Below are positions 1-64,000 of a DNA stretch of 64,000 bases, piece after piece. The DNA comes from Altibacter lentus. GTDB lineage: Bacteria; Bacteroidota; Bacteroidia; Flavobacteriales; Flavobacteriaceae. A program made the position numbers and the translations under genes. The notes under the pieces are model-generated. The model made no database searches. It was not told the origin of the DNA and was given only the letters and a program-made list of their open reading frames with translations. The stretch lies in the NCBI RefSeq assembly GCF_000746845.1, contig NZ_KN050846.1:2248963-2312962 (forward strand), in the 5' to 3' direction. How positions within the stretch are numbered: the first letter of the stretch is position 1; every line of letters begins with the position of its first letter.

Positions 1-144
1 CATGACAGGTCAACTCTATTTCGTATTTTTGAAACCGAACTTCAACACCAAGGTCTCCCCTATACAATTTTAAGAGGTTCCAACACTCAGCGCTTGCAAA
101 GCGCTATTGAACTAATTGAAAAACTATTGAAGGAAACTACATAG
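1..144 (+). CDS. NadR-like AAA ATPase, C-terminal end only
   Basis: The first frame is open from the window edge to a TAG at 142-144 and gives 47 residues, beginning HDRSTLFRIFETEL and ending IEKLLKETT. The pattern of a charged helix, a short TILRG strand and a final helix matches the C-terminus of flavobacterial ATPases of the NadR / nicotinamide riboside kinase type, which in this family often sit just upstream of a DUF4301 gene. The catalytic P-loop lies outside the window, so function is inferred only from the tail and the neighbour. The next start codon follows after 1 nt, suggesting one transcript. Confidence 0.55.
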   Translation, partial: HDRSTLFRIFETELQHQGLPYTILRGSNTQRLQSAIELIEKLLKETT

Positions 145-145
145 C

Positions 146-1672
146 ATGCTCACAAATAAAGACCTACAGCAAATAAAGGACCATGGACTTACTGTTGATG
201 CTGTAGTGAAACAACTGGAAACCTTTGTTAGAGGGATTCCTCCGGTTCACATCATCACTGCAGCTTCCAAAGGCAACGGAATAGAGGTTATACCGCAAAA
301 TGTCCAGGAAAAATTGATCGCGCGGTACGAAGCCGAAAAGGACGGATTAGAGATCGTTAAATTTGTACCTGCATCTGGAGCGGCCACTCGCATGTTCCAG
401 TTTCTGCACGAATTTTTGGATACCTACGATCCCAAAAACGAAAAGCTCAATACATACTTAAAGGAAGGGGAGCGTAAGGAGTTGACCACTTTCTTGAACG
501 CCCTCAAGGACTTTGCTTTTGTCAACGATGTTAGAAAGGTCATACGTCATAATTATCCGGATTACAAACATTGTAAAAAGGGGCAGCGTTGCTACTATTT
601 TGTAAAGGCAATGCTGGAAAGGGACGGACTTAATTTTGGGAATCTTCCCAAAGGTCTTATCCCTTTTCACAAGTATACTAAATATGCTACCACAGCTTTT
701 GAAGAACAACTCTACGAGAGTGCATACTATGCATCGTCAAAAGATGATGCCTACCTGCACTTTACCTTTAGCGAAGCGCATGTAGGTTATTTTAAGGAGG
801 AATTCAACAACATTCAAAAGCGGGTTAGTAAAAAGACCAAAACACAGTTCCACATTTCGTATTCGTTTCAGAAAAAAGAAACCGATACAATTGCCGTGAC
901 CGAAGAGAACAGACCTTTTAGGGATGATAAAGGCAATTTGATCCTTCGGCCCTCCGGTCATGGAGCCTTGCTGGAAAACCTGAATGAAGTAAATGCCGAT
1001 CTTGTCTTTATAAAGAACATTGATAACGTGGTCGCCGAAGAATATGTCGAGCAGATCGCTTATTTTAAGAAAGTACTTGCCGGAAAACTTCTTTGGCTGC
1101 AACAAAAAATCTTTAGCTATTTGGAATATTTTGAGCAGGAGAACGGCGAAGAATCAATTAAAGAGGTCAGCTCCTTTCTCTGGAACGAGTTAAGCATTAA
1201 GGATATTCCCAAGACCATACAGGAGTTAAAATACATTTTAAACAGGCCTCTCCGTGTGTGCGGCGTGGTGCGTAATACAGGGGCTCCCGGCGGCGGTCCT
1301 TTTTGGGTGAAGTCAGAAACAGGTAATACCACCCTGCAGATCGTGGAAATGGCTCAAATCGATCTGGATGATCCAAGACAAAAAGCGATCGTGAACGAAG
1401 CGACCCATTTTAATCCGGTGGATATAGTATGTGGATTGAAAAATTACAAAGGGGAGAAGTTTGATCTTACGAAGTTCACAGACCCGAAAGCAGGATTTAT
1501 CGCTACGAAGTCGCAACATGGAAAGTTATTGAAAGCACTCGAATTACCGGGACTGTGGAACGGGGGCATGGCGCAATGGAACACCGCATTTGTTGAAGTC
1601 CCGTTATCGACCTTTAACCCTGTGAAAACAGTAAATGACCTCCTTCAAAAGGAGCACCGACCTAATGCCTGA
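146..1672 (+). CDS. DUF4301 family protein
   Basis: This 508-residue soluble protein has no signal peptide or membrane segment. The N-terminal part has the family hallmarks PPVHI and KFVPASGAATRMF (about residue 70), the latter a glycine/alanine-rich loop resembling the nucleotide-binding loop of sugar nucleotidyltransferases. A second glycine-rich stretch, NTGAPGGGPFWV, lies near residue 380. The family is a Bacteroidota domain of unknown function, and its loop motifs suggest a nucleotidyltransferase-like fold (inference). The ATG lies 1 nt after the upstream stop, and its TGA overlaps the arfB ATG as TGATG, so translational coupling is likely. Confidence 0.85.
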   Translation: MLTNKDLQQIKDHGLTVDAVVKQLETFVRGIPPVHIITAASKGNGIEVIPQNVQEKLIARYEAEKDGLEIVKFVPASGAATRMFQFLHEFLDTYDPKNEKLNTYLKEGERKELTTFLNALKDFAFVNDVRKVIRHNYPDYKHCKKGQRCYYFVKAMLERDGLNFGNLPKGLIPFHKYTKYATTAFEEQLYESAYYASSKDDAYLHFTFSEAHVGYFKEEFNNIQKRVSKKTKTQFHISYSFQKKETDTIAVTEENRPFRDDKGNLILRPSGHGALLENLNEVNADLVFIKNIDNVVAEEYVEQIAYFKKVLAGKLLWLQQKIFSYLEYFEQENGEESIKEVSSFLWNELSIKDIPKTIQELKYILNRPLRVCGVVRNTGAPGGGPFWVKSETGNTTLQIVEMAQIDLDDPRQKAIVNEATHFNPVDIVCGLKNYKGEKFDLTKFTDPKAGFIATKSQHGKLLKALELPGLWNGGMAQWNTAFVEVPLSTFNPVKTVNDLLQKEHRPNA

Positions 1673-2076
1673 TGAACACTGAAAAACTCATTAAAGAGTG
1701 CGATTTTAAAGCGATGCGAAGTAGCGGGCCCGGAGGGCAGCACGTCAATAAAACTGCTTCGAAAGTAGAAGTCACTTTTAATATAATTGCTTCGGAAGCA
1801 TTGACTTCCATAGAAAAGGAACGCCTTCAGAAGAAATTGGAATCGAGAATCTCTTCAGAAGGAGCCATACAGTTGCAATGCGGAGAAACCCGAAGTCAGC
1901 ATAAGAACAAAGCACTTGTGATCGAACGACTTATTGCGCTTTTGAAGAAGCATCTTAAGGTCGCAAAGCCGCGCAAAAAGACAAAACCATCAAAAAGTGC
2001 CATGGAGCGCCGACTGAAGACCAAAAAGGAGCAGGCGCTAAAAAAATCGAACAGGAAACCTCCTAGATTAGAGTAA
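1672..2076 (+). CDS. arfB: Alternative ribosome-rescue factor B (peptidyl-tRNA hydrolase)
   Basis: The 134-residue protein carries the release-factor catalytic signature SSGPGGQHVNKTAS with the GGQ at residues 21-23, followed by a small RF-1-like domain. The last 35 residues are a Lys/Arg-rich tail (KPRKKTKPSKS, RRLKTKKEQ). In ArfB/YaeJ this tail enters the empty mRNA channel of stalled ribosomes while GGQ hydrolyses the peptidyl-tRNA. Codon-recognition domains of normal release factors are absent, and the length equals the ArfB family. The start overlaps the DUF4301 stop by one base. Confidence 0.9.
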   Translation: MNTEKLIKECDFKAMRSSGPGGQHVNKTASKVEVTFNIIASEALTSIEKERLQKKLESRISSEGAIQLQCGETRSQHKNKALVIERLIALLKKHLKVAKPRKKTKPSKSAMERRLKTKKEQALKKSNRKPPRLE

Positions 2077-2081
2077 AACCT

Positions 2082-2089
2082 TATCTTTG
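2082..2089 (+). promoter_or_regulatory. Bacteroidota -7 promoter box before the TPP riboswitch
   Basis: TATCTTTG matches the TAnnTTTG box of the Bacteroidota primary sigma factor. It lies about 12 nt before the riboswitch, so the transcript would start just ahead of the aptamer. No clear TTTG -33 element is seen. Confidence 0.6.
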
Positions 2090-2100
2090 TATCACATCTC

Positions 2101-2190
2101 AAAGGGGTGCCGATTTTGTTTCTGTTCCGAAATAGAAAAAGCTGAGATTATACCCAATGAACCTGGGCGGATAATGCTGCCAAGGGAATA
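2101..2190 (+). promoter_or_regulatory. TPP riboswitch (THI element)
   Basis: All conserved pieces of the thiamin pyrophosphate aptamer are present in order: GGGGTGCC (2104-2111), GCTGAGA (2141-2147), ACCC (2152-2155), GAACCTG (2159-2165), ATAATGC (2171-2177) and AAGGGAA (2182-2188). It is followed by a small GACAC/GTGTC hairpin (2192-2204) and an intrinsic terminator. AATAGG at 2187-2192, the 3' edge of the aptamer, is complementary to CCTATT in the terminator's 5' arm, giving a plausible antiterminator in the absence of TPP. It should switch off the downstream TonB-dependent receptor when thiamin is plentiful. Confidence 0.92.
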
Positions 2191-2217
2191 GGACACCAAG
2201 TGTCTGCATGATATACC

Positions 2218-2252
2218 CCTATTAGATCATTTTGGTTCTAATAGGTTTTTTT
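2218..2252 (+). terminator. Riboswitch-controlled intrinsic terminator
   Basis: CCTATTAGA (2218-2226) pairs perfectly with TCTAATAGG (2237-2245), a 9-bp stem with a 10-nt loop, followed by seven T. It lies between the TPP aptamer and the receptor start, so it is the expression platform. Confidence 0.88.
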
Positions 2253-2319
2253 ATGCGAAATCATTATCAATATTTAACCATAGAATAACGCCCCTTTTAT
2301 TCGTACAATTTATTTACGA

Positions 2320-4497
2320 ATGAAGAATTTTACCTTGTTATTAAGTTTATTGACCATTTCTACTACATTAATGGCTCAAGAAGTAGTTACAGACACTACA
2401 AAAGTGGAACCATTGGAAGAAGTATTAGTAAGGGCGGTTCGTGTTAAAGCCGATTCGCCCATTACGCATTCTAATATCGAAAAGGAAGAGCTGGAACCAA
2501 GAAATCTTGGTCAGGATATTCCTTATATGCTTAATTATTTACCTTCGGTGGTTACTACCAGCGATGCCGGAGCGGGTGTTGGCTATACGTATATTAGAGT
2601 GCGGGGTAGTGATGCTTCCCGCATCAATGTCACTCTCAACGGCATTCCTTTTAACGATGCCGAAAGTCAGGGGACCTTTTTTGTAAACCTACCGGATTTT
2701 ACTTCCTCCGTACAAAGTTTACAGCTGCAACGCGGCGTAGGTACTTCCACGAATGGTTCCGGTGCCTTTGGAGCCAGTTTAAATGTGTTGACCGATGCTG
2801 TTTCTGAAACGTCCTTTGGCGAGATCGCGAATTCTTTTGGCTCTTATAACACCCGAAAGCACACGGTAAAGTTCAGTACCGGACTGCTCAATGACCATTT
2901 CGAGATCGCAGGACGCCTTTCAACAATTAAATCTGACGGGTATATAGACAGGGCGCGATCTGATCTTAAATCGTACTTCCTTCAGGCTGCTTTTACAGAC
3001 CATAATACCCTTATAAAAGCCATTACTTTTGGAGGTCGCGAAGAGACCTATCAGGCCTGGTATGGTATCGATGCTGAAACCTTAGAGAATGACCGAACGT
3101 ATAATCCGGCAGGAATGTACACCGATAGTGATGGCACTGTACGTTTTTACGACAATGAAGTAGACAACTATGCACAGGATCATTTTCAAGTACTCTGGAA
3201 CCAACGCTTCAACAATCAATGGAGCAGTAATGTGGCAGTCAATTATACCTACGGAAGGGGTTATTTTGAACAATACAAGGAAGATGAAGATTTTGCCTTT
3301 TACGATTTTGAGCCTATTTCCATAGGTGTTGATTCTATTAATTCCACAGATCTTATTCGTCGTCGCTGGCTGGACAATGACTTCTATGCCATAAATGCGA
3401 ATGTCAATTACAAGGACAACACTTGGGATATAAGTACGGGTGCCTTCTTTAGTCTGTATGACGGTGATCATTTTGGGGAGGTGATCTGGGCACGCTATGC
3501 CAGTGAAAGTGAGATCCGGGATCGCTATTATTTTGGTGAAGGAGACAAAAATGAATTCACGATTTTTTCGAAAGCGACCTGGCGGTTAAACGATGTTTGG
3601 AGTGTATTTGGGGACCTTCAGGGTAGATTCCTGAGCTACACTACTTCGGGCTTGACTTCAGAAAAAGTTCCGCTGGCGGTAGACGAAACCTATTCGTTTT
3701 TTAATCCGAAAGCCGGTGTATCCCTGAAACTTTCACAAGAACAACAGCTCTACGCATCCTACGGTCGAGCCCACAGAGAACCCAGACGAAGTGATTTTGA
3801 ACAAGGGATCTTTACAGCCGAAAAGTTGGACGATATTGAATTGGGATGGCGGTATGTTTCAGAAAAACTAGTGATTAACAGCAACCTGTTCTATATGGAC
3901 TACAAAGATCAATTGGTGCTTACCGGTGCCTTGGATGATGTAGGGGCACCTATTAGGGCGACCAGCGGAAAAAGTTACCGGCTCGGACTCGAGATGGATG
4001 CATCGATCGCACTTTCCGAAGCGCTAAGCCTGCAGCCCAATGTGGCGATAAGCAAAAACCAGAATGTAGATTTTGTGACATCGCTCGATGGTGCACTGGT
4101 AAACCTCGGAAATACAGAGATATCGTTTAGTCCGTCACTCATAGCAGCCAACAGATTAGCATATAAGCCTGTGGAGTCGTTGGAGTTAGCCCTGCTTTCA
4201 AAATATGTGGGAACACAGTATATGGGAAATACCGAAAGTCCTGTCTCTAAACTGGATGCTTATTTTGTGAACGACCTCAACATAACCTATACACTTAAGC
4301 AGTTGCCTTGGGTGCGCGAGGTGCTTTTTTCGGCATTATTAAACAATCTTTTCAATACGGAATATGTATCGAATGGATATTACTTTACCTATGACGATGA
4401 TTTTTCGGTCCCGGGAACTGTTACCACAGTAGAAGGAGCGGGCTATTATCCGCAAGCAACATTCAATTTCTTGATAGGCGCTACGGTAAAATTCTAA
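2320..4497 (+). CDS. TonB-dependent outer-membrane receptor, probably for thiamin
   Basis: The 725-residue protein starts with a signal peptide (MKNFTLLLSLLTISTTLMA, cleavage before QE), followed by a plug domain (about 40-150, with YIRVRGSDASR and GVGTSTNGSGAFG) and a long beta-barrel with alternating aromatic strands ending in a C-terminal Phe (GATVKF). It would import a substrate across the outer membrane using TonB energy. Substrate assignment to thiamin or a derivative rests on the TPP riboswitch directly upstream, since the family itself covers many ligands. It is separated from the riboswitch terminator by 68 nt. Its stop overlaps that of the convergent lipoprotein gene. Confidence 0.9.
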   Translation: MKNFTLLLSLLTISTTLMAQEVVTDTTKVEPLEEVLVRAVRVKADSPITHSNIEKEELEPRNLGQDIPYMLNYLPSVVTTSDAGAGVGYTYIRVRGSDASRINVTLNGIPFNDAESQGTFFVNLPDFTSSVQSLQLQRGVGTSTNGSGAFGASLNVLTDAVSETSFGEIANSFGSYNTRKHTVKFSTGLLNDHFEIAGRLSTIKSDGYIDRARSDLKSYFLQAAFTDHNTLIKAITFGGREETYQAWYGIDAETLENDRTYNPAGMYTDSDGTVRFYDNEVDNYAQDHFQVLWNQRFNNQWSSNVAVNYTYGRGYFEQYKEDEDFAFYDFEPISIGVDSINSTDLIRRRWLDNDFYAINANVNYKDNTWDISTGAFFSLYDGDHFGEVIWARYASESEIRDRYYFGEGDKNEFTIFSKATWRLNDVWSVFGDLQGRFLSYTTSGLTSEKVPLAVDETYSFFNPKAGVSLKLSQEQQLYASYGRAHREPRRSDFEQGIFTAEKLDDIELGWRYVSEKLVINSNLFYMDYKDQLVLTGALDDVGAPIRATSGKSYRLGLEMDASIALSEALSLQPNVAISKNQNVDFVTSLDGALVNLGNTEISFSPSLIAANRLAYKPVESLELALLSKYVGTQYMGNTESPVSKLDAYFVNDLNITYTLKQLPWVREVLFSALLNNLFNTEYVSNGYYFTYDDDFSVPGTVTTVEGAGYYPQATFNFLIGATVKF

Positions 4498-4925
4498 TTT
4501 GAGATCAAAATATTATTTCCCGAACGCTGCGCCAAATACTGCTGCATGGGATAGAGATTTTCATTGTTTTGATGCTGTCCCGTGACAATATCGTAGCTAT
4601 TATCATCTTCGCACTGGCAGGTGGCAATGATCCCTTCCAGGGTCATGCGCGAACAAGAATTAGGGGTGTGATTAGGATCGCTTAGGTCGAAGGCAGTATA
4701 CAGGTCGTTGTTTACATTATAGACCACGATTCCTTTAACTCCCTGTTGATTGATCACAATACTATTTCCGGGAAATCGCAACGGATTGTATTCGGGAAGG
4801 TTCAAGTTAAGGTTGAGGTTCACTAAAGGATCGATTAGATAAGGGTTGTCATCGTCAACCCCCTCATCTTTTTTGCAAGAAGTGAAAACGAGTAAAAAAC
4901 TTGCAAGAAAAAGTAAGGGTCTCAT
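4494..4925 (-). CDS. Lipoprotein with a degenerate Rieske-like fold
   Basis: The 143-residue product has a lipoprotein signal (LLVFTSC, acylated Cys near residue 17) and an Asp-rich linker. Its second half is laid out like a small Rieske domain: an SCSRMTLEG segment, then CQCEDDNSYDIVTGQ, then YPMQQYLAQRSGNNILI. A functional Rieske protein has CxH and CxxH ligand pairs. Here the first motif reads CSR and the second CQCEDD, so both ligand histidines are missing and a normal 2Fe-2S cluster is unlikely. The fold assignment is an inference from motif order. The gene is convergent with the TonB receptor and divergent from greA. Confidence 0.6.
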   Translation of the reverse strand: MRPLLFLASFLLVFTSCKKDEGVDDDNPYLIDPLVNLNLNLNLPEYNPLRFPGNSIVINQQGVKGIVVYNVNNDLYTAFDLSDPNHTPNSCSRMTLEGIIATCQCEDDNSYDIVTGQHQNNENLYPMQQYLAQRSGNNILISN

Positions 4926-4981
4926 AGCTTAAAAATTGTGGGTACGAAGGTACAATAAAACGGCGAAAATTAAATTTTTAG

Positions 4982-4989
4982 TATATTTG
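4982..4989 (+). promoter_or_regulatory. Promoter box of greA
   Basis: TATATTTG matches the TAnnTTTG consensus. Initiation about 5-7 nt later would begin the structured greA leader of about 115 nt. Confidence 0.55.
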
Positions 4990-4993
4990 TGTA

Positions 4994-5091
4994 ACCAATC
5001 CCGTCCTGTATGGGATTTTTTTAATTCCCTATCTTGAACGATGCTGAAAAACTTGAAAGCAGAGGGAATATCACTGCAACGTGAGATTGGT
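4994..5091 (+). promoter_or_regulatory. Structured leader of greA with a terminator-like hairpin
   Basis: Three complementary pairs can be seen: ACCAATC (4994-5000) with GATTGGT (5085-5091), AATCCC (4997-5002) with GGGATT (5012-5017), and ATTCCCT (5024-5030) with AGGGAAT (5063-5069). The second is a small hairpin followed by a T run (5016-5022) and so resembles an intrinsic terminator. Its 5' arm shares bases AATC with the long-range pair, so the two can compete. Control of greA by attenuation is inference. Confidence 0.45.
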
Positions 5092-5115
5092 GTTATACAA
5101 ACGATGAAGTTATGA
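5041..5115 (+). CDS. Possible 24-codon leader ORF coupled to greA
   Basis: ATG at 5041 opens 24 codons (starting MLKNLKAEGIS, ending VIQTMKL) that close with TGA at 5113-5115, overlapping the greA ATG as ATGA. This arrangement is typical of translational coupling. No clear ribosome-binding site is seen, and the product has no recognised homology; it may be only a regulatory leader or chance. Confidence 0.3.
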   Translation: MLKNLKAEGISLQREIGVIQTMKL

Positions 5116-5588
5116 GTAAAGTATCTTATTATACTGCCGAAGGATTAAAAAAACTGCGAGACGAACTGGATCAGCTTCGTGATGTGGAACGTCCCAGGGC
5201 GTCTCAGGCCATTGCCGAAGCACGTGACAAAGGAGACCTAAGCGAGAACGCCGAATATGATGCCGCCAAAGAGGCACAAGGAATGCTCGAGATGCGTATT
5301 TCTAAACTGGAAGAGACCGTAGCCAACGCTCGGTTGATTGACGAATCTCAATTGGATACTTCCAAGGTGTTGGTGCACTCCAAAGTAAAGATAAAGAACC
5401 AGAACAATGGCATGGAGATGCAGTACAAATTGGTAGCCCAAAGTGAGGCAGATCTAAAGAGTGGAAAGATCTCTGTAGATTCTCCCATTGGAAAAGGGCT
5501 GCTGGGAAAAAAAGTAGGTGAAATGGCAGAGATCCAGGTTCCGAATGGCGTGATGAAGTTTGAGATCCTGGAAATTTCAAGAGATTAA
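5112..5588 (+). CDS. greA: Transcription elongation factor GreA
   Basis: The 158-residue length is standard. Residues 1-75 form the antiparallel coiled coil, with the tip GDLSENAEYDAAKE supplying the acidic residues D42 and E45 that chelate the second Mg in the RNA polymerase secondary channel. The C-terminal FKBP-like domain includes SPIGKGLLGKKVGE. GreA stimulates cleavage of backtracked RNA so that elongation can resume. It follows a structured leader and the next gene (HIT protein) starts 1 nt after its stop, indicating an operon. Confidence 0.97.
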   Translation: MSKVSYYTAEGLKKLRDELDQLRDVERPRASQAIAEARDKGDLSENAEYDAAKEAQGMLEMRISKLEETVANARLIDESQLDTSKVLVHSKVKIKNQNNGMEMQYKLVAQSEADLKSGKISVDSPIGKGLLGKKVGEMAEIQVPNGVMKFEILEISRD

Positions 5589-5589
5589 T

Positions 5590-5982
5590 ATGGCAACGAT
5601 ATTCACAAAAATAATCGAAGGCGAAATACCTGCCTACAAGGTGGCAGAGGATGAGAACTTTATTGCCTTTCTCGACATCAACCCCAATGCACAGGGACAT
5701 ACCTTATGTGTTCCGAAGGAGGAAGTAAATAAGATCTTCGATCTTGGGGAGCACATGTACTTACAACTCATGCAATTTTCACGCAAGGTAGCCATAGCGC
5801 TCGAAAAGACTGTACCTTGTAAGCGTGTTGGAATGGCTGTTATAGGCTTGGAGGTTCCTCACGTACATGTACATCTTATTCCTATTAACGAAATGAAGGA
5901 CATGACCTTTGGGCGTAAAGTTTCCATGACTCCTAAAGAATTTGAAGCACTCGCCGAAAAGATAAAGCACAATATTACTTAA
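5590..5982 (+). CDS. HIT family nucleotide hydrolase
   Basis: The 130-residue protein has the histidine triad HVHVHLIP at residues 91-98; the middle His attacks the alpha-phosphate of nucleotide conjugates. The N-terminal IFTKIIEGEIPAYKV and FLDINPNAQGHTL motifs place it with HinT/HIT hydrolases acting on AMP-linked substrates. An upstream in-frame ATG at 5560 lies inside greA; 5590 is chosen because family members begin with MATIF. It overlaps the 3' end of the convergent gene by 4 nt. Confidence 0.93.
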   Translation: MATIFTKIIEGEIPAYKVAEDENFIAFLDINPNAQGHTLCVPKEEVNKIFDLGEHMYLQLMQFSRKVAIALEKTVPCKRVGMAVIGLEVPHVHVHLIPINEMKDMTFGRKVSMTPKEFEALAEKIKHNIT

Positions 5983-6320
5983 CGTATAAGCAAGTAGACC
6001 ACTGCGGCTACGATCACGATCCCTGCCAATAGTAATATATACGTCAGCGATGTGAGATGTGTGCCCGTGGTATGGGGAACCACCAACTTTTGGTGATATT
6101 CATGTACCCGTTCTATATCATCATTCCAAGTAACAGGATAAATGGTGCTGTTACAGGTGTGACAATACAATGTCTCTGCAATCGTTTTTTCTGCTTTTTT
6201 GTACCATTTCGTTTCAATAACCTCTTGACTGAATGTAAATTCCAGCCCATTGCTGGCATAGCATTCGGGGCAATTGTTTGCGATCCTGGCGGTATGTAGT
6301 ACGTGGGATGTTTTTTTCAT
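5979..6320 (-). CDS. Membrane-anchored zinc-ribbon-like protein
   Basis: The 113-residue product has two CxxC pairs (C17/C20 and C53/C56) that could hold one zinc, and a single C-terminal membrane segment (about 93-112, ILLLAGIVIVAAVVYLLI). No catalytic motif is recognised. A longer frame starting at 6362 would overlap the kinase gene; the ATG at 6320 lies 1 nt after the kinase stop and is preferred. It is the second gene of a two-gene unit with the sensor kinase, so a role linked to that kinase is possible but unproven. Confidence 0.65.
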   Translation of the reverse strand: MKKTSHVLHTARIANNCPECYASNGLEFTFSQEVIETKWYKKAEKTIAETLYCHTCNSTIYPVTWNDDIERVHEYHQKLVVPHTTGTHLTSLTYILLLAGIVIVAAVVYLLIR

Positions 6321-6321
6321 A

Positions 6322-7482
6322 TTAAGAATGCAGACGTAGCGAGATTTCCATGGTGGTCCCAACGCCGGGTGTGCTTTTTAGAACGCGTATTCGTCCGTTA
6401 TGGTATTCTTCAATAATACGTTTTACCAGGGAAAGACCCAATCCCCATCCTCTTTTTTTCGTTGTAAATCCGGGTTGAAAGATTTTGGAGAAATGTTTTT
6501 TAGGAATTCCCTTCCCGGTGTCACTCACACGTAATAACGCATATTTCGACCCACTTTCAATAGTGATATGAATCGTTCCTTTTCCTTTCATGGCGTCGAT
6601 CGCATTTTTTACAAGATTTTCTATGGTCCAACTAAACAACTGTGAATTCAACTGAACCCATACCGGTTCATCCAAGATTTCCAATTCAAAATGGATCAAC
6701 TTAGAGCTTCGTCTTTTTAAATAGTCGAAGGAAGTGCGGGTTTCGGTAACCAGATCCTTTCGTTCCAATTTTGGGATAGATCCTATCTTAGAGAATCGCT
6801 CTGTAATGGTTCGAAGCCGGTCGATATCCTTCTCGATCTCAACCACGTATTCCGGATTTACTTGCTCCGATTTTAAGATCTCTGTCCAACCCACTAGGGA
6901 TGATAACGGTGTCCCAATTTGGTGAGCTGTTTCTTTCGCCATTCCGGCCCAGAGTTTATTTTGCTCTGCAGAGCGAGACGTTTGATAGAAGAAATAAACG
7001 GCAACGAAAAAGAGAACAATAATAAGGATAAGAACGGCGGGATAGTATTTTAATTTATTGATAAGAGGAGAGTTGCCGTAATATATGGTTTGGAGTAGTT
7101 CTCCATTATACGTTACCTCCAGCGGCTTATATTCGGAAGCGAACTGCTCAGTCAATTTTTTTCGGTGTTCGCGAAGCTTGGCCGAATCCATCTCTTTTTC
7201 AACAATATTCCTAACATTGTAAGAGTCTTCCTTATGTGTATAAACGATCATAGGAGTGGTCGAATTACTTTGCACCACTTCCAATACGATCTTGTTGATC
7301 TCGCCGCTGCCCAGATCACTGGTCTGGAGCTCTTCTTGCGCCGAAGCCCATATCTGCATCTTTCCGCGTTCACTTTCTTTTAGCTGATTAAAGAACGCAT
7401 AGGTATTCCAAAGGATGAGTGTAATGATAAAGACAGAGACAAGAATAAAAAACCAGCGGGTAAAGGCAGTTGTATTTAGCAT
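6322..7482 (-). CDS. Membrane sensor histidine kinase
   Basis: The 386-residue protein has membrane segments at about 11-30 and 148-166 bracketing a roughly 115-residue periplasmic sensor region. The dimerisation helix contains the H-box AHQIGTPLSSL with the phospho-acceptor H187. The catalytic domain has the N-box (ENLVKNAIDAM), G1 box (DTGKGIPK) and G2 box (GWGLGLSLV). No response regulator gene is adjacent, so it is an orphan kinase here. It is followed immediately by the zinc-ribbon membrane protein gene. Confidence 0.92.
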   Translation of the reverse strand: MLNTTAFTRWFFILVSVFIITLILWNTYAFFNQLKESERGKMQIWASAQEELQTSDLGSGEINKIVLEVVQSNSTTPMIVYTHKEDSYNVRNIVEKEMDSAKLREHRKKLTEQFASEYKPLEVTYNGELLQTIYYGNSPLINKLKYYPAVLILIIVLFFVAVYFFYQTSRSAEQNKLWAGMAKETAHQIGTPLSSLVGWTEILKSEQVNPEYVVEIEKDIDRLRTITERFSKIGSIPKLERKDLVTETRTSFDYLKRRSSKLIHFELEILDEPVWVQLNSQLFSWTIENLVKNAIDAMKGKGTIHITIESGSKYALLRVSDTGKGIPKKHFSKIFQPGFTTKKRGWGLGLSLVKRIIEEYHNGRIRVLKSTPGVGTTMEISLRLHS

Positions 7483-7570
7483 AGAGCATACGTACTATTA
7501 GGTTTTAAATATAAAGCAAATATGTTAATATTATTGTGTGATCAAATTTTTACAAGCTAGTTACTTTGGG

Positions 7571-7578
7571 TACATTTG
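7571..7578 (+). promoter_or_regulatory. Promoter box directly before the flavin reductase start
   Basis: TACATTTG fits TAnnTTTG and ends only 6 nt before the ATG at 7585. Transcription would begin at or next to the start codon, implying a leaderless mRNA. Confidence 0.55.
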
Positions 7579-7584
7579 CAGGCA

Positions 7585-8415
7585 ATGATATCTATTAATC
7601 CACAAGACATTAGCACTGGAAGCCTGCATGGATACTTGCTGGGAGCGGTGGCACCACGACCTATTTGTTTTGCGAGTACCGTAGACCAAGACGGAAATGT
7701 AAACCTCTCACCCTATAGTTTTTTTAACGTCTTTAGTGCGAATCCGCCGGTATTGATCTTCTCGCCGGCACGTCGTGTACGCGATAATTCTACCAAACAT
7801 ACACTGGAAAATGTGCTCGAAACCAATGAAGTGGTGATCAATATCGTGTCCTACGCAATGGTACAGCAAATGTCGTTGTCCTCCACAGAGTATCCAAAAG
7901 GGGTGAATGAGTTTGTAAAGGCAGGTTTTTCTGAAATACCTTCGGAAGTGGTCAAAGCTCCGCGAGTTGCCGAAGCACCTGTGCAAATGGAGTGCAAGGT
8001 GATAAATGTGGTAGCATTGGGAACAGACGGTGGTGCCGGAAATCTGGTGATCTGTGAAGTAGTGAAGCTGCATATACATGAAGATATTCTTGATGATGAC
8101 GGAAAGATTGATCCTAGAAAGATCGATACGGTAGCGCGTCTGGGCGGCAACTGGTACAGCAGGGCAAAGGAAGGTCTCTTTGAGGTTCCGAAGCCGCTTT
8201 CAACCATGGGAATTGGTGTGGATGCCTTGCCTCAAGCCATTCGAAGCAGTAAGATATTAACCGGAAATGATCTGGGAATGTTAGCAAATATCGAATCCTT
8301 GCCGGAAGCAGCGGAACGTTTCGTAAATGCTTCAGAAGAAGCACACAGGAAAGCGCAGACGTTCTTGTGCAACGGAGCTATTTCAGAAGCATGGGAGGTT
8401 TTGGTATCGCAGTAG
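7585..8415 (+). CDS. Flavin reductase-like FMN-binding protein
   Basis: The 276-residue protein belongs to the flavin reductase-like (split-barrel FMN-binding) family: APRPICFASTVDQDGNVNLSPYSFFNVFSANPP is the FMN-binding signature near residues 25-60. Related proteins use NAD(P)H to reduce flavin or act as oxidoreductases on small molecules; the exact substrate is unknown. A TTG nine bases upstream is in frame, but the ATG is preferred because the promoter box overlaps the TTG. It is divergent from the sensor kinase gene. Confidence 0.88.
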   Translation: MISINPQDISTGSLHGYLLGAVAPRPICFASTVDQDGNVNLSPYSFFNVFSANPPVLIFSPARRVRDNSTKHTLENVLETNEVVINIVSYAMVQQMSLSSTEYPKGVNEFVKAGFSEIPSEVVKAPRVAEAPVQMECKVINVVALGTDGGAGNLVICEVVKLHIHEDILDDDGKIDPRKIDTVARLGGNWYSRAKEGLFEVPKPLSTMGIGVDALPQAIRSSKILTGNDLGMLANIESLPEAAERFVNASEEAHRKAQTFLCNGAISEAWEVLVSQ

Positions 8416-8471
8416 TCAAATTTCAGAATAAAAAAAGCAATATAGTAACTAGTAAATTAAAGTAAAGCATC

Positions 8472-8846
8472 ATGGAAGTACAAGGAAAGATTAAAATGAT
8501 AGATGATACAAAAACCTATGGCAACAACGGGTTTAGAAAGCGAGAGCTTGTTATCACCACCGAAGAGCAATACCCACAACACATCATGATCGAGTTTGTT
8601 CAGGACAAGACCGATCTTTTAAATAATTTTCAAGTTGGACAAAACGTAAAAGTGAGTATTAATCTAAGAGGTAGGGAGTGGACCAACCCTCAAGGTGAGG
8701 TAAAATATTTTAACTCCATTCAAGGATGGCGAGTGGAAGCAATGGACGGAGCTTCCGCAAGCAACATGCCGCCAATGCCACCTGTGGATGCCTTTGAGCC
8801 GGCCAATGAACTTAACGAAGAAGATCACGACGATCTGCCCTTTTAA
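8472..8846 (+). CDS. DUF3127 protein with SSB-like acidic tip
   Basis: The 124-residue protein is a DUF3127 member, a Bacteroidota and phage family predicted to adopt an OB fold. The strand-rich core spans about 1-92 (VQGKIKMIDDTKTYG, FRKRELVITTEE). A Pro/Met linker then leads to an acidic end with the last residues DDLPF. In single-stranded DNA-binding protein SSB the same kind of tip (DDDIPF) docks repair proteins, so this may be an accessory SSB-like protein (inference). A terminator follows 26 nt after the stop. Confidence 0.85.
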   Translation: MEVQGKIKMIDDTKTYGNNGFRKRELVITTEEQYPQHIMIEFVQDKTDLLNNFQVGQNVKVSINLRGREWTNPQGEVKYFNSIQGWRVEAMDGASASNMPPMPPVDAFEPANELNEEDHDDLPF

Positions 8847-8871
8847 ACATCACAGCGTTTAGCTTACACAT

Positions 8872-8892
8872 CCCGCCTTTTGGCGGGTTCTT
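8872..8892 (+). terminator. Intrinsic terminator after the DUF3127 gene
   Basis: CCCGCC (8872-8877) and GGCGGG (8882-8887) form a 6-bp GC stem with a TTTT loop, followed by TTCTTTG. Confidence 0.75.
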
Positions 8893-8920
8893 TGTATAAT
8901 TCCATATAGTCCTAACAGGA

Positions 8921-10297
8921 ATGAAACTAACAAGATCCATAGAAGTGCTTTTTAGCAGGTTTTTACCTTCGCCCTTTTCTATAGCGATCCTGTTAACATT
9001 GGTCACTATGGGTTTGGCTTACTTCTTTACTGAAGCTCCTGCTAACGAATCCCATGCGCTTGCTATCTTGTCTTATTGGGAAACCGGTATATGGAATGAG
9101 GCGCTGCTGGTTTTCGCATACCAAATGTTGCTCATTTTGGTTTTAGGGCATATTCTTGTGCTTAGTAAACCAATGGGTTTCCTTATTGAAGCACTCACAG
9201 ATAGGGTGAATAGTACCTCCTCTGCGGTTGTCATGGTAAGTGTGGCAACCATGCTTGTTTCGTTTTTTAACTGGGGGTTGGGACTTATCTTTGGTGCGAT
9301 CATGGCGCGTAAAGTAGCGGAAGCAGCGCAAACAAGAGGATTTAAAATCAATTACCCTTTGGTGGGCGCTTCCGGTTACGTGGGATTGATGATATGGCAT
9401 GGAGGGATGAGTGGTTCGGCGCCCTTAAAGGTTGCAGAGAACGGACATCTCGCCAGCCTTATGGACGGTGTGGGAGACGCTGCCTTTATAAGTGTTTTGC
9501 CGGATTCCATTTCATTTAGTGAAACTATTTTTAGCGGTTCAAACCTGTTGTTGTTTGGAAGCTTATTATTTATCCTACCCGGGTTTCTTTATTTTCTGGC
9601 GAAACGAGTAAGAACACAGGCCACCTATCTACCCATTTATTCTGAATCGAAACTTAGTGCAGATGAAATCGATAGCTCGAACCGTATCGATCGGTCGAAG
9701 TATTTTGGTGTAGTTTTTGGCTTTTTGGTACTCGCTGCTTTGTGCTACCAGTATTACCCACAAGTATTAGATTTTGCGATCACCCCGAACCTGCTCAATT
9801 TCTTTATGTTTGGCCTCGCACTGGTGTTGCATGGCAGTATTTCGAATTTTCTCAACGCCCTTGAAGAAGCCATTCGAGGGGCTTCCGGTATCTTGATCCA
9901 ATTCCCGTTGTATTTTGGGATCATGGGGATCATGCGGGAAAGTGGGATGGTGATCGAAATAGCCGATTTCTTTGTGTCTATTGCTTCGAGTACGACCTTA
10001 CCTATTTTTACCTTTTTTAGTGCCGGATTGGTCAATATCTTTGTGCCTAGCGGAGGAGGACAGTGGGCTGTTCAAGGGCCCATAGTAATAGAATCTGCGT
10101 TACGTCTTGGTGTGCCATTGCCAAAAGCGATAATGGCACTGGCCTATGGGGATCAGATCACGAATATGCTGCAGCCGTTCTGGGCGTTACCATTATTAGG
10201 CATCACGAAGTTGAAAGCAAAGGACATACTTCCGTTTACATTACTGTTAATGGTTGTGGGTAGTGTGGTATTTCTTTTAGGGTTGTGGTTGCTATAA
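8921..10297 (+). CDS. atoE: Short-chain fatty acid transporter (AtoE family)
   Basis: The 458-residue polytopic membrane protein has about a dozen hydrophobic segments. The family signature VPSGGGQWAVQGP occurs near residue 375, and the GASGYVGLMIWHGGMSGSAPLKVA loop near 150 matches AtoE/TIGR00366 transporters. Members import acetoacetate and other short-chain fatty acids. No catabolic genes are adjacent, so the physiological substrate is open. It stands alone between a terminator upstream and a 170-nt gap before aat. Confidence 0.9.
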   Translation: MKLTRSIEVLFSRFLPSPFSIAILLTLVTMGLAYFFTEAPANESHALAILSYWETGIWNEALLVFAYQMLLILVLGHILVLSKPMGFLIEALTDRVNSTSSAVVMVSVATMLVSFFNWGLGLIFGAIMARKVAEAAQTRGFKINYPLVGASGYVGLMIWHGGMSGSAPLKVAENGHLASLMDGVGDAAFISVLPDSISFSETIFSGSNLLLFGSLLFILPGFLYFLAKRVRTQATYLPIYSESKLSADEIDSSNRIDRSKYFGVVFGFLVLAALCYQYYPQVLDFAITPNLLNFFMFGLALVLHGSISNFLNALEEAIRGASGILIQFPLYFGIMGIMRESGMVIEIADFFVSIASSTTLPIFTFFSAGLVNIFVPSGGGQWAVQGPIVIESALRLGVPLPKAIMALAYGDQITNMLQPFWALPLLGITKLKAKDILPFTLLLMVVGSVVFLLGLWLL

Positions 10298-10467
10298 AAA
10301 AGAATAACCCCGCAGTTGCGAGGTTAGTCAGGTGGCTTAGATTCCCTTTTTGATATTTATAACAATGATGAACAAATTTTGGATCAAAAAAGTGTCCCAA
10401 GATTGAATTTTTTTTTTGGATTTCAAACCGATATAACATTTTTAACACAATTTCAGCACCGATTGCA

Positions 10468-11109
10468 ATGTATTTTCTAGATGAATCTTTATCCTTTCCC
10501 GGCGTGACAGAAGCTACAGAAGATGGCCTGCTTGCCATGGGAGGTGATCTGAGCACAGCGCGTTTACTGCGGGCCTATAGATCGGGTATTTTCCCCTGGT
10601 ACGAGCACGGAAGCCCTATTTTATGGTGGAGTCCGGATCCAAGGATGGTGTTATTTCCTAACGATCTAAAGGTTTCAAAAAGTCTTCGGAAGGTATTAAA
10701 AAGTAAAAAATTCAGCTGCACCCAAAATCTCGCTTTTAACGAGGTGATCAAGCAGTGTTCCACTGTAAAGCGAAGCGGGCAGAACGGCACCTGGATCACT
10801 TCAGAAATGACAACAGCCTACACACGATTACACGAACTAGGACATGCTACATCGATGGAAGTTTGGTATGAAGGACAGTTGGCAGGAGGTTTGTATGGTG
10901 TTGACCTTCCCGAATTTGGCGTTTTTTGTGGAGAAAGTATGTTCAGTCTGGTTTCTGAAGCTTCAAAAGTAGCTCTCTTTTTCTTAGTGGAAGAATTAAA
11001 GGCGAAACACTACAATTTGATTGATTGTCAGGTTTACACTCAACATTTAGAGCGGTTGGGAGCTGTAGAGATCCCAAGAGCAGCCTTTTTAGACTATCTC
11101 AACTGTTAA
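10468..11109 (+). CDS. aat: Leucyl/phenylalanyl-tRNA-protein transferase
   Basis: The 213-residue protein has the family motifs LLAMGGDLS (about 22-30), YRSGIFPWY, ILWWSPDPRMVL, GTWIT and GGLYGV, and FCGESMFS. It transfers Leu or Phe from tRNA to N-terminal Arg or Lys, marking proteins for ClpAP/ClpS (N-end rule). Length is slightly short but all core blocks are present. The 170 nt upstream hold an imperfect hairpin near 10307 without a T run, and no other gene. Confidence 0.96.
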   Translation: MYFLDESLSFPGVTEATEDGLLAMGGDLSTARLLRAYRSGIFPWYEHGSPILWWSPDPRMVLFPNDLKVSKSLRKVLKSKKFSCTQNLAFNEVIKQCSTVKRSGQNGTWITSEMTTAYTRLHELGHATSMEVWYEGQLAGGLYGVDLPEFGVFCGESMFSLVSEASKVALFFLVEELKAKHYNLIDCQVYTQHLERLGAVEIPRAAFLDYLNC

Positions 11110-11177
11110 GGTATCAATGTTTTGAGGAATACATTCAGAAAAAAAGTATATTCGTACCGCATAAAATTACAATTATA

Positions 11178-12920
11178 ATGAAACATTTTTACCCCTCATT
11201 ACTTCTATTTTTCGTATTAGCAATCGCAGCGCCGCAGCTGCAAGCACAGGAGAAAGCGATCCTTCCCAAGGGACTTTCAGAAAATGAAAAAGGGCTTATT
11301 TCTCAATTTGAGTTTTCACAGGCAAAAAAAACACCACCACCAACCGGTCCCGTGCGTACCATGGCCGAGTGGGAGGAGGTAGAATACCTGTTGATCACTT
11401 GGCAGCCCGGATTCCAGAATATTTTGAGGCAGATCGTGGCCGTAGGGGTCAATGAATGTAAAGTGGTCATCACAACACAAAATCAGGCTTCTGTAGCCTC
11501 TTTTCTTACTGCAGGAGGGATCGACCTTACGAATGTGATTTTTATGAATGAAGATTGGGATAGTATCTGGATTCGCGATTATGCGGGAAATACGATCTAC
11601 TCGAACGATGTGGGTGAACGTTCCTTGACCGACTGGATCTACAACCGTCCGCGTCCCAACGACAACGTAATGCCTCTGGCGCATGCTAATTTGGTAGGCT
11701 TGCCCATTTACGTGACCGATTCCGGAACCAATGATCTAGTCAATACCGGAGGAAATTTCATGTCTGATGGTCTAGGAAATGCCTTTGCTTCGGAATTGAT
11801 CCTCGAAGAGAATGAGGCCGGAAACCCCTACGGTGTTTCTACCAAGACCGAAGCTCAGATCGATGCTATCATGGAAGATTATATGGGTATTCAGCGGTAC
11901 GTGAAGATGGAAACGCTTCCTTACGACGGGATTCATCATATCGATATGCACATGAAGTTGCTGGATGAAGAGACCTTACTGGTTAGTGAGTATCCTGATG
12001 GCGTGGCAGACGGTCCGCAAATCGAGCAGAACATCGAGTATGTATTGAATAATTTTCAATCGGCGTTCGGAACTCCGTACGATGTAAAATGGATTCCTGC
12101 ACCTCCCAGTACCGGCGGTAATTACCCAGACACCGGTGGCTATTACCGCACCTTTACAAACGCAGTTTTTGTAAACAAATCTATTATTATCCCTACGTAT
12201 CGTGCCGAGGTAGATGGTCCGGCATTGGCGTATTGGCAGGAACTAATGCCCGGATACAACATCGTAGGGATCGACGTGGATAACTCCGGAGAGAACCTTA
12301 TTTCGCAGCTAGGAGCCATTCACTGTATTACACATACTATTGGTGTTGAGAACCCACTATGGATCGTACACCAACCCATTGATGAGGCAAATCAAAACAG
12401 CACCGTGAGTATAGACGCTATGATAAAACACGCTTCCGGGATTTCGAATGCCAAGGTTTTTTGGCGAGAAGAAGGAAGTTCTTCCTATAGCGAAGTTCCT
12501 ATGAGTCTGGTAAGCGCAGATAACTGGACAGCGAATCTAAGTGTTGGTAGTTCGGCGATTGAATATTATATTTTTGCAGAAGCAAATTCCGGAAAGACAA
12601 TGACACGACCAATGGTAGCACCTCAGGGCTATTGGACTATGAATGTTGGAATTTTAGGAGTGTCAGAGTGGGCTTACAATAATATCTCAGCACCATTTCC
12701 AAATCCTACCCGGGATGCCGTTTCTTTTAATTTAAACAATATCCCGGGAGCCATTAAAATTACCATTCATAATATACTAGGGCAACGGTTGTATGAGACC
12801 ACGATCGACCACGGCAACGGAACCATTTCATTGGATCTAAATGCTAATTGGAAAGGAACATTGTTCGTAACCTTTCAAGGAGAATTTGGCACTGTCACCA
12901 AAAAAGTGATTAAGCTATAA
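11178..12920 (+). CDS. Secreted agmatine/peptidylarginine deiminase-family protein with T9SS sorting domain
   Basis: The 580-residue protein begins with a signal peptide (cleavage after LQAQ). The deiminase fold spans about 50-400: EWEEVEYLLITW, NEDWDSIWIRDYAGN, GGNFMSDGLG, GIHHIDMHMKLLD, and the catalytic Cys383 in GAIHCITHTIG. This is the PAD_porph family, which contains agmatine deiminases and the exported peptidylarginine deiminase of Porphyromonas gingivalis. A type A sorting domain (about 505-580, FPNPTRDAV, NILGQRLYE, KKVIKL) marks it for type IX secretion. Whether it acts on agmatine, free arginine or protein arginine is unknown. The ATG at 11178 is chosen over upstream in-frame codons inside aat because it opens the signal peptide. 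Confidence 0.9.
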   Translation: MKHFYPSLLLFFVLAIAAPQLQAQEKAILPKGLSENEKGLISQFEFSQAKKTPPPTGPVRTMAEWEEVEYLLITWQPGFQNILRQIVAVGVNECKVVITTQNQASVASFLTAGGIDLTNVIFMNEDWDSIWIRDYAGNTIYSNDVGERSLTDWIYNRPRPNDNVMPLAHANLVGLPIYVTDSGTNDLVNTGGNFMSDGLGNAFASELILEENEAGNPYGVSTKTEAQIDAIMEDYMGIQRYVKMETLPYDGIHHIDMHMKLLDEETLLVSEYPDGVADGPQIEQNIEYVLNNFQSAFGTPYDVKWIPAPPSTGGNYPDTGGYYRTFTNAVFVNKSIIIPTYRAEVDGPALAYWQELMPGYNIVGIDVDNSGENLISQLGAIHCITHTIGVENPLWIVHQPIDEANQNSTVSIDAMIKHASGISNAKVFWREEGSSSYSEVPMSLVSADNWTANLSVGSSAIEYYIFAEANSGKTMTRPMVAPQGYWTMNVGILGVSEWAYNNISAPFPNPTRDAVSFNLNNIPGAIKITIHNILGQRLYETTIDHGNGTISLDLNANWKGTLFVTFQGEFGTVTKKVIKL

Positions 12921-12945
12921 ATTACCCTAAATACAAAAGATGAAG

Positions 12946-12978
12946 AGCACCGCAATAAAGGGCGGTGCTTTTTGTTTT
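12946..12978 (+). terminator. Intrinsic terminator after the deiminase gene
   Basis: AGCACCGC (12946-12953) pairs perfectly with GCGGTGCT (12962-12969) around an 8-nt loop, followed by TTTTGTTTT. Confidence 0.88.
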
Positions 12979-13080
12979 AGGTAGGGTAAATGGAACAAAA
13001 GCACGCTTTTTATCGATTTTATTTGCGAAACTCTAAAATATATAACATATTTACCCTCAATAATTTAAAGCCCCTAAATT

Positions 13081-13437
13081 ATGAACGCTTCAAAACTACT
13101 TATTTTTCTGGCTATTATCGCTTTCTCCGGTACGGCCAACGCACAAGCTACAACCGAGCGAAAAACTGATGTCAATACAGATGTTGATGTGACCATTGTT
13201 TATGAGCAAGTAGTAAAAGAAGGCTACGGCACCCCGTTTATCTATCTTGAACTAGCCAATGCGTATTACTTTAAGAACGATCACTTTAATGCAAAGAAGT
13301 ATTTTGAGAAACTCTTTGAAGTAGAAAAACCCACCGATGAAACCTTAAAATTTCGGTACATGCAGACGTTAAAAGCATTAAAGATATCGCTTGCTAGTAA
13401 CGAATATTTATCTACGGTGGAAAAGGAGGACAATTAA
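13081..13437 (+). CDS. Small secreted TPR-like protein
   Basis: The 118-residue product has a signal peptide ending GTANAQA. The mature part holds roughly two tetratricopeptide-like helical hairpins (YGTPFIYLELANAYYF, FNAKKYFEKLFEV, FRYMQTLKALK). This resembles the N-terminal TPR part of flavobacterial OmpA-family proteins with TPR, PD40 and OmpA domains, but the rest is absent, so it is either a short family of its own or a truncated relative. Function unknown. Its stop overlaps the convergent tag stop by 4 nt. Confidence 0.7.
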   Translation: MNASKLLIFLAIIAFSGTANAQATTERKTDVNTDVDVTIVYEQVVKEGYGTPFIYLELANAYYFKNDHFNAKKYFEKLFEVEKPTDETLKFRYMQTLKALKISLASNEYLSTVEKEDN

Positions 13438-14003
13438 GCGTTAACTTCCGTATAGCGAAAGCAATCCACCAAATGGTCATTCACCATGCCGGTAGCCTGC
13501 ATGTGAGCATACACAACGGTAGAACCTACAAACTTGAATCCCCTTTTCTTAAGATCGGCACTAATGCGATCACTTAGTACAGTGTTTGCCGGAACCTCTT
13601 TTATACTCTTATAACTGTTTTGTATGGGTTTGGCATCTACAAATCCCCATATATAGGTACTGAAACTTCCAAACTCTTTTTGGATCTGCATATAGGCGAT
13701 GGCATTGGTTACGGATGCTTTTATTTTCAAGCGATTCCGAATGATCCCCTCGTCCTGAAGCAACCTCTCAATATCTTTGTCACCATATCGGGCGATTTTT
13801 CTGTAGTCAAAACCATCAAATGCCTTTCTGAAATTCTCGCGTTTCCGAAGGATAGTGATCCAGCTCAAACCTGCCTGGAAGGTCTCTAAAATTAAAAATT
13901 CGAACAGCGTAGCATCGTCCAGGACAGGCACACCCCACTCCGTATCATGATACGCAACATACAAGGGGTCATCCCCACACCAAGGACAGCGTTGTTTATT
14001 CAT
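13434..14003 (-). CDS. tag: DNA-3-methyladenine glycosylase I
   Basis: The 189-residue protein carries RCPWC...YHDTEWGVP at its start and DCFRY at its end; the Tag zinc ligands correspond to C6, H19, H177 and C181. The catalytic glutamate equivalent is E40 in FLILETFQAGLSW. Tag removes 3-methyladenine from alkylated DNA to start base-excision repair. It is convergent with the TPR gene and single-gene by spacing, with 49 nt to the TonB-like gene. Confidence 0.96.
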   Translation of the reverse strand: MNKQRCPWCGDDPLYVAYHDTEWGVPVLDDATLFEFLILETFQAGLSWITILRKRENFRKAFDGFDYRKIARYGDKDIERLLQDEGIIRNRLKIKASVTNAIAYMQIQKEFGSFSTYIWGFVDAKPIQNSYKSIKEVPANTVLSDRISADLKKRGFKFVGSTVVYAHMQATGMVNDHLVDCFRYTEVNA

Positions 14004-14052
14004 TCGAATTTTATAAAAGTGGTAGAAAGATACTATTTATTAAGAAATACTA

Positions 14053-14775
14053 TTATTGCTGTCCCGGGAAATTATACGAAATAGTGCCCAGCTGTTTTTC
14101 GATACCCGAAGCCGTTGTGAAACGGGCATCGCGTGCATATTCAAGAGCACTGTCGATCAAGCATTCATTGGTAGTGGTTGAGGCACTTTTATTATAGTTC
14201 ATTTTGGTCACTCTTCCCAATTCATTTACCTCGATGGAGATCACCACTTTTCCGAAGCCTTCACACGTATAAACGGGATTGGGAAGTAGCAGGGCCGTTC
14301 TATCCTTTAGACTGTACGAGATCGTAGTTCTTCTACTTGCGCCACTGCTGCTTCTGGGTTTTTTATTTTTCTCCAGAACACTTTTTTCTTGCGCATCCTT
14401 TATTCTTTTTTTGGCTTTTGCTATTTCATTGTCATTGTTGAAGTTGTTGGCAACCCCAATAGCTTCGTTCATGGCTTGTAACTTCTCTTCGGTGGTCTCT
14501 TCAGGTGTTTCTCGACTGTTCTCTAGATTGGCAATGAACTTTTCTGCTTCATTATAGGCCTTATTGGTCTCTACTTTTACCCGCTCGGGGGCGGTGGTCG
14601 CCAAATCTTCTTCTAATTCTTCCAGTAATAGCTCTTCCAAAGCATATTCGATATCGATCTGCTCTTCCTCCTTTTCGGTATAGCGAGATAATTTAATACT
14701 GTACATACCAAGGAAAAGTATACCGAACAGCAAAGAAGTAATTAAAAAAGCCCGATATGAATAATTGAAATTCAT
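14053..14775 (-). CDS. TonB-like energy transducer
   Basis: The 240-residue protein has one N-terminal membrane anchor (about 9-27) and a long charged, Glu-rich periplasmic linker in place of the usual Pro-rich one. Its C-terminal domain (about 155-240) has the TonB layout GKVVISIEVNELGRVTKM, a paired Cys (CEGF, NECLID) and ALEYARDARFTT. Such proteins link inner-membrane ExbBD motors to outer-membrane receptors. No exbB or exbD is adjacent. The two cysteines could form a disulfide (inference). Confidence 0.75.
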   Translation of the reverse strand: MNFNYSYRAFLITSLLFGILFLGMYSIKLSRYTEKEEEQIDIEYALEELLLEELEEDLATTAPERVKVETNKAYNEAEKFIANLENSRETPEETTEEKLQAMNEAIGVANNFNNDNEIAKAKKRIKDAQEKSVLEKNKKPRSSSGASRRTTISYSLKDRTALLLPNPVYTCEGFGKVVISIEVNELGRVTKMNYNKSASTTTNECLIDSALEYARDARFTTASGIEKQLGTISYNFPGQQ

Positions 14776-14836
14776 GAATGCAAGTACTGAAATTTTATCT
14801 GAAAAACCTTACAACTGCCTGAAAATTAAGTCTATT

Positions 14837-15529
14837 TTAACGGCTAAACCGCTCTTCAAAAGCCGTCAATGACAGCGCATCTTCCACCGAAAAATCACCG
14901 ATCTTGGTTCGTCTAAGAGCCGATAGATAGGCGCCGTTTTCAAGTGCCTTGCCAAAATCGTGCGCCAAAGACCGAATGTAGGTTCCTTTGCTGCATGCTA
15001 CGCGAAATTCCACCTGCGGAAGCTCGATTTTTGTGATTTCAAATTCTGAGATATGAACCTTACGCGTAGGGACGGACACTTCCTCGCCGGCTCTTGCAAA
15101 TTCGTACAGGCGCTTTCCGTCTTTTTTCAATGCTGAAAAGACCGGAGGCTGTTGTTCGATCTCGCCCAGGAACTGTAGGGTGGTTTGTTTTATTTTTTCT
15201 GAAGTGATCTCCGAAATGTCATACCTTCGATCGATCTCCGTTTCGAGATCGTAACTGGGAGTGGTAGCACCTAAGGTAATGGTTCCGGTATATTCTTTAT
15301 GCTGTGCTTGATAGGTGTCTATCTTTTTAGTGAAGCTTCCGGTACAAAGGATCAAGAGTCCCGTGGCTAGGGGATCCAACGTGCCGGCATGACCTACCTT
15401 TATCTTCTTTAACCCAAATTCCTTTTTAATAAGCCAACGTACTTTATTGACCACCTGAAAGGAGGTCCATTCCAGCGGCTTGTCTAATAAAAGCACCTGT
15501 CCGTTCTTGTAATCTTCCGCGGTCATCAT
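14837..15529 (-). CDS. truB: tRNA pseudouridine(55) synthase
   Basis: The 230-residue protein has the catalytic motif VGHAGTLDPLATGLL with the nucleophile D52, DKPLEWTSFQVVNKVR at the start, and KKDGKRLYEFARAGE. It makes the universal pseudouridine of the tRNA T loop. The start overlaps the uppP stop by 4 nt (ATGA type), placing it last in the ftsX-lipoprotein-DUF3098-uppP-truB operon. Confidence 0.97.
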   Translation of the reverse strand: MMTAEDYKNGQVLLLDKPLEWTSFQVVNKVRWLIKKEFGLKKIKVGHAGTLDPLATGLLILCTGSFTKKIDTYQAQHKEYTGTITLGATTPSYDLETEIDRRYDISEITSEKIKQTTLQFLGEIEQQPPVFSALKKDGKRLYEFARAGEEVSVPTRKVHISEFEITKIELPQVEFRVACSKGTYIRSLAHDFGKALENGAYLSALRRTKIGDFSVEDALSLTAFEERFSR

Positions 15530-16320
15530 GACACAAAGCTAACTGCAATAGCGGCGATCCCAACAATCACACAGTATACTGCAAAATATTTTAACTTACT
15601 GTTTCTCACCAGTGAGATCATCCAGGTACAGGCGATCAATCCACACACAAAAGCGGCTATAAATCCAAGACCCAAGGTGGTGAAGTTGGTGCTTTCGGAT
15701 GTGAGCTCCCCGCTCAGAAGATCCTTTGCGATCTTTCCGAAGATAAGAGGAACAACCATCAAGAAAGAGAATCGGGCTGCCTTGCTTTTATCATTGCCCA
15801 GCAAAACAGAGGTTGAAATGGTAGCACCGCTGCGGGATATTCCCGGTAACATTGCGACCGCCTGCGCAACTCCAATGATAAATGCATTACTGAAACTCAC
15901 TTTTTTGCCGGTATTCTTTGCGCGATCTGCCAACCAGAGCAGGATGGCGGTAACGATGAGCATGGCGCCAACAAAGGCGATATTACCTCCAAAAAAAGCT
16001 TCCAGTTCTTCTTCGAACAACACACCAATGACAACAGCCGGGATCATAGAAAGGACGATCTTTCCTGTAAATTGTGTCTCTTCGTTCCACTTGAATTTAA
16101 GCAGACCGCTAACAATGGTTACAACATCTCGTCTAAAGACAACCACTGTGCTCAACGCAGTGGCGAAATGGAGTACCACGGTAAAAAGAAGGCTTTCTTC
16201 CGGTAAGGATGTGTCACCCAGAATGGCTTTTCCCAGTTCTAAGTGCCCGCTGGAAGAGACCGGTAAAAACTCGGTAAATCCTTGTACAATGCCAAGAACG
16301 ATGGCTTCCCATGCATCCAT
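15526..16320 (-). CDS. uppP: Undecaprenyl-diphosphatase
   Basis: The 264-residue membrane protein has the two BacA/UppP signatures, GFTEFLPVSSSGHLELG near the N-terminus and LPGISRSGATIS in the middle, and about eight hydrophobic segments. It dephosphorylates C55-PP to the carrier lipid used for peptidoglycan and surface polysaccharide. Six bases separate it from the DUF3098 gene upstream, and it overlaps truB. Confidence 0.97.
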   Translation of the reverse strand: MDAWEAIVLGIVQGFTEFLPVSSSGHLELGKAILGDTSLPEESLLFTVVLHFATALSTVVVFRRDVVTIVSGLLKFKWNEETQFTGKIVLSMIPAVVIGVLFEEELEAFFGGNIAFVGAMLIVTAILLWLADRAKNTGKKVSFSNAFIIGVAQAVAMLPGISRSGATISTSVLLGNDKSKAARFSFLMVVPLIFGKIAKDLLSGELTSESTNFTTLGLGFIAAFVCGLIACTWMISLVRNSKLKYFAVYCVIVGIAAIAVSFVS

Positions 16321-16326
16321 AGCAAT

Positions 16327-16584
16327 TTATTTCTTATGGGGATTCAAAAGGATTGCGTAGACTTCAATGCCAAAACCAATAAGGATGAGCGCAGGTGCTA
16401 AACGAATGCGCCGCCAGCTATAGATCTCCGGGTTGAAGACATTGGGATCGTCACTACCGCCGCCTGTCATAAGGATAAAACCCAGAGTGATAAAGGCAAC
16501 GCCAATCAACATGAACACATAGTTCTTCTTCTCAAAGATGAATTCTGTTTTTCTCGCTTCTTCTTTCCGCTTTTTTTCTCCCAT
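16327..16584 (-). CDS. DUF3098 membrane protein
   Basis: The 85-residue protein has a charged N-terminus (KKRKEEARKTEF), two membrane helices (about 22-40 and 62-80) and a central GGGSDDPNVFNPEIYSWRR loop typical of DUF3098. The family is nearly always found between ftsX and uppP in Bacteroidota, so a cell-envelope role is likely, but no activity is known. Confidence 0.88.
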   Translation of the reverse strand: MGEKKRKEEARKTEFIFEKKNYVFMLIGVAFITLGFILMTGGGSDDPNVFNPEIYSWRRIRLAPALILIGFGIEVYAILLNPHKK

Positions 16585-16592
16585 GACGTAAA

Positions 16593-16958
16593 CTAATTTG
16601 TGCGTTGAGGTGTAACTGACGAAAATTCTGTATACAGAATATTAGTATTCAGGGCCAGTTGAGCAATATGCTCTGTTTGTATCACACCAACTTTTGGCAG
16701 GTGCAAGGTAACACTTTTATGTAATATTTTTTCTTTCAGTCCTTCTGCAGTAAGCCCTCGTTCCAGTCCACGGTTAATGTAATAGTAGTCGGAGCCGGAA
16801 TCCTTCAATACGATATCAAAGGAAGAGCCTTCAGCGATCTCGGTAACGGTTATGGTCACCACATCGCATCCCTCAGGCTTTGGATCATGAATGATACAAC
16901 TTTTCAGAAGAAAAGCTATTGCTATTAAAAGGAACAGATTTCTAATAATAGAGTTCAT
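16593..16958 (-). CDS. Small lipoprotein of unknown function
   Basis: The 121-residue product has a lipobox (FLLKSC, Cys21) and a soluble remainder without recognised domains. It overlaps the ftsX 3' end by 17 nt and lies 8 nt before the DUF3098 gene, so it is co-transcribed with envelope genes. It is an extra member between two otherwise commonly adjacent genes. Function cannot be assigned. Confidence 0.6.
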   Translation of the reverse strand: MNSIIRNLFLLIAIAFLLKSCIIHDPKPEGCDVVTITVTEIAEGSSFDIVLKDSGSDYYYINRGLERGLTAEGLKEKILHKSVTLHLPKVGVIQTEHIAQLALNTNILYTEFSSVTPQRTN

Positions 16959-17820
16959 CCGTTCGAAGATTTAAGAAACGTTGCGTTGCAAAGAACGTGC
17001 TGATCCAGGTAATAAAAAGGCCCATAAGGAAAACGAACAGAAACAGAACTACCAGCAAGAGCTCATCTTTTAATAATTGTAACTCCGGAAAGTTCTTGTT
17101 CAAGTAGTATAATACAACACCCATTCCAATCATAGCTATTACCGCCCCGATCATTCCCAGTTTTACACTTTTCCAAATAAAAGGGCGCCGAATAAAGCGT
17201 TTGGTAGCTCCCACCATTTGCATGGTCTTTATAGTAAATCGTTTGGCATAAACCGAAAGGCGTATCGAGCTGTTGATCAACAACACTGCGATAAAAGTGA
17301 ACAGGCCGCTTATCACTAAGATCCACAGGCTTATCTTCTTTACATTGTCATTGAGCAGTTCAATAAGGGGTTTATCGTATAACACTTCGTCTACAAAATC
17401 CTTGGTCATGATCTCGTTGCTGATGTCCTCCAGCTTTTCGGGAGAGACGAAGTCGGCAAGGATATGAACATCGATACTGTTTTGAAGTGGGTTGTACCCA
17501 AGAAATTCCATATAATTCTCTCCAATGGTAGCACTGTGTTCCTCTGCAGCTTGTTCCTTCGATACGAATTCTGCCGATTTTGTATATTCGGCCATCGCCA
17601 GACTCTGCTTTAACTGGGTGATCTCCACTTCTTTTGCAGTATCTTTCAAATAGACCGTAAGGGCGATCTTCTCTTTAAAATGATCGCCTACTTTTTTAGT
17701 ATTAAGAACCAAAAGACCCAACAACCCGAGTAAGAACAATACAAGCGATATACTTATCACTACGGAAAAGTAGGAAGAGATGAGTCTGCGTTTTTGATAC
17801 TTTTCAAAAGTAGAAGCCAT
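16942..17820 (-). CDS. ftsX: Cell division ABC permease FtsX
   Basis: The 292-residue protein has the FtsX topology: one membrane segment at about 18-40, an extracytoplasmic domain to about 165, then three segments near 170, 220 and 265. KRFTIKTMQMVGATKRFIRRPF is the conserved cytoplasmic loop that contacts FtsE. FtsEX regulates septal peptidoglycan hydrolases. ftsE is not adjacent in this window. It heads the operon to truB. Confidence 0.95.
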   Translation of the reverse strand: MASTFEKYQKRRLISSYFSVVISISLVLFLLGLLGLLVLNTKKVGDHFKEKIALTVYLKDTAKEVEITQLKQSLAMAEYTKSAEFVSKEQAAEEHSATIGENYMEFLGYNPLQNSIDVHILADFVSPEKLEDISNEIMTKDFVDEVLYDKPLIELLNDNVKKISLWILVISGLFTFIAVLLINSSIRLSVYAKRFTIKTMQMVGATKRFIRRPFIWKSVKLGMIGAVIAMIGMGVVLYYLNKNFPELQLLKDELLLVVLFLFVFLMGLFITWISTFFATQRFLNLRTDELYY

Positions 17821-17887
17821 AGTGTTGCGGGAATTTGATGTAAAAATACAATGATTTTTGCATCTGCAAGTATGTAACGTTTAAACT

Positions 17888-17917
17888 TTTGTCTTTCGTA
17901 CAATAGGCTTAAATTTG
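17888..17917 (+). promoter_or_regulatory. Promoter of leuS
   Basis: TTTG (17888-17891) and TAAATTTG (17910-17917) are separated by 18 nt, close to the Bacteroidota TTTG-N19-TAnnTTTG consensus. Confidence 0.65.
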
Positions 17918-17960
17918 CACCTGCCTTACGCCAACCGGAGGCATACATATAGAACGACGC

Positions 17961-20786
17961 ATGAGCAATTATCACTTCAACGCTATCGAAGCCAAATGGC
18001 AAAAATACTGGGCAGAACATAAGACATTTCACGCCGAGAATAACAGCGAAAAACCCAAATATTACGTGCTGGACATGTTTCCATACCCCTCAGGGGCAGG
18101 GCTTCACGTCGGACATCCGTTGGGGTATATTGCCAGTGACATCTATGCGCGATATAAGCGTCATCAAGGCTTTAATGTATTACATCCGCAGGGGTATGAC
18201 TCCTTTGGACTTCCTGCAGAGCAGTATGCCATTCAAACCGATCAGCATCCTAGAAAGACCACAGAGGAGAACATAGCCCGATACAGAGAGCAGTTGGACA
18301 AGATAGGATTCTCCTTCGACTGGAGCAGAGAAGTGCGCACGTCCGATCCCGATTATTACAAATGGACCCAATGGATCTTTATGCAGTTGTTTGAGAGCTG
18401 GTATGACAAGGCTTCAGACAAGGCGCGCCCCATTGAAGAACTGAGGGCTATTTTTTCTGAAAAAGGAAGCGGAGAGGTTCAAGCTGCTTGCGATACCGGT
18501 GTTCGAAGCTTTACAGCCGAAGAATGGAAAAGCTTTTCCGAAGCAACACAACAAAAAGAACTACTTAAATACCGCCTTACCTATCTTGCCGAAACCGAAG
18601 TGAACTGGTGTCCAGAACTGGGAACCGTATTGGCCAACGACGAGATCGTGAACGGCGTGTCCGAACGCGGAGGCTATCCTGTGGTTAGAAAGCGTATGAA
18701 ACAATGGAGCATGCGTATTACAGCCTATGCACAACGATTGTTGGATGGCTTGGAATCGATCGACTGGCCGCAACCCCTAAAGGACTCACAAACCAATTGG
18801 ATTGGACGTTCAAAAGGAGCAACCGTAACCTTTAGAGTAAAGGATCACAACGAAAGTATCGAAGTTTTTACCACACGACCGGATACAATTTATGGCGTTA
18901 GTTTTATGACCTTGGCGCCGGAACATGAGTTGGTTCCTAAGATCACTACCGAGGATCAAAAACAAGCGGTTCAAGATTATATAGAAGCTACGTCAAAGCG
19001 AAGTGAACGGGAGCGTATGGCAGACGTAAAAACCATTACCGGAGTGTTCACGGGGGCTTATGCGGAGCATCCTTTTAGTGGAGAGGCCATTCCTGTATGG
19101 ATAGGGGATTATGTCTTGGCAGGCTACGGAACGGGTGCCGTTATGAGTGTTCCTTGTGGTGATCAACGTGATTACGACTTTGCCAAGCACTTTGCTATTC
19201 CTATCCCGAATATTTTCAAGGATGTGGATATTTCTGAAGAAGCCTATTCTGATAAAGAGCATACCATTATTACCAACAGCGATTTCCTTGATGGTTTGTC
19301 CTATGCTGAAGCGACACAGCGCGTGATCGAAGCACTTGAGAAAAAGGGTGCAGGAGAAGGTAAGATCAATTATAGGTTGCGAGATGCCGTGTTCTCCAGA
19401 CAGCGCTACTGGGGTGAGCCCTTTCCTGTGTATTATAAGGATGGGTTACCCCAATTAATTGAGGAAAAGCACTTGCCGCTCACCCTTCCGGAAGTAGAAA
19501 AATACCTCCCCACCGAAGATGGAGAACCCCCTTTGGGACGTGCAGAGGTTTGGGCGTGGGATGAAAATGCGGGTGCCGTGGTGTCTAACGACCGGATCGA
19601 CCATAAAACAGTATTTCCACTGGAATTGAATACCATGCCCGGCTGGGCGGGAAGTAGCTGTTATATGTTCCGTTATATGGATCCCGAAAATAATCATGTC
19701 TTGGTTTCTCAACAAGCAATGGAATACTGGGAGAACGTCGATCTGTATGTAGGGGGAAGCGAGCATGCCACAGGGCATTTGCTCTACAGCAGGTTCTGGG
19801 TAAAGTTCTTGTACGATCGCGGGGTATTACCGGTAGCAGAGCCTTTTAAGAAATTGATCAATCAGGGAATGATCCTTGGGGAAAGCGCTTTTGTGTATCG
19901 CATAGAAGGAAAAAATACGTTTATCTCTAAAGGAAAGTATAGTGGCGAAGAAATTCAGCCAATACATGCCGATGTCTCCTTTGTGAATCTTCAAAATGAG
20001 TTAGATATCGAATCGTTTAAAGCCTGGCGACCTGAGTTTGCCGATGCTATATTTATTACTGAAGAAGACGGATCTTTTAAAGTGGCTCGCGAGGTCGAAA
20101 AAATGTCCAAATCCAAGTACAATGTCGTGAATCCCGATGATATTTGCAGTCAGTATGGAGCAGACACCTTGCGTATGTACGAGATGTTCTTAGGACCATT
20201 GGAACAAGCCAAACCATGGAATACTGCCGGGATCACCGGTGTTCATGGTTTTTTAAAGAAATTATGGAAATTATACCACAGTAGTTCCAACGATACTTTT
20301 TTTGTAAGCGAAGAACAAGCTACCAAAGAAAACTTGAAGACTCTCCACAAGACCATTAAAAAGGTGCGGGAAGATATTGAGAATTTCAGTTTTAACACCT
20401 CAGTATCGACATTTATGATCGCTGTGAACGAGCTCACGGCACAAAAATGCACTTCCCGGGAGATCCTGGAGCCACTTTTAATACTAATCTCACCCTATGC
20501 GCCGCATATTGCCGAGGAGCTATGGGAGAAATTAGGGCACAGTAAGAGCATTTCAACAGCTTCTTTTCCAAAATTCGAGCCTTCTCATTTGGTAGAAAGT
20601 ACCAAAGAGTACCCTATTTCATTTAACGGAAAGATGCGTTTTACGCTGGAATTACCTTTGGATTTATCAAAGGATGCCATCGAGGCTGCCGTCATGTCAC
20701 ATGAAAGGACCGCCCATTATCTGGAGGGTCGCAGCCCAAAGAAGGTGATTATCGTACCCGGAAAGATTGTAAATATTGTTGGCTAA
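17961..20786 (+). CDS. leuS: Leucine-tRNA ligase
   Basis: The 941-residue class I synthetase has the HIGH-type motif [11 protein letters not shown] near residue 50, the CP1 editing domain ([32 protein letters not shown]) and KMSKS near residue 715. It is longer than the roughly 860-residue Escherichia coli enzyme because of inserts such as residues 155-200 ([20 protein letters not shown]) seen in Bacteroidota homologues. It charges tRNA-Leu. Convergent neighbours are absent; the zinc peptidase gene follows after 53 nt. Confidence 0.98.
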
Positions 20787-20839
20787 ATTTTAGCACACTT
20801 TTTGCTATTCCCTTTGTACATTTAAAACAAAAAAATACA

Positions 20840-21529
20840 ATGATTGGATATTATATATTAGCTGGGATCATCTTTTTGGTGAGTATGTATGTAAGCAACA
20901 AACTGAAGAGTAAATTTAAAAAATACTCGCAAGTCCATTTGCGCAACGGCATGAGCGGTAAGGAGATCGCAGAGAAGATGTTGAGCGACAATGGCATACA
21001 AGATGTACAAGTGATTTCGGTTGCAGGACAACTTACAGACCATTATAATCCCGCGAAAAAAACCGTGAACCTCAGTGAACCGGTATACATGCAGCGAAAT
21101 GCAGCTGCAGCCGCCGTGGCAGCACACGAATGCGGGCATGCTGTTCAGCATGCTACTGCTTATAGTTGGTTGAAAATGCGATCGGCGATCGTACCGGCGG
21201 TAAGTATCTCAAGCAAGCTTTCAAATTTTGTGATCATGGCAGGCTTAGTGCTTTCGGTTACAGGCTCGCTTATTGGAAACACCATTTTTTTGATAGGGAT
21301 ACTTCTTTTTGCATTGACCACTGTGTTTGCATTCATTACACTCCCGGTGGAATTTGATGCAAGTAAACGTGCGCTTGCGTGGCTGGAAAGTGCCAATATG
21401 GTGACGCCACAAGAGCATGCCGGAGCGAAAGATGCCTTAAAATGGGCGGCACGCACCTATGTGGTTTCTGCATTGGGATCTTTGGCTACTTTACTGTACT
21501 TCATTAGTATTTTCTTAGGCAGACGATAA
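20840..21529 (+). CDS. Membrane zinc metallopeptidase (YugP family)
   Basis: The 229-residue protein has the HEXXH-like zinc site AAHECGHAVQHA (about 93-104), an N-terminal membrane segment and two further hydrophobic segments near 130-165, with a final one at about 205-225. It belongs to the Zn_peptidase_2 / YugP family, membrane proteases of unknown substrate. It ends just before a structured palindromic element that separates it from a convergent gene. Confidence 0.88.
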   Translation: MIGYYILAGIIFLVSMYVSNKLKSKFKKYSQVHLRNGMSGKEIAEKMLSDNGIQDVQVISVAGQLTDHYNPAKKTVNLSEPVYMQRNAAAAAVAAHECGHAVQHATAYSWLKMRSAIVPAVSISSKLSNFVIMAGLVLSVTGSLIGNTIFLIGILLFALTTVFAFITLPVEFDASKRALAWLESANMVTPQEHAGAKDALKWAARTYVVSALGSLATLLYFISIFLGRR

Positions 21530-21538
21530 GGACGAAGG

Positions 21539-21626
21539 TTCGAGTGTTTTTCACAAAGTGAAAAACGCACAACGCGCAAAGGACATCCTTTGCGCGTTGT
21601 GTTTTCGCCTGTGGCGAATGCTCGAA
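21539..21626. repeat. Cloverleaf-forming palindromic element between convergent genes
   Basis: An outer pair TTCGAG (21539-21544) / CTCGAA (21621-21626) encloses three perfect hairpins: 9 bp (GTTTTTCAC 21546-21554 / 21558-21566), 15 bp (21568-21582 / 21587-21601) and 6 bp (TTCGCC 21604-21609 / GGCGAA 21613-21618). Only 1-2 nt separate the arms, so single strands fold into a compact four-way junction. It may act as a bidirectional terminator or be a mobile REP-like element; no T run follows the long arm other than TTTT at 21602-21605. Confidence 0.8.
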
Positions 21627-21637
21627 GCGGTTAGTTC

Positions 21638-23008
21638 TTAACCTGCAACATTATTCGGATTGTAACCTAAATATGGCACATCACTTTCAGTAAAACTAAT
21701 GCCAAAATCTTCCAGCTCTTTCAGTATAGGTTCGTAGACTTCTTTAGCGATGGGTAGTTGTACTCCGGGCGTTGTGATCTCCTCGTTCAATATTTTTAAC
21801 GCGGCGATAGCAACCGGCAATCCAACGGTCTTTGCCATGGCAGTATAACTTTGGTCGTCCCCCTTTATCACCATATTACTGTCAATTTGATATTTGGCCC
21901 CGTTCAATTCGTACCCAAATTTGTGGTACATCACGATCATATCTTTATCATCTGCTTTCAAGGTCCATTTATCTTCTAATATCCTTTGAAGGGCCTGCGC
22001 CGGAGTTGCATCTTTAATGCCTATCTTTTTTTCTGAATTGAAGATATCCAACTCTTCCAGTTTTCCCCACATAAGATCATCTTGATCGATCTTCAAATTA
22101 TGACGTAATTTCAGTTCTACCGAATCGGTTGGGGAATAAGGCAGGAACAGGTTCACAAAATTCCGATAGGAAAGTGCTTCCGAATTGGGGATGGTATAAT
22201 CGTCATCCGTCATTCCCAGTTGAACGAACATATTCCAGGCCTTACTAAACCCTACATGTCGAATGGTTCCTCGATAGAGGGTGAGCACATCTTCCAGTCC
22301 GTATACCTTCCGGTATTTCAAAGAATTTCTGTTGGCATACGCCTCGAAACGACCATGTCCCTCTACATCTAAAAACTCTGTTCTTCGAAACAAACGGTGA
22401 TAGGGGATATACTTATACGTCCCTTCTTGAATAAATTCTGCAGCGCCGCCTTGTCCTGCAAGTACGACATTTCGAGGGTTCCAGGTGAACTTGTAATGCC
22501 AAAGGTTGTCATCGCTTTCGGGAGCGATCAATCCGCCTGTAAAGGATTCGAATAACAGCATCTTTCCTCCTTTGGCCCGAATGCGATCGATCACCTGCAT
22601 GGCACTCATGTGATCAATTCCCGGGTCTAGTCCAATCTCGTTCATGAACACCAGCCCCTTTGCTTTCGCTCGGGTATCCAACGACTGCATCTGGTCGCTT
22701 ACATAGGAAGCAGTCACCAGATGTTTTCCAAATTCAATACAATCTTTTGCTACTTCAATATGATAACGCGCGGGTAACATGGAGATCACTAGGTCGCTGT
22801 TCTCTACCGCACGCCTGCGCTGAGATTCATTAAATACATCCAGCAAGATCCCCCGGGCATTGGGATGACCATCTGTGAATTTTTGAGCGTTCTGTATAGA
22901 AATATCACCAATAGTGATAAAGAGTTCTTCGGCTTCAGATCGATCTAATAAATATTGAATTAAACTTGTTGCCGAACGGCCGGCTCCAATTATCAAAATG
23001 TTTCTCAT
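21638..23008 (-). CDS. Saccharopine dehydrogenase family protein
   Basis: The 456-residue protein opens with a Rossmann NAD(P) motif (IIGAGRSATSL), followed by SMLPARYHIEVAKDCIEFGKHLVTASY and EIGLDPGIDHMSA, all signatures of saccharopine reductase-type enzymes. These interconvert saccharopine with lysine or aminoadipate semialdehyde in lysine metabolism. Which direction it works in here is not determinable. It is divergent from the DUF423 gene. Confidence 0.9.
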   Translation of the reverse strand: MRNILIIGAGRSATSLIQYLLDRSEAEELFITIGDISIQNAQKFTDGHPNARGILLDVFNESQRRRAVENSDLVISMLPARYHIEVAKDCIEFGKHLVTASYVSDQMQSLDTRAKAKGLVFMNEIGLDPGIDHMSAMQVIDRIRAKGGKMLLFESFTGGLIAPESDDNLWHYKFTWNPRNVVLAGQGGAAEFIQEGTYKYIPYHRLFRRTEFLDVEGHGRFEAYANRNSLKYRKVYGLEDVLTLYRGTIRHVGFSKAWNMFVQLGMTDDDYTIPNSEALSYRNFVNLFLPYSPTDSVELKLRHNLKIDQDDLMWGKLEELDIFNSEKKIGIKDATPAQALQRILEDKWTLKADDKDMIVMYHKFGYELNGAKYQIDSNMVIKGDDQSYTAMAKTVGLPVAIAALKILNEEITTPGVQLPIAKEVYEPILKELEDFGISFTESDVPYLGYNPNNVAG

Positions 23009-23077
23009 CCGTAGGTTTTTCGTTAACTTTGTAGTAGATATGTTACGAAGCGAAAGTACTAATTGTATGTTTAATTA

Positions 23078-23476
23078 ATGCGGGATTTCGATAAAAAAAT
23101 TGTGGTTACAGCTACCCTTTTGGGGGCTGTTACAATCGCTATCGGCGCCTTTGGTGCCCACGGACTAAAAAATTTTGTACCAACGGATGCAGTGGTAACT
23201 TTTGAGACCGGGGTACGCTACCAAATGTACCATACCATCGCGTTATTAATCCTTGGCTTTGCCACTCAAGTGCCGGCAGCCACTCGAAAATGGGTATTTC
23301 GACTCTTCATCCTGGGAATCGTATTGTTCTCGGGTTCTATCTATGTCTTGGCCTTGAAAGCAGTACTGCCATTTTCTGTTTCTTTTCTGGGGCCGGTAAC
23401 GCCATTGGGAGGTCTGTTGTTAATTTCAGGATGGATTCGATGGTGCTATGGTTTATTAACAATCAAGTCGGGATAA
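23078..23476 (+). CDS. DUF423 membrane protein
   Basis: The 132-residue protein has four membrane helices and the family motifs AIGAFGAHGLK (about 21-31), FETGVRYQMYHTIALL and a TPLGGLLLISGW C-terminus. DUF423/YgdD proteins are small inner-membrane proteins without known activity. Confidence 0.9.
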   Translation: MRDFDKKIVVTATLLGAVTIAIGAFGAHGLKNFVPTDAVVTFETGVRYQMYHTIALLILGFATQVPAATRKWVFRLFILGIVLFSGSIYVLALKAVLPFSVSFLGPVTPLGGLLLISGWIRWCYGLLTIKSG

Positions 23477-23514
23477 TTATGTTTTTTTAAAGGATGAATC
23501 TGTAGTAGTTTTAT

Positions 23515-23522
23515 TATTTTTG
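23515..23522 (+). promoter_or_regulatory. Promoter box of pckA
   Basis: TATTTTTG fits TAnnTTTG and ends 23 nt before the ATG. Confidence 0.5.
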
Positions 23523-23545
23523 TATCACAACAATTAAAATAAGTT

Positions 23546-25144
23546 ATGGTCGGTAAAAACCAAACTACGAAAATGATTTCCGTAGATCAATACGGGATCA
23601 AAAATGCAAAAGTTAAGTATCAATTATCTTCACAAGAACTTCATAACGAAACCATTCAAAAAGGACAGGGAGTAGAATCCAGCAGCGGAGCCCTCGCAGT
23701 AAATACTGGAGAGTTCACCGGGCGTTCTCCAAAGGACCGTTTTATAGTGAAAGACGATGTCACACGGGACAAAGTATGGTGGGGAAATATCAACATTCCC
23801 TTTCCTACGAACATGTTCGACGCTTTATACGATAAAGTGGTCGATTATCTTTCTGAAAAGGAAATCTACGTACGAGACAGTTATGCTTGTGCCGATGATG
23901 CATACCGTTTAAACATTCGAGTGATTACAGAATACCCTTGGTCGAATATGTTTGCGCACAACATGTTTCTGCGACCAACGGAAGCTGAATTGGAATCCTT
24001 CGACCCCGAGTGGCTTATTGTAAATGCTCCCGGATTTAAAGCCGATCCCGAAGTGGATGGAACAAGACAGCACAACTTCGCCATCCTTAATTTCACAAAG
24101 AAGATCGCCCTTATTGGAGGTACGGGCTATACCGGTGAGATCAAGAAAGGAATATTTTCTGCACTTAATTTTATACTTCCTGTGGACAAGAACACAATGC
24201 CAATGCACTGCTCTGCAAATGTGGGTGACGATGGTGAAACAGCTATCTTCTTTGGTTTGTCCGGAACAGGAAAAACAACGCTTTCTGCAGATCCGAATCG
24301 CAAATTGATTGGTGATGATGAACACGGTTGGACCGCAGAGAATACAATTTTCAATTTTGAAGGCGGATGCTATGCCAAAGTGATCAATCTCTCCGAAGAA
24401 AATGAACCGGATATCTATCACGCGATTAAACCGGGTGCGATTCTTGAAAATGTCATCCTCAATGAAAAAGGGGATGTGGATTTTGCCAATACGTCCATCA
24501 CACAGAACACACGGGTGAGCTATCCTATTTATCACATCGATAATATACAGGAGCCGTCTATTGGTGAAAATCCTAAGAACATATTCTTTTTAACAGCCGA
24601 TGCCTTTGGGGTATTGCCTCCTATTTCCAAGCTAACACCGGGACAGGCGGCCTATCACTTTATAAGCGGTTATACGGCTAAGGTAGCAGGTACCGAAGAA
24701 GGGATCAATGAGCCAACACCAAATTTTTCAGCGTGTTTCGGAGCTCCGTTCATGCCGTTGCACCCTACGAAATACGGGGAAATGCTAAGCAAGAAAATGA
24801 AGAATGCCGGCGTAAATGTTTGGTTGATCAATACCGGCTGGACCGGGGGCCCTTATGGTGTGGGAAGTAGAATGAAATTAAAATATACCCGTGCGATGAT
24901 CACGGCAGCGCTTAATGGTGATCTGAAGGATGTGCCGTACGAGCAGCATCCAATTTTTGGACTTCAAGTGCCGCAATCCTGCCCTAACGTTCCCAATGAA
25001 GTGCTAAATCCGAAGGAGACCTGGAAAAACAAGAAAGCCTATGATATCCAGGCACAGGAACTGGCCTCTTCCTTTAAAGAGAATTTCAAAAAGTTCGAAG
25101 AATTTGCGAATGACGAAATACTTTCGGGAGCTCCTATAAATTAA
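23546..25144 (+). CDS. pckA: Phosphoenolpyruvate carboxykinase (ATP)
   Basis: The 532-residue length is typical. GEFTGRSPKDRFIV (about 53-66), the kinase P-loop GLSGTGKTTLSADP (about 236-249), LIGDDEHGW and NTGWTGGPYGVG are all present. The ATP-type enzyme turns oxaloacetate into PEP, the first step of gluconeogenesis, with a reverse role in fermenters. An internal ATG at codon 10 is an alternative start. A strong bidirectional terminator follows. Confidence 0.98.
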   Translation: MVGKNQTTKMISVDQYGIKNAKVKYQLSSQELHNETIQKGQGVESSSGALAVNTGEFTGRSPKDRFIVKDDVTRDKVWWGNINIPFPTNMFDALYDKVVDYLSEKEIYVRDSYACADDAYRLNIRVITEYPWSNMFAHNMFLRPTEAELESFDPEWLIVNAPGFKADPEVDGTRQHNFAILNFTKKIALIGGTGYTGEIKKGIFSALNFILPVDKNTMPMHCSANVGDDGETAIFFGLSGTGKTTLSADPNRKLIGDDEHGWTAENTIFNFEGGCYAKVINLSEENEPDIYHAIKPGAILENVILNEKGDVDFANTSITQNTRVSYPIYHIDNIQEPSIGENPKNIFFLTADAFGVLPPISKLTPGQAAYHFISGYTAKVAGTEEGINEPTPNFSACFGAPFMPLHPTKYGEMLSKKMKNAGVNVWLINTGWTGGPYGVGSRMKLKYTRAMITAALNGDLKDVPYEQHPIFGLQVPQSCPNVPNEVLNPKETWKNKKAYDIQAQELASSFKENFKKFEEFANDEILSGAPIN

Positions 25145-25162
25145 CTGGTCTATAATTTGAAT

Positions 25163-25200
25163 AAAAAAAGGCTCCGGATAGAAATCCGGAGCCTTTTTTT
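25163..25200. terminator. Bidirectional terminator between pckA and hemD
   Basis: GGCTCCGGAT (25170-25179) pairs perfectly with ATCCGGAGCC (25184-25193), loop AGAA, with seven A before and seven T after, so it works on both strands for the convergent genes. Confidence 0.93.
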
Positions 25201-25217
25201 ATTCAGTACGTAAATGG

Positions 25218-25964
25218 TTATTTCTTATTTGCTTCCTTAATATATTTCTCCAATGCCATGGTCATAGATGGTGTTTCCGGGGTCGGTGCTTGGATGTCTA
25301 CTCGCAAACCACTTTCAGTAGCTGCTTTCACAGTTGTATTTCCAAAGACCGCAATACGTGTTTCATTTTGTTTGAAATCGGGGAAGTTGTGTAATAACGA
25401 TTCAATTCCGCTGGGACTAAAAAACACCAGAATATCGTAATAGACATCGCGAAGATCGGAAAGGTCACTAACTACAGTTTTGTAAAAGGTTGCCTGCTTC
25501 CAGTCTACACCAAGTTCGTTGAGAACCATGGGAACTTCCGGCTTTAACTTGTCGGATGAAGGCAGTAAGAATTTCTCGTTCTTGTATTTCTTGATCAAGG
25601 GAGAAAGCTCGGTGAACGTACGTTTCCCAACATAAATTTTACGCTTTCTGTAGACTACATACTTTTGCAAATAGTAAGCCACGGCTTCACTCTGACAAAA
25701 ATATTTCATCGTGTCCGGCACCTTGAACCGTAATTCTTCAGCGATTCTGAAAAAATGATCTACTGCATTCCTGCTTGTAAGTACTACTGCAGAATATTTT
25801 GTGAGATCAACTTTTTGGGAGCGAACATCTTTACCTGAAACTCCTTCAACATGTATAAAAGGCCTGAAATCTATTTTAACCTTCTGTTTTTCAATCAAAT
25901 CGAAATAGGGAGAGTTTTCAACCTTAGGCTCGGGCTGAGAAACTAAAATAGTTTTCACTTTCAT
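25218..25964 (-). CDS. hemD: Uroporphyrinogen-III synthase
   Basis: The 248-residue protein has the two-lobed HemD pattern: VVLTSRNAVDHFF (about 83-95), a middle hinge with LLPSSDKLKPEVP, and ILVFFSPSGIESLL near 180. The enzyme closes hydroxymethylbilane to uroporphyrinogen III in haem synthesis. A TTG six bases upstream is in frame, but the ATG at 25964 is preferred. It is 27 nt downstream of the DUF4271 gene, a pairing common in Flavobacteriaceae. Confidence 0.9.
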   Translation of the reverse strand: MKVKTILVSQPEPKVENSPYFDLIEKQKVKIDFRPFIHVEGVSGKDVRSQKVDLTKYSAVVLTSRNAVDHFFRIAEELRFKVPDTMKYFCQSEAVAYYLQKYVVYRKRKIYVGKRTFTELSPLIKKYKNEKFLLPSSDKLKPEVPMVLNELGVDWKQATFYKTVVSDLSDLRDVYYDILVFFSPSGIESLLHNFPDFKQNETRIAVFGNTTVKAATESGLRVDIQAPTPETPSMTMALEKYIKEANKK

Positions 25965-25991
25965 AGACAACTGGATTTTTGGTTTTTCCGA

Positions 25992-26645
25992 TCATACCAA
26001 CGTTTTATAGAGGATGATATACGGTGAAATTTCAAGTGCGCAAAGATACAAAATAAAATAAAGGAAATTACGCATTATCGTGTTTCCGTTTGTTTTGTAG
26101 CTGTAAAACAGGGCAATACTGTTTAAGGCCAAAACGACCAAAACGAAGATGAGCAACACTGTTGACGAGGGGAGGTAGACAAAATAGAAGACAAGATTTG
26201 CCATAAAAAAAAGTATGGCGATAAGGTTTCTATAACTTAATTTTTGATATAAATAGCTATTTACCAAGGCATCGATTGAAAAAATATTCCCAATAATCTT
26301 CTCGATGGCGAACTTAATGCCCACAAAAACAACATAACCGGTACAAATTTGAAGGAACAGCCAGGGATTCTCTTGTAGTACCTTAGGGCTGTTGATGCGA
26401 ATTAGAAGAAATATAAAAAGAGATACTGAAACCACTTGAGTTACAAGCAATAGTAAGTTAAATGGGTGGTTGATCTCGTCGTTTCTGCCTTGCACCATAA
26501 AATACTTGTTGGTAATAGGCAGCATTATAAATTCCTCAAAACGTTTGGGATATAGATATTTGGCCAGGGCGTAAAGCACGAGACAGATCACCATTAATAC
26601 GATGATCCAATCTTGTGAAACGAAATTCCGCTCGATGTAATCCAT
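25992..26645 (-). CDS. DUF4271 membrane protein
   Basis: The 217-residue protein has about six to seven membrane segments and the family start RNFVSQDWIIVLMV with FNLLLLVTQVVSVSLF. DUF4271 is a Bacteroidota-specific family of unknown function usually next to hemD. A TTG at 26651 is in frame; the ATG at 26645 is chosen. Confidence 0.88.
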   Translation of the reverse strand: MDYIERNFVSQDWIIVLMVICLVLYALAKYLYPKRFEEFIMLPITNKYFMVQGRNDEINHPFNLLLLVTQVVSVSLFIFLLIRINSPKVLQENPWLFLQICTGYVVFVGIKFAIEKIIGNIFSIDALVNSYLYQKLSYRNLIAILFFMANLVFYFVYLPSSTVLLIFVLVVLALNSIALFYSYKTNGNTIMRNFLYFILYLCALEISPYIILYKTLV

Positions 26646-26735
26646 ACCCAATTTTCAAGTAAAGGTACAGCAAATTTAATTTCGCCGAAACGGCGCAATT
26701 AGATTTTCCTTCACATAATTTTGCGCAAAAAAGGG

Positions 26736-26743
26736 TACATTTG
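26736..26743 (+). promoter_or_regulatory. Promoter box of the GT2-pyrC-DUF4296 operon
   Basis: TACATTTG matches TAnnTTTG and lies 17 nt before the first ATG of the operon. Confidence 0.55.
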
Positions 26744-26760
26744 CTCAAAAAAAAGGGAGT

Positions 26761-27495
26761 ATGTCCAAAGCTGTGGTGGTAATACCCACATATAATGAGA
26801 TCGAAAATATTGAACGGCTTATTCGCAATATTTTCTCCTTACAACGTGCTTTCGATATTTTGGTCGTCGATGACAACTCTCCCGATGGAACCGCAGCACA
26901 AGTCCGATCCATGATGCATGAGTTTCCTAATAAGCTCCACATGCTGGAGCGTTCAGGGAAAATGGGATTGGGGACGGCGTACATTGCCGGTTTTAAATGG
27001 GCCTTGGAACGATCGTACGAATATATGTTCGAAATGGATGCCGACTTTTCGCACAACCCAAACGATCTAATACGACTGTATAATGCTTGTGCAAAGGAAG
27101 GATATCACATGTCCATTGGCTCGCGCTATGTAAAAGGAGTGAATGTGGTCAATTGGCCCATGAGCAGGGTTTTGCTTTCATGGTTGGCCTCCAAATATGT
27201 GCGCATCATTACAGGGATGGACATTTACGATACGACGGCTGGCTTTGTATGTTATAAAAGTGAAGTCCTTCAGAAAATAAATCTGGACAATATTCAGTTT
27301 GTAGGCTACGCATTTCAGATCGAAATGAAATTTAAAGCGCATCTTCGGAAATTTAAGATCGTGGAAATTCCCGTAGTATTTACAGATAGAACCAAAGGAG
27401 AATCAAAAATGAGCGGGGGGATTATTTCCGAAGCAATTTTTGGAGTGATAAAAATGAAGTTTAAAAGCTTGTTTAAGAGGTACGATTTTCAATGA
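26761..27495 (+). CDS. Polyprenol monophosphomannose synthase (GT2)
   Basis: The 244-residue soluble glycosyltransferase has the GT2 motifs VVIPTYNEIENIERL, VVDDNSPDGTA and MDADFSHNP (metal-binding DxD), and TAGFVCYKSEVL. The length fits single-domain dolichol/polyprenol-phosphate mannose synthases lacking the C-terminal membrane domain. It would supply lipid-linked sugar for envelope glycosylation. It overlaps pyrC by 4 nt. Confidence 0.9.
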   Translation: MSKAVVVIPTYNEIENIERLIRNIFSLQRAFDILVVDDNSPDGTAAQVRSMMHEFPNKLHMLERSGKMGLGTAYIAGFKWALERSYEYMFEMDADFSHNPNDLIRLYNACAKEGYHMSIGSRYVKGVNVVNWPMSRVLLSWLASKYVRIITGMDIYDTTAGFVCYKSEVLQKINLDNIQFVGYAFQIEMKFKAHLRKFKIVEIPVVFTDRTKGESKMSGGIISEAIFGVIKMKFKSLFKRYDFQ

Positions 27496-28838
27496 AACCA
27501 ATTTTAATTAAGAATGCAAATATTGTAAACGAAGGAGTCATCTTTCGAGGGGATGTCCTTGTAGAAAAGGATTTGATCGTGGAAGTGTCTAACAGCATTA
27601 GCGTTAAATCCGGCGACACTAAGGTGATCGATGCAGACGGGATGTACCTTATTCCCGGAATGATCGATGATCAAGTGCATTTTCGCGAACCCGGACTTAC
27701 CCATAAAGCCACGATCGAGACCGAATCAAAGGCGGCAGTCGCCGGAGGGATCACCTCCTTTATCGAGATGCCCAATACAGTGCCACAAGCCACAACTGTT
27801 GAACTTTTAGAAGATAAGTTTGATATTGCGGCACGAACTTCATGGGCCAACTACTCGTTTATGTTCGGCGGTACCAACGACAATCTGGACGAGATATTAA
27901 AAGTAGATGAAACAAAGGTTGCGGGGCTAAAATTATTCTTGGGATCTTCCACGGGTAACATGCTGGTGGACAATCCAAAGGTCCTCGAAGAGATCTTCAA
28001 GAAGACCAAACTTCTTATTTCGGTTCATTGTGAAGATGAAGCGACGATTCAAAAGAACCTGGCAGCCTATATGAAAAAATATGGTGATGACATCCCTATT
28101 GAGATGCACCCAAAGATACGAAGTGAGGAGGCTTGTTATATATCCTCTTCCAAGGCGGTCGCTTTAGCTAAGAAGACCGGTGCCCGACTTCACGTTTTTC
28201 ACCTTTCTACCGAAAAGGAAACTCAGCTGTTCAGTAATAAGAAACCTCTCGCAGAGAAGAAGATCACAGCCGAGGTATGTGTGCATCATCTTTGGTTCAC
28301 CGATGCCGATTATAAAGCGAAAGGCACCAAGATAAAATGGAATCCTGCCATCAAGACCGAAAAGGACCGCGATGGCTTGTGGAAAGCGCTGAATGATGAC
28401 CGAATCGATGTGATCGCTACAGACCATGCGCCGCATACTATCGAAGAAAAGGCAGCTGTATATACCAAAGCTCCTTCAGGAGGGCCGTTGGTGCAACATG
28501 CACTGGAGGCTCTTTTTGAAATGCATCACAAGGGTCGGATTTCTGTAGAAAAAATTGTTCAAAAGACTGCGCATAATCCGGCGATCCTGTTTCAAATAAA
28601 AGATAGAGGGTATATTAAAAAGGGGTATAAGGCAGATCTGGTACTTGTGGATCCCAACGCCCCCTGGACGGTGAACAAAGATAACCTTGGGTATAAATGT
28701 GGCTGGTCGCCTTTTGAAGGCACGACCTTCAAATCGCGAGTTACGCACACGCTCATTAATGGAGTGATCGCTTATGAGAATGGAAAATATCCTAACAGAA
28801 GTCTGGGTGAACGTTTAACTTTCAACAGAGGAAAATGA
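27492..28838 (+). CDS. pyrC: Dihydroorotase
   Basis: The 448-residue amidohydrolase has a metal-site start IDDQVHFREPGLTH (residues 58-71), the lysine for carboxylation in AGLKLFLGSSTG, HCEDE, HVFHLSTE and TDHAPHT. It cyclises carbamoyl aspartate in pyrimidine synthesis. The usual HxH metal pair reads Q61-V-H63, so the first histidine is missing; this variant is seen in other Bacteroidota dihydroorotases. It is the middle gene of a tightly overlapping three-gene operon. Confidence 0.92.
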   Translation: MKPILIKNANIVNEGVIFRGDVLVEKDLIVEVSNSISVKSGDTKVIDADGMYLIPGMIDDQVHFREPGLTHKATIETESKAAVAGGITSFIEMPNTVPQATTVELLEDKFDIAARTSWANYSFMFGGTNDNLDEILKVDETKVAGLKLFLGSSTGNMLVDNPKVLEEIFKKTKLLISVHCEDEATIQKNLAAYMKKYGDDIPIEMHPKIRSEEACYISSSKAVALAKKTGARLHVFHLSTEKETQLFSNKKPLAEKKITAEVCVHHLWFTDADYKAKGTKIKWNPAIKTEKDRDGLWKALNDDRIDVIATDHAPHTIEEKAAVYTKAPSGGPLVQHALEALFEMHHKGRISVEKIVQKTAHNPAILFQIKDRGYIKKGYKADLVLVDPNAPWTVNKDNLGYKCGWSPFEGTTFKSRVTHTLINGVIAYENGKYPNRSLGERLTFNRGK

Positions 28839-29278
28839 GGTATTTCGCGCTCTTAGTTCTTCTTATGTCTATGGCCTGCCAGGATGTTAAACGCCCCGAA
28901 CGTCCCGACGACCTTATTTCTGAAGAAAAAATGGTAGACATATTTGTCGATGCGTATCTTATGAACGCCGCACGTAGTATTAGTGTACAAACCATCAACG
29001 AGAGCGGCATTAAACTGGATTCCATCCTCTATAAAAAATATGCTATAGACAGTCTTCAGTTTGTGAAGAGCAATGCTTATTATACGGCCAATCTCAATGG
29101 CTATATCGATCTTTTTACAAAGGTTGAATCGAGATTACAGGACATTAAAGAAGAGAAAGATAGCCTTCAAAAAGTGTTTCAGAAAGAAGAGGGCTTTCAG
29201 CAAAAGATCGATAGTGTGAAACAGGAACAAACACTCGTTCAACCGGTGGCATCAGATTCCTTACCGCCGGAAGAATAG
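28835..29278 (+). CDS. DUF4296 lipoprotein
   Basis: The 147-residue product has a lipobox (LMSMAC, Cys15), an all-helical DUF4296 domain (ISEEKMVDIFVDAYLMNAAR, DSLQFVKSNAYYT) and an acidic tail. Function is unknown. It overlaps pyrC by 4 nt upstream and the 3' end of a convergent gene by 40 nt. Confidence 0.85.
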   Translation: MRYFALLVLLMSMACQDVKRPERPDDLISEEKMVDIFVDAYLMNAARSISVQTINESGIKLDSILYKKYAIDSLQFVKSNAYYTANLNGYIDLFTKVESRLQDIKEEKDSLQKVFQKEEGFQQKIDSVKQEQTLVQPVASDSLPPEE

Positions 29279-30264
29279 TTTTCAGTGATGCGATCTAGGG
29301 TTGCTGCATAAGGTGTGAACCGGAAGTCTAATGCCTTTACAAGCTTAGAGGCATCGTAATACGATTCCTTGTACATAGAACGTACCGTAGCCTTGGGAAG
29401 CTTTCTTTTTGTGCCGAATAGCAATGCCGAAAGCCGATCCAGCTTCGATAACACGAGCATGATCCATCTGGGCAGTTTTTTTTGTGGCGGGGTCTTTCCG
29501 AAGCGTACCGCCAGATCTGTTAGTAATGTTCGATACGTTACATTCTCACCTACCAGAATAAAATGGTCGTTCCGGAACGAGCCATCCATAAGGGCAATCA
29601 TAGCATGTACTACATCTTTTACGTCTACTACTCCCATTCCGCCCGTGGGAGCATAATTTAATCCTTTGGCTGCACGCGCTATCAGGGCTCCGCTTCCGGA
29701 GGACCAGTGTCCTTCTCCTAAAATGATCCCGGGATGCACAATCACCGCAGGCAGTCCTTCTTGGGTGCCACGCCAAACCTCCATTTCGGCACCGTACTTT
29801 GTAATGGCATACACACTATTTTTTGCTTCCGGGTTCCAGAAAGTGGTTTCATCAATAAGCCCTCCTGCTTTGGAACCTAACGTGGCGACCGAACTCACAT
29901 AACATAATTTTGTGACGTTGTTTGCCAGACAGAAATTAACGATATTGGCTGTTCCCTCGACATTGGCCTTCTTCAGTTTGCGATAATGTTTCGTATTAAA
30001 ACTTATGTAGGCCGCAGCATGGTATACTTTGGTGATTCCTTGAAATGCATCCGTAAGGGCCGGGATGTCCAATATATTGGCCTCTATCCATTCGATCTTT
30101 TCAAAAAGTGCATCGGCCTCGTGGCTAAAGTACCGGAACACCTTGCGCACCTCATTGAGGTCGCTGGAAGTCCTGTGTATCGCACGAACAGGTTGTTGCT
30201 GCTGCACCAATGCCAGCAACAGATGTGAACCTACCAAGCCCGTGCCTCCGGTTACTAATATCAT
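29239..30264 (-). CDS. NAD(P)-dependent epimerase/dehydratase family protein
   Basis: The 341-residue extended short-chain dehydrogenase has GGTGLVGSHL at the N-terminus, YHAAAYISF, and the catalytic YxxxK in YAITKYG. Motifs such as VIVHPGIILGEGHW and a C-terminal helical domain fit dihydroflavonol reductase-like or sugar-modifying epimerases; the substrate is not deducible. Its 3' end overlaps the DUF4296 gene by 40 nt, and it is divergent from tyrS. Confidence 0.88.
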   Translation of the reverse strand: MILVTGGTGLVGSHLLLALVQQQQPVRAIHRTSSDLNEVRKVFRYFSHEADALFEKIEWIEANILDIPALTDAFQGITKVYHAAAYISFNTKHYRKLKKANVEGTANIVNFCLANNVTKLCYVSSVATLGSKAGGLIDETTFWNPEAKNSVYAITKYGAEMEVWRGTQEGLPAVIVHPGIILGEGHWSSGSGALIARAAKGLNYAPTGGMGVVDVKDVVHAMIALMDGSFRNDHFILVGENVTYRTLLTDLAVRFGKTPPQKKLPRWIMLVLSKLDRLSALLFGTKRKLPKATVRSMYKESYYDASKLVKALDFRFTPYAATLDRITENYSSGGKESDATG

Positions 30265-30317
30265 GTTACGAAAATACTCTTTTTTGCAATACGCTTTCCT
30301 CTTTTAAAGCTTCCGAC

Positions 30318-30325
30318 TATCTTTG
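30318..30325 (+). promoter_or_regulatory. Promoter box of tyrS
   Basis: TATCTTTG matches TAnnTTTG and ends 15 nt before the ATG. Confidence 0.55.
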
Positions 30326-30340
30326 CCAAAAGTCTGAAAA

Positions 30341-31639
30341 ATGCAAGTAAAGAATTTCGTCGAAGAACTACAATGGCGTGGCATGGTCCACGATGTGATG
30401 CCCGATACTGAAGCTCATCTCATGGAGGAAATGCGAGCTGCCTATGTGGGGTTTGATCCCACTGCAGACTCCCTTCATATAGGTAATTTGGTGCCCATCA
30501 TGCTATTGGCCTTCTATCAGCGTTGTGGCCACAAGCCCTTAGCGTTAGTAGGTGGCGCCACGGGAATGATCGGGGATCCCTCTGGAAAGTCCAGCGAACG
30601 AAATTTATTGGATGAAGCTACCTTGCGCCATAATCAAGAATGTGTCCGCGCGCAGCTTTCGCAGTTTCTCGACTTTTCGTCGGGAGCTCCTAATGAAGCG
30701 GTCATGGTGAACAACTACGATTGGATGAAGGATTTCTCCTTCCTTGGTTTTATCCGGGATGTGGGAAAACATATTACCATCAATTATATGATGGCGAAAG
30801 ACTCCGTAAAGAATCGAATTTCAGGTGACGCTACAGAAGGGATGTCTTTTACAGAGTTCACGTACCAGTTGGTGCAGGGATATGACTTTTTGCATTTGTA
30901 CCGGGAACAAGGCTGCACCTTGCAAATGGGCGGGAGCGATCAATGGGGAAATATCACCACCGGAACAGAGCTGATTAGGCGTATCGCCGGAGGCAAAGGA
31001 TTTGCACTAACTTGTCCTTTGATCACAAAGAGTGACGGCAGTAAATTTGGTAAAAGTGAAGGCGGTAATGTGTGGTTGGACGCCAAGCGTACATCTCCCT
31101 ATAAATTCTATCAATATTGGTTGAACACCAGTGATGAAGACGCCGAAAAATATATAAAGATATTCACCTTTCTTGATAAGCCCACCATAGAGGCGCTTGT
31201 TGCAGAACATGCTGAAGCCCCTCACCTTCGATTATTACAGCGGCGATTGGCCGAAGAAGTAACGACCACCGTTCACGGGAAGGAAGCCTTGGAAAAAGCG
31301 ATACAAGCTTCGGAAATTCTCTTTGGACGTGCCACGTCTGCCCAGCTGAAACAACTGGATGAGGCAACCTTCTTAGACGTCTTTGAAGGTGTGCCGCAGG
31401 GAGAGGTCGAAGCTTCAACAGTAGCAGAAGGACTTGATATAATTAGCGCACTTGCCGAGCGCACCGGTTTCCTAAAATCCAACGGCGAAGCAAGAAGAGC
31501 CCTTAAGGAACAGTCTATTTCGGTGAATAAGGAAAAAGTTTCCGAAGGATATACAATTAGGAGCGAAGACTTAATTAACGGTCAATTCGTGTTGCTTCAG
31601 CGTGGGAAGAAAAACTATTTTATCATTAAGACCGTATAA
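30341..31639 (+). CDS. tyrS: Tyrosine-tRNA ligase
   Basis: The 432-residue class I synthetase has [18 protein letters not shown] (HIGH motif), [25 protein letters not shown] and the KMSKS counterpart [10 protein letters not shown]-terminal S4 RNA-binding domain (about 365-432) is present. It charges tRNA-Tyr. The stop codon lies within a short 8-nt tandem repeat. Confidence 0.98.
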
Positions 31640-31662
31640 CCGTATAACCGTATAATCGTATA
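31631..31662. repeat. Four tandem 8-nt repeats over the tyrS stop
   Basis: ACCGTATA occurs three times in a row, followed by ATCGTATA. The first copy encodes the end of TyrS and its stop codon, and the rest is non-coding. Confidence 0.8.
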
Positions 31663-31669
31663 AAAGAAG

Positions 31670-31701
31670 AAAATCCCTATTTCAAGAGAAATAAGGATTT
31701 T
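31670..31701 (+). terminator. Probable terminator after tyrS
   Basis: AAAATCC (31670-31676) pairs with GGATTTT (31695-31701) and ATTTC with GAAAT inside, interrupted by a 2x2 mismatch. The T run is part of the stem, so termination may be weak. Confidence 0.5.
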
Positions 31702-31795
31702 CGACATTAACTAACCAACCAAAATTATGAACAAGCTTAACTTGCTATCATAACAGTTATTTGGTCTTATATACGGTAAAAACCTTACAACGGTT

Positions 31796-32311
31796 TTACA
31801 AAAAATTTGTAACCTCGGGATACGGGATCAATGCGCTTATAAGCAGCGCAATACTATCTTTGGCAATTAGTGTGATACTTATCAAGATTGCAACAACCAT
31901 AATGGCTACAGAGAGGTTGTTCTTCTGGATCTCTTTGAATTCGTTCACTCCCTTTGTTAGAATCGAAAAGAGGAAAAAAACGGTCAAATTGATAAAGACC
32001 GCCATGATAAAACCAATAAATAGATAGACTCCCGAATATTTTGCTACAGTGATCGCGTCTATCGTATCCACGTGATTTAGTGACAATCGTATTACATTGG
32101 TGATCGATGGAAGGATCTCGCTTAAAATAATACCTATGGAAAGGACAATTCCCGAGGTAAATATGGTAAACGAAAGATTACTTCCTGCGAGTTCTTCCTG
32201 TTTAAAGAAAAGGCGTTTTAACAATTTGTAGGAGATAAAGATGATCAGTACTGTGATGATGATCGACAGGAGGATCTCCAAAAGTGCAAGGGTGAAAAGT
32301 TGTGTGTTCAT
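31796..32311 (-). CDS. DUF350 membrane protein
   Basis: The 171-residue protein has four membrane helices (about 8-28, 48-66, 92-112, 134-158) and the DUF350 pattern of a repeated two-helix unit with FTSGIVLSIGIILSE. In other bacteria DUF350 proteins travel with transglutaminase-like or ATP-grasp enzymes; here it follows a membrane transglutaminase-like gene by 6 nt. Molecular activity is unknown. Confidence 0.78.
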   Translation of the reverse strand: MNTQLFTLALLEILLSIIITVLIIFISYKLLKRLFFKQEELAGSNLSFTIFTSGIVLSIGIILSEILPSITNVIRLSLNHVDTIDAITVAKYSGVYLFIGFIMAVFINLTVFFLFSILTKGVNEFKEIQKNNLSVAIMVVAILISITLIAKDSIALLISALIPYPEVTNFL

Positions 32312-32317
32312 AGTGTG

Positions 32318-33352
32318 CTATTTACTGGTTAGTACAATATTCCAATGTGTGACGTCGTCGAAATTTGGAGACAAATAACCGGCCTGAAAATAGGGGGCGG
32401 TGGTCTCCCACAAGATATATTTCTTTCCGTTGTGGACCTTAAATAAACCACTGGCAGGTAAATTGATCGCGAGGATCGAGTGTTTATAGAAGTCACTGTT
32501 GGCAATGGCGACGTCGTATTGAAAATATTTTAAGATGGAGTAGATTAATACCGTGCGTGTGTCGCAATCCCCTTTTAAATTTTGAATGAAAGAGACCGGA
32601 TTTTGTATGCCATACGCGATATTCCCAATACAGCATTGAGGGCATTGTTCCAGTATTGCCTTAATGGACGATTCATATCTGTCGGCCGGAAGGCATTCCT
32701 GTGAAAAAACGAAGGCATAAGGAATGTCCTGAATACAGCTGACCACCATTTCGGCAAATTCCATCTGATTCAGGTTTCGTTCGGCACGGATGCGTTCAAA
32801 ATTCTGGATCACCAGATCGAGGCCGGGACGATCCTTGCGTTCAATATGGTCGTAAAGATTTCCCCAAAAATTACCACGAGTACTGCTTCGGTAATTGGCG
32901 ATATAGTCTTTTAAGGCATAGTAATCGTTGGTTCGTACGGTGAGATCTCCTTCAAAAGAATTTCCGTAGTTATCAGTCCATCTTCGGATACTGGAGAATA
33001 CAGGAATGGTGTCAGTGCCTTCAACTATTGTGGTTTGCAGCACTTTTTCTTCTGAAGTGAACGTCAAATCCTCCCTGTGCGCCCCCCACAGATCAATGAG
33101 CATTCCAAACAGGGTTTTCAGGACTATGAATACAATAAAAACCAGTAGGAAATTTTGAAGCACACGCTTAATTTTTGGTTTCCCCAAAAAGCTGTACGTA
33201 ACTGCAATACCAACCAGCAATCCAATAATAACGTTTAAAAATGGTGGGAAGTGGGTCGCTATTTGTAAACCGCTAAAGACGATCCCGCAGATGACCATGA
33301 CCAATAATGTCCAGAGACAGCCTTGAGGCGATGTGCGGGCAGGCTTATTCAT
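32318..33352 (-). CDS. Membrane transglutaminase-like protein
   Basis: The 344-residue protein has three N-terminal membrane helices (about 13-33, 38-56, 65-86), then a soluble domain with a transglutaminase/protease-like triad: GDCDTRT with C263, KHSILAI with H291, and WETT with E316 in place of the usual Asp. Substrate unknown; related folds cleave or crosslink peptides or act on gamma-glutamyl bonds. The start codon shares one base with the stop of the upstream ligase gene, and the DUF350 gene is 6 nt downstream, so the three form one operon. Confidence 0.72.
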   Translation of the reverse strand: MNKPARTSPQGCLWTLLVMVICGIVFSGLQIATHFPPFLNVIIGLLVGIAVTYSFLGKPKIKRVLQNFLLVFIVFIVLKTLFGMLIDLWGAHREDLTFTSEEKVLQTTIVEGTDTIPVFSSIRRWTDNYGNSFEGDLTVRTNDYYALKDYIANYRSSTRGNFWGNLYDHIERKDRPGLDLVIQNFERIRAERNLNQMEFAEMVVSCIQDIPYAFVFSQECLPADRYESSIKAILEQCPQCCIGNIAYGIQNPVSFIQNLKGDCDTRTVLIYSILKYFQYDVAIANSDFYKHSILAINLPASGLFKVHNGKKYILWETTAPYFQAGYLSPNFDDVTHWNIVLTSK

Positions 33353-34326
33353 TACAGCACCATTAGATTACAGCCGCGAATATCACTGTTGTCGAACCTT
33401 CCCAATACCTCAAAAGACCCGTCTGCATGTATTTTTCCAAGATCTTGAGTGGCAATAAACGAAACGGAATACAAGTTGGCGAGATCGATGACGTTAATGC
33501 CTCCCGTCTTACCGCGGATTAGGGTAAGGGCGTCTTCGGGATCGCGGGTTAAAACTTGCATCCATGGAGGGCATTCAAAGATGCCATGTCCTTTGGAATA
33601 AGCTTGAGAAAGCAGTTCTGTCATCCCGTATTCACTGTGTATTTTTGAGACACCAAATCCATTTTTTAGCTGATCGTGCAGCGCTTCCTTGACCATTTCT
33701 TGACGTCGGCCTTTCATCCCGCCGGTCTCCATTACCACGGTATGCTCCAACGAAAATGAATAATGTTCCAAAAGGTCCAGCAAGGCGTAGGAAACGCCAA
33801 TAAGAAGCGTTTTCTGTTGTTTTGCTTCCAAGTATTCGATCTTTGCAGCCAGTGCTGAAAGATCATGAAGGTAGAACCCGCTATCGGGATGATGGCTCTT
33901 TTTAACAAGATGGTCTACCATATAGATAAGGGAAGAACCCTCTCGCTCCATATAGGAAGGCAGCAATGCCAAAATTGCGTACTGAGACGCTTCGCCATAC
34001 ATCAATTGAAAAGCCTTTGTGAACGAAGTCTCGTATACCTGTGTTTTGGCGACATAATGTGAACTTACTGTAGCACCGGTAGTGCCGCTGCTTGTAAAAG
34101 TGACTTGCGGCGAATAACCTTCGGAAATAATTCTGTGGCTTTTAAAAAATTGTATGGGGAGAAACGGGATGTCCGTTACCGACCTAACAGCTTCAGGTTT
34201 GACCTTCATATACTCACAGAATTCATGGTAAACACTGTTGTTGTCATACTGAAACTGAAAGACCCGCAGTGCGGCTGCTGTGAAATCTTCCGAAGAAGAA
34301 ATAGCAAAAATGTCTTGTTCGAGCAT
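33352..34326 (-). CDS. LuxE/PaaK-like acyl-adenylate-forming enzyme
   Basis: The 324-residue protein is like LuxE acyl-protein synthetase: VTFTSSGTTGATVSSHYV is the AMP-binding P-loop, HSEYGMTELLSQAY the adenylate motif, and VLGRFDNSDIRGCNLM the C-terminal hinge. Such enzymes activate a carboxylic acid with ATP. The ATG at 34326 is chosen over 34350 because the promoter box CAAAAATA (34352-34359, reading TATTTTTG on this strand) lies directly beside the upstream ATG. It leads the operon with the transglutaminase-like and DUF350 genes. Confidence 0.8.
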   Translation of the reverse strand: MLEQDIFAISSSEDFTAAALRVFQFQYDNNSVYHEFCEYMKVKPEAVRSVTDIPFLPIQFFKSHRIISEGYSPQVTFTSSGTTGATVSSHYVAKTQVYETSFTKAFQLMYGEASQYAILALLPSYMEREGSSLIYMVDHLVKKSHHPDSGFYLHDLSALAAKIEYLEAKQQKTLLIGVSYALLDLLEHYSFSLEHTVVMETGGMKGRRQEMVKEALHDQLKNGFGVSKIHSEYGMTELLSQAYSKGHGIFECPPWMQVLTRDPEDALTLIRGKTGGINVIDLANLYSVSFIATQDLGKIHADGSFEVLGRFDNSDIRGCNLMVL

Positions 34327-34351
34327 ACGACAGATCCCTGAAAATTTCATT

Positions 34352-34359
34352 CAAAAATA
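34352..34359 (-). promoter_or_regulatory. Promoter box of the LuxE-like operon
   Basis: TATTTTTG on the minus strand, 25 nt before the chosen ATG and downstream of the T9SS gene terminator. Confidence 0.5.
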
Positions 34360-34365
34360 GGGAAT

Positions 34366-34397
34366 AAAAAAAGCTTCTGCGAACACAGAAGCTTTTT
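34366..34397. terminator. Terminator of the T9SS cargo gene
   Basis: GCTTCTG (34373-34379) pairs with CAGAAGC (34386-34392), extended by A and T runs on either side (AAAAAAA / TTTTT). It follows the minus-strand T9SS gene. Confidence 0.88.
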
Positions 34398-34420
34398 AAA
34401 TTATTGTGGTATACTATGCC

Positions 34421-35398
34421 TTAACGAACAACCAATTTTTTGGTAGTACTGGCATTTCCTTGTTTGATTTTCACGATATATACGCCGCTGTCCAAAGCAG
34501 AAATATCCAGACGATCGTTGGTTAGGGTAGTGTTTATTACTTGCTTCCCTAATACGTCGAAAATTGAAACTTGCTTCGCTCCCGCAATTTTTGAAGCGAT
34601 GTTCACAAAATTTGAAGCAGGATTAGGGTACATGGAAAACTGACTTTCCTGCGCGTCTGCTGTTCCTAAAAGGCCACTTATTTGAATGTTGTCAAAAAAG
34701 AAAGCTTCTCCACTTGCATTCATACGGGCTTCGATGACCAATTGAACCGTAGTGTTTGGCAACAATGAAGCAGTTCCAGTTTGCCATGCCACAATGTAAT
34801 TTCCGGTACCACTGTCAGTAGGTACAAAGTCATCAAGATCACTTCCTGTTGAATCAAGAATATCGATCTCTGTGCTGTTGGTAAGATCCTTTACGTAAAT
34901 ACGAAGTCTGTCTGAACCGGATTCATTAACAGTTCCGTCTCCTTCGTAGTTTCCGTTGGTGCCATCGCCGTTGATCGATAGAGCATAATCTAATGTAAGT
35001 CCCGGTGTGGTGGTTCCTGTAAGATCTACAGTATCAAATTCGAGGATGAAGTTTCCGTCGGCATCGCTAATTTGGTATCCTTGTACTCCATCGGTATAAC
35101 CCACTGTAGAAGAAGGTGCAAAGTCGGTAACACCTACAAAATCCCCATCTGTAAGACCATCGCTGGGAGTGTCATAGGGTTCATATCTCGCGTTGAAGCC
35201 AAGTTCACCTCCTGCGGATGTATAATCTACAAAAGGCTCATTTGGATTGTTCACCAGGTCATGCGCAACATTGGCATCTCCGGTGTCAACGTATTGTACG
35301 GTGAAAATTCCCGGTTCTTCAAAACTAGTGCCGGCAATTTGTGCAAAAGAAGCAACGCTCGCAAAAAACGCTGCCAATAAAGTAATTTTTTTCATCAT
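34421..35398 (-). CDS. Secreted protein with T9SS type A sorting domain
   Basis: The protein of about 325 residues starts with a signal peptide (KKITLLAAFFASVASFAQ). The mature part is Asp/Gly/Thr-rich beta structure with no named domain, containing LRIYVKDLTNSTEID and FFFDNIQISG, like carbohydrate- or cell-surface beta-sandwich modules. The last 75 residues are a type IX secretion sorting domain (FSMYPNPASNFVNI, SIFDVLGKQV, GVYIVKIKQG, KKLVVR). An upstream ATG at 35422 overlaps the promoter box, so MMKK at 35398 (or 35395) is preferred. Confidence 0.85.
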   Translation of the reverse strand: MMKKITLLAAFFASVASFAQIAGTSFEEPGIFTVQYVDTGDANVAHDLVNNPNEPFVDYTSAGGELGFNARYEPYDTPSDGLTDGDFVGVTDFAPSSTVGYTDGVQGYQISDADGNFILEFDTVDLTGTTTPGLTLDYALSINGDGTNGNYEGDGTVNESGSDRLRIYVKDLTNSTEIDILDSTGSDLDDFVPTDSGTGNYIVAWQTGTASLLPNTTVQLVIEARMNASGEAFFFDNIQISGLLGTADAQESQFSMYPNPASNFVNIASKIAGAKQVSIFDVLGKQVINTTLTNDRLDISALDSGVYIVKIKQGNASTTKKLVVR

Positions 35399-35419
35399 TA
35401 GATTGTTTTTTATTTGGTG

Positions 35420-35427
35420 CAAAGATA
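35420..35427 (-). promoter_or_regulatory. Promoter box of the T9SS cargo gene
   Basis: TATCTTTG on the minus strand, 21 nt before the ATG. Confidence 0.6.
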
Positions 35428-35476
35428 CATAATTGTATTCCTTTCTTTTTGTTAAAATTCCTGTGTTTTGGCGAGT

Positions 35477-35549
35477 TTAACGATTCGGTAACACTGCTGT
35501 TACTTCCTCTTAGAAAAAGAGTATCTTTAGTATGTTATGTAATCGTTAA
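35477..35549. promoter_or_regulatory. Palindromes upstream of the response regulator gene
   Basis: GTAACA (35488-35493) and TGTTAC (35498-35503) form a 6-4-6 palindrome. It is enclosed by TTAACGATT (35477-35485) and AATCGTTAA (35541-35549), a 9-bp inverted repeat. These could be operator sites; the protein is unknown. Confidence 0.4.
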
Positions 35550-35618
35550 CAATGATGATACCAGAATGGTGAAAATTAATAAATAGTATCTTTAACACTT
35601 CAAAAAGATAACCTATAA

Positions 35619-36302
35619 ATGAAACGGAAAGACACAAAAATACTATTGGTCGACGACGAACCGGATATCTTAGAGATCGTTGGATATAATTTAACGTCAG
35701 AGGGGTATCAAGTGATCACTGCCGAAAATGGCGTAAAAGCGATCTCTCAGGCCAAAAAGCACAAACCTCATTTAATCATCTTGGATGTGATGATGCCCGA
35801 AATGGATGGCATCGAAGCCTGTGAGAAATTGCGAAACATCCCGGACCTCTCCGAAACGGTCATTACTTTTTTGACGGCACGAGGCGAAGATTACTCGCAG
35901 GTGGCCGGTTTTGATGCGGGTGCCGACGATTATATTACTAAACCGGTAAAGCCTAAAGTACTTATTAGTAAAGTAAAAGCACTTTTACGTAGATTCAAGG
36001 AGCCCGAAGAAGAAGAGGCCAAGATGAAATTAGGGGATCTGGTTATTAATAGAGAGGAATACAAGATCATTAAAGGAAAAGAGGAGATCGTTCTCCCGCG
36101 AAAGGAATTCGAATTATTGGCGCTGCTTGCCTCGAAACCGGGAAAGGTTTTTAAACGAGAAGACATTCTTGATAGTGTTTGGGGAAATGAAGTGGTTGTT
36201 GGCGGCCGTACAATAGATGTCCATATACGTAAACTTCGTGAAAAAATAGGAGACGATCGTTTCAAAACCGTGAAGGGAGTAGGGTATAAGTTTGTGATTT
36301 AA
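35619..36302 (+). CDS. OmpR/PhoB-family response regulator
   Basis: The 227-residue protein has a receiver domain with the acidic pair D12/D13, phospho-acceptor D56 (LIILDVMMPEMDG) and the conserved Lys in YITKPVKPK, then a winged-helix DNA-binding domain (about 130-227) ending RTIDVHIRKLREKIGDDRFKTVKGVGYKF split over two strands. The stop overlaps the kinase start (TAATG), so the two are translated together. PhoB-like by sequence, but the signal is not known. Confidence 0.95.
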   Translation: MKRKDTKILLVDDEPDILEIVGYNLTSEGYQVITAENGVKAISQAKKHKPHLIILDVMMPEMDGIEACEKLRNIPDLSETVITFLTARGEDYSQVAGFDAGADDYITKPVKPKVLISKVKALLRRFKEPEEEEAKMKLGDLVINREEYKIIKGKEEIVLPRKEFELLALLASKPGKVFKREDILDSVWGNEVVVGGRTIDVHIRKLREKIGDDRFKTVKGVGYKFVI

Positions 36303-37345
36303 TGGCCGGGATCTTTAAAAAAACATATAAGTTCGCTGCCTACACTTCTGCAGCTATCACCTTATTCTTGACACTCGCCATGGGTGTCTTTTTTTATTTC
36401 TACCAAGGTATCAATTACTGGTTTCTTGTAGGATTTGCCGCGGTGTGCTATGTTTTTTCTTTTTTTACCATTCAGTATAGGGTAGAGCGCTTTATTTACA
36501 AACGGATCAAGAAGATCTATGATGATGTCACACTGTTGGATGCCAGTACGCTGAGCCCGCAACGGATTACGACCGATATGGAATCGCTTACCAAAGAGGT
36601 GGAGCGTTTTGCCCACGACAAGAAACTGGAGATTGAAGGTCTAAAGGTACGGGAGAATTATCGTAAAGAGTTCATTGGAAACATCTCTCACGAACTTAAA
36701 ACCCCGCTCTTCACAGTGCAAGGCTATATTCTCACTTTGCTGGATGGTGCAATGAAGGACAAGTCGGTTCGTAAAAAGTACTTACAAAGGGCAAACAAGG
36801 GAGTGGAACGTCTTATCTATATTATCAAAGACCTTGACATGATCACGAAGTTGGAGGTAGGGGACCTTAATCTTAATAAAGAAGACTTCAATATTATCGA
36901 ATTGATCCAGAATGTGTTCGATCTTCTGGAGATGAAGGCCGGAAAGAAGAATATCTCCCTTGTGTTCGATATTGAATACAAAGAACCCATCTTTGTCAAT
37001 GCAGATCGCGAACGTATCCAGCAAGTACTGTCCAACCTTATTGTAAATTCCGTAAAATACGGGAAGAAGGATGGTACCACGGAGGTAAGTATTGAAGGTC
37101 TCATTCGAAATAAAGTGATCGTTCGGGTGACAGATAATGGCGAGGGAATTGAGAAAGCGCATATTCCAAGGTTGTTCGAACGATTCTATCGTGTAGACAA
37201 AAGCGGCTCCCGAAAGGAAGGCGGAAGCGGCCTCGGACTCTCCATCGTAAAACATATCGTGGAAGCACACGGCGAAAAGATCTATGTCGAAAGTCAGTTT
37301 GGCGTGGGCTCAGAATTCTCATTCACCCTCGAAAAGTCGAAATAG
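36302..37345 (+). CDS. Sensor histidine kinase, PhoR-like
   Basis: The 347-residue protein has two closely spaced membrane helices (about 13-33 and 38-57), a short linker, the H-box GNISHELKTPLFTVQGY with H130, and an ATPase domain with N-box (LSNLIVNSVKYGKK), DNGEGIEKAHIPRLFERFYR and GSGLGLSIVK. The near absence of a periplasmic domain suggests it senses within the membrane or through a partner. It pairs with the preceding regulator. The 3' end overlaps the convergent glycosyltransferase gene by 27 nt. Confidence 0.94.
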   Translation: MAGIFKKTYKFAAYTSAAITLFLTLAMGVFFYFYQGINYWFLVGFAAVCYVFSFFTIQYRVERFIYKRIKKIYDDVTLLDASTLSPQRITTDMESLTKEVERFAHDKKLEIEGLKVRENYRKEFIGNISHELKTPLFTVQGYILTLLDGAMKDKSVRKKYLQRANKGVERLIYIIKDLDMITKLEVGDLNLNKEDFNIIELIQNVFDLLEMKAGKKNISLVFDIEYKEPIFVNADRERIQQVLSNLIVNSVKYGKKDGTTEVSIEGLIRNKVIVRVTDNGEGIEKAHIPRLFERFYRVDKSGSRKEGGSGLGLSIVKHIVEAHGEKIYVESQFGVGSEFSFTLEKSK

Positions 37346-38380
37346 TTCTTTAAAGTTAGCTGACGGCTTAAATTCCTGTAGGCCTTTATAGAACGGGATC
37401 TTCAATAATTTAGCCGCAGTAAATCGTTCCTGTTTACAACACGGCACAAGACCTTGTTCCTTCAGGCGTTTTGCCAAATATTCTTGTTCGTACTGTCCCG
37501 GAGTAGGGATGAAGAATGCTTTTTTCTGAAGCGCTGCAAGATCCATGAGGGTGGTATACCCGCTGCGAGAGACCACTACATCACTTTGGTTGATCGCTGT
37601 TTCCAGTTCCGAAGAATTCATATAATTTACAATCTCCAGCGTTTCTATAGTCTTTCGTTTTTGAACGGCCTCAACTTTTCCCCGGACTACCAGTACACGC
37701 TTTCCGCAATCCTGAAGTTCGCGCACTAAGATCTCTTCCAGTAACGACCGCTGGGGCTCGGGGCCGGAGAGAAGCGCAAGAATATCGTATTTGACAGGCA
37801 GATCCCTTTGTTGCATACGGCTTAGGGGGCCAATGTAGGTAACGGGAAACTTCGGGTCGTTGAGGTGTCCCAGCTTTCCGCTTAAATTGGGACTTTCAGC
37901 GACGTCGGGCACCCAGCATGCCGTAAATTTTTTGATGGTTTTTTGATGCAGTTTGCTGCTAAAATAGGTAGTATCACCACTTAATACATTCAGCTGGTGC
38001 GTGATAAAAACAGAAGGGATGTTCTTATTGCGAACGCCAAGCCTGTTATCACTTATAAGTCCGTCGATCCTTCCTTCAGCAACCAAAGTTGCTATCAATT
38101 TCTTTTCTGCGGAGATGGTCTTCCGAAGATGGGGTAGCTTCGAAAGTATGGACCATTTAAAATAAGCTCCTTTTTTAGGGTAGGTGATATCATAGGAAGG
38201 TAATTCCAGTGAAGGGAGTTGTGGAAATTCCTTCTGAAGCAATAGCAAAGCCGGTCCGTCTGAAGCGATCATTACCCTGTACCCATGCTCCAGTAGCGCC
38301 CGAATTATGGGAATGCATCGTGTTGCATGACCCAGTCCCCAGTGAAGAGGTGCTACTAGAATGGTTTTGGTATTCACCAT
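37319..38380 (-). CDS. Glycosyltransferase, GT28/UDP-glucuronosyltransferase-like
   Basis: The 353-residue protein has an N-terminal Rossmann lobe with VAPLHWGLGHATRCIPIIRAL and a C-terminal lobe with SDVVVSRSGYTTLMDLAALQKKAFFIPTPGQYEQEYLA, the donor-binding pattern of MurG-like and related GT-B enzymes. The acceptor is unknown. A longer frame exists from 38434, but the promoter box at 38386-38393 sits inside that extension, so the ATG at 38380 is used. Confidence 0.85.
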   Translation of the reverse strand: MVNTKTILVAPLHWGLGHATRCIPIIRALLEHGYRVMIASDGPALLLLQKEFPQLPSLELPSYDITYPKKGAYFKWSILSKLPHLRKTISAEKKLIATLVAEGRIDGLISDNRLGVRNKNIPSVFITHQLNVLSGDTTYFSSKLHQKTIKKFTACWVPDVAESPNLSGKLGHLNDPKFPVTYIGPLSRMQQRDLPVKYDILALLSGPEPQRSLLEEILVRELQDCGKRVLVVRGKVEAVQKRKTIETLEIVNYMNSSELETAINQSDVVVSRSGYTTLMDLAALQKKAFFIPTPGQYEQEYLAKRLKEQGLVPCCKQERFTAAKLLKIPFYKGLQEFKPSANFKELFRLFEGE

Positions 38381-38385
38381 AAAAA

Positions 38386-38393
38386 CAAAGGTA
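38386..38393 (-). promoter_or_regulatory. Promoter box directly before the glycosyltransferase start
   Basis: TACCTTTG on the minus strand ends 5 nt before the ATG at 38380, implying a leaderless transcript. Confidence 0.55.
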
Positions 38394-38467
38394 CGTATAA
38401 TAGCCGCCGTACAATATTTCCTTAATTTTACCAATTCATAAAGTAAGAATAAGAAATAGTTACCACA

Positions 38468-39148
38468 GTGGGCAGCAAGAATAAATTAAAACGGTTCAAG
38501 GAAAATGAGACTTTTGCAAATGTCGTTCAACCAACCCGTGAGGAGATCTTTCAAGATACCCACGGACTAAAAGGAAATTGGCGCAAGAACTTCTTTAAGA
38601 ACGATCATCCCATTGTACTGGAGCTGGGCTGTGGCAAAGGAGAATACACAGTTAATTTAGCACGACAATATCCCGAGAAGAACTTTATTGGCATCGATAT
38701 TAAAGGGGCTCGTTTTTGGCGAGGTGCCAAGACCGCGCTGGAAAACGATCTAAAGAATGTAGGTTTCTTGCGTATGCAGATCGAGCTGATCACGCATGTG
38801 TTCGACCAAAATGAAGTAGATGAGATCTGGATCACTTTCCCCGATCCGCAGATCAAATATAAACGTACCAAACACCGGCTTACCAATCGGGAATTCTTAA
38901 CGAAATACAAGAATATCCTTAAGCCACAAGGGATCGTACACCTAAAGACCGATAGTGAGTTCATGCACGGCTATACGCTGGGTCTCCTGCAAGGACTGGA
39001 AGAAGAGATACTGTATGCGCATCACGATGTGTACGGGAATGACCATACTCCGGAAGAAGTTACCAGGATCCAAACCTTCTATGAAAGTCAGTATCTGGAG
39101 GTAGATAAAAAGATCACCTACATTAAGTTCAGATTCACATCCACGTAA
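38468..39148 (+). CDS. trmB: tRNA (guanine(46)-N7)-methyltransferase
   Basis: The 226-residue SAM-dependent enzyme has the SAM motif LELGCGKGEYTVNLA, FIGIDIKGARFWRGAK and the signature WITFPDPQIKYKRTKHRLT. It makes m7G46 in the tRNA variable loop. The start is GTG at 38468, giving the family N-terminus GSKNKLKRF. Confidence 0.96.
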   Translation: MGSKNKLKRFKENETFANVVQPTREEIFQDTHGLKGNWRKNFFKNDHPIVLELGCGKGEYTVNLARQYPEKNFIGIDIKGARFWRGAKTALENDLKNVGFLRMQIELITHVFDQNEVDEIWITFPDPQIKYKRTKHRLTNREFLTKYKNILKPQGIVHLKTDSEFMHGYTLGLLQGLEEEILYAHHDVYGNDHTPEEVTRIQTFYESQYLEVDKKITYIKFRFTST

Positions 39149-39182
39149 ATTTGTTTATATTCACACCACCAACCTAGCTTGA

Positions 39183-39809
39183 ATGGCGCTTATTTTAAAC
39201 TTCATTATTGGTTTTTTAGCCTCTTTTGTTGGCGTGATCCCCCCCGGATTGCTAAACATGTCGGCAGCGAAGATCAGTATGAATGAGGGGCGTAAGAAAG
39301 GACTCCTGTTCTCTATTGGGGTGTGCGTTACGGTCATGATACAGACCTATATCGCTTTATTGTTCGCACGTTATCTGGATATGAACCCCGAAATTGTGGA
39401 TATGCTGCAAAAGGTAGCACTGGGGATCTTTATTTGTATAACCATCTTCTTCTTTTTTATAGCAAAAGATACCCGGCGGGAATTTCCCGAAGACATGAAT
39501 AAATCTAAGACCAATAGGTTCTTTTCGGGCATGTTTCTGGGTGCTCTCAACTTACTGCCGCTTCCGTATTGGGTCTATATAAGTGTTACCTTTGCCGGTT
39601 TTGGGTGGTTCGAATTTACAACCATGGAATTATGGGCAGCCGTAGTCGCTTCAGGGATCGGAACCTTTGTCATGCTTTTAATTTACGTGCAATACTTCCG
39701 AAGAAAAGAAGATCAGGGACGACTTTCCGTCAATATGAATTACATTATAGGATTCATCACGGCCGTTATCTCGGTGATCACAGCGATCAAGATCTTAAAT
39801 GACTTCTAA
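39183..39809 (+). CDS. LysE family exporter
   Basis: The 208-residue membrane protein has six hydrophobic segments and the family start FLASFVGVIPPGLLNMSAAKISMNEGRKKGLLFSIG. LysE/RhtB exporters expel amino acids; the substrate is unknown. The stop shares bases with the next start (TAATG), indicating translational coupling with the alkyltransferase-like gene. Confidence 0.9.
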   Translation: MALILNFIIGFLASFVGVIPPGLLNMSAAKISMNEGRKKGLLFSIGVCVTVMIQTYIALLFARYLDMNPEIVDMLQKVALGIFICITIFFFFIAKDTRREFPEDMNKSKTNRFFSGMFLGALNLLPLPYWVYISVTFAGFGWFEFTTMELWAAVVASGIGTFVMLLIYVQYFRRKEDQGRLSVNMNYIIGFITAVISVITAIKILNDF

Positions 39810-40135
39810 TGAAGGAGGAAGGATTCTTTGAAAAAGTGTACCATATTGCCCGCCAGATACCCTACGGACGGGTCACCTCCTATGGAGCCATTGCGAAACA
39901 CCTGGGCGCTTCGGGAAGTGCTCGAATGGTAGGTTGGGCTATGAACGCCAGCGGCGGGAAAGAAGATGTCCCGGCACACCGCGTCGTGAACCGAAAAGGA
40001 CTTCTCACCGGCAAACATCATTTTGAAGGAACCAACCTGATGCAACAATTATTGGAGAGCGAAGGTATTTCAGTACGGGGAAATCAGATCCAAAATTTTG
40101 AACAGTTGTTTTGGGATCCGGCTAAGGAATTGTAA
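39809..40135 (+). CDS. Alkyltransferase-like protein (ATL) lacking the acceptor Cys
   Basis: The 108-residue protein is the DNA-binding domain of O6-alkylguanine-DNA alkyltransferase: IPYGRVTSYGAIAKHLG, SARMVGWAMN with the finger arginine R39, and VPAHRVVN. The methyl-accepting Cys of PCHR is replaced by A56. ATL proteins bind O6-alkylguanine without repairing it and pass it to nucleotide excision repair. Co-translated with the LysE exporter gene. Confidence 0.9.
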   Translation: MKEEGFFEKVYHIARQIPYGRVTSYGAIAKHLGASGSARMVGWAMNASGGKEDVPAHRVVNRKGLLTGKHHFEGTNLMQQLLESEGISVRGNQIQNFEQLFWDPAKEL

Positions 40136-40242
40136 TCGGGTCTTACTTTTCAAAAATTAGTAATATGTCTTGTTCCAATAGGTCGGCTATTATGGTATAA
40201 ATCATTTCAATCCATCGCTTTCATAATCTGAAGTTTTCCTGT

Positions 40243-40268
40243 TATATTTGCACTTAGAATGAATCTAA
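40243..40268 (+). promoter_or_regulatory. Promoter with overlapping palindromic operator of the Fe-S operon
   Basis: The TAnnTTTG box TATATTTG (40243-40250) is followed after 3 nt by TTAGA-N5-TCTAA (40254-40268), a palindrome placed on the expected start site, where a repressor would block transcription. The shape is near a 7-1-7 Fur-family site but the regulator is unknown. A leader of about 120 nt follows before the Mrp ATG. Confidence 0.5.
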
Positions 40269-40381
40269 ATTAGGCATTCTTACTTGGCGCAGCGAAGTGC
40301 TATAAATAGTGCCGGCGGGTTCGATTGTATATTAGCAAGCATCACAAAGCGAGGCTAAGATTTTATGAAGAAGAAAAGAAT

Positions 40382-41521
40382 ATGAGTATTACAAAAAAAG
40401 AGATTTTAAGTGCATTGGAAACCATTAGTGTTGCCGGAGACGGGAAGAATATGGTTGACAGTGGTGTTATACAGAATGTGGTAACCTTTGCAGATGAGGT
40501 GATCGTGGATCTCAAGCTATCCACGCCGGCACTTCATATTAAAAAACGTGCAGAGGCCGATGTGATCAAAACGATCCATGAAAAAGTAGATCGAAATGCC
40601 AAGGTGCAAGTGAACATTAAAGTGGAAGCACCTGCAAAACCTCAAAACCCTAATTTAATAAAAGGGAAACCCATTCCGGGGATTCAAAACATTATCGCTG
40701 TTGCTTCCGGAAAGGGAGGAGTGGGTAAATCTACGGTAACGGCGAATCTGGCTGTGACCCTGTCAAAAATGGGCTTTAAAGTTGGAATCTTGGATGCCGA
40801 TATCTACGGTCCCTCTATTCCCATCATGTTCGATGTAGCCATGGAAAAACCGCTGTCGGTAAATGTGGATGGAAAAAGTAAAATGAAACCCATCGAGAAT
40901 TACGGGGTCAAGGTGCTCTCTATAGGGTTCTTTACACAACCAAATCAGGCCGTGATCTGGCGAGGCCCTATGGCCGCAAAAGCTTTAAATCAGTTGATCT
41001 TTGATGCAGCCTGGGGGGAACTGGACTTTATGTTGATCGACCTTCCTCCGGGAACGGGTGATATTCATTTAAGTATCATGCAATCGCTGCCCATTACCGG
41101 TGCCGTAGTGGTAAGTACGCCACAAAACGTTGCCTTGGCTGATGCCCGAAAAGGTGTGGCCATGTTCCAGCAAGAAAATATCGATGTGCCTGTATTGGGG
41201 ATCATCGAGAATATGGCGTATTTCACACCCGAAGAGTTGCCGGAAAACAAGTATTATATCTTCGGAAAAGAGGGCGCAAAGAACCTTGCCCACGATCTTG
41301 ATGTCCCGTTCTTAGGAGATATACCTTTGGTTCAAAGCATTCGGGAAGCAGGAGATGCAGGACACCCGGCAGCCTTGCAGACCGCAACACCTTTGGAAGA
41401 GGCCTTTGAACGGCTAACAAAAAATGTGGTTGAAGAGACTGTACGACGAAACGAATCATTACCCCCAACCGAAGCAATTAAAATAACGACCATGGCAGGT
41501 TGTAGCGCCGTAAAAAAATAA
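40382..41521 (+). CDS. Mrp/NBP35 family Fe-S carrier ATPase
   Basis: The 379-residue protein has an N-terminal MIP18/DUF59 domain (about 1-85) and a P-loop ATPase with the deviant Walker A ASGKGGVGKSTVTANLA, DADIYGPSIP and DLPPGTGDIHLS. Mrp proteins carry Fe-S clusters to apoproteins. The usual CxxC that bridges the cluster is absent: the segment after ENMAYF reads TPEELPENKYYIFG. The ATG at 40382 is chosen; an in-frame extension to 40325 has no support. It leads the Fe-S operon with a NifU-like gene 1 nt downstream. Confidence 0.93.
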   Translation: MSITKKEILSALETISVAGDGKNMVDSGVIQNVVTFADEVIVDLKLSTPALHIKKRAEADVIKTIHEKVDRNAKVQVNIKVEAPAKPQNPNLIKGKPIPGIQNIIAVASGKGGVGKSTVTANLAVTLSKMGFKVGILDADIYGPSIPIMFDVAMEKPLSVNVDGKSKMKPIENYGVKVLSIGFFTQPNQAVIWRGPMAAKALNQLIFDAAWGELDFMLIDLPPGTGDIHLSIMQSLPITGAVVVSTPQNVALADARKGVAMFQQENIDVPVLGIIENMAYFTPEELPENKYYIFGKEGAKNLAHDLDVPFLGDIPLVQSIREAGDAGHPAALQTATPLEEAFERLTKNVVEETVRRNESLPPTEAIKITTMAGCSAVKK

Positions 41522-41522
41522 T

Positions 41523-41768
41523 ATGACACAGGAAGAATTAACCGGAAAGGTACAGGAAGCGCTGGATGAGATCCGCCCCTTTTTACAAAGTGACGGAGGC
41601 GATATATCCTTGTTGTCCATTGAAAATGGAACTGTTGTACATGTCCAATTACAAGGGGCCTGCGTGGGTTGTTCGGTCAACCAGATGACACTGAAAAGCG
41701 GTGTGGAAATGACCATTAAGAAGCATGCGCCTCAAATTGAAAAAGTGGTGAATGTGGAAGTAAACTGA
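41523..41768 (+). CDS. NifU-like Fe-S scaffold protein
   Basis: The 81-residue protein is a NifU C-terminal domain with the cluster-binding motif GACVGCSVNQMTL (CxxC). It assembles or transfers Fe-S clusters. It starts 1 nt after the Mrp stop, so the two are co-translated. Confidence 0.95.
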   Translation: MTQEELTGKVQEALDEIRPFLQSDGGDISLLSIENGTVVHVQLQGACVGCSVNQMTLKSGVEMTIKKHAPQIEKVVNVEVN

Positions 41769-41800
41769 TAATTGTCACGTACCAACTTCAAATTGCTTTT

Positions 41801-41808
41801 TACCTTTG
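41801..41808 (+). promoter_or_regulatory. Promoter box of the ferredoxin reductase gene
   Basis: TACCTTTG matches TAnnTTTG and ends 20 nt before the ATG, so the reductase may also be transcribed on its own. Confidence 0.45.
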
Positions 41809-41828
41809 TTAAATGACCTATTTATTGC

Positions 41829-42881
41829 ATGATTAAAACCGACATACTTATTATTGGAGCAGGACCTACGGGTCTTTTTACTGTTTTTGAAGCCGGCTTA
41901 CTCAAGTTGCGTTGCCATTTGATTGATGCACTGCCACAGCCCGGCGGACAATGTGCCGAAATCTATCCCAAAAAACCCATCTACGATATTCCGGCTTTTC
42001 CTGAAATACTTGCCGGAGAACTTGTCGCGAATTTGATGAAACAAATTGAACCGTTCCAACCCGGATTTACCCTGGGAGAACGGGCAGAAACCATTGAAAA
42101 AACGGAAGACGGCAGTTTTATTGTTACAACAAACAAAGGAACAAAACATCACGCTCCCATTGTAGCGATAGCAGGAGGCCTGGGCAGTTTCGAGCCGCGA
42201 AAACCACCCATTACCAATATTTCAGATTATGAAGACAAAGGAGTAGAGTACATTATTCGCGATCCTGAGATCTACCGGGGAAAGGACGTGGTCATTGCCG
42301 GAGGCGGTGACTCTGCTTTGGATTGGAGTATCTTTTTAACCGATATCGCTGCGAGTGTCACCTTGATCCATCGTCGAAATGAGTTTAGGGGTGCGTTGGA
42401 TAGTGTAGAAAAAGTCCAGGAACTTAAAAATCTTGGGCGTATCGAGTTACTCACGCCGGCTGAGGTTATCGATATTGTAGGAAATGGCAAAGTGGAAGGC
42501 GTATCGATAAAACAAGGCGCAGATGTATTTAATAGATCCTGTGATCATTTTATTCCGTTATTCGGATTGGCACCTAAACTAGGCCCTATAGCCGATTGGG
42601 GCTTAGAGATAGAAAAGAACGCCATTAAAGTAGACAACACCCTCGATTACCAAACAAACATTCCTGGGATCTACGCCATTGGTGATGTGAACACCTACCC
42701 GGGGAAACTCAAACTTATTCTCTGTGGATTCCACGAAGCGACATTGATGTGTCAAAGTGCATACCAACGTATTTTCCCCGAGAAACGCTATGTAATGAAA
42801 TATACCACCGTAGGCGGAGTGGAAGGATTTGACGGAAGTAAAAAAGAGGCTCCGAAAGCTGTAATAAAGTCTATTGATTAA
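41829..42881 (+). CDS. FAD-dependent ferredoxin-NAD(P) reductase-like oxidoreductase
   Basis: The 350-residue flavoprotein has the FAD motif IIGAGPTGLFTVFEA, LIDALPQPGGQCAEIYPKKPIYD, an NAD(P) motif VIAGGGDSALDWSI and the C-terminal FAD motif GIYAIGDVNTYPGK. It matches the thioredoxin reductase-like ferredoxin-NADP reductases (YumC type), lacking the redox CxxC of true thioredoxin reductase. A 2Fe-2S ferredoxin gene, its likely partner, lies 430 nt downstream, separated by an inserted four-helix-bundle gene. Confidence 0.9.
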   Translation: MIKTDILIIGAGPTGLFTVFEAGLLKLRCHLIDALPQPGGQCAEIYPKKPIYDIPAFPEILAGELVANLMKQIEPFQPGFTLGERAETIEKTEDGSFIVTTNKGTKHHAPIVAIAGGLGSFEPRKPPITNISDYEDKGVEYIIRDPEIYRGKDVVIAGGGDSALDWSIFLTDIAASVTLIHRRNEFRGALDSVEKVQELKNLGRIELLTPAEVIDIVGNGKVEGVSIKQGADVFNRSCDHFIPLFGLAPKLGPIADWGLEIEKNAIKVDNTLDYQTNIPGIYAIGDVNTYPGKLKLILCGFHEATLMCQSAYQRIFPEKRYVMKYTTVGGVEGFDGSKKEAPKAVIKSID

Positions 42882-42889
42882 GAAAGCAG

Positions 42890-42924
42890 GGGTTAGTCTA
42901 TAGGAGATAGGGATTAGGTAATAA
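42890..42924. repeat. Left heptamer array of the first four-helix-bundle locus
   Basis: Five consecutive 7-nt units: GGGTTAG, TCTATAG, GAGATAG, GGATTAG, GTAATAA (first four ending TAG). They begin 8 nt after the reductase stop and end 9 nt before the four-helix-bundle ATG. Confidence 0.75.
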
Positions 42925-42933
42925 AAAAAGGGA

Positions 42934-43287
42934 ATGTCTATACATAAATTTGAAGACATAATTGCTTGGCAAAAGTCTCAAAACTTAGCTGTTTCAATTT
43001 ATAAAAATTTTAATCTTTCTAAAGATTTTGGATTCAGAGATCAAATTACAAGGGCATCAGTATCCATTTCAAATAATATTGCTGAAGGATTTGAAAGAGG
43101 TTCAAATGCAGATTTTGTAAGATTTTTATACATTGCATTAGCTTCAAATAGCGAAGTAAGATCGATGCTCTATTTATCAAAGAAATTAAATTATTTGCAA
43201 TGTGATATTGCAGATACGTTAATTGAAATGTCGAATGAAATATCAAGAATGCTTTACGGTTTAATTAAATCAATGACTAATTCCTAA
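42934..43287 (+). CDS. Four-helix-bundle protein of the S23 / 23S rRNA intervening-sequence family
   Basis: The 117-residue all-helical protein has the family marks IIAWQKSQNLAVSIY, RASVSISNNIAEGFERGS and SEVRSMLYLSKKL. The family was first seen encoded within 23S rRNA intervening sequences, and Avd of diversity-generating retroelements has the same fold; the function of stand-alone copies is unknown. Base composition is clearly AT-richer than the flanking genes. It splits a reductase-ferredoxin pair and is enclosed by inverted heptamer arrays, so it looks inserted. Its stop codon lies inside the right array. Confidence 0.9.
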   Translation: MSIHKFEDIIAWQKSQNLAVSIYKNFNLSKDFGFRDQITRASVSISNNIAEGFERGSNADFVRFLYIALASNSEVRSMLYLSKKLNYLQCDIADTLIEMSNEISRMLYGLIKSMTNS

Positions 43288-43304
43288 CCCCTAACTCCTA
43301 ATAA
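43277..43304. repeat. Right heptamer array of the first four-helix-bundle locus
   Basis: Four units CTAATTC, CTAACCC, CTAACTC, CTAATAA. The second is the exact reverse complement of the left unit GGGTTAG, and all start CTA, the complement of the left TAG endings. The array ends 6 nt before the ferredoxin start. Confidence 0.75.
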
Positions 43305-43310
43305 CTTAAT

Positions 43311-43637
43311 TTGGACATTAAAATCACCATCATAGACCGCCATGGCACACCTCACGAAGTAGATGCCCCTACCGATATGAATATGAACCTAATGGAAATT
43401 GTTCGTTCTTATGAACTAGCTCCCGAAGGAACCATTGGTATTTGCGGCGGTATGGCCATGTGTGCTTCCTGCCAATGCTATGTATTGACAGATCACGAGT
43501 TACCCGAAATGAGCTACGATGAAGACTTGATGCTAGCAGAAGCATTCAACGTACAGGACAATAGCAGGTTAGGATGTCAAATTCATATAAAACCTGAAAT
43601 GGAAGGACTTAAAGTGCAACTGGCGCCTGAAGCCTAG
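43311..43637 (+). CDS. 2Fe-2S ferredoxin
   Basis: The 108-residue protein has the cluster motif GICGGMAMCASCQCYV (Cys spacing CX5CX2C) and a last ligand in SRLGCQIHIKPEM, as in adrenodoxin/ISC-type ferredoxins. The start must be TTG at 43311, because an in-frame TAA at 43302-43304, part of the upstream heptamer array, blocks extension and the next Met lies inside the fold. It would pass electrons from the FAD reductase upstream. Confidence 0.88.
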   Translation: MDIKITIIDRHGTPHEVDAPTDMNMNLMEIVRSYELAPEGTIGICGGMAMCASCQCYVLTDHELPEMSYDEDLMLAEAFNVQDNSRLGCQIHIKPEMEGLKVQLAPEA

Positions 43638-43645
43638 GTCGTGGT

Positions 43646-44542
43646 TCATTCGGTGTTGTAATGCGACAACCGTTGTGGCCCTTCCAATAAAATTCGTATT
43701 ACTTTAAGCGTACCATCTTCTGTGGTCGCAATATTCCATTTTATCAAGGAGATAGCACCATTTTCAATTTCCAGTCCGGTAATGCTTCGGGGATGTACGC
43801 AACTACCATCGTTAAAATATGCGATTTCTCCGGGTTCGGGAAAACGAGGGCGGTGCGTATGACCGGTAATGGTAAAAAGGTTTTCGTTGTCGATGATCCA
43901 TTTTTTAGTACGCCGCTCCACTTTAATAAGCTCTTTATAATTCTTTGCAGGACTGGTGGGATCACCAATGCCAAAGATCTGCAGCTGTCTCCATAAGGCC
44001 CGCACCATAAATCGGTTGAACTTCCATCCGTGATAGTTCATCCAGTCGGCTTGATGGCCATGGACCATAAAAACTTCCTGACCGGATTCTTCATGCTTCA
44101 GTAATAATCCTTCCGTAAAGGAAAGTCCGGGAAACAAAGGTTCATCCTTACCGCTTACCTTATCGAAATAGCTGTAAAGGTGCTTCTCCACATAACGATC
44201 GTTCAAATAGACCATATCGTGGTTTCCCACAACCCGGTAGAGTCGTTCTTCATTATAAAACAGCCGAAGAAGGTCAAAGACGTTTTGATGTGCTTCGAAG
44301 ATCGATTTGAATTCTATATTCTCCCAAAGTTCGTCCCCGTCACCCAATTCGCAATAAGTGAACCCCTCTTTGTAATAATGTTTTAATGCGTGGAAGTAAA
44401 TGTTTCGGTTGTTCGCAAAATCATCTGCAAAACTGTTGTCCCCGCGATGACAATCACTAAAGATGATAAATTTGGAAGTATCTGAAAAAGAGATGCGACG
44501 GGCATTTTTATAGGCACGACTGAATCTTTTCTGTGAGGACAT
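43646..44542 (-). CDS. Calcineurin-like metallophosphoesterase
   Basis: The 298-residue protein has the metal-site blocks FSDCHRGDN (start), GDGDE, GNHDMV, HGHQADW and GHTHRPRF in order. Such enzymes cleave phosphoesters such as UDP-diacylglucosamine or nucleotides; the large insert between blocks leaves the substrate open. Its 3' end is 8 nt from the convergent ferredoxin stop. Confidence 0.88.
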   Translation of the reverse strand: MSSQKRFSRAYKNARRISFSDTSKFIIFSDCHRGDNSFADDFANNRNIYFHALKHYYKEGFTYCELGDGDELWENIEFKSIFEAHQNVFDLLRLFYNEERLYRVVGNHDMVYLNDRYVEKHLYSYFDKVSGKDEPLFPGLSFTEGLLLKHEESGQEVFMVHGHQADWMNYHGWKFNRFMVRALWRQLQIFGIGDPTSPAKNYKELIKVERRTKKWIIDNENLFTITGHTHRPRFPEPGEIAYFNDGSCVHPRSITGLEIENGAISLIKWNIATTEDGTLKVIRILLEGPQRLSHYNTE

Positions 44543-44593
44543 ACAAATTGTTTCTTTAAAGATACAATTTGAATTGAATATGAAATACCAAAA

Positions 44594-44623
44594 TAAAAAA
44601 AGGCCTCATTGCTGAAGCCTTTT
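44594..44623 (-). terminator. Terminator after the acyl-CoA dehydrogenase gene
   Basis: AAAAGGC and GCCTTTT pair around a partly paired CTCA/TGA core, with a run of seven A on the plus strand, which is the T run for the minus-strand gene. Confidence 0.75.
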
Positions 44624-44645
44624 CCTGTTCTTTAAAGGTCACTTT

Positions 44646-45824
44646 CTACTTAAATGCATTCAAACCGGTAATATCGAAACCGGTGATAAGCAAATGGATG
44701 TCATGCGTTCCTTCATACGTGATCACACTTTCCAGATTCATCATGTGTCGCATAATGGAATATTCGCCTGTGATCCCCATTCCGCCTAAAATTTGACGTG
44801 CTTCTCGCGCAATGTTAATGGCCATTTCCACATTGTTACGCTTTGCCATGGAGATCTGTGCCGTAGTCGCCCGGTCCTCATTCTTCAATTGTCCCAATCG
44901 AAGGGCCAGCAGTTGTGCCTTTGTGATCTCGGTGATCATTTCGGCTAATTTCTTTTGTTGAAGCTGAAACGCTCCAATAGGTTTCCCAAACTGTATACGT
45001 TCCTTGGCATAGCGAAGTGCCGTATCGTAGCAATCCATCGCTGCACCAATCGCTCCCCAGGCAATACCATAGCGAGCCGAATCCAGACAGCCCAGCGGGG
45101 CTCCCAGACCGGATTTATTAGGAAGCAGGTTCTCTTTTGGCACTTTCACATCCTGAAAGATCAACTCTCCGGTGGCACTGGCTCTAAGCGACCATTTGTT
45201 GTGGGTTTCGGGGGTGCTGAATCCTTCCATACCACGTTCCACGATCAATCCGTGAATACGTCCCTCTTCATTCTTTGCCCACACCACGGCCACATCGCAA
45301 AAAGGAGAATTCGAGATCCAGAGTTTGGCTCCGTTTAGCAGGTAATGATCACCGGCATCCTTAAAGTTCGTCACCATACCGCCGGGGTTGGAACCATGGT
45401 CCGGTTCGGTCAATCCAAAGGATCCCATCCATTCGCCGGTAGCGAGCTTTGGTAAATATTTTTTACGCTGCTCTTCGGTACCATATTTCCAAATAGGATA
45501 CATCACCAACGAAGATTGTACCGAAGCTGTGGAACGTACACCGCTGTCGCCCCGCTCTATTTCCTGCATGATCAATCCGTAGGAGATCTGGTCCAGTCCC
45601 GCACCACCATAGGTTTCAGGAATATAAGGGCCAAATGCTCCAATCTCAGCCAAGCCGGGAATGATCGACTTTGGGAACTCTGCGTTTTGTGCAGCTTCTT
45701 CGATTATGGGAGACACATCGCGCTTTACCCAGGCACGGGCTGCATCCCGTATTAATTTATGTTCTTCGGTAAGCAGGTCGTCAATGTTGTAGTAATCCGG
45801 AGCTTCAAATAAATCAGGTTTCAT
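44646..45824 (-). CDS. Acyl-CoA dehydrogenase, glutaryl-CoA dehydrogenase-like
   Basis: The 392-residue flavoprotein has FGLTEPDHGSNPGGM (flavin loop), LWISNSPFCDVAVVWAK and the catalytic glutamate in YEGTHDIHLL near residue 370, as in glutaryl-CoA dehydrogenase. GCDH oxidises and decarboxylates glutaryl-CoA to crotonyl-CoA in lysine/tryptophan breakdown. The specific substrate call is by motif resemblance. Confidence 0.88.
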   Translation of the reverse strand: MKPDLFEAPDYYNIDDLLTEEHKLIRDAARAWVKRDVSPIIEEAAQNAEFPKSIIPGLAEIGAFGPYIPETYGGAGLDQISYGLIMQEIERGDSGVRSTASVQSSLVMYPIWKYGTEEQRKKYLPKLATGEWMGSFGLTEPDHGSNPGGMVTNFKDAGDHYLLNGAKLWISNSPFCDVAVVWAKNEEGRIHGLIVERGMEGFSTPETHNKWSLRASATGELIFQDVKVPKENLLPNKSGLGAPLGCLDSARYGIAWGAIGAAMDCYDTALRYAKERIQFGKPIGAFQLQQKKLAEMITEITKAQLLALRLGQLKNEDRATTAQISMAKRNNVEMAINIAREARQILGGMGITGEYSIMRHMMNLESVITYEGTHDIHLLITGFDITGLNAFK

Positions 45825-45844
45825 CTAAATTTTTTTTGGATGCA

Positions 45845-45852
45845 CAAATTTA
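45845..45852 (-). promoter_or_regulatory. Promoter box of the acyl-CoA dehydrogenase gene
   Basis: TAAATTTG on the minus strand, 20 nt before the ATG. Confidence 0.5.
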
Positions 45853-45988
45853 GGGATTGCCAAGGAATAACCTCTTCAAATCTCTAAAAATCTTTCACAA
45901 CTTGACTGCTGTAATTGGGTCAGGAGACGTCGGAAAAGGCGACCCCTTTTTGTAAGGGAGAAGCATCCCGTTTTCTAAAAGGAGTCGG

Positions 45989-46705
45989 TTATAATTTTAG
46001 GTAAAAGTCCTGCACGAGATTTTTATAGTCCTCCGTGTAGCAATGGCGTTCTTTTTCAATAACAAGGACAGTATGGATAGGATCTTTTTTTCGGAAGGAA
46101 AATTCCATCAGGCTTCTTTTTTCTTCTGCTTCGGAAGTGCCTCGTACACGGCAGATCCTTTTTGGGTAAAGACCCCTTTCTGAAGCGATACCAATAAATC
46201 GTTCTTCTTCCTTCTTCGGAATAATGGTCGCAAAAGTGCCTTCTTCCGCCAAAAGTTGAGATACTCCGCCCAACAAGAGCTCGAAAGGCAAAGCTTCAGA
46301 AAAACGCGCTGTATCCCTGGCGCTGTCTTCAGTTTTATAATCTTCAGAATAAAATGGCGGATTCGAAACGATAAGATCATAACGTTCCTCTGTCATTTCT
46401 TCCACAAATTCATCAAAGGCCGCATGATAACAGAACAAGCGGTCGCTCCAGGGGGAATCTTCAAAATTTTCCACACACTGTTCATAAGCTGCTTCGTCTA
46501 TTTCAATGGCATCGATAAGCGGGGCATGGCTGCGTTGTGCGAGCTGCAAGGCTATGATGCCGGTGCCGGCGCCAATGTCCAGGATAGATGCGGTATCGGG
46601 CGTAACCGGGGTCCAGGCACCTAACAATACGCCATCGGTACCTATCTTCATGGCACAGCGGTCCTGCTGGACTGTAAATTGTTTGAATGTAAAAGGCTTG
46701 GACAT
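45989..46705 (-). CDS. trmN6: tRNA1(Val) (adenine(37)-N6)-methyltransferase
   Basis: The 238-residue enzyme has the SAM loop ILDIGAGTGIIALQLAQ, IEIDEAAYEQ and the adenine-N6 catalytic motif VSNPPFY. The N-terminus FTFKQFTVQQDRCAMKIGTDGVLLGAW is typical of TrmN6/YfiC. The frame is open to 46915, but the ATG at 46705, 1 nt past the rimM stop, fits the family. Last gene of the rpsP-rimM-trmN6 operon. Confidence 0.92.
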   Translation of the reverse strand: MSKPFTFKQFTVQQDRCAMKIGTDGVLLGAWTPVTPDTASILDIGAGTGIIALQLAQRSHAPLIDAIEIDEAAYEQCVENFEDSPWSDRLFCYHAAFDEFVEEMTEERYDLIVSNPPFYSEDYKTEDSARDTARFSEALPFELLLGGVSQLLAEEGTFATIIPKKEEERFIGIASERGLYPKRICRVRGTSEAEEKRSLMEFSFRKKDPIHTVLVIEKERHCYTEDYKNLVQDFYLKL

Positions 46706-46706
46706 G

Positions 46707-47231
46707 CTATAGGTACAACTCAATAAGACCCTCCGGAACGTCCAGTAGAATGGACTTAGTGGTTCGATCCACTTTTTTAATAAAGGAATCATTGATAGGG
46801 ATGAGCACCTCTTTTCCGTTGTGATCGATCTCAAACAACGCTTGGGCGGTGGAATCGTTGATAGAAACCAGAGTACCGATAACTCCGAAACGCTGGTCGG
46901 AGATCGTGAAACCAATAACTTCGTGGTAATAGAATTGATTGCCGGTTAGTTTGGGTAAGGCTGTGAGCGGCAGGTAAAGTGCTGCGCCCAATAGGGCGTC
47001 GGCATCGGCCTCGCTGTCTACATCTTCAAATTTTATGCGCAGCAACTCCGATTTGTGTAGGGAGCTCTCTTCAATAAAAAATGGAATCAGATTTTTGTGT
47101 ACTTCCACAAAAACTGATTCCATTTCAACAAATTCTTCGGGGTCGTCGGTATCTAACTTGATAAGTAACTCACCCTTAAAGCTATATTTTTTAACGATCT
47201 TGCCTAAGTAGAAGCACTTCTCCTTTTGCAT
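46707..47231 (-). CDS. rimM: 16S rRNA processing protein RimM
   Basis: The 174-residue protein has the N-terminal RimM barrel (FYLGKIVKKYSFKGELLIKL) and the PRC-barrel (YYHEVIGFTI, HNGKEVLIPINDSFIKKVD). It assists 30S head assembly by binding S19. The frame continues upstream to 47417 inside rpsP, but that part is only a Lys/Leu-rich shadow; the ATG at 47231 fits family length. Confidence 0.94.
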   Translation of the reverse strand: MQKEKCFYLGKIVKKYSFKGELLIKLDTDDPEEFVEMESVFVEVHKNLIPFFIEESSLHKSELLRIKFEDVDSEADADALLGAALYLPLTALPKLTGNQFYYHEVIGFTISDQRFGVIGTLVSINDSTAQALFEIDHNGKEVLIPINDSFIKKVDRTTKSILLDVPEGLIELYL

Positions 47232-47241
47232 CGTTAGAAAA

Positions 47242-47835
47242 TTACTCTTCTTCCTTCTTCTCTTCAGCAGGAGCTTCTTCCACCACAGCTTCTTCAGCTG
47301 GAGCTTCGGTTGCTTCGGCAGTAGCTTCTTCAGTCGTTTCAGCAGTAGCTTCTTCGGCAACAACTTCTTCTTCCGCAGGAGCTTCGGCAGCAGCAGCTTC
47401 GGCAGCACGTTTTTCATTTACTGCTTTTTCGGCAGCGATCGCTTCGGCCTTCGCTTTTTCTTTAGCGTCTGAAAGCTTCGAACGCTTGGTATCAACCGCT
47501 TTCGATTTCTCCTCTAACCAGGCATTGAATTTCTCTTCTGCTTGTTCTTCGGTCAACGCACCTTTACGAACACCTCCGGCAAGGTGATGCTTAAGCAACA
47601 CACCTTTATACGAAAGGATCGCACGAGCGGTATCGGTTGGTTGTGCTCCGTTTTGAAGCCATTGTACTGCACTGTCTACATTGATCTCGATCTGTGCAGG
47701 ATTAACTGTTGGATTATAAATACCTAATTTGTCAAGGAATTTACCATCTCTTTTTGAGCGGGCATCTGCCGCTACGATCCAGTAAAAAGGCTTCCCTTTT
47801 TTACCGTGTCTTTGCAATCTTATTTTTACAGGCAT
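47242..47835 (-). CDS. rpsP: 30S ribosomal protein S16 with long Ala/Glu tail
   Basis: Residues 1-80 are the S16 domain (VKIRLQRHGKKGKPFYWIV). Residues about 100-197 form a low-complexity tail rich in Ala and Glu (EAPAEEEVVAEEAT) that most bacteria lack but Bacteroidota often carry. The nucleotide sequence of the tail is made of short GAAGCT/GCTTCTTC-type repeats, so length is likely to vary between strains. First gene of rpsP-rimM-trmN6. Confidence 0.95.
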   Translation of the reverse strand: MPVKIRLQRHGKKGKPFYWIVAADARSKRDGKFLDKLGIYNPTVNPAQIEINVDSAVQWLQNGAQPTDTARAILSYKGVLLKHHLAGGVRKGALTEEQAEEKFNAWLEEKSKAVDTKRSKLSDAKEKAKAEAIAAEKAVNEKRAAEAAAAEAPAEEEVVAEEATAETTEEATAEATEAPAEEAVVEEAPAEEKKEEE

Positions 47836-47883
47836 AAAAATTAATTTTTGGGGTACCCGACCCCGGTTATAATTAAGGACGGC

Positions 47884-47891
47884 AAAGATAG
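47884..47891 (-). promoter_or_regulatory. Promoter box of rpsP operon
   Basis: TATCTTTG on the minus strand, 48 nt before the rpsP ATG. Confidence 0.6.
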
Positions 47892-47969
47892 TATAATTTT
47901 TTTCTGAAATTCAATAGATTAAACTTTTTATTTTACATTTGTGACGAACCCATAATGACCCAAATCACT

Positions 47970-48773
47970 ATGAAACACATTTATGTACTTTTTTTAGCAG
48001 CATTCGCATTAGTTGGGTGTGAAAGCACCGAGACCAATTCCCCTGCCTTGCAGGGAGAGATTGACGATATCTTCTTTAGAGCGAATGACGCCAGAGCAAT
48101 CCCCAGTCAAGAGGACGAATCTTTTGATATTGTAGGGATCACCGAATTCGAGACACTTACCCTTCATATTCGAAAAGCCGAATTAGGTGTGTATCCCGTA
48201 GGGGAAGGAACGCCTAACTATGCCACGTTCGAGGATCGGAATGGAAATTTTTATACCTCCGAGATTGGTGGTTCCGGTGAAATAGTGTTAAGTGACCGTT
48301 GCCTTTCCTGCGGGACATTATCGGGATCGTTTAACTTTGAGGCCATCCTTCCGGGTATTGATACCGTGAATGTAAATAAAGGGATTTTCTTCGAAGTCCG
48401 CTTCCCGGTAGCCTCCACAGATGACCCTGCGACCAATGCGGGAACGTTTGTGGCAAGGATTAACGATGTGCCTTTTAGTCCGTTTAACGTGGCCGCTGCC
48501 AATACAGGCAATAACATTATTGTTACAGGTTCGTCTACTTCAACAACGCTTACCCTCCGAATGCCTTTTGACGTAACTGCCGGAAGCTATCCGCTGCCCG
48601 GAACACCCGGTTTTGGCGCCAGTTATGCTGCAGGTGGCGATCAGGAAACAGCCGTTTCCGGTAACATTATTGTGATCGAACACGATACGGCCGCTAAAAA
48701 AATTAAAGGAACTTTTTCGTTCGAGACGGCTTCTGCCAGTGTGACCGTAGGTCAGTTCAACGTCTCTTATTAG
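47970..48773 (+). CDS. DUF6252-like lipoprotein
   Basis: The 267-residue product has a lipobox (FALVGC, Cys17) and two related beta-rich halves, each with a residue pattern like DIFFRANDARAI / NDVPFSPFNV and a later GSFNF / GTFSF strand, as in flavobacterial DUF6252 lipoproteins. Function is unknown; it is probably exposed at the outer membrane. An ATG 15 nt upstream (47955) is in frame and also possible. Confidence 0.68.
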   Translation: MKHIYVLFLAAFALVGCESTETNSPALQGEIDDIFFRANDARAIPSQEDESFDIVGITEFETLTLHIRKAELGVYPVGEGTPNYATFEDRNGNFYTSEIGGSGEIVLSDRCLSCGTLSGSFNFEAILPGIDTVNVNKGIFFEVRFPVASTDDPATNAGTFVARINDVPFSPFNVAAANTGNNIIVTGSSTSTTLTLRMPFDVTAGSYPLPGTPGFGASYAAGGDQETAVSGNIIVIEHDTAAKKIKGTFSFETASASVTVGQFNVSY

Positions 48774-48800
48774 GTAGAGAATTTACTCCATTTCAATAAC

Positions 48801-48847
48801 AACCCAAGCGAAGGTTAAACTCTGTTAAAACCTCTTAAGCTTGGGTT
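48801..48847. repeat. Inverted repeat downstream of the lipoprotein gene
   Basis: AACCCAAGC (48801-48809) and GCTTGGGTT (48839-48847) are perfect complements enclosing a 29-nt loop with a minor inner pair AGGTT/AACCT. No T run follows, so it may be an operator or a weak terminator before the stress-type gene. Confidence 0.5.
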
Positions 48848-48968
48848 AATTATTTGTGTAAGCCCTTTATTTACGGTATATTGAGGTATATCGAAACAAC
48901 GAAGAGCGAAGATTCGGTTTTGATAGAAAAACAAATTTTCTTCGCAAGAATTTAAAAAACTATTGAAG

Positions 48969-49418
48969 ATGAAGTATACAGAGAAAATGTCGAATAAGTT
49001 GAATCAATTATTAGAAAAGAATTACGACGCTGAAAAAGGATACAAGAAAGCTGCCGAAATTGTGGACAACTCCAAATTGAAGCAATTTTTCGAATCGCAG
49101 GCGCAAAACCGCTACGATTTTGGTCATGAATTAAAGACCGAGATCAGAAACTATGGTGAAACTCCCGAAAAAGGGACAAGCACCACCGCCGATTTGCATC
49201 GTACGTGGATGGACATAAAGTCTACCTTCACTTCAAACGATGAGGAAGCGATCTTGAACGAAGTTCAGCGTGGTGAAGAAAAAGCGGTGGAAGAATATGA
49301 TGAGATCATTAACGATATCACCCTTCCGCCAACGACGCAGAACTTGCTGACAAAGCAGCGTGAAAGTATTAAGTCAGCATTGCAAAGCGCCAAGAATTTT
49401 GAAGTAGTCGTATCCTAA
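48969..49418 (+). CDS. PA2169/DUF2383 four-helix ferritin-like protein
   Basis: The 149-residue all-helical protein matches the DUF2383 / PA2169 family: LNQLLEKNYDAEKGYKKAAE, FFESQAQNRYDFGHELK, LHRTWMDIKSTF and EILNEVQRGEEKAVEEYDE-like helices. It has a ferritin-like fold without complete metal ligands, often stress-induced. The ATG at 48969 is preferred to a TTG at 48963. A terminator follows. Confidence 0.85.
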   Translation: MKYTEKMSNKLNQLLEKNYDAEKGYKKAAEIVDNSKLKQFFESQAQNRYDFGHELKTEIRNYGETPEKGTSTTADLHRTWMDIKSTFTSNDEEAILNEVQRGEEKAVEEYDEIINDITLPPTTQNLLTKQRESIKSALQSAKNFEVVVS

Positions 49419-49443
49419 GCGATACAGCTATGAAAAGGAAAAG

Positions 49444-49468
49444 CCGAGCTACAGCTCGGTTTTTTTTG
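49444..49468 (+). terminator. Intrinsic terminator after the PA2169 gene
   Basis: CCGAGC (49444-49449) and GCTCGG (49454-49459) with loop TACA, followed by a run of T. Confidence 0.88.
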
Positions 49469-49563
49469 TTTATAAAAGCACCAAACTGTGTATAACTTTA
49501 CTTCCTGTTCTTGTGTGATTTCTCTATTTTTACTTTCTCAGGCAACCACACAAATTTCCTAGC

Positions 49564-52500
49564 ATGTACTTGATCTTCGATACCGAAACCACCGGCTTAC
49601 CCCGGAATTGGAATGCACCGCTCACCGACAGCGACAACTGGCCGCGATGTATTCAAATAGCGTGGCAGCTTCACGACGGGATGGGGAACATCGTGGAACA
49701 TCAGGACTATCTGGTGCAACCGGAAGGATTCAATATTCCGTTCGATGCCGAAAAGATCCACGGGATCTCTACCGAACTTGCGCAACAGCAAGGTATCCCT
49801 TTAGCCGAAGTGATTGAAAAATTCTCGGAAGCACTCGCCAGAACGACCTTTGTGGTAGGTCAAAATGTAGGCTTCGACCTCAATATCATGGGGGCCGAAT
49901 TCTTGCGCCTCTCACTGGAAAATCCATTGCCTAACTATCCGGTGCTAGATACCTGTACTGAAACAACCGCGCAGCTGTGTCAGATTCCGGGAGGTCGCGG
50001 CGGAAAGTTCAAGTTGCCTACCCTCACCGAATTGCATGAGTACCTCTTTAGCGAACCCTTCGCAGAAGCACACAATGCCACGGCAGACGTAGAGGCTACC
50101 ACACGCTGTTTTTTGGAATTGGTGCGCCGCGGGATCTATACGGCTGAAGAACTGGACGTGCAACCGGATTATTTTGAAAAGTTCAGCAAGGCGAATCCGA
50201 AAGCGATCGAGCTTCTGGGTTTGGAGCACATCAACCTGAAGAAAGCTTCCAAGAAGATCCGGCAGCAGTTAGAGGCACAGTCTGAAACTGTGGAGATCTC
50301 TTCCGAAGAGATCAAAGAGAATATCGCGGTGCTGGAAGAAGCCCCTTTTGCACATCTGCACAATCATTCACAATTCTCCATTCTGCAATCCACCTCCAGT
50401 ACACAGGACCTGGTGAATGCGGCGGTGAAGTTTGAAATGCCTGCCGTTGCATTGACCGACAGTGGTAATATGATGGGTGCTTTTCACTTCGTAAGAGCGG
50501 TGAACACTTACAACAGCAGTCTTCCTGAAGAAGAACAGCACAAGGCTTTAAAAGGGATCGTAGGCTGTGAGTTCTTTGTCTGTGAGGACCATAACAACAA
50601 ATCGCACAAGGACAACGGCTACCAGATCGTACTACTGGCAAAGAATAAGAACGGCTATCACAATCTGGCGAAGATGGCATCTATTGCTTATACCGACGGT
50701 TTTTATTACGTGCCACGCATCGATAAGACCGTTATTGAAAAATACAAGGAAGATATCATCGTCCTGTCGGGCAGCCTGTACGGGGAAGTATCAAGTAAGA
50801 TCCTGAATGTAGGCGAGCATCAGGCAGAGGAAGCGCTGCTCTGGTGGAAAGCTACTTTTGGGGATGATTTCTACCTGGAGATCATGCGTCACAATCAGGA
50901 GGATGAGGACCGGGTAAATACCGTACTTATTGAATTCTCAAAAAAGCACGAGGTGCCTCTGGTGGCGTGTAACAATACCTACTACATCGAAAAAGAGAAC
51001 GCCAATGCCCACGACATTCTGTTGTGTGTTAAGGACGGTGAGAAACAAGGCACGCCCATAGGGCGGGGGCGGGGGTACCGCTACGGACTCCCCAATCAGG
51101 AGTATTATTTCAAGTCTCAGGAAGAGATGAAGGAGTTGTTCAAGGACCTTCCGGAGGCGATTAGCAGTATTTCGGAGATCATTGGAAAGATCGATTCGTT
51201 TTCGCTGGCCAGAGACGTATTACTGCCTAATTTCGCGATCCCGAAAGAGTTCTTACATGCCGAAGATGCCGATGGCGGCAAGCGCGGGGAGAATGCGTAT
51301 TTGAAGCATCTTACCTATGAAGGAGCCAAAAAGCGCTATGGAGAACTTACCGAAGCGATCAGGGAGCGATTGGATTTTGAGCTGGATGTCATTGCCAATA
51401 CCGGTTATCCGGGCTACTTCCTAATTGTACAGGATTTCATTGCCGAGGCCCGTAAGATGGATGTTTCGGTAGGACCGGGAAGGGGATCGGCGGCAGGAAG
51501 TGCCGTGGCCTACTGTCTGGGGATCACCAATATCTGCCCCATTAAATACGACCTGCTTTTTGAGCGTTTCCTGAATCCGGACCGGGTGAGCATGCCCGAT
51601 ATCGATATTGATTTTGACGATGAGGGGCGTAGCCGTGTCATGGACTATGTGATTCAGAAATACGGAAGCAATCAGGTAGCACAGATCATAACCTACGGTA
51701 CCATGGCGGCCAAGTCGTCCATTCGGGATACGGCGCGGGTACTGGATCTTCCGTTGAACGATGCCGACAGGATCGCGAAGCTCATTCCGAACATGACCAA
51801 GCTGAACAAGATCTTTGGTTTGAGCGATCAGGAATTGCGAAGTAAATTCCGAAGTGATGAATTGCCCAAGGTCAACGAACTGTTGAACCTTTCTGAAGGA
51901 TCCGATCTGGAAGCACAGACCATCAATCAGGCGAAAATCCTGGAAGGATCCGTGCGCAACACCGGGATCCATGCCTGTGGTGTGATCATCACCCCGGACG
52001 ATATCACCAACTTCGTACCCATTGCCACGGCCAAGGATTCAGACTTGTATGTAACGCAATTCGACAACTCGGTAGTGGAGAGTGCAGGGCTGCTGAAAAT
52101 GGACTTCCTGGGACTAAAAACCCTTACCCTTATTAAGGATACGGTGAAACTAGTGAAGCATAAGCACAACATCGATCTGGACCCGGATACCTTTCCGCTG
52201 GACGATGCAAAGACCTTCGAATTGTTCCAGCGCGGAGAGACCGTAGGGATTTTTCAGTACGAATCGGCGGGTATGCAAAAACACATGAAGGACCTCAAAC
52301 CAACGGTCTTCGCCGATCTCATTGCTATGAACGCGCTGTACCGACCCGGCCCCATGGAATACATCCCCAGCTTTATCCGCAGAAAGCACGGAGAGGAAGA
52401 GATCACCTACGATCTGCCGGCCATGGAAGAATATTTAAAAGAGACCTACGGGATCACCGTATACCAGGAGCAGGTGATGTTGCTGTCACAAAAACTGGCA

Positions 52501-53913
52501 GACTTCACCAAGGGTGAGGCAGATGTGCTTCGGAAGGCGATGGGGAAAAAGCAAAAAGCGGTGCTGGACAAGATGAAGCCGCAATTCATAGAACAGGCGG
52601 CTGCCAAAGGCCACGATCCCGAAAAACTGGAAAAGATTTGGAAGGACTGGGAAGCCTTTGCGAGTTATGCTTTCAACAAATCGCACTCTACATGCTATGC
52701 CTGGATCGCCTACCAGACAGCCTACCTGAAAGCCCATTACCCGGCCGAGTATATGGCTGCGGTGCTGTCCAACAACATGAGTGACATCAAGCAGGTGACC
52801 TTCTTTATGGAAGAATGCCGCCGTATGGGATTACAGGTACTGGGCCCCGACGTGAATGAATCCTTTTACAAGTTCACGGTGAACGATCAGGGTGCCATTC
52901 GGTTTGGGATGGGCGCGATAAAAGGCGTGGGCGGAAATGCCGTTGCCACCATCGTGGAAGAACGAAAGGACGGAAAATATAGATCGGTGTTCGATCTTGC
53001 CAAACGCATCGATCTTCGGGCAGCCAATAAGAAAGCATTCGAGAACCTGGCATTGGCGGGCGGTTTCGACAGTTTCGACACCCACCGCGCCCAGTATTTG
53101 CACGACGACGGCGACGGTGTGATGTTCGTGGAAAAGGTATTGCGCTATGCGGCGAAGTATCAGGAAACACAGAACTCTGCTCAGGTAAGTTTGTTCGGGG
53201 ATGCCAGTGAGGTACAGATCCCGGAACCCGAAGTACCGCCCTGTGAGGAATGGGGCACCATGAAGAAATTAAAACAGGAAAAAGAAGTAGTTGGGATCTA
53301 TATTTCGGGGCATCCGCTGGATGACTTTAAGACCGAGATGAAGAATTTCACCAATTGCCGGGTATCCGACTTCCACCATCTGGAACTGTTCGTGAACCGG
53401 GAGTTGTGTTTTGGCGGTATCGTAACCGATGTACAACACAGGGAGTCCAAGGCCGGGAAAGGCTGGGCGATCTTTACCGTGGAAGATTACGACGATAGTT
53501 TTGAGTTCAAGATCTTTGGGGAGGAATACCTTAAATGGCGACATTTCCTGGTGCCGAACAGTTTTATCCATGCCCGTGTGTTTGTAAAAGAAGGATGGGT
53601 GAACAGAGATACCGGGAAACAGGGAGAACCCCGACTGCAATACAATCACATGCAAATGTTGCATGATGTCATGGAAAGTCAGGCAAAAAAGTTGACCATA
53701 CAGATGCCTGTTCAGGAATTGAAGGAAGAACGCATCCGGCATTTGAAGGACCTGTTCAGAGCACATAAAGGAGACAAGCAATTGCATTTTGTGATCTACG
53801 AGGTAGAAGACCAGGTAAAGTTGAACATGCCCAGCAGGAAACACAAAGTAGCCATCTCGCAAGAGCTGCTACGTGCTCTGGAGGAAGAGCAGGTACGGTA
53901 TAAGCTGAATTAG
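49564..53913 (+). CDS. dnaE: DNA polymerase III alpha subunit with N-terminal exonuclease domain
   Basis: The 1449-residue protein begins with a DnaQ-type 3'-5' exonuclease (residues 1-200; MYLIFDTETTGLP with D6 and E8, HNATADVEATTR). The PHP domain follows (about 263, FAHLHNHSQFSILQ), then the C-family polymerase core with VGPGRGSAAGSAVAYCLGI and the catalytic PDIDIDFDDEGR near 678-689, and an OB domain near the end. It is the replicative polymerase. The normal DnaE has no exonuclease and PolC carries it inside PHP, so this N-terminal fusion, typical for Flavobacteriia relatives, gives the subunit its own proofreading. Confidence 0.97.
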   Translation: MYLIFDTETTGLPRNWNAPLTDSDNWPRCIQIAWQLHDGMGNIVEHQDYLVQPEGFNIPFDAEKIHGISTELAQQQGIPLAEVIEKFSEALARTTFVVGQNVGFDLNIMGAEFLRLSLENPLPNYPVLDTCTETTAQLCQIPGGRGGKFKLPTLTELHEYLFSEPFAEAHNATADVEATTRCFLELVRRGIYTAEELDVQPDYFEKFSKANPKAIELLGLEHINLKKASKKIRQQLEAQSETVEISSEEIKENIAVLEEAPFAHLHNHSQFSILQSTSSTQDLVNAAVKFEMPAVALTDSGNMMGAFHFVRAVNTYNSSLPEEEQHKALKGIVGCEFFVCEDHNNKSHKDNGYQIVLLAKNKNGYHNLAKMASIAYTDGFYYVPRIDKTVIEKYKEDIIVLSGSLYGEVSSKILNVGEHQAEEALLWWKATFGDDFYLEIMRHNQEDEDRVNTVLIEFSKKHEVPLVACNNTYYIEKENANAHDILLCVKDGEKQGTPIGRGRGYRYGLPNQEYYFKSQEEMKELFKDLPEAISSISEIIGKIDSFSLARDVLLPNFAIPKEFLHAEDADGGKRGENAYLKHLTYEGAKKRYGELTEAIRERLDFELDVIANTGYPGYFLIVQDFIAEARKMDVSVGPGRGSAAGSAVAYCLGITNICPIKYDLLFERFLNPDRVSMPDIDIDFDDEGRSRVMDYVIQKYGSNQVAQIITYGTMAAKSSIRDTARVLDLPLNDADRIAKLIPNMTKLNKIFGLSDQELRSKFRSDELPKVNELLNLSEGSDLEAQTINQAKILEGSVRNTGIHACGVIITPDDITNFVPIATAKDSDLYVTQFDNSVVESAGLLKMDFLGLKTLTLIKDTVKLVKHKHNIDLDPDTFPLDDAKTFELFQRGETVGIFQYESAGMQKHMKDLKPTVFADLIAMNALYRPGPMEYIPSFIRRKHGEEEITYDLPAMEEYLKETYGITVYQEQVMLLSQKLADFTKGEADVLRKAMGKKQKAVLDKMKPQFIEQAAAKGHDPEKLEKIWKDWEAFASYAFNKSHSTCYAWIAYQTAYLKAHYPAEYMAAVLSNNMSDIKQVTFFMEECRRMGLQVLGPDVNESFYKFTVNDQGAIRFGMGAIKGVGGNAVATIVEERKDGKYRSVFDLAKRIDLRAANKKAFENLALAGGFDSFDTHRAQYLHDDGDGVMFVEKVLRYAAKYQETQNSAQVSLFGDASEVQIPEPEVPPCEEWGTMKKLKQEKEVVGIYISGHPLDDFKTEMKNFTNCRVSDFHHLELFVNRELCFGGIVTDVQHRESKAGKGWAIFTVEDYDDSFEFKIFGEEYLKWRHFLVPNSFIHARVFVKEGWVNRDTGKQGEPRLQYNHMQMLHDVMESQAKKLTIQMPVQELKEERIRHLKDLFRAHKGDKQLHFVIYEVEDQVKLNMPSRKHKVAISQELLRALEEEQVRYKLN

Positions 53914-53930
53914 GGACATCCATCCCCCGG

Positions 53931-54093
53931 CCCCTTCCTTCAAAGGAAGGGGTGTTATGGTTGGGATCGGGCAGGCCCGTCTGGAAAACATCCGGGCAGG
54001 GATTGGAGCGGGCTACCCCGCCTGGATTGGGGCGTGTAGGAGGGCAGGCGTGTAGCGCGGAAAGCCCGGTCGAGCGACATCGCGAGAGCCCGC
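53931..54093. repeat. GC-rich structured intergenic element downstream of dnaE
   Basis: The stretch is far more GC-rich than its surroundings. It starts with the perfect hairpin CCCCTTCCTT (53931-53940) / AAGGAAGGGG (53943-53952), then holds GCGGG/CCCGC (54008-54020), two copies of GGATTGG and two of GGCGTGTAG, and GCGGAAAGCCCG (54056-54067). It has no convincing ORF and no T run. It resembles dispersed flavobacterial intergenic repeats with GGGATTGNAGCGG and GCGGAAAGCCCG ends that I recall from other genomes (not verified). Confidence 0.6.
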
Positions 54094-54162
54094 ATAATAA
54101 AAAGGAATACCGCTATTGTCTAAACTAATGTTAAGGCGGTACGCTTTCGGGGTTTTTTTACT

Positions 54163-54170
54163 TATTTTTG
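54163..54170 (+). promoter_or_regulatory. Promoter box of trxA
   Basis: TATTTTTG fits TAnnTTTG and ends 23 nt before the ATG. Confidence 0.6.
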
Positions 54171-54193
54171 TGTAACAATTTAAAATCAATACA

Positions 54194-54511
54194 ATGGCTT
54201 TAGAAATAACAGACGCAACGTTTGAAGAAACGGTCTTAAAAAGTGATAAACCAGTGATGGTAGACTTTTGGGCAGCATGGTGTGGTCCATGTCGTATGGT
54301 AGGTCCCATCATTGATCAAATAAGTGAAGAGTACGACGGCAAGGCTGTCGTTGGTAAGGTAGACGTAGATGCCAACCAGGAATTTGCCGCCAAGTACGGG
54401 GTGCGGAACATCCCCACCGTGTTGGTGTTCAACAACGGAGAACTGGTAGGCAGACAAGTAGGTGTTGCACCTAAGAACGTCTATGCCGAAGCGATCGATT
54501 CACTTTTATAG
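54194..54511 (+). CDS. trxA: Thioredoxin
   Basis: The 105-residue protein has the active site WAAWCGPCRM (C30, C33), VDFW before it and the cis-proline loop GVRNIPTVLVF. It is a general disulfide reductant. It has its own promoter and a terminator, so it is a single-gene unit. Confidence 0.97.
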   Translation: MALEITDATFEETVLKSDKPVMVDFWAAWCGPCRMVGPIIDQISEEYDGKAVVGKVDVDANQEFAAKYGVRNIPTVLVFNNGELVGRQVGVAPKNVYAEAIDSLL

Positions 54512-54533
54512 AAAAAGAAAGAAATTAAGTTCT

Positions 54534-54564
54534 AAAAGGCTTGGCAGTATGCTGAGCCTTTTTT
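54534..54564 (+). terminator. Intrinsic terminator after trxA
   Basis: AAGGCT (54536-54541) pairs with AGCCTT (54555-54560) with an inner GCA/TGC, followed by T residues. Confidence 0.75.
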
Positions 54565-54597
54565 AATTTTCAACAGCATTAACACAAGCACAATTCT

Positions 54598-55143
54598 ATG
54601 GAAAAAGTAACTAAGGTTCAGGATACCATCGACGGGCAATTGCTCAAGGAGCGAAAGATCTTCTTATGGGGGATGGTCGATGATAAGAGTGCCAAACACA
54701 TTGTAGACCGGCTCATGTATTTGGATTCCCTGAATCACGACGAAATAAAATTCTATATCAACAGTCCGGGAGGTTACGTGACCAGCGGGTTCTCCATTTA
54801 CGACACCATGAAAAGCCTAAAGAGTCCCGTAGCGACTATTTGCACGGGTCTGGCAGCCTCCATGGGAAGCATTTTGCTTAGTGCCGGGGAAAAGGGGAAG
54901 CGGTACATACAGCCTCATGCACGGGTGATGATCCATCAGCCCAGCGGCGGTGCACGCGGACCGGCCAGTGATATCGAGATCACAGCCCAGGAGATCCTTA
55001 AAACCAAAGAGCTGAGTGCCAAGATCCTCGCCGATAATTGCGGACAGACTTTCGAAAAAGTGATGAAGGACTTTAACCGCGACCACTGGATGGGCGCAAA
55101 GGAAAGTGTGGATTATGGTATTGTGGATAAGATTGCTAAGTAA
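54598..55143 (+). CDS. clpP: ClpP-family serine protease subunit
   Basis: The 181-residue protein has the ClpP triad: S88 in GLAASMGS, H113 in MIHQPSGG, and D162 in FNRDHWMGA, and the INSPGGYVTSGFSIYDTM strand. The hydrophobic-pocket and handle regions look normal. It forms the degradation chamber with Clp ATPases. No clpX is adjacent, so it may be a second ClpP copy in this genome (inference). Confidence 0.93.
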   Translation: MEKVTKVQDTIDGQLLKERKIFLWGMVDDKSAKHIVDRLMYLDSLNHDEIKFYINSPGGYVTSGFSIYDTMKSLKSPVATICTGLAASMGSILLSAGEKGKRYIQPHARVMIHQPSGGARGPASDIEITAQEILKTKELSAKILADNCGQTFEKVMKDFNRDHWMGAKESVDYGIVDKIAK

Positions 55144-55159
55144 GCAGAAAGCAATTTCG

Positions 55160-55194
55160 GGTGCATGGTGAATGGTGAAGGGTGATTGGATAAT
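55160..55194. repeat. Left heptamer array of the second four-helix-bundle locus
   Basis: Five consecutive 7-nt units: GGTGCAT, GGTGAAT, GGTGAAG, GGTGATT, GGATAAT. They begin 16 nt after the clpP stop and end 14 nt before the next ATG. Confidence 0.8.
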
Positions 55195-55208
55195 ATGACA
55201 GTTTTTTT

Positions 55209-55562
55209 ATGGATCATAAGGAAATGAATGTTTGGAATAAGGGTATGGATCTGGTTGAAAGGATTTATATAATCAGTAATGAATTTCCATCTGAAGAAAC
55301 CTATGGCCTTAAAAATCAAATAAGAAGAGCGGCTGTGTCAGTTCCGTCTAATATAGCCGAAGGTGCTGCAAGGAAAGGGAATAAAGAGTTTTTACAGTTT
55401 ATAAATATTGCGCTAGGCTCTTGGTCGGAAGTAGAAACTCAATACTTGCTAGCGATGCGCTTGGGATATAGTAAAGAAGATAAAGAACTTGATGAACGAA
55501 TCGTTTCAGTACGCAAATTACTTTTAGGAACCCGAAACTATATAAGAAAAACGAACGCTTAA
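55209..55562 (+). CDS. Four-helix-bundle protein of the S23 / 23S rRNA intervening-sequence family, second copy
   Basis: The 117-residue protein has the same length as the copy at 42934 and the same marks: MNVWNKGMDLVERIY, RRAAVSVPSNIAEGAARKG, SEVETQYLLAMRL. The two are clearly paralogous but far diverged, so not a recent duplication. It lies between clpP and a DUF58 gene, with heptamer arrays on both sides. Its stop codon overlaps the first base of the right array. Function of stand-alone members is unknown. Confidence 0.9.
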   Translation: MDHKEMNVWNKGMDLVERIYIISNEFPSEETYGLKNQIRRAAVSVPSNIAEGAARKGNKEFLQFINIALGSWSEVETQYLLAMRLGYSKEDKELDERIVSVRKLLLGTRNYIRKTNA

Positions 55563-55644
55563 CTACTCACTACTCACTAATCACTATTCACTAATCACTA
55601 TTCACTAATCACTATTCACTAATCACTAATCACTACTCACCATT
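55561..55644. repeat. Right heptamer array of the second four-helix-bundle locus
   Basis: Twelve consecutive 7-nt units, starting AACTACT and CACTACT, then alternating CACTAAT and CACTATT, and ending CACTACT, CACCATT. They are inverted relative to the left array (CACCATT is the complement of AATGGTG). The array ends 2 nt before the DUF58 ATG. Confidence 0.9.
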
Positions 55645-55646
55645 AA

Positions 55647-56576
55647 ATGAACATCGAAAAGGAAATAAACGAAATTACCGGCTTCAAGAATCTGGAGCTG
55701 CTCGCCACGCAGGTAGTGGAGGGGTTTATTTCCGGTTTGCACAAGAGTCCGTTCCACGGGTTTTCTGCCGAATTTGCCGAACACAAGATCTACAACAACG
55801 GTGAGAGTACCAAGCACATCGACTGGAAGCTGTACGCCAAGACCGACAAGCTATATACCAAGCGATATGAGGAAGAGACCAATTTACGGTGTCATTTGAT
55901 CCTGGACAACAGCAGCTCCATGCATTATCCGCCTGTAAAGCAGTTTGGGATCGGGTCGTTGAACAAGATAGGGTTTTCGGTACTGGCAAGTGCGGCCATC
56001 ATGAACCTCTTAAAACGGCAACGGGATGCGGTAGGCATGAGTATTTACAGCGATACGTATGAGTTCTATGCTTCGGAAAAGGGGAGCGAGCGCCACCATC
56101 ATTTATTGCTGCATCAATTAACCGAAGCCTTGACGCGAACACGCAGGCAGGTCCCTACCAGGACCTACACCCATTTGCACCTCATTGCCGAAAAGCTGAA
56201 GCGACGTTCGCTGGTATTCCTGTTCACCGATATGTTTCAGAGCGACGCCGAAGAAGAAAAGCTCTTTGAGGCCCTTCAGCATTTAAAGTACAACAAACAC
56301 GAAGTCGTACTCTTCCACACCTACGATAAGGAGAAGGAGATCCACTTCGATTTCAACAACCGCCCCAAGCGATTTGTAGACGTAGAGACCGGTGCCCATG
56401 TCAATTTGTATGCCGATACCATCAAGGCGTCCTATGAAGAAGCGGTGGCGCAGTATTTCAGTGATCTCAAATTAAAGTGCGGGCAGTATCGCATCAAGTA
56501 TGTGGCGGTCGATATCAAGGAATCCTTCAACAAGATCCTCACCACCTATCTGGTCGAACGGCAGAAGTTCGGATAG
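55647..56576 (+). CDS. DUF58 family protein (von Willebrand A-like)
   Basis: The 309-residue protein has the DUF58 signature STKHIDWKLYAKTDKLYTKRYEEE and a MIDAS-like LILDNSSSM followed by FLFTDMFQS, consistent with a vWA-like domain. These proteins act with MoxR AAA ATPases as chaperone-like modules; no moxR is adjacent. The ATG lies directly after the heptamer array. Confidence 0.88.
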   Translation: MNIEKEINEITGFKNLELLATQVVEGFISGLHKSPFHGFSAEFAEHKIYNNGESTKHIDWKLYAKTDKLYTKRYEEETNLRCHLILDNSSSMHYPPVKQFGIGSLNKIGFSVLASAAIMNLLKRQRDAVGMSIYSDTYEFYASEKGSERHHHLLLHQLTEALTRTRRQVPTRTYTHLHLIAEKLKRRSLVFLFTDMFQSDAEEEKLFEALQHLKYNKHEVVLFHTYDKEKEIHFDFNNRPKRFVDVETGAHVNLYADTIKASYEEAVAQYFSDLKLKCGQYRIKYVAVDIKESFNKILTTYLVERQKFG

Positions 56577-56656
56577 GGAGTAAGGGCTCATTATGAAGGA
56601 AATAGGGAAGCAGGTGTGCCCAAATTAAAAATTACACTATTTTTTTAAAAAAATTG

Positions 56657-56687
56657 TTTGTCATAATGAAATGGAGTGGTATATTTG
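56657..56687 (+). promoter_or_regulatory. Consensus promoter of the tRNA-Asp gene
   Basis: TTTG (56657-56660), 19 nt, and TATATTTG (56680-56687) match the Bacteroidota TTTG-N19-TAnnTTTG promoter exactly. The transcript would carry a leader of about 95 nt before the tRNA. Confidence 0.8.
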
Positions 56688-56784
56688 CCACCGCTATGAT
56701 AGCAAGGGACCTTGTCCCGAGATTGAAAGCAACAATATCCATAAGACCAACTGTAGTTGGTGTCCGGCAACGGATTGGAATATT

Positions 56785-56858
56785 GGTCTGGTAGTTCAGT
56801 TGGTTAGAATACCTGCCTGTCACGCAGGGGGTCGCGAGTTCGAGTCTCGTCCAGACCG
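56785..56858 (+). tRNA. tRNA-Asp (anticodon GTC)
   Basis: The 74-nt sequence folds as a tRNA: acceptor GGTCTGG / CCAGACC, D-loop with AGTTCAGTTGGTTAGA, anticodon loop CTGTCAC (GTC), T-arm GGTTCGAGTC-type sequence GAGTTCGAGTCTC, discriminator G. CCA is not encoded. It decodes Asp. It lies at the boundary to the AT-rich region downstream. Confidence 0.97.
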
Positions 56859-56877
56859 CAACTAAAATGTTGTGTTG

Positions 56878-56895
56878 TCCCGATAGCTATCGGGA
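56878..56895. repeat. Perfect 18-bp palindrome after tRNA-Asp
   Basis: TCCCGATAGCTATCGGGA is fully self-complementary. The following bases resemble the end of the 76-bp repeat unit, suggesting a diverged 'unit zero'. Confidence 0.7.
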
Positions 56896-56928
56896 TGTGG
56901 TTAAATCCTTTATAGGATTACCAATGAG

Positions 56929-56957
56929 AAGCTTGTCTGAGAAGACGGGCTTTTTTT
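56929..56957 (+). terminator. Intrinsic terminator of the tRNA-Asp transcript
   Basis: AAGCTTGTCT (56929-56938) pairs with AGACGGGCTT (56943-56952), two G-U pairs, loop GAGA, then a T run to 56957. Confidence 0.82.
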
Positions 56958-56965
56958 GTTAGTGA

Positions 56966-57490
56966 GACAGTGAATCTTCGATTCACGTAGTCGAACTAAT
57001 CCCGCTGCAAGCGGGATCTCAATCTTTTATAGCCTTACCATGACAGTGAATCTATGATTCACGTAGTCGAACTAATCCCGCTGCAAGCGGGATCTCAATC
57101 TTTTATAGCCTTACCATGACAGCGAATCTTCGATTCGCGTAGTCGAAGGAATCCCGCTGCAAGCGGGATCTCAATCTTTTATAGCCTTGCCGTGACAGTG
57201 AATCTATGATTCACGTAGTCGAAGGAATCCCGCTGCAAGCGGGATCTCAATCTTTTATAGCCTTACCATGACAGTGAATCTATGATTCACGTAGTCGAAG
57301 GAATCCCGCTGCAAGCGGGATCTCAATCTTTTATAGCCTTACCATGACAGTGAATCTATGATTCACGTAGTCGAAGGAATCCCGCTGCAAGCGGGATCTC
57401 AATCTTTTATAGCCTTGCCGTGACAGTGAATCTATGATTCACGTAGTCGAAGGAATCCCGCTGCAAGCGGGATCTCAATCTTTTATAGCC
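56966..57490. repeat. Seven tandem copies of a 76-bp structured repeat
   Basis: Units start at 56966, 57042, 57118, 57194, 57270, 57346 and 57422, an exact 76-bp period; the last lacks its final spacer. Each has a 7-bp hairpin GTGAATC-nnn-GATTCAC, then GTAGTCGAA, then a 7-bp hairpin ATCCCGC-TGCAA-GCGGGAT, then TCAATCTTTTATAGCC and a TTACCAT or TTGCCGT spacer. Unit 3 has GCGAATC/GATTCGC, a paired change that keeps the stem. Units 1-2 read CGAACTA after GTAGT, units 3-7 CGAAGGA. No ORF. Function unknown. Confidence 0.95.
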
Positions 57491-57620
57491 TGATTTACTG
57501 AGGAAAAAAGTATCATTTGGGACATTACTCCCCGATCCGTCGTCTTAGTTTTGTTTACTTTTATTACTATAGCACTGTAAAACAGGATTTTATGTTATTT
57601 TGTTCAATCTATTAATTAGT

Positions 57621-57636
57621 TGGCATGCGGATTGAA
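57621..57636 (+). promoter_or_regulatory. Possible sigma-54 promoter before the MscS gene
   Basis: TGGCATG-CGGA-TTGAA fits the -24 element and most of the -12 element of TGGCACG-N4-TTGCA, with A instead of C at -12. It lies 70 nt before the MscS ATG. A sigma-54 activator is encoded 3 kb downstream. The rest of 57491-57705 holds no gene. Confidence 0.4.
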
Positions 57637-57705
57637 AATTACATTTGATTAACGTCGATGGAGTTGCCTACTAAGTAAATAAAATTATATAATAATTAAT
57701 TTCAG

Positions 57706-58788
57706 ATGGAAGAATTTTTCAGCATACACAAATCAGACATTATCTGGGCAACAGTCGTTATTATCCTCGTTGTACTCCTTCACTTTTTAACCAAAATATT
57801 ACATAAATGGCTATTAAAACAGGAACGTCTTAAATTCCCAAACGAAAAGGCCACTCCGGTAACTATGATTAAACGAATTCTAAATGCTTTATGGCTGGTC
57901 TTAGGTGTGATATCACTTGGTTTTATAATAATCCCAGAAGAAGAGCATGATGCCTTAAGAGGTCATTTTGACTTGGTCCTTTATTTGGGAATAATAGCTG
58001 TAGTAACAATTGTAGCTGCAACCACGGTCAATTTGTGGTTTAAACAAGGCATAAAAAATAAAATTGAAATCAAAGACGACCCTACAAATTTCAAGTTTTT
58101 GCGGTATCTCGCTGTATTTGGTATTTATTGTTTTGGGCTTCTATTAATCCTACTGGCTTTTCCTTCATTTAAAGGTTTGGCGCAAGCTCTATTAGGTGGT
58201 GCAGGTGTAATTGCAATAATAATTGGTGTCGCATCTCAAGAGGCTTTATCTAACCTTGTAGGAGGTGTATTCATAATATTGTTCAAACCATTTAAGGTTG
58301 GGGACGTGATAAAGATTACGGATATAATGGTGGGTACTGTAATCGATATTACCTTACGTCATACGATTATTCGAAACTTTGAGAATAAAATGATAGTTAT
58401 TCCAAATGCTATAATTAACCAAGAGAAGATAATTAATTATGACTTGCTTGAAAAGAAATGTTGTGAGCGTATTGAGATCGGTATTTCATATGATAGCGAT
58501 ATAGATTTAGCAAAAAGTATAATGCAAGAAGAATGTGAAAATTACCCCCTTATCTTCGATAATCGCACGAAAGCTGAAAAAAAAGAAAGGCTTCCAGTTG
58601 TTAAAACGGCTGTTATACGCCTGAATGATTTTTCGGTTACCCTAAGAGCATGGGCATGGACAAAAAATTATACTGACGCATTTTTATTGCGATATGCCGT
58701 ATTGGAGAGTATTAAAAAACGATTTGACATAGAAGGTATAGAAATTCCATTCCCGTATAGAAATATCGTTCTGAAAAAGGACAAATAA
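57706..58788 (+). CDS. MscS family mechanosensitive ion channel
   Basis: The 360-residue protein has five predicted membrane helices in the first 190 residues, including the pore helix region GGAGVIAIIIGVASQEALSNLVGGVFIILFKPFKVGD split as the MscS TM3 signature. The C-terminal beta and alpha/beta domains follow (NFENKMIVIPNAIIN, RAWAWTKNYTDAFLL). It releases solutes on hypo-osmotic shock. The gene is markedly AT-richer than the genes before the tRNA. Confidence 0.92.
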   Translation: MEEFFSIHKSDIIWATVVIILVVLLHFLTKILHKWLLKQERLKFPNEKATPVTMIKRILNALWLVLGVISLGFIIIPEEEHDALRGHFDLVLYLGIIAVVTIVAATTVNLWFKQGIKNKIEIKDDPTNFKFLRYLAVFGIYCFGLLLILLAFPSFKGLAQALLGGAGVIAIIIGVASQEALSNLVGGVFIILFKPFKVGDVIKITDIMVGTVIDITLRHTIIRNFENKMIVIPNAIINQEKIINYDLLEKKCCERIEIGISYDSDIDLAKSIMQEECENYPLIFDNRTKAEKKERLPVVKTAVIRLNDFSVTLRAWAWTKNYTDAFLLRYAVLESIKKRFDIEGIEIPFPYRNIVLKKDK

Positions 58789-58812
58789 TTTGATTTTTAA
58801 AATATATCTATA

Positions 58813-59627
58813 ATGAAAACATCATCATTCCAATCAACTTTTCGCAACAATCTGAGCTTGCATTGCAAACCGGTGCCATTTTAGCCAAGAAATACGATAC
58901 AAAGCTACATGTGCTTCATATGTTGGAGCTTTCCGATTCTTTAATTTCTCAGTCTACTTCAGAAAACAGAAAAGAAATGCTGTTTTTATCGGCACTGGCA
59001 AAAAAGAAATTTAAACAATTTTTGGAAAAAGGTTATCTAGAAGAAGTAACAGTCGAACCTCTAATTTAGCGTTATAAGGTTTACAACGAAGAAGATCTTG
59101 TTTCTAAAGCTGTATGCGCAGATTTAATTATAATGGGCTTCCAAGGTCTTACTCCACAGGATGTTAAATTTGCTGGATCAAATCCGAAAAAATGGTTCGA
59201 AATAGCAACACTCATGTGCTAATTGTTAAGACAGAACCCAAAGATTTTAATTTACAAATTGTAGTTTACGCCACAAGTTTGGAGGCAGAAAGCATTCCTG
59301 CTTATAAAAAAGCAGTAAATTTATTTTCCACATTAGAGAGTAATGTCAACTCGGTATATGTTAATAGATCTTAAAATGGATTCATAAGTTCAAAAGAGTT
59401 TATTGAAAAACGAAATGCATTTGCTCGAGCAGGTGGTACCAAAAAGGTTCAGCTTATTACCGGGCATCCTGTTGAGGATGGTTTAATTCAATATGCCGAA
59501 GCGACTAATGCAGATTGTATAATAGTAAGTACCCATGCAAGAAAAGGACTAAATCATTTTTTAAGGAAGTATTTCTGAAGAACTTGCCAACAGCGCACAG
59601 TTGCCTGTTACGACTTTTAAATTATAA
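58813..59627 (+). pseudogene. Universal stress protein (UspA family), broken
   Basis: Joined frames give a two-domain UspA protein of about 270 residues (IIIPINFSQQSELALQTGAILAKK in pieces, ADLIIMGFQGL, NTHVLIVKTEP, DCIIVSTHARKGLNHFL, SAQLPVTTFKL). At least five lesions break it: a frameshift at the A run 58816-58819, TAG at 59067-59069, a frameshift at the A run near 59187, TAA at 59372-59374 and a frameshift near 59570. Two shifts are one missing A in A runs. The mix of shifts and stops indicates decay rather than programmed frameshifting. Confidence 0.88.
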
Positions 59628-59726
59628 AGAGTAATTTTTATAGGACACCTTTTATGACAATTATCTTATTATATGACTACAAGTTGAAAAAGTAGTGATG
59701 TTTTAATTCAAAAAGTGAATTTCAAA

Positions 59727-60806
59727 ATGAATAGTACCGAAGAAGCTTTAAATGAGCGGATCAAAGAGCTTACATGTCTGTATGAAGTCTCATCCATCAT
59801 CGCGAACACAGATGCGGTTGCAATTGAGGATACGATACGGGCTATTGCGTTGAGTTTAAAAAAAGGATTTCAATTTCCAAGCGAAACTGAGATAGCTATA
59901 GAAACACCGATCTTTAACTATGAAACAGGGGCAATTAATCTTGAAAATAGTGTTACGGCTAATCTTACTATTTTCAACAAAATTGAAGGTAAGATTGTAG
60001 CTTCTCACAATAGTTCGAAATCTTCATTTCTAAACGAAGAGCAACCTTTATTGGACAACGTTGCAATTAAATTAGGCAACTTATTGGAGCGTATTGAAAT
60101 CCAGAAAAATGAAACTTCTTTAAAAAGACAGATGGAGCGGGCAGATCGGCTAGGAATTTTAGGTGAGATTACCGCTGGTATTGCACACGAATTAAATACC
60201 CCCCTCGCCAATATTCTTGGCTTCGCAGAATTATTGAAGGATGACCTAAACAAAGATAATCGAGCAACAGATGATATAGATAAAATTATCCAGAATGCTA
60301 TTTTTTCTCGTGAAGTTGTTAAAAAACTAATGTTTTTTGCTTGCGAAATGCCTCAGGAGATGAAGATAGTCAATATTGTTCCAAGCATCAAAAGTGCTAT
60401 TGCGCTACTTGATGCCTCCTTCAAAAAAGCTGAAGTAAAATATATCGTAAAAATTGAGGATGAAGAACTTTTTTTAAGAGCAGATATCATTCAACTAACT
60501 CAAATTATTTTTAATTTGACAATTAATGCAATTTACTTCTCACCGAAAAATGGAATCGTTACCATAGAAGCTTTCGAGATAAATAATGACATTGTCTTAA
60601 AAATAACTGATGAAGGTGTTGGACTTTCAAATGAAGCTTTGGAGAAAGTGTTTCAACCCTTTTTCACCACCAAACCAACCGGAGATGGATCAGGATTGGG
60701 CTTGAGCGTTGTTCATGGGATTGTGGCAAGCCACCACGGGGCCATAGTTGTAGAAAACAACCCAAATAAAGGGGCTACCTTCACCGTAAAACTCCCAAAA
60801 TCTTAA
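59727..60806 (+). CDS. Cytosolic histidine kinase, NtrB-like
   Basis: The 359-residue protein has no membrane segment. Residues about 15-125 form a GAF-like sensor, followed by the H-box GIAHELNTPLANILGFAELL with H154, and an ATPase domain with FNLTINAIYFSP, DEGVGLSNEA and GSGLGLSVVHGIVASH. It should phosphorylate the sigma-54 activator encoded 16 nt downstream. A GTG at 59715 is in frame, but the ATG at 59727 is preferred. Confidence 0.92.
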   Translation: MNSTEEALNERIKELTCLYEVSSIIANTDAVAIEDTIRAIALSLKKGFQFPSETEIAIETPIFNYETGAINLENSVTANLTIFNKIEGKIVASHNSSKSSFLNEEQPLLDNVAIKLGNLLERIEIQKNETSLKRQMERADRLGILGEITAGIAHELNTPLANILGFAELLKDDLNKDNRATDDIDKIIQNAIFSREVVKKLMFFACEMPQEMKIVNIVPSIKSAIALLDASFKKAEVKYIVKIEDEELFLRADIIQLTQIIFNLTINAIYFSPKNGIVTIEAFEINNDIVLKITDEGVGLSNEALEKVFQPFFTTKPTGDGSGLGLSVVHGIVASHHGAIVVENNPNKGATFTVKLPKS

Positions 60807-60822
60807 TTACTTTGTAACAGTT

Positions 60823-62151
60823 ATGCAACTTAAAAAAGAGAACATATTAATAGTAGATGACGATATCAATATATTAGAATTATTGCAACGGCACTTGCAA
60901 TCTTGGGACTATCATACATACAAGGCGATTTCGGTAAAGGAAGCCGTTCAAATTTTAAAAGACACGAAAATTGATCTGCTAATTACAGACCTGAAAATGC
61001 CAGAGATCGATGGCACGGAGCTGATCAAATTTGTATCAGAACATTATCCCAAATTACCTAAACTCGTTGTAACGGGCTATCCCTCCGTTCAAGATTCTTT
61101 AGCTGCCATAAAGTCTGGTGTGGTGGCCTATTTAACCAAACCTTTTACCAAGGATGAATTGGGACAAGCTATCGATAAATCTTTAATAAATAAACACGAC
61201 ACCAAAACAGAATTATCAAAGCAACAGATTCAGAAAGACAAAGGGTATGGTGAAATCATAGGTAATTCTGAAAAGATTAATGACGTAATCCAGATCATAG
61301 AACGTGTTAAGGATAACAAAGCTACCATCTTTATCAAAGGCGAAAGTGGTACAGGAAAAGAATTAGTTGCACGGGCTATACATTATCAGGGTAAATTTTC
61401 CAGAGCACCGTTTATTGCCGTAAACTGTGGCGGTATTCCTGAAAATTTATTGGAGTCCGAATTATTTGGGTATGCCAAAGGAGCGTTCACAGGAGCTGAA
61501 AAAAACCGTGATGGATTTTTTCAGGCAGCAAACGGCGGCACTATATTCTTGGATGAAATAGGAAATGCTTCTACCGCGGTTCAATCTAGATTACTACGCG
61601 TGCTTCAAGAAAAAGAAGTCGTAAAAGTAGGGTCTCAAAAGGCAGAAAAGATTGACGTGCGTATCATTGCTGCAACCAATAGCGATCTAAAGAAAATGAT
61701 TAAAAAAGAAACTTTTAGAGAAGATCTGTTTTATCGTCTTACGGTTGTTGAGATCGACGTTGCCCCCCTTAGAGAGCGTAAAGAAGATATTCCTTTATTG
61801 GTGGAGAAATTCCTTTTTAAGTATGGTGTTGAATATAAAGACCGATTTATCAAAATAAGTCCAGAAGCTTCGTCTATTATACAACGTTATGATTGGCCTG
61901 GGAATATTCGTGAATTGGAAAATGTGATTCAGCGGTCTGTTATTATGTGTGATAGGATAATAGATGTGGAGCACCTACCCGATTCCTTAAAATTCACGAT
62001 AGACTTTCCCGAGGATGAATTACTTCCTTTAAAAGAAATTGAGAAACGTTATATTCAAAAAGTCCTCAACGCAACTAATAATAATAAAACGAAGGCAGCC
62101 GAGATACTTGGAATCGATAGAAAGACTATCCGGCAAAAACTCCAGGGCTAA
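60823..62151 (+). CDS. Sigma-54-dependent response regulator, NtrC family
   Basis: The 442-residue protein has a receiver domain with D56 (LLITDLKMPEIDG), an AAA+ domain with Walker A GESGTGKE (173-180), the sigma-54 contact loop GAFTGA (220-225) and the arginine finger region, and a Fis-type helix-turn-helix at about 405-442 (KTKAAEILGIDRKTIRQKL). It activates RNA polymerase with sigma-54. It forms a two-gene unit with the kinase, and possible sigma-54 promoters lie on either side. Confidence 0.95.
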   Translation: MQLKKENILIVDDDINILELLQRHLQSWDYHTYKAISVKEAVQILKDTKIDLLITDLKMPEIDGTELIKFVSEHYPKLPKLVVTGYPSVQDSLAAIKSGVVAYLTKPFTKDELGQAIDKSLINKHDTKTELSKQQIQKDKGYGEIIGNSEKINDVIQIIERVKDNKATIFIKGESGTGKELVARAIHYQGKFSRAPFIAVNCGGIPENLLESELFGYAKGAFTGAEKNRDGFFQAANGGTIFLDEIGNASTAVQSRLLRVLQEKEVVKVGSQKAEKIDVRIIAATNSDLKKMIKKETFREDLFYRLTVVEIDVAPLRERKEDIPLLVEKFLFKYGVEYKDRFIKISPEASSIIQRYDWPGNIRELENVIQRSVIMCDRIIDVEHLPDSLKFTIDFPEDELLPLKEIEKRYIQKVLNATNNNKTKAAEILGIDRKTIRQKLQG

Positions 62152-62216
62152 TCGTAAGTATATAGGATTCGAATTATTAATATGACATTGTTATAGGCTC
62201 TGAAATAAAACAATTA

Positions 62217-62384
62217 TTAGAAGTTAAATGATTCTTTAATTCCATCTGTAATATTTGCTACAGGAACGGCAGACAAAATTACCCTCGTTACTCTACTAAT
62301 GATACCGGCACTAGCATCACCAACTATTCTTCAAACTTTGGCTGCTAATAACAAAAAAATAAAAGAGGCGGTAAGTTCATTCAT
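62217..62384 (-). pseudogene. Possible gene fragment with an internal stop
   Basis: On the minus strand an ATG at 62384 starts MNELTASFIFLLLAAKV, a hydrophobic segment, then TGA at 62333-62331, and the frame continues RIVGDASAGIISRV to TAA at 62217. Reading the TGA as a mutated Trp codon restores a 55-residue frame. The plus strand is also open here. I do not recognise a family; treat as tentative. Confidence 0.25.
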
Positions 62385-62570
62385 ATTTAGTCTTTTTTAG
62401 TTTTTCGAGACAAATCATAATTGACAGCGACAGTCGATCACAACGCATATTGCGTATTTCAATCACTGGGTTAATTAAATTTCCTGTATATCTATAACAC
62501 TTGAATATCGGTTCATTTTCACTCAGTTGGGGAATTACGCCCCGGGTCATACAATGACCATTGCTCTCTA

Positions 62571-62613
62571 ATAATCACTAAAACCCTTATTCAATAAGGG
62601 TTTTAGTGATTAT
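62571..62613. repeat. 43-nt perfect palindrome
   Basis: The 21-nt arm at 62571-62591 (ATAATCACTAAAACCC...) is fully complementary to 62593-62613 (...GGGTTTTAGTGATTAT) around one central C. No T run follows. It lies between the sigma-54 regulator and a row of small genes. The surrounding 62385-62570 holds no gene that I can support. Confidence 0.9.
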
Positions 62614-62622
62614 GTACATTTC

Positions 62623-62651
62623 TGGCACAATCACTGGCATACAGTTTGGCA
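62623..62651 (+). promoter_or_regulatory. Three TGGCA repeats at 12-nt spacing, possible sigma-54 promoter
   Basis: TGGCA occurs at 62623, 62635 and 62647. The second with what follows reads TGGCAT-N5-TTGG, the same layout as the site at 57621 (TGGCAT-N5-TTGA), close to a -24/-12 promoter. It lies 30-45 nt before the Cys-rich small gene. Confidence 0.35.
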
Positions 62652-62679
62652 TAAGATATATAAACAATAACAATGTCCT

Positions 62680-62859
62680 ATGAAAACAAACACATTCAAT
62701 ATTTGTCCTACTTGCATCCACAGGGAATATTGCGTAATCACCAATACAAAGAATCAAGTGTGGTCTTGTAGTGAGTACGACGAATTAGCACCCGAAACAC
62801 GAGTTGAGATCGCACTTATAAATGATAAAAAAGACCGGCCCGAAATGGCAATGGCATAA
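62680..62859 (+). CDS. Small Cys-rich protein (59 aa)
   Basis: ATG at 62680 opens 59 codons: MKTNTFNICPTCIHREYC at the start, then WSCSEYDEL and an Asp/Arg end. The cysteines C9, C12, C18 and one in WSC fit a small zinc knuckle or Fe-S site. Similar short CxxC proteins with a C-terminal W-x-C-x-E/D-Y/F motif exist in other bacteria, without known function. The gene follows a possible sigma-54 promoter. Confidence 0.65.
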   Translation: MKTNTFNICPTCIHREYCVITNTKNQVWSCSEYDELAPETRVEIALINDKKDRPEMAMA

Positions 62860-62877
62860 CATTAGAAAACAAAAGAA

Positions 62878-63024
62878 ATGATTTTTTACGAATTAAAAAT
62901 TTTCCTAGTTAGTAAGAACGAAGAACAAAAAAAACTAAAATTTAATACCCTTGGGACAAGCCCATATAGGTTTACAAGCAAGCGTCATTTAAGAAATAGA
63001 GACTTAATAATCAATCCATTTTAA
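62878..63024 (+). CDS. Small hypothetical protein (48 aa)
   Basis: ATG at 62878 opens 48 codons, beginning MIFYELKIFLVSKN and ending RDLIINPF, rich in Lys and Arg. It starts 18 nt after the previous stop, after an A-rich stretch that suits Bacteroidota initiation. No recognised domain. Confidence 0.4.
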   Translation: MIFYELKIFLVSKNEEQKKLKFNTLGTSPYRFTSKRHLRNRDLIINPF

Positions 63025-63035
63025 ATAATAATATT

Positions 63036-63158
63036 ATGAATGCACTATCAACAATAGCATGCAAGGCTTCTCAAAAGTTTAAAACCAAAAAACCAACGAA
63101 CAAGTATATCATAGAAAAGTATCGAGAGAGAAGTATTGTCAATCGTCTTTTTAAATAA
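63036..63158 (+). CDS. Small basic hypothetical protein (40 aa)
   Basis: ATG at 63036 opens 40 codons, beginning MNALSTIACKASQKFK and ending SIVNRLFK, strongly basic. It follows the previous stop by 11 nt and precedes the glutamate dehydrogenase gene by 39 nt. No recognised domain; could be chance. Confidence 0.35.
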   Translation: MNALSTIACKASQKFKTKKPTNKYIIEKYRERSIVNRLFK

Positions 63159-63197
63159 CCACAACTAAAAAAAATCAGCTTTAAACGATTTATAATT

Positions 63198-64000
63198 ATG
63201 ACAACTATAGCAGCAGAATTAAATAATAAGAAGAAGAAGAAGCAAGCGCCTGTCAGAGGTATGATGGATAATGTGATGGAGCAGTTTAACAGCGCCGCAG
63301 ATCACATTGAGCTTCATCCAAATATCAGAAAGATATTGAGTATTACCAATAATGAGATCGTTGTGCATTTTCCAGTCAAAATGGACAGTGGTGAGGTCGA
63401 AATTTTTACGGGCTACAGAGTACAGCATAACAACGCATTGGGCCCTTATAAAGGGGGGTTGCGTTACCATCCAACCGTAGATATCGAGGCAGCTAGGGCG
63501 CTTGCAATGTGGATGACCTGGAAAACATCCCTTGCTGGAGTACCTTATGGTGGTGGTAAAGGTGGAATCCAACTGGATCCTTCAAAATATTCACAAGGCG
63601 AATTAGAACGAATTACACGTCGATTCACTTTTGCGCTTGCGGATAACATAGGTCCGGAACACGACATTCCGGCTCCCGATGTTAATACTAACAGCCAAAC
63701 AATGGCTTGGATTGCAGATACCTATATGAGCACAAGACCGCCTGCTGAACGTACAGCAAATCAACACGTGGTTACAGGTAAACCCGAGGGTAGTGGTGGT
63801 CTTGAAGGTCGTGATCGTGCAACGGGCTACGGAGTTTTCTTAAATATCAAATTCTGGGCTGACCGTAATAATGAATCTCTTAAAAATAAGAAATTTATTG
63901 TACAAGGTTTCGGAAATGTAGGATATTGGGCATCGTATTTTCTTGAAAAAGAAGGCGCTAAGTTAGTAGCAGTTCAGGACGCTTACGGTAGCATAAGAAA
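63198..64000 (+). CDS. Glutamate dehydrogenase (Glu/Leu/Phe/Val family), 3' end missing
   Basis: The frame runs from the ATG at 63198 to the window edge (267 codons). It has VQHNNALGPYKGGLRYHP with the substrate lysine, the catalytic GVPYGGGKGGI, EHDIPAPDVNT, TGKPEGSGGLEGRDRATGYGV, and the start of the NAD(P) domain, VQGFGNVGYWAS. It interconverts glutamate and 2-oxoglutarate. The N-terminus has an unusual run of five Lys (NNKKKKKQ). It follows three small genes and may be under the sigma-54 regulator (inference). Confidence 0.93.
   Translation, partial: MTTIAAELNNKKKKKQAPVRGMMDNVMEQFNSAADHIELHPNIRKILSITNNEIVVHFPVKMDSGEVEIFTGYRVQHNNALGPYKGGLRYHPTVDIEAARALAMWMTWKTSLAGVPYGGGKGGIQLDPSKYSQGELERITRRFTFALADNIGPEHDIPAPDVNTNSQTMAWIADTYMSTRPPAERTANQHVVTGKPEGSGGLEGRDRATGYGVFLNIKFWADRNNESLKNKKFIVQGFGNVGYWASYFLEKEGAKLVAVQDAYGSIR

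Follow-up and report, generated by a model that had tools for sequence, protein, structure and literature searches.

Private inverted heptamer arrays are associated with S23-family genes in bacterial operons

Why a gene of the S23 family should stand between a reductase gene and a ferredoxin-like gene, enclosed by arrays of short repeats that are inverted with respect to each other, is a question raised by the window analysed here, a stretch of 64,000 nucleotides of the Altibacter lentus genome (contig NZ_KN050846.1, positions 2,248,963 to 2,312,962). A preliminary description of this locus proposed that the whole block had been inserted and that it represents a mobile or repeat-generating element. 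To our knowledge, S23/IVP proteins have lacked a known function ever since the 1990s, and bacterial heptamer repeats have been catalogued for equally long without a known cause. The block, referred to as element 1, and its neighbours comprise the following features, with positions given within the window.

41829..42881, + strand: upstream host gene, thioredoxin-reductase-like FAD/NAD(P) reductase (profile match)
42890..42924, + strand: 5' heptamer array, GGGTTAG TCTATAG GAGATAG GGATTAG GTAATAA (sequence, lag-7 and inverted-match test)
42934..43287, + strand: S23 / 23S rRNA-intervening-sequence protein gene, 117 aa (PF05635, TIGR02436, PDB relatives)
43277..43304, + strand: 3' inverted heptamer array, CTAATTC CTAACCC CTAACTC CTAATAA (sequence, TRF period 7, shuffle test)
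43311..43637, + strand: downstream host gene, 2Fe-2S ferredoxin-like, with a TTG start (weak profile match)

The five 7-nt units before the gene and the four inverted units after it are present exactly as first described. The 3' array overlaps the last S23 codons, and the stop codon TAA (43285-43287) lies inside its second unit. The product belongs to the S23 family, matching PF05635 with 119 bits (E=9.8e-35, cut-off 33.8); TIGR02436 is matched by the S23 proteins of the window with 115-117 bits (cut-off 24), and the element 1 protein has solved relatives in PDB (2gsc and 2rld). No Rfam match was found at this locus. Compared with their own shuffles, the flanks showed an inverted match at p=0.001 and lag-7 periodicity at p=0.021 upstream and 0.0005 downstream, so that element 1 taken alone is suggestive evidence for paired arrays.

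A second case, which the preliminary description did not mention, lies about 12 kb away in the same window and has a different heptamer unit (element 2).

54598..55143, + strand: upstream host gene, clpP-like protease (ORF; name read from sequence)
55160..55194, + strand: 5' heptamer array, GGTGCAT GGTGAAT GGTGAAG GGTGATT GGATAAT (shuffle test)
55209..55562, + strand: S23 gene, 117 aa (PF05635 match in its own genome, TIGR02436, weak Avd match)
55562..55644, + strand: 3' inverted heptamer array, about 11 units of the CACTAAT/CACTATT type (TRF period 7/14)
55647..56576, + strand: downstream host gene, DUF58/vWA-like (ORF; name read from sequence)

The inverted-match and lag-7 tests of its flanks against shuffles gave p=0.0035, 0.0015 and <0.0005. 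The 3.16-Mb A. lentus genome (G000) has no further PF05635 genes, and both of these carry inverted heptamer arrays. An S23 gene with GTGA-type heptamers is present at the clpP site in each of the four congeners. The window also contains repeats of other kinds, namely a period-8 tandem array of four copies (ACCGTATA) at 31631-31663, and a 76-bp tandem repeat in about seven copies at 56966-57491, approximately 107 bp downstream of tRNA-Asp (56785-56859). The 76-bp repeat consists of two hairpin-like halves (GTGAATC..GATTCAC and ATCCCGC..GCGGGAT), and partial copies occur 16 kb further along the genome.

The association was surveyed at 137 S23 loci of Bacteroidota, comprising the top matches from 249 genomes of the family and 296 genomes of the phylum, plus all copies from several genomes. 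The S23 family (PF05635) was present in 192 of the 249 family genomes, with up to 19 matches per genome. Within 70 nt on both sides of the genes, lag-7 identity was 0.425 against 0.299 in shuffled sequence (SE 0.005); lag 14 was also raised, lag 8 slightly, and the remaining lags were not. The upstream flank matched the reverse complement of its own downstream flank with a median of 12, compared with 7.5 between loci (p=4e-46), while the match in direct orientation was at background. By a strict criterion, 58% of the sides carried a significant array, with 42% of the loci having arrays on both sides and 74% on at least one. The arrays, typically about 31 nt long, lie directly against the start and stop codons. 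Among ordinary genes of the congener G101 the corresponding values were 6-7% per side and 0.5% for both sides, and the Avd genes of diversity-generating retroelements (DGR), the nearest relatives, had downstream arrays in none of 19 cases and no inverted match (7.0). Most S23 genes of Bacteroidota thus possess arrays, and the linkage that had been noticed at one locus proved to be far more general than supposed. Period 7 and the inverted match were likewise found at S23 loci of Alphaproteobacteria, Planctomycetes, Cyanobacteria, Acidobacteria and Chloroflexi, the inverted match being weaker in Chloroflexi and Cyanobacteria.

Several other origins of this pattern were considered. Bias from choosing the top HMM matches was rejected, since the genomes from which all copies were taken give the same fractions. 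Dropping of S23 into one pre-existing array was rejected because direct similarity between the two flanks is at background. Strict mirror-image terminal repeats were likewise rejected, the positions of the best matches being weakly correlated (rho 0.27, p=0.06). The association of S23 genes with private inverted heptamer arrays is close to certain. Some S23 genes (loci L012, L025 and L007) have arrays of period 8 (AAACTTTG) and not of period 7, which are common to related S23 genes at unrelated sites.

In genomes with multiple S23 genes, an array matched its own partner with a mean of 12.3 and the arrays of other S23 sites in the same genome with 7.47 (p=2.5e-19), the latter value being equal to that between foreign genomes. 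These same-genome cross pairs rule out a genome-wide heptamer dialect as the cause of the flank match. Array similarity was higher between loci at the same site than between different sites, and own pairs matched better than orthologous same-site pairs (p=1.7e-5, with the loci partly dependent). At sites sharing no common neighbour, strong array matches were found in 38% of pairs with S23 identity above 65% (21 pairs) and in 1% or less below 55%. The unit thus follows the S23 clade at unrelated sites and hence the S23 lineage, a pattern that joint movement of the gene and its arrays, or reading of the unit by the protein, would produce.

The insertion proposed for the reductase-ferredoxin locus is borne out by relatives in which the site is empty. 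In the two closest congeners, G249 and G250, whose reductases are 97% and 89% identical, the ferredoxin ORF abuts the reductase stop codon without an S23 gene or arrays, and in many other genera the gap between the two genes amounts to a few bases. A third congener, G101, has an S23 gene with related heptamer units at this site, while in a member of another genus (G078) about six TAATGAN heptamers occur there with no S23 gene. Relatives are therefore patchy and do not always carry the block. The ferredoxin gene starts with TTG at the filled and array-only loci and with ATG, overlapping or following the reductase stop codon, in G249 and G250, a difference suggesting that insertion may have occurred within an overlapping TAATG junction. 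When filled and empty sites were compared for a target-site duplication, the ends had diverged and no duplication was definable. In the reductase tree A. lentus pairs with G249 and G101 with G250, while the S23 proteins of A. lentus and G101 are sisters, which implies either an old insertion followed by two clean losses or transfer between lineages. Mobility, as originally proposed, is supported over long time scales alone, and no recent jump was caught.

The host sites are diverse and include groES/groEL, fatty-acid oxidation, NADH dehydrogenase, tRNA lysidine synthase and uroporphyrinogen decarboxylase genes, some of these names being read from sequence. The S23 gene lies in sense between co-directional genes at 126 of 137 loci and antisense to both neighbours at five. 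Where the two neighbours are co-transcribed, read-through would also carry transcription across such a cassette. The presence of S23 is patchy, and intact host operons without it exist; 17 S23 loci were found at the hydroxyacyl-CoA dehydrogenase/thiolase junction. The dN/dS ratio of S23 is about 0.1-0.2 (with dS large or saturated), indicating purifying selection. When sites were mapped on the S23 tree, 26 changes were needed for 24 shared sites, the minimum being 23, and S23 genes of the same site are nearly monophyletic. Because the tree is nearly partitioned by site, inheritance is mainly vertical. In cyanobacterial operons of type I-D, S23 lies between cas6 and cas4. For example, plasmid pANA02 of Anabaena sp. 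90 carries at positions 1819-4067 (L195) an S23 cassette with CAGGTGA/TGTCACC heptamers between these genes, and L196, L197 and L214 are similar. The cassette in the cas operon is probably a passenger, which calls for caution in taking S23 for a Cas accessory.

Heptamer arrays also occur away from S23 genes. In 800 kb of G101, 21 strict arrays were found outside S23; few match the arrays of resident S23 genes, and the idea that they are non-autonomous copies of resident elements was rejected on this ground. Other S23-rich genomes had four arrays in 400 kb and S23-less genomes had none in 740 kb, both samples being small and phylogenetically uncontrolled. The suggestion that the element generates repeats is a tentative one: S23-free arrays are numerous in one congener, yet none occurred in the S23-less sequence. 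In G101 some S23-free intergenic regions (L276-L315; for example at contig positions 738751, 745131, 1636244 and 2164647) are mosaics of different arrays (AAATCCC, GATTTGG, GTGAGTA and TTGTTGAG), which may be nested insertions or the scars that lost cassettes left behind.

Together, these observations give good support to an insertable cassette composed of a gene for the S23 protein, a pentameric four-helix bundle, and its own private inverted heptamer arrays. They also support the view that the gene and both arrays travel together and are lost as a unit. It is natural to infer that S23 may recognise the heptamers. The reading that we favour, with a probability of roughly 0.55, is that the block represents a selfish cassette that is long-lived and passed on mostly by vertical descent, and whose S23 pentamer would recognise its own heptamers. 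S23 would bind these heptamers in both arrays, at the level of DNA or of a ribonucleoprotein, and this recognition could keep both arrays on one unit while slippage alters the copy number. Together with host enzymes, S23 might effect rare insertion at stop/start junctions, after which the cassette would be inherited vertically for long periods and its loss would be either clean or leave an array scar. Several observations weigh against this reading. The filled sites of A. lentus and G101 against the empty ones of G249 and G250 need two clean losses or transfer, and the clustering of S23 genes by site indicates little recent transposition. Further points are the share of 42% of loci with arrays on both sides by the strict criterion, the S23-free arrays of G101, most of which do not match those of its resident S23 genes, the weak mirror order of the arrays, the lack of a definable target-site duplication, and the Coxiella S23 protein, which is probably not produced (PMC4990558).

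An RNA-level explanation, in which the arrays pair in the operon mRNA and the S23 ORF is released from the flanking cistrons by RNase III cleavage of the stem, so that the stem itself is under selection, appears rather unlikely. The rRNA intervening sequences (IVSs) are indeed cut by RNase III within a stem (PMC4990558), and the sense bias of the S23 genes, the median duplex energy of -31.7 kcal/mol for own flanks compared with -20.8 between loci, and the predicted fold of element 1, in which GGGUUAG pairs with CUAACCC, are all consistent with such a hairpin. However, the z-score of the whole-element fold is only -1.66, and pairing is no better in the sense than in the antisense strand, the duplexes being equally stable. 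Selection on a stem predicts more G-U than A-C mismatches; their equal frequency in the sense strand (158 and 178, p=0.30) argues against it. We consider it improbable that S23 is a domesticated regulator, which would bind the heptamers to regulate its own gene or the host operon and would be retained for this role and not as a selfish element. Arrays placed directly at the S23 start and stop, strong purifying selection and long vertical retention at one site, as at the 17 loci of the thiolase junction, would suit a regulator, but not the great diversity of host genes or the patchy presence in operons that are intact without S23.

It is highly improbable that slippage makes heptamer tracts everywhere and that S23 genes merely lie in such independent microsatellites. 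Flanks that match in inverted and not in direct orientation, arrays private to each S23 within one genome, the lack of such arrays at ordinary and Avd genes, and their absence from 740 kb of S23-less genomes all speak against it, although heptamers are reported to be the most abundant class of 5-11-nt simple sequence repeats in most bacterial genomes (PMC4679880) and G101 has many S23-free arrays. Finally, a DGR-like retroelement, in which S23 acts as Avd and a reverse transcriptase in trans copies the cassette RNA, is barely credible. S23 is related to Avd (PMC10053308), the element 2 protein matches Avd NF033474 with E=1e-4, and the genes have a sense-strand bias; against this, no RVT_1 gene was found in A. 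lentus, G101 or G250, which have two, eight and five S23 genes, respectively, and DGR Avd genes lack paired arrays.

The phenomenon is real, general and under-described, and its new part is the general, private, two-sided heptamer code of S23 genes. In the open-licence literature, the sole mention found of an S23-heptamer link concerns one ORF, in the Coxiella IVS (PMC4990558), and an earlier report may exist elsewhere. The association yields the testable hypothesis that S23 binds its own heptamer, and connects rRNA IVSs with a large class of cassettes that reside in operons. S23 genes inside operons, cas operons included, are probably passengers that do not belong to the pathways.

Among known systems, insertion sequences and MITEs have a transposase or family-wide terminal inverted repeats, whereas S23 is alone inside its cassette and the units differ between elements of the same genome. 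In REP/RAYT systems the gene of a small protein stands between short inverted repeats that are cognate to it, RAYT being a Y1 transposase and the REPs palindromes. S23 is also flanked by its own short inverted repeats; unlike RAYT, it has no known catalytic domain, and its units are non-palindromic heptamers. DGR Avd belongs to a homologous family of four-helix-bundle pentamers, but it adjoins a reverse transcriptase and has no paired arrays.

The arrays resemble bacterial heptameric simple sequence repeats (LSSR/STRR) in being tandem 7-nt intergenic units of variable copy number, as in TAACTGA of Beggiatoaceae, GGGAATC of Xanthomonas, and GGGGAYT and the STRRs of Nostoc. These repeats lie mostly between co-directional genes, with 70-75 inverted heptamer pairs per genome in Xanthomonas, and their descriptions mention no S23 link (PMC4679880, PMC4692102). 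They are genome-wide, whereas the unit of an S23 gene is its own and differs from those of the remaining arrays in that genome. A broader proposal, which is tentative and doubtful, is that S23 proteins could be sequence-specific heptamer binders with a private code that make or maintain arrays; they would then be the source of many STRR, GGGAATC and TAACTGA repeats, and rRNA IVSs would be one branch of the element.

The closest likeness is to the rRNA IVSs of Coxiella and Leptospira, which share with the operon cassettes the protein family, the sense orientation with the host transcript, the complementary flanks and the patchy presence. In the Coxiella 23S rRNA IVS, (GACAGAT)2-3 and GACAGAA, in a number varying between strains, directly precede the S23 ORF, which is in sense; the excision stem arises from inverted repeats, and the S23 protein is probably not produced (PMC4990558). 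The operon cassettes differ in having protein-coding host genes and heptamer arrays on both sides, in an S23 gene under purifying selection where the Coxiella ORF is decaying, and in a wobble test that gives selection on an RNA stem no support. The elements described here lie between protein genes and not inside an rRNA gene, and a short-motif search found no 23S motif in any of the S23 loci analysed. Thus, by location the S23 operon cassette is not an rRNA IVS, but it probably works like one and shares its origin, and the comparison supports the view that rRNA IVSs are elements of this kind that occupy a different niche.

Follow-up and report, generated by a model that had tools for sequence, protein, structure and literature searches.

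To our knowledge, there is no agreement on what intervening sequences (IVS) and the S23 proteins do or how they move, and we know of no cause established so far for the heptamer excess seen in bacterial genomes. A REPtron consists of a RAYT gene and its inverted flanking REPs, in a genome in which REPs are also dispersed between genes. The IVS of Coxiella shares with the locus described here the S23 protein family, an ORF enclosed by terminal inverted repeats, and tandem heptamers (GACAGAT) beside it in a strain-variable copy number, but it lies in helix 45 of 23S rRNA and not between protein genes, and its heptamers were reported only upstream of the ORF and with no link to dispersed arrays (PMC4990558). 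REPtrons, which combine a RAYT (TnpA-REP) gene with REP/BIME sequences, resemble our locus in having a coding gene between inverted copies of a dispersed short repeat (PMC2817692, PMC8266576, PMC3116915). They differ in that RAYT is an HUH nuclease and the REPs are palindromic hairpins, whereas S23 lacks an HUH domain and its repeat is a tandem heptamer array. Intergenic 7-nt arrays, as found here, have been described as heptameric SSRs in Xanthomonas and Nostoc, with 70-75 convergent inverted heptamer pairs per Xanthomonas genome (PMC4692102), and as TAACTGA repeats in the Beggiatoaceae (PMC4679880); G4 formation or translational control were proposed as roles of these heptamers, and a term search of the two papers found no mention of S23.

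The heptamer excess, the inverted pairs of Xanthomonas and the TAACTGA arrays (PMC4692102, PMC4679880) as well as the heptamers of the Coxiella IVS (PMC4990558) are thus already published. A literature link of S23 genes to dispersed heptamer arrays was not found by a search that had most subscription journals outside its coverage, and a prior description is possible. The first-pass annotation of this locus had reported inverted heptamer arrays beside S23 genes; that observation is sound and larger than stated, and what is new with respect to it are the arrays that also occur far from S23 genes and whose presence tracks PF05635 across genomes.

Structure of the two S23 loci

The window (the whole stretch of 64,000 nucleotides from Altibacter lentus that was analysed) carries the following features at the clpP-DUF58 site:

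54598-55143, + strand: upstream host gene, ClpP-like protease (ORF; empty and occupied sites compared)
55160-55189, + strand: left heptamer array with units of the GGTGAAT type and a GTGA core, 4.3 copies, in the gap from the clpP stop to the S23 start (TRF, period 7)
55209-55562, + strand: S23 (23S-rRNA-intervening-sequence-protein) gene, 117 aa, intact, sense to the operon (ORF; PF05635, TIGR02436)
55562-55644, + strand: right heptamer array CACTAAT/CACTATT, 11.3 copies, inverted with respect to the left array (TRF; arm alignment)
55647-56576, + strand: downstream host gene, DUF58 protein (ORF)

The ClpP-like, S23 and DUF58 genes all lie on the + strand, and the DUF58 protein was found in 106 of 121 genomes of the host family at E<=1e-60. 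The left array reads GGTGCAT GGTGAAT GGTGAAG GGTGATT GG; five units had been claimed for it, and while the array itself is there, TRF gives 4.3 copies and the candidate fifth unit, GGATAAT, matches at only 5 of 7 positions. TRF resolves the right array with a period of 7 (11.3 copies) or of 14 (5.9 copies, 91% match), in agreement with the alternation of CACTAAT and CACTATT seen at first pass. This array begins within the S23 stop codon and ends 2 nt before the ATG of the DUF58 gene (55647), and the two arrays are inverted copies with a GTGA-core unit, as TRF and the sequence itself confirm for both the inversion and the right boundary described earlier.

The 117-residue S23 gene that had been placed between clpP and the DUF58 gene is likewise real (ORF 55209-55562). 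Its product matches PF05635 with an E value of 1.3e-35 (122.3 bits against a cut-off of 33.8) and TIGR02436 with 116.9 bits (curated cut-off 24), and is thus a normal member of the PF05635 family. Solved relatives found by sequence are 2GSC (Xanthomonas XCC0516) and 2RLD; both depositions contain five chains. Similarity to Avd of the diversity-generating retroelements is weak, the Avd model NF033474 giving E 1e-4 and 22.6 bits, far below its cut-off of 80 and outside Avd membership. In a check for HUH domains the gene matched PF05635 only, which sets it apart from an HUH-type TnpA-REP. Terminal inverted repeats surround the S23 ORF as in the IVS of 23S rRNA; an Rfam scan of 52-58 kb had a tRNA as its sole match, and the element lies between clpP and DUF58 and not in a 23S rRNA gene. 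The element is therefore IVS-like, but not a 23S rRNA IVS. It contains no transposase, and in a check for IS or MITE features the empty sites were too diverged for a target-site duplication to be read.

The 3.16 Mb genome has only two PF05635 genes (55209-55562 and 42934-43287), and both are in the window. The second locus comprises:

42889-42922, + strand: degenerate left array of the TAGGNNT type (sequence, unit analysis)
42934-43287, + strand: the other PF05635 gene, adjoining a ferredoxin-like gene (genome search, sequence)
43278-43303, + strand: right array of the CCTAACC type, inverted with respect to its own left array (TRF, 43283-43301; sequence)

Its degenerate TAGGNNT unit is present on both sides in inverted orientation, as the first reading of the sequence had it.

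Periodicity and arm matching in a survey of S23 genes

A survey that covered species genomes as well as the window's family yielded 225 distinct S23 genes from many phyla, 220 of them with both flanks. With a threshold of at least 20 matches of 28, the left flank was periodic in 89/220 loci and the right flank in 94/220, compared with about 1% of shuffles; the periods were nearly always 7 (or 14) and 8, rarely 6 as unit length, so that the 7-nt unit proposed earlier is predominant but not strict. No detectable periodic flank was seen in 89 of the 220 loci (about 40%). Strong period-7 runs, with 22 or more matches of 28, were present in the left flank of 26/90 and the right flank of 25/90 S23 genes and in 0/1800 shuffles on each side. 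The flanks of other ORFs at the same loci were seldom periodic (8/275 left, 12/283 right), and general intergenic low complexity was rejected as a cause on this ground.

Alignment of the left arm to its own right arm, taken as reverse complement, gave a mean score of 16.3, against 8.6 for the arms of other loci (p 2e-89) and only 10.2 for its own right arm in direct orientation. Insertion of S23 into a pre-existing array was rejected for most loci, because it would leave direct flanks and the observed flanks are inverted. In 55/65 loci the left and right unit consensus share 5-7 of 7 positions, whereas different loci mostly share 3-4, and unit sequence varies among loci even inside one genome. 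Matching of own arms was still higher when the same site was compared across species (15.4 vs 12.8, p 9e-8; 127 loci, 30 sites). Protein distance weakly predicts unit distance (Mantel r 0.21, p 0.0005), a correlation that is not significant below 50% identity. Within the arrays, a conserved core (GTGA, GTT, TAGG and others) is combined with variable positions, and runs of at least four invariant columns were found in 14% vs 5% under random placement. Two S23-flanking arrays with 8-nt spacing (L219 and L209, genomes G034 and G010) keep GTGA constant; they are hard to explain by slippage alone, because the other four bases change in nearly every unit.

Unit number varies as well. Two cyanobacterial plasmid loci, of Trichormus and Scytonema, are 99% identical across an alignment of 686 bases and are distinguished by a single clean indel of 14 nt (two units) in the left array, and Coxiella strains have 3 vs 2 heptamers (PMC4990558); the sequences were identical in a comparison of Riemerella plasmid strains. 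The first-pass annotation had suggested a common process that ties S23 genes to inverted arrays of about 7 nt, and had named as arguments against it a lack of excess at S23 genes and a constant unit number. S23 flanks exceed other flanks and unit number varies, and flank periodicity together with own-arm matching over the survey upholds the suggestion. The element in the window is one case of a general architecture.

Site history, orientation and host operons

At the clpP-DUF58 site, six species carry S23; in several others the site is empty and the gap measures some 4-28 nt, and in three species remnants of arrays are present but no gene. These gene-less heptamer stretches (L105, L107 and L113), at a site where relatives carry S23, possibly remained after loss of the gene. 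The S23 genes of the occupied sites are orthologous (63-74% identity) and have different heptamers; contrary to the earlier argument, a differing heptamer is therefore no proof of separate origins. Units differ among orthologues and own arms match best at a shared site, so that array turnover goes along with continued matching of the two arms. The pN/pS values of these orthologues, 0.22-0.34 with dS mostly saturated, show that the protein at this site is under purifying selection. The nearest relatives occupied the same site for 93/127 S23 genes; S23 thus mostly follows its site vertically, and no transposition event was caught.

Among genes with co-directional neighbours, S23 is sense to its host in 152 cases and antisense in 1; counted by distinct sites, the figures are 80 and 1. 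The sense-only orientation fits a dependence on host transcription, or a step at the RNA level as for the rRNA IVS. Judging by names recognised from the neighbour proteins, the host operons presumably include groES-groEL, sdhA-sdhB, accB-accC, cysD-cysN and fatty-acid oxidation; an S23 gene lies between apparent groES and groEL in two genera (L012, L156). An S23 pseudogene with two stops (L343, 1532-1852) was found inside the 23S rRNA gene of a gammaproteobacterium.

Arrays away from S23 genes

Contrary to what the first reading implied, arrays are not restricted to S23 genes. A 400-kb portion of a congener (G002) contains 17 period-7 and 8 period-8 arrays, and only five, all of period 7, lie beside S23 genes (four genes); 463 kb of the present genome contain three period-7 arrays, two of them at S23. 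Over both genomes (863 kb), 7 of 20 period-7 arrays are at 6 S23 genes, which account for about 1% of that sequence. The S23-less arrays that were inspected are mostly single and intergenic.

Across the window's family, a period-7 pattern of five TGA was present in 68/90 genomes with PF05635 vs 1/31 without (p 3e-13, with no phylogenetic correction), and a corresponding TAG pattern in 62/90 vs 4/31. The association persists for the TGA pattern among genomes of 3-4 Mb (43/58 vs 1/13), and genome size was rejected as its cause; among S23-positive genomes, arrays increase with the number of S23 genes (rho 0.41). Gammaproteobacteria replicate the association (25/50 vs 20/182, p 1e-8, again with no phylogenetic correction). 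There are exceptions: arrays occur in 20 gammaproteobacterial and 4 family genomes that have no PF05635 match, and some S23-positive genomes are arrayless. Genome-level counts include arrays beside S23 genes; in the present genome, however, the pattern matches at about eleven separate places, one of them at an S23 gene, and most counted arrays are therefore elsewhere. Array presence tracks PF05635 genome by genome, a co-occurrence that does not fix the direction of cause.

The S23-less arrays of this genome use the same two unit types as its two S23 loci. Such agreement was not seen in five other genomes sampled, and as a general rule it was rejected, since it holds for this genome only, of six. 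Near 150 kb, 2.65 Mb and 2.69 Mb of the same genome (L309, L314, L315), GTGA-type and TAGG-type arrays lie close to copies of an IS3-like element, and arrays may also ride with this insertion sequence. The congener has a composite intergenic stretch (L276, 5020-5720) with several 7- and 8-nt arrays and a common longer dispersed repeat.

Proposed element and competing explanations

We give a probability of about 0.5 to the reading that the left array, the S23 gene and the inverted right array form one intercistronic relative of the IVS whose cognate repeats have spread in trans, similar to a REPtron but without HUH. The stretch of 55.16-55.64 kb would then be a single element, placed in sense in the gap between two co-directional genes, and a protein-operon relative of the IVS of 23S rRNA. 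The heptamers would be the cognate repeats of S23, a four-helix-bundle protein that may be a distant relative of Avd and whose family has been crystallised with five chains; the left and right sides would be kept in match, and the heptamers would also occur S23-less across the genome, as REP sequences relate to RAYT transposases. In favour of this reading are the inverted arms and their joint divergence, the almost exclusive sense orientation, the empty sites, the selection on the protein and the co-occurrence of the gene with dispersed arrays, as well as the S23 pseudogene in a 23S rRNA gene and the heptamers of the Coxiella IVS (PMC4990558); the lack of a G:U excess between arms and of fold stability (see below), the loci with no periodic flank and the genomes that break the association count against it. 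An S23 oligomer might bind the repeats as RNA or single-stranded DNA, the transcript might be cut at the paired arms, and S23 might make or spread arrays in trans using host enzymes, which are invoked because we know of no catalytic residues in the S23 family. The S23 gene is flanked by inverted repeat copies and the heptamers are dispersed in gene-carrying genomes, as in REPtrons, and the relation of gene to dispersed repeat is REPtron-like in anatomy, although the locus is not a REPtron. More tentatively, S23 proteins in general could be trans-acting factors, with no known catalytic site, that create, spread or maintain tandem arrays of 7-8 nt, with a heptamer for each S23 lineage and the rRNA IVS as one specialised branch.

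The model predicts that an S23 protein binds the heptamer of its own locus and that turnover of the arrays depends on it. The data link two puzzles, the function of S23/IVS and the heptamer excess, in a Bacteroidota family and in the unrelated Gammaproteobacteria, and offer annotators a reason for the 'four helix bundle protein' genes in operons such as groES-groEL, sdhA-sdhB and accB-accC.

It is unlikely, in our view, that the element is an IVS at the RNA level and nothing else, with arms that pair into a long stem of the polycistronic transcript at which RNase III cleaves, so that the S23 mRNA is released and the host genes are spared, and with heptamers that merely offer many pairing registers and are not acted on by S23. 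Such a mechanism agrees with the sense-only orientation, with the complementarity of own arms, with the MFE structure of the window element, which pairs the two arms, and with the cutting of the Coxiella IVS by RNase III in its terminal stem in vitro (PMC4990558). However, transversions (612) dominate the arm mismatches, a G:U excess between arms is absent (135 G:U vs 204 A:C, a test confounded by the A-rich sense strand), and the fold of the whole-element RNA was no better than that of shuffles (z -0.36). As neither a G:U excess nor unusual fold stability was observed, an RNA stem is hypothetical; moreover, the fixed period of 7-8 nt, the S23-less single arrays and their tracking of S23 across genomes are left unexplained.

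We also doubt that S23 is a bystander, i.e., that some genomes form intergenic arrays of 7-8 nt by slippage, through defective repair or replication or by way of another mobile element, and that S23 sits there or needs them as an insertion target. The many arrays without S23 and those beside the IS3-like element would suit such an origin, as would the shift of copy number in whole units and the heptamer SSR excess known in several lineages with S23 unmentioned (PMC4692102, PMC4679880). It sits poorly with the flanks, which are inverted where insertion into an existing array predicts direct ones, with the concentration of period-7 arrays at S23 genes over the 863 kb, with the presence of TGA-type arrays in only 1/31 S23-negative family genomes, and with a conserved core and variable spacer positions beyond what random placement would give.

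We consider it improbable that the arrays are cis-regulatory only, whether S23 binds the repeats of its own mRNA or operon DNA and so regulates itself and its neighbours, or GTGA/ATGA/TTGA units act as overlapping stop-start signals that couple translation over the gap. The enrichment of TGA in units (45 vs 22 expected), the stop trinucleotides in 70/102 left sense-strand units (56.5 in shuffles) and a right array that runs up to the start codon of the following gene would fit. The right arm, however, is the reverse complement and does not carry this stop-start signal, and the S23-less arrays of S23-positive genomes stay unexplained.

Other repeats in the window

A period-8 array (ACCGTATA, 4.1 copies) at 31631-31663 has no S23 gene nearby and belongs to the class of period-8 arrays found at some S23 genes. 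At 56966-57491, shortly after a tRNA gene (56785-56858), a 76-nt unit is tandemly repeated in 6.9 copies (96% match), with small palindromes inside the unit.

Follow-up and report, generated by a model that had tools for sequence, protein, structure and literature searches.

The tandem array behind the tRNA-Asp gene of Altibacter lentus is a local amplification of a more widespread element, and the same fold recurs in many marine Bacteroidota with its letters changed and its pairing kept, so that the element looks like an apparently undescribed palindromic-repeat family rather than a lone curiosity. Our preferred reading, to which we give a probability of about one half, is that the unit of the array is a member of this Bacteroidota family acting as a DNA hairpin, spread non-autonomously in the manner of REPs or PATEs and then duplicated in tandem at this site. 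The features concerned lie in a stretch of 64,000 nucleotides of contig NZ_KN050846.1 (the window), in whose coordinates they are given here.

56785..56859, forward strand: tRNA-Asp (GTC) gene (ARAGORN; Rfam RF00005).
56870..56958, forward strand: conserved segment 3′ of tRNA-Asp, made up of TTGTGTTGT, hairpin, hairpin, CCAATGAGAAGC and terminator (21-genome alignment); the array begins at its end.
56929..56957, forward strand: intrinsic terminator (hairpin and T-run) abutted by the first element (script scan).
56959..57016, forward strand: complete element, spanning the start of unit 1 (56966-57041), recognized by its fold and by models R1 and R2; its parts are foot TTAGT/ACTAA, GA/GA, GAC/GTC, A x GTA bulge, stem GTGAATC/GATTCAC and hairpin TCCCGCT/AGCGGGA.
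57017..57041, forward strand: inter-unit spacer TCTCAATCTTTTATAGCCTTACCAT, similar to part of the tRNA-downstream segment, GGTTAAATCCTTTATAGGATTACCAATGA (read from the sequence).
57042..57117, forward strand: unit 2, without foot, the 3′-side ACTAA retained.
57118..57193, forward strand: unit 3, with a GCGAATC/GATTCGC stem, changed in both arms.
57194..57269, forward strand: unit 4.
57270..57345, forward strand: unit 5.
57346..57421, forward strand: unit 6.
57422..57491, forward strand: unit 7, 70 of 76 bases.

The repeat runs from 56966 to 57491 with a period of 76, 6.9 copies, 96% matches, no indels and a score of 954 (TRF), and a script places the unit starts at 56966, 57042, 57118, 57194, 57270, 57346 and 57422, exactly 76 apart all six times, as a sequence-only reading of this DNA had described; the seventh unit ends after 70 bases. 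Also borne out are the two 7-bp hairpins that it saw in each unit, the second of which (TCCCGCT/AGCGGGA in 7/7 units) even reaches 8 bp once the flanking A and T are counted, and the paired change that turns the GTGAATC/GATTCAC of stem 1, found in the six other units, into the GCGAATC/GATTCGC of unit 3. The array indeed holds no ORF of 60 aa or more. Its spacers recur along with the unit, unlike the unique spacers of a CRISPR array. Folded as RNA, unit 1 reaches −26.4 kcal/mol (z −4.6; none of 200 shuffles equally good), with the outermost foot pair left open by the folding program. TTAGTGA precedes unit 1, which thus belongs to a complete element, and TTACCAT or TTGCCGT precede units 2–7, where the foot is lost and both hairpins are kept. 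The complete element scores 90.7 bits with model R2 and E 2.0e-10 with model R1 in its own genome, both models having been built with this copy among their sequences. A general architecture emerges of a 5-bp foot, a tandem GA/GA, a 3-bp helix, a 1x3 bulge and a variable stem, with the second hairpin directly behind the foot. Elsewhere in the window, a 14-bp tandem repeat (ACTAATCACTATTC, 5.9 copies, TRF) occupies 55562-55644, just upstream of a gene that we take to be DUF58-like.

This presumed DUF58-like gene and the tRNA-Asp gene are syntenic in relatives. The array had been described as following the tRNA gene and its terminator; both do lie upstream, but the terminator closes the conserved segment 56870-56958 and does not follow the tRNA directly. 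That segment (loci L294-L322) comprises TTGTGTTGT, two variable hairpins, CC[AG]ATGA and a GAAGCTT terminator; in an alignment of 21 sequences from 21 genomes (A3, using 21 of 22 references) 26 columns are invariant and the terminator stem is kept, some of its pairs having changed in a compensating way. The segment, which has no match in Rfam, is possibly an undescribed small RNA. In two genomes of the same genus (G002 and G003) the tRNA-Asp site stops at the terminator and has no element, and in a third genome (G001) the contig stops just inside the segment. A genome of another genus, G104, carries an orthologous array of nine units behind tRNA-Asp, with a 78-bp unit, a GAGAATC/GATTCTC stem and a different spacer; it is nearly homogeneous, one unit having a one-sided mismatch. 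Tandem arrays thus occur in two genera, and in both the foot is found in the first unit only. The sequence-only reading had further remarked that the unit is as long as a tRNA and folds otherwise; the fold does differ, but the match in length is a coincidence because the orthologous unit measures 78 bp, and the different fold and the 78-bp period together rule out a tRNA-like or tRNA-derived array.

Searching the rest of the genome and the relatives, as that reading had proposed, brought up further copies in both. The A. lentus genome has two more approximately 16 and 17 kb downstream, outside the window: one (L012:5703-5812) joins the start of the tRNA-downstream segment to a unit, and the other, an isolated copy (L012:6715-6776), pairs GCGAATC with GATTCAC and so carries one half of the unit 3 change. 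A pattern loose in its middle part, AGTGARACN{18,48}GTYGAACTAA, had 42 matches in 16 of 149 family genomes, and its reversed control had none; one of the 42 (in G109) lacks a good hairpin and is probably due to chance. A stricter pattern matched at least 120 stretches across genome contigs; of those listed, 119 are Bacteroidota and one a MAG called Chlorobiota, and the groups among them include Arenibacter, Gelidibacter, Dokdonia, Aquimarina, Polaribacter, Salegentibacter, Kordia, Draconibacterium and Prolixibacteraceae. A covariance model built from 59 copies (alignment A1: 52 of 67 listed references plus seven of the short-hairpin subtype to which the window copy belongs) has matches in 33 of the 149 family genomes at E 1e-4. 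Copy number differs strongly between genomes, from one to at least 30, as counted from at most 30 scored candidates per genome under stricter filters that recovered one of the nine copies of the A. lentus genome. For the short subtype, a loose pattern with a free foot matched 56 of 397 genomes, of which eight were kept by eye (7-8 bp hairpin, right place). In three loci (L034, L095 and L151) a palindrome of the GTGCTGAACTTGTTTCAGTATC type is inserted in the loop of the second hairpin, forming a nested repeat. No Rfam family matches the element, in the window or in relatives, which rules out a known Rfam RNA as its identity, and a plasmid-borne repeat is ruled out by the lack of any match in 72,556 plasmid records. 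The openly readable text of the literature that we consulted, subscription papers and figures lying outside it, holds no description of the motif (PMC3733652, PMC6006769, PMC9723704, PMC12306157, PMC2864571).

The copies are scattered through intergenic DNA without any gene of their own, and they favour the position immediately following a T-run or terminator. Of 150 elements, a single one falls within an ORF of at least 80 aa; as to upstream neighbours, 84 elements have a gene on their own strand, 58 one on the opposite strand and eight none. Of these 150, 141 have a unique flank with 60 bases upstream, and in 29 of the 141, the window copy included, the TTAG begins directly where an intrinsic terminator stops; for other intergenic TTAG sites of these loci, serving as controls, the figure is 10 of 1706 (Fisher p 8e-26); TTTA stands directly before 56 of the 141 and before 37 of 1728 controls. 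It is the same end of the element that faces the T-run or terminator. Arenibacter copies have constant ends over a longer copy, running from TTTA and TTAG to CCTTTTA with further hairpins toward the 3′ end, and no inverted terminal repeats were seen in them by eye. Some insertion sites are common to different genera and hold quite different stems, which fits replacement or repeated insertion at one place; such sharing implies that part of the copies are old or that the site is used repeatedly. Short-subtype copies directly abut RNase P RNA at its 3′ end (G246), tmRNA at its 5′ end and on the strand opposite to it (G004, G014, G235 and G374), and the tRNA-Asp segment (A. lentus, G104 and a Pukyongia MAG, L169). 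The loci beside RNase P RNA or tmRNA are L287:790-859, L288, L289, L290 and L291. In G317, the stop codon of a gene with what we take to be an mnmE-like end marks the start of an element (L285:756-838), and a second, partial copy follows. An autonomous gene adjoining the copies was considered and rejected, as the recurrent neighbours look like shared sites.

Across the elements the fold is conserved with compensating changes. In 59 aligned elements 92.2% of cells pair, and slid controls are all far lower; two-sided changes number 120 cells against 30.6 in shuffles, with 0 of 500 shuffles as high. The window's short-hairpin subtype by itself has 36 such cells against 12.2 (again 0 of 500), one of five covariation measures, that of further pair types, being without excess there. 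Unpaired stem changes are not as common as paired ones: over the first seven stem positions of 72 nonredundant elements the Watson-Crick fraction is 0.867, compared with 0.594 (sd 0.015) when arms are shuffled between elements. In these 72, to which 140 distinct hairpins were reduced (below 85% ungapped identity), RAC and GTY co-vary in 70 (60 AAC-GTT, 10 GAC-GTC, two off). In the long subtype foot pairing is 99.8%, which is no test as the search pattern itself prescribed some of the foot; in the short subtype, where it was free, feet are TTAGT/ACTAA, TTAAT/ATTAA, ATAAT/ATTAT (two genomes), GTAAT/ATTAC and TGAGT/ACTCA, and among the copies kept the foot of G014 (GTAAT/ACCCT) is unpaired. The GA/GA of the foot is invariant across genera. 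The earlier suggestion that selection or copying preserves the pairing therefore holds insofar as pairing is preserved by some process, two-sided changes lying above shuffles; that process may be either selection or copying.

Such conservation might reflect a functional RNA, that is, an element transcribed and structured, for example protein-binding or stabilizing, beside the genes for tRNA, tmRNA and RNase P. The clear covariation, the invariant tandem GA/GA and bulge, and the short-hairpin copies adjoining precisely such RNA genes would all suit this possibility, which we nevertheless consider doubtful: orientation relative to genes is mixed, many copies begin after a terminator, where transcription should have ended, and the element matches no Rfam family. 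A functional RNA is expected to favour G.U clearly. Over all distinct stems, mismatches in stem 1 are indeed G.T in 20 cases and A.C in seven (p 0.02), with 12 and 22 in hairpin 2; in the 72 nonredundant elements they are nine and five in stem 1 and eight and 11 in hairpin 2, a balanced total of 17 to 16, so that no clear RNA signal is seen overall. Among known RNAs of this phylum, Flavo-1 (RF01705) shares with our element a Bacteroidetes host and the lack of a preferred orientation, its hits lying seemingly sense or antisense of transcripts alike according to the parts of the sources available to us (PMC9723704, PMC2864571), but RF01705 matches none of the elements tested and gives one weak hit (29.2 bits, cut-off 42) elsewhere in L291.

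It is unlikely, in our estimate, that an ordinary intergenic palindrome was simply duplicated in tandem by neutral processes, the unit 3 change having arisen by intrastrand template switching (quasi-palindrome correction) and reflecting neither function nor mobility. Several features of the array would be expected of such a duplication: the paired change is a single event, the internal units have no foot, the G104 array is nearly homogeneous at 78 bp, and the lone copy with half of the unit 3 change is also what intrastrand template correction would leave. Left unexplained by neutral duplication, however, are the dispersal in 33 of 149 genomes, the preference for terminators and the GA/GA foot that does not vary across genera.

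The preferred reading, dispersal of a hairpin element, invites comparison with REP, REPIN and BIME sequences and their RAYT (TnpA-REP) transposases. Like these, our elements are short, intergenic palindromes (149 of 150 outside ORFs) in many copies, up to at least 30 per genome, with lineage-specific paired stems and tandem clusters, and we take the inner AA/GCA loop to resemble E. coli REP. Unlike REPs, they have no GTAG/GTGG tetranucleotide 0-2 nt 5′ of the hairpin, the consensus 5′ end being TTAGTGARAC and the foot TTAGT/ACTAA with GA/GA (GTAG occurs on the 3′ side only, in the short subtype), and they do not regularly flank RAYT genes. Since two tested features of REPs are thus lacking, we say that the element works like a REP or PATE and not that it is one; the ‘atypical’ structures of RAYT subclass 2.6, within the literature as available to us, lie outside this comparison. 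PATEs, palindrome-associated transposable elements, are non-autonomous IS200/IS605 relatives with asymmetric ends, oriented insertion after a short target and subterminal hairpins. Our element likewise lacks an ORF and appears to share these traits; the TTTA before 56 of 141 copies and the CCTTTTA end in Arenibacter may correspond to the fixed 5′ target and constant ends, without target duplication, of such elements, but no IS200/IS605 element sharing its ends occurs among the Y1 loci checked, which are part of all Y1 copies.

A Y1 transposase is present in all 13 genomes with at least three copies and in 46 of 136 others (p 2e-6, relatedness ignored, with the three-copy cut set after the data were seen); genomes with one or two copies have it at the background rate (7/20). 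No single Y1 subclass is common to the 13, G087 lacking any NF047646 match and G070 and G071 matching PF01797 weakly only and NF047646 strongly. In 82 Y1/RAYT loci, some of them overlapping, the model matches one place only, which precedes a RAYT-HemF fusion gene by 214 bp and belongs to G062, the copy-richest genome; regular flanking of Y1 or RAYT genes was therefore not found, and flanked RAYT genes, sought also by structural scans, were rejected. A Y1 transposase is thus a putative mobilizer. The fusion is seen in several family genomes (L277:1906-3405, L347, L349, L350, L351 and L353), where a RAYT-like Y1 domain continues, within one reading frame, into a protein that we presume to be HemF-like.

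Two further origins were weighed and appear far less probable. Integron attC recombination sites carry the boxes RYYYAAC ... GTTRRRY, and our element, a hairpin with conserved foot, bulge and variable top that at times forms arrays, has in many copies a GTTGAAC that fits the second box; but its 5′ arm GTGARAC does not fit the first, the window has GTC in place of GTT, and its units are not separated by gene cassettes, so that we find this origin very improbable. Least credible of all is a remnant or satellite of a group IIC intron or other reverse-transcriptase element, a class that also inserts behind terminators: mobilization by reverse transcriptase was rejected, the gene being present in just 3 of the 13 copy-rich genomes (35 of 136 others) and absent from the A. 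lentus genome, and no Rfam intron family matches at the elements.

We therefore return to non-autonomous spread followed by tandem duplication. Copies would spread as single-stranded DNA hairpins, with an HUH (Y1) transposase acting in trans, and one such copy may have inserted past the terminator that closes the tRNA-Asp unit. The seven units would then have arisen by tandem duplication that took in part of the upstream segment as spacer; we infer that the spacer arose by unequal recombination at the shared CGGGAT. The arms might stay paired either because mobilization is restricted to good hairpins or because repair templated by the hairpin restores them. By now the array is probably immobile, as neither PF01797 nor NF047646 detects a Y1 transposase in the A. 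lentus genome. More tentatively, and with a probability that we would place well below even, the elements could be a class of structured mobile element in their own right, characterized by the tandem-GA foot and 1x3 bulge, with its own putative recognition protein, terminators as preferred landing sites, and stems freely rewritten while the fold is kept.

If the preferred reading is true, it would add a phylum-wide palindromic-repeat family with a sharply defined fold to a group in which such elements are little described, would connect HUH transposases with the amplification of repeats in a way that can be tested, and would show terminators to be landing sites. The tandem copies would also be natural arrays in which the origin of paired changes in palindromes, by selection or by hairpin-templated correction, may be measured.
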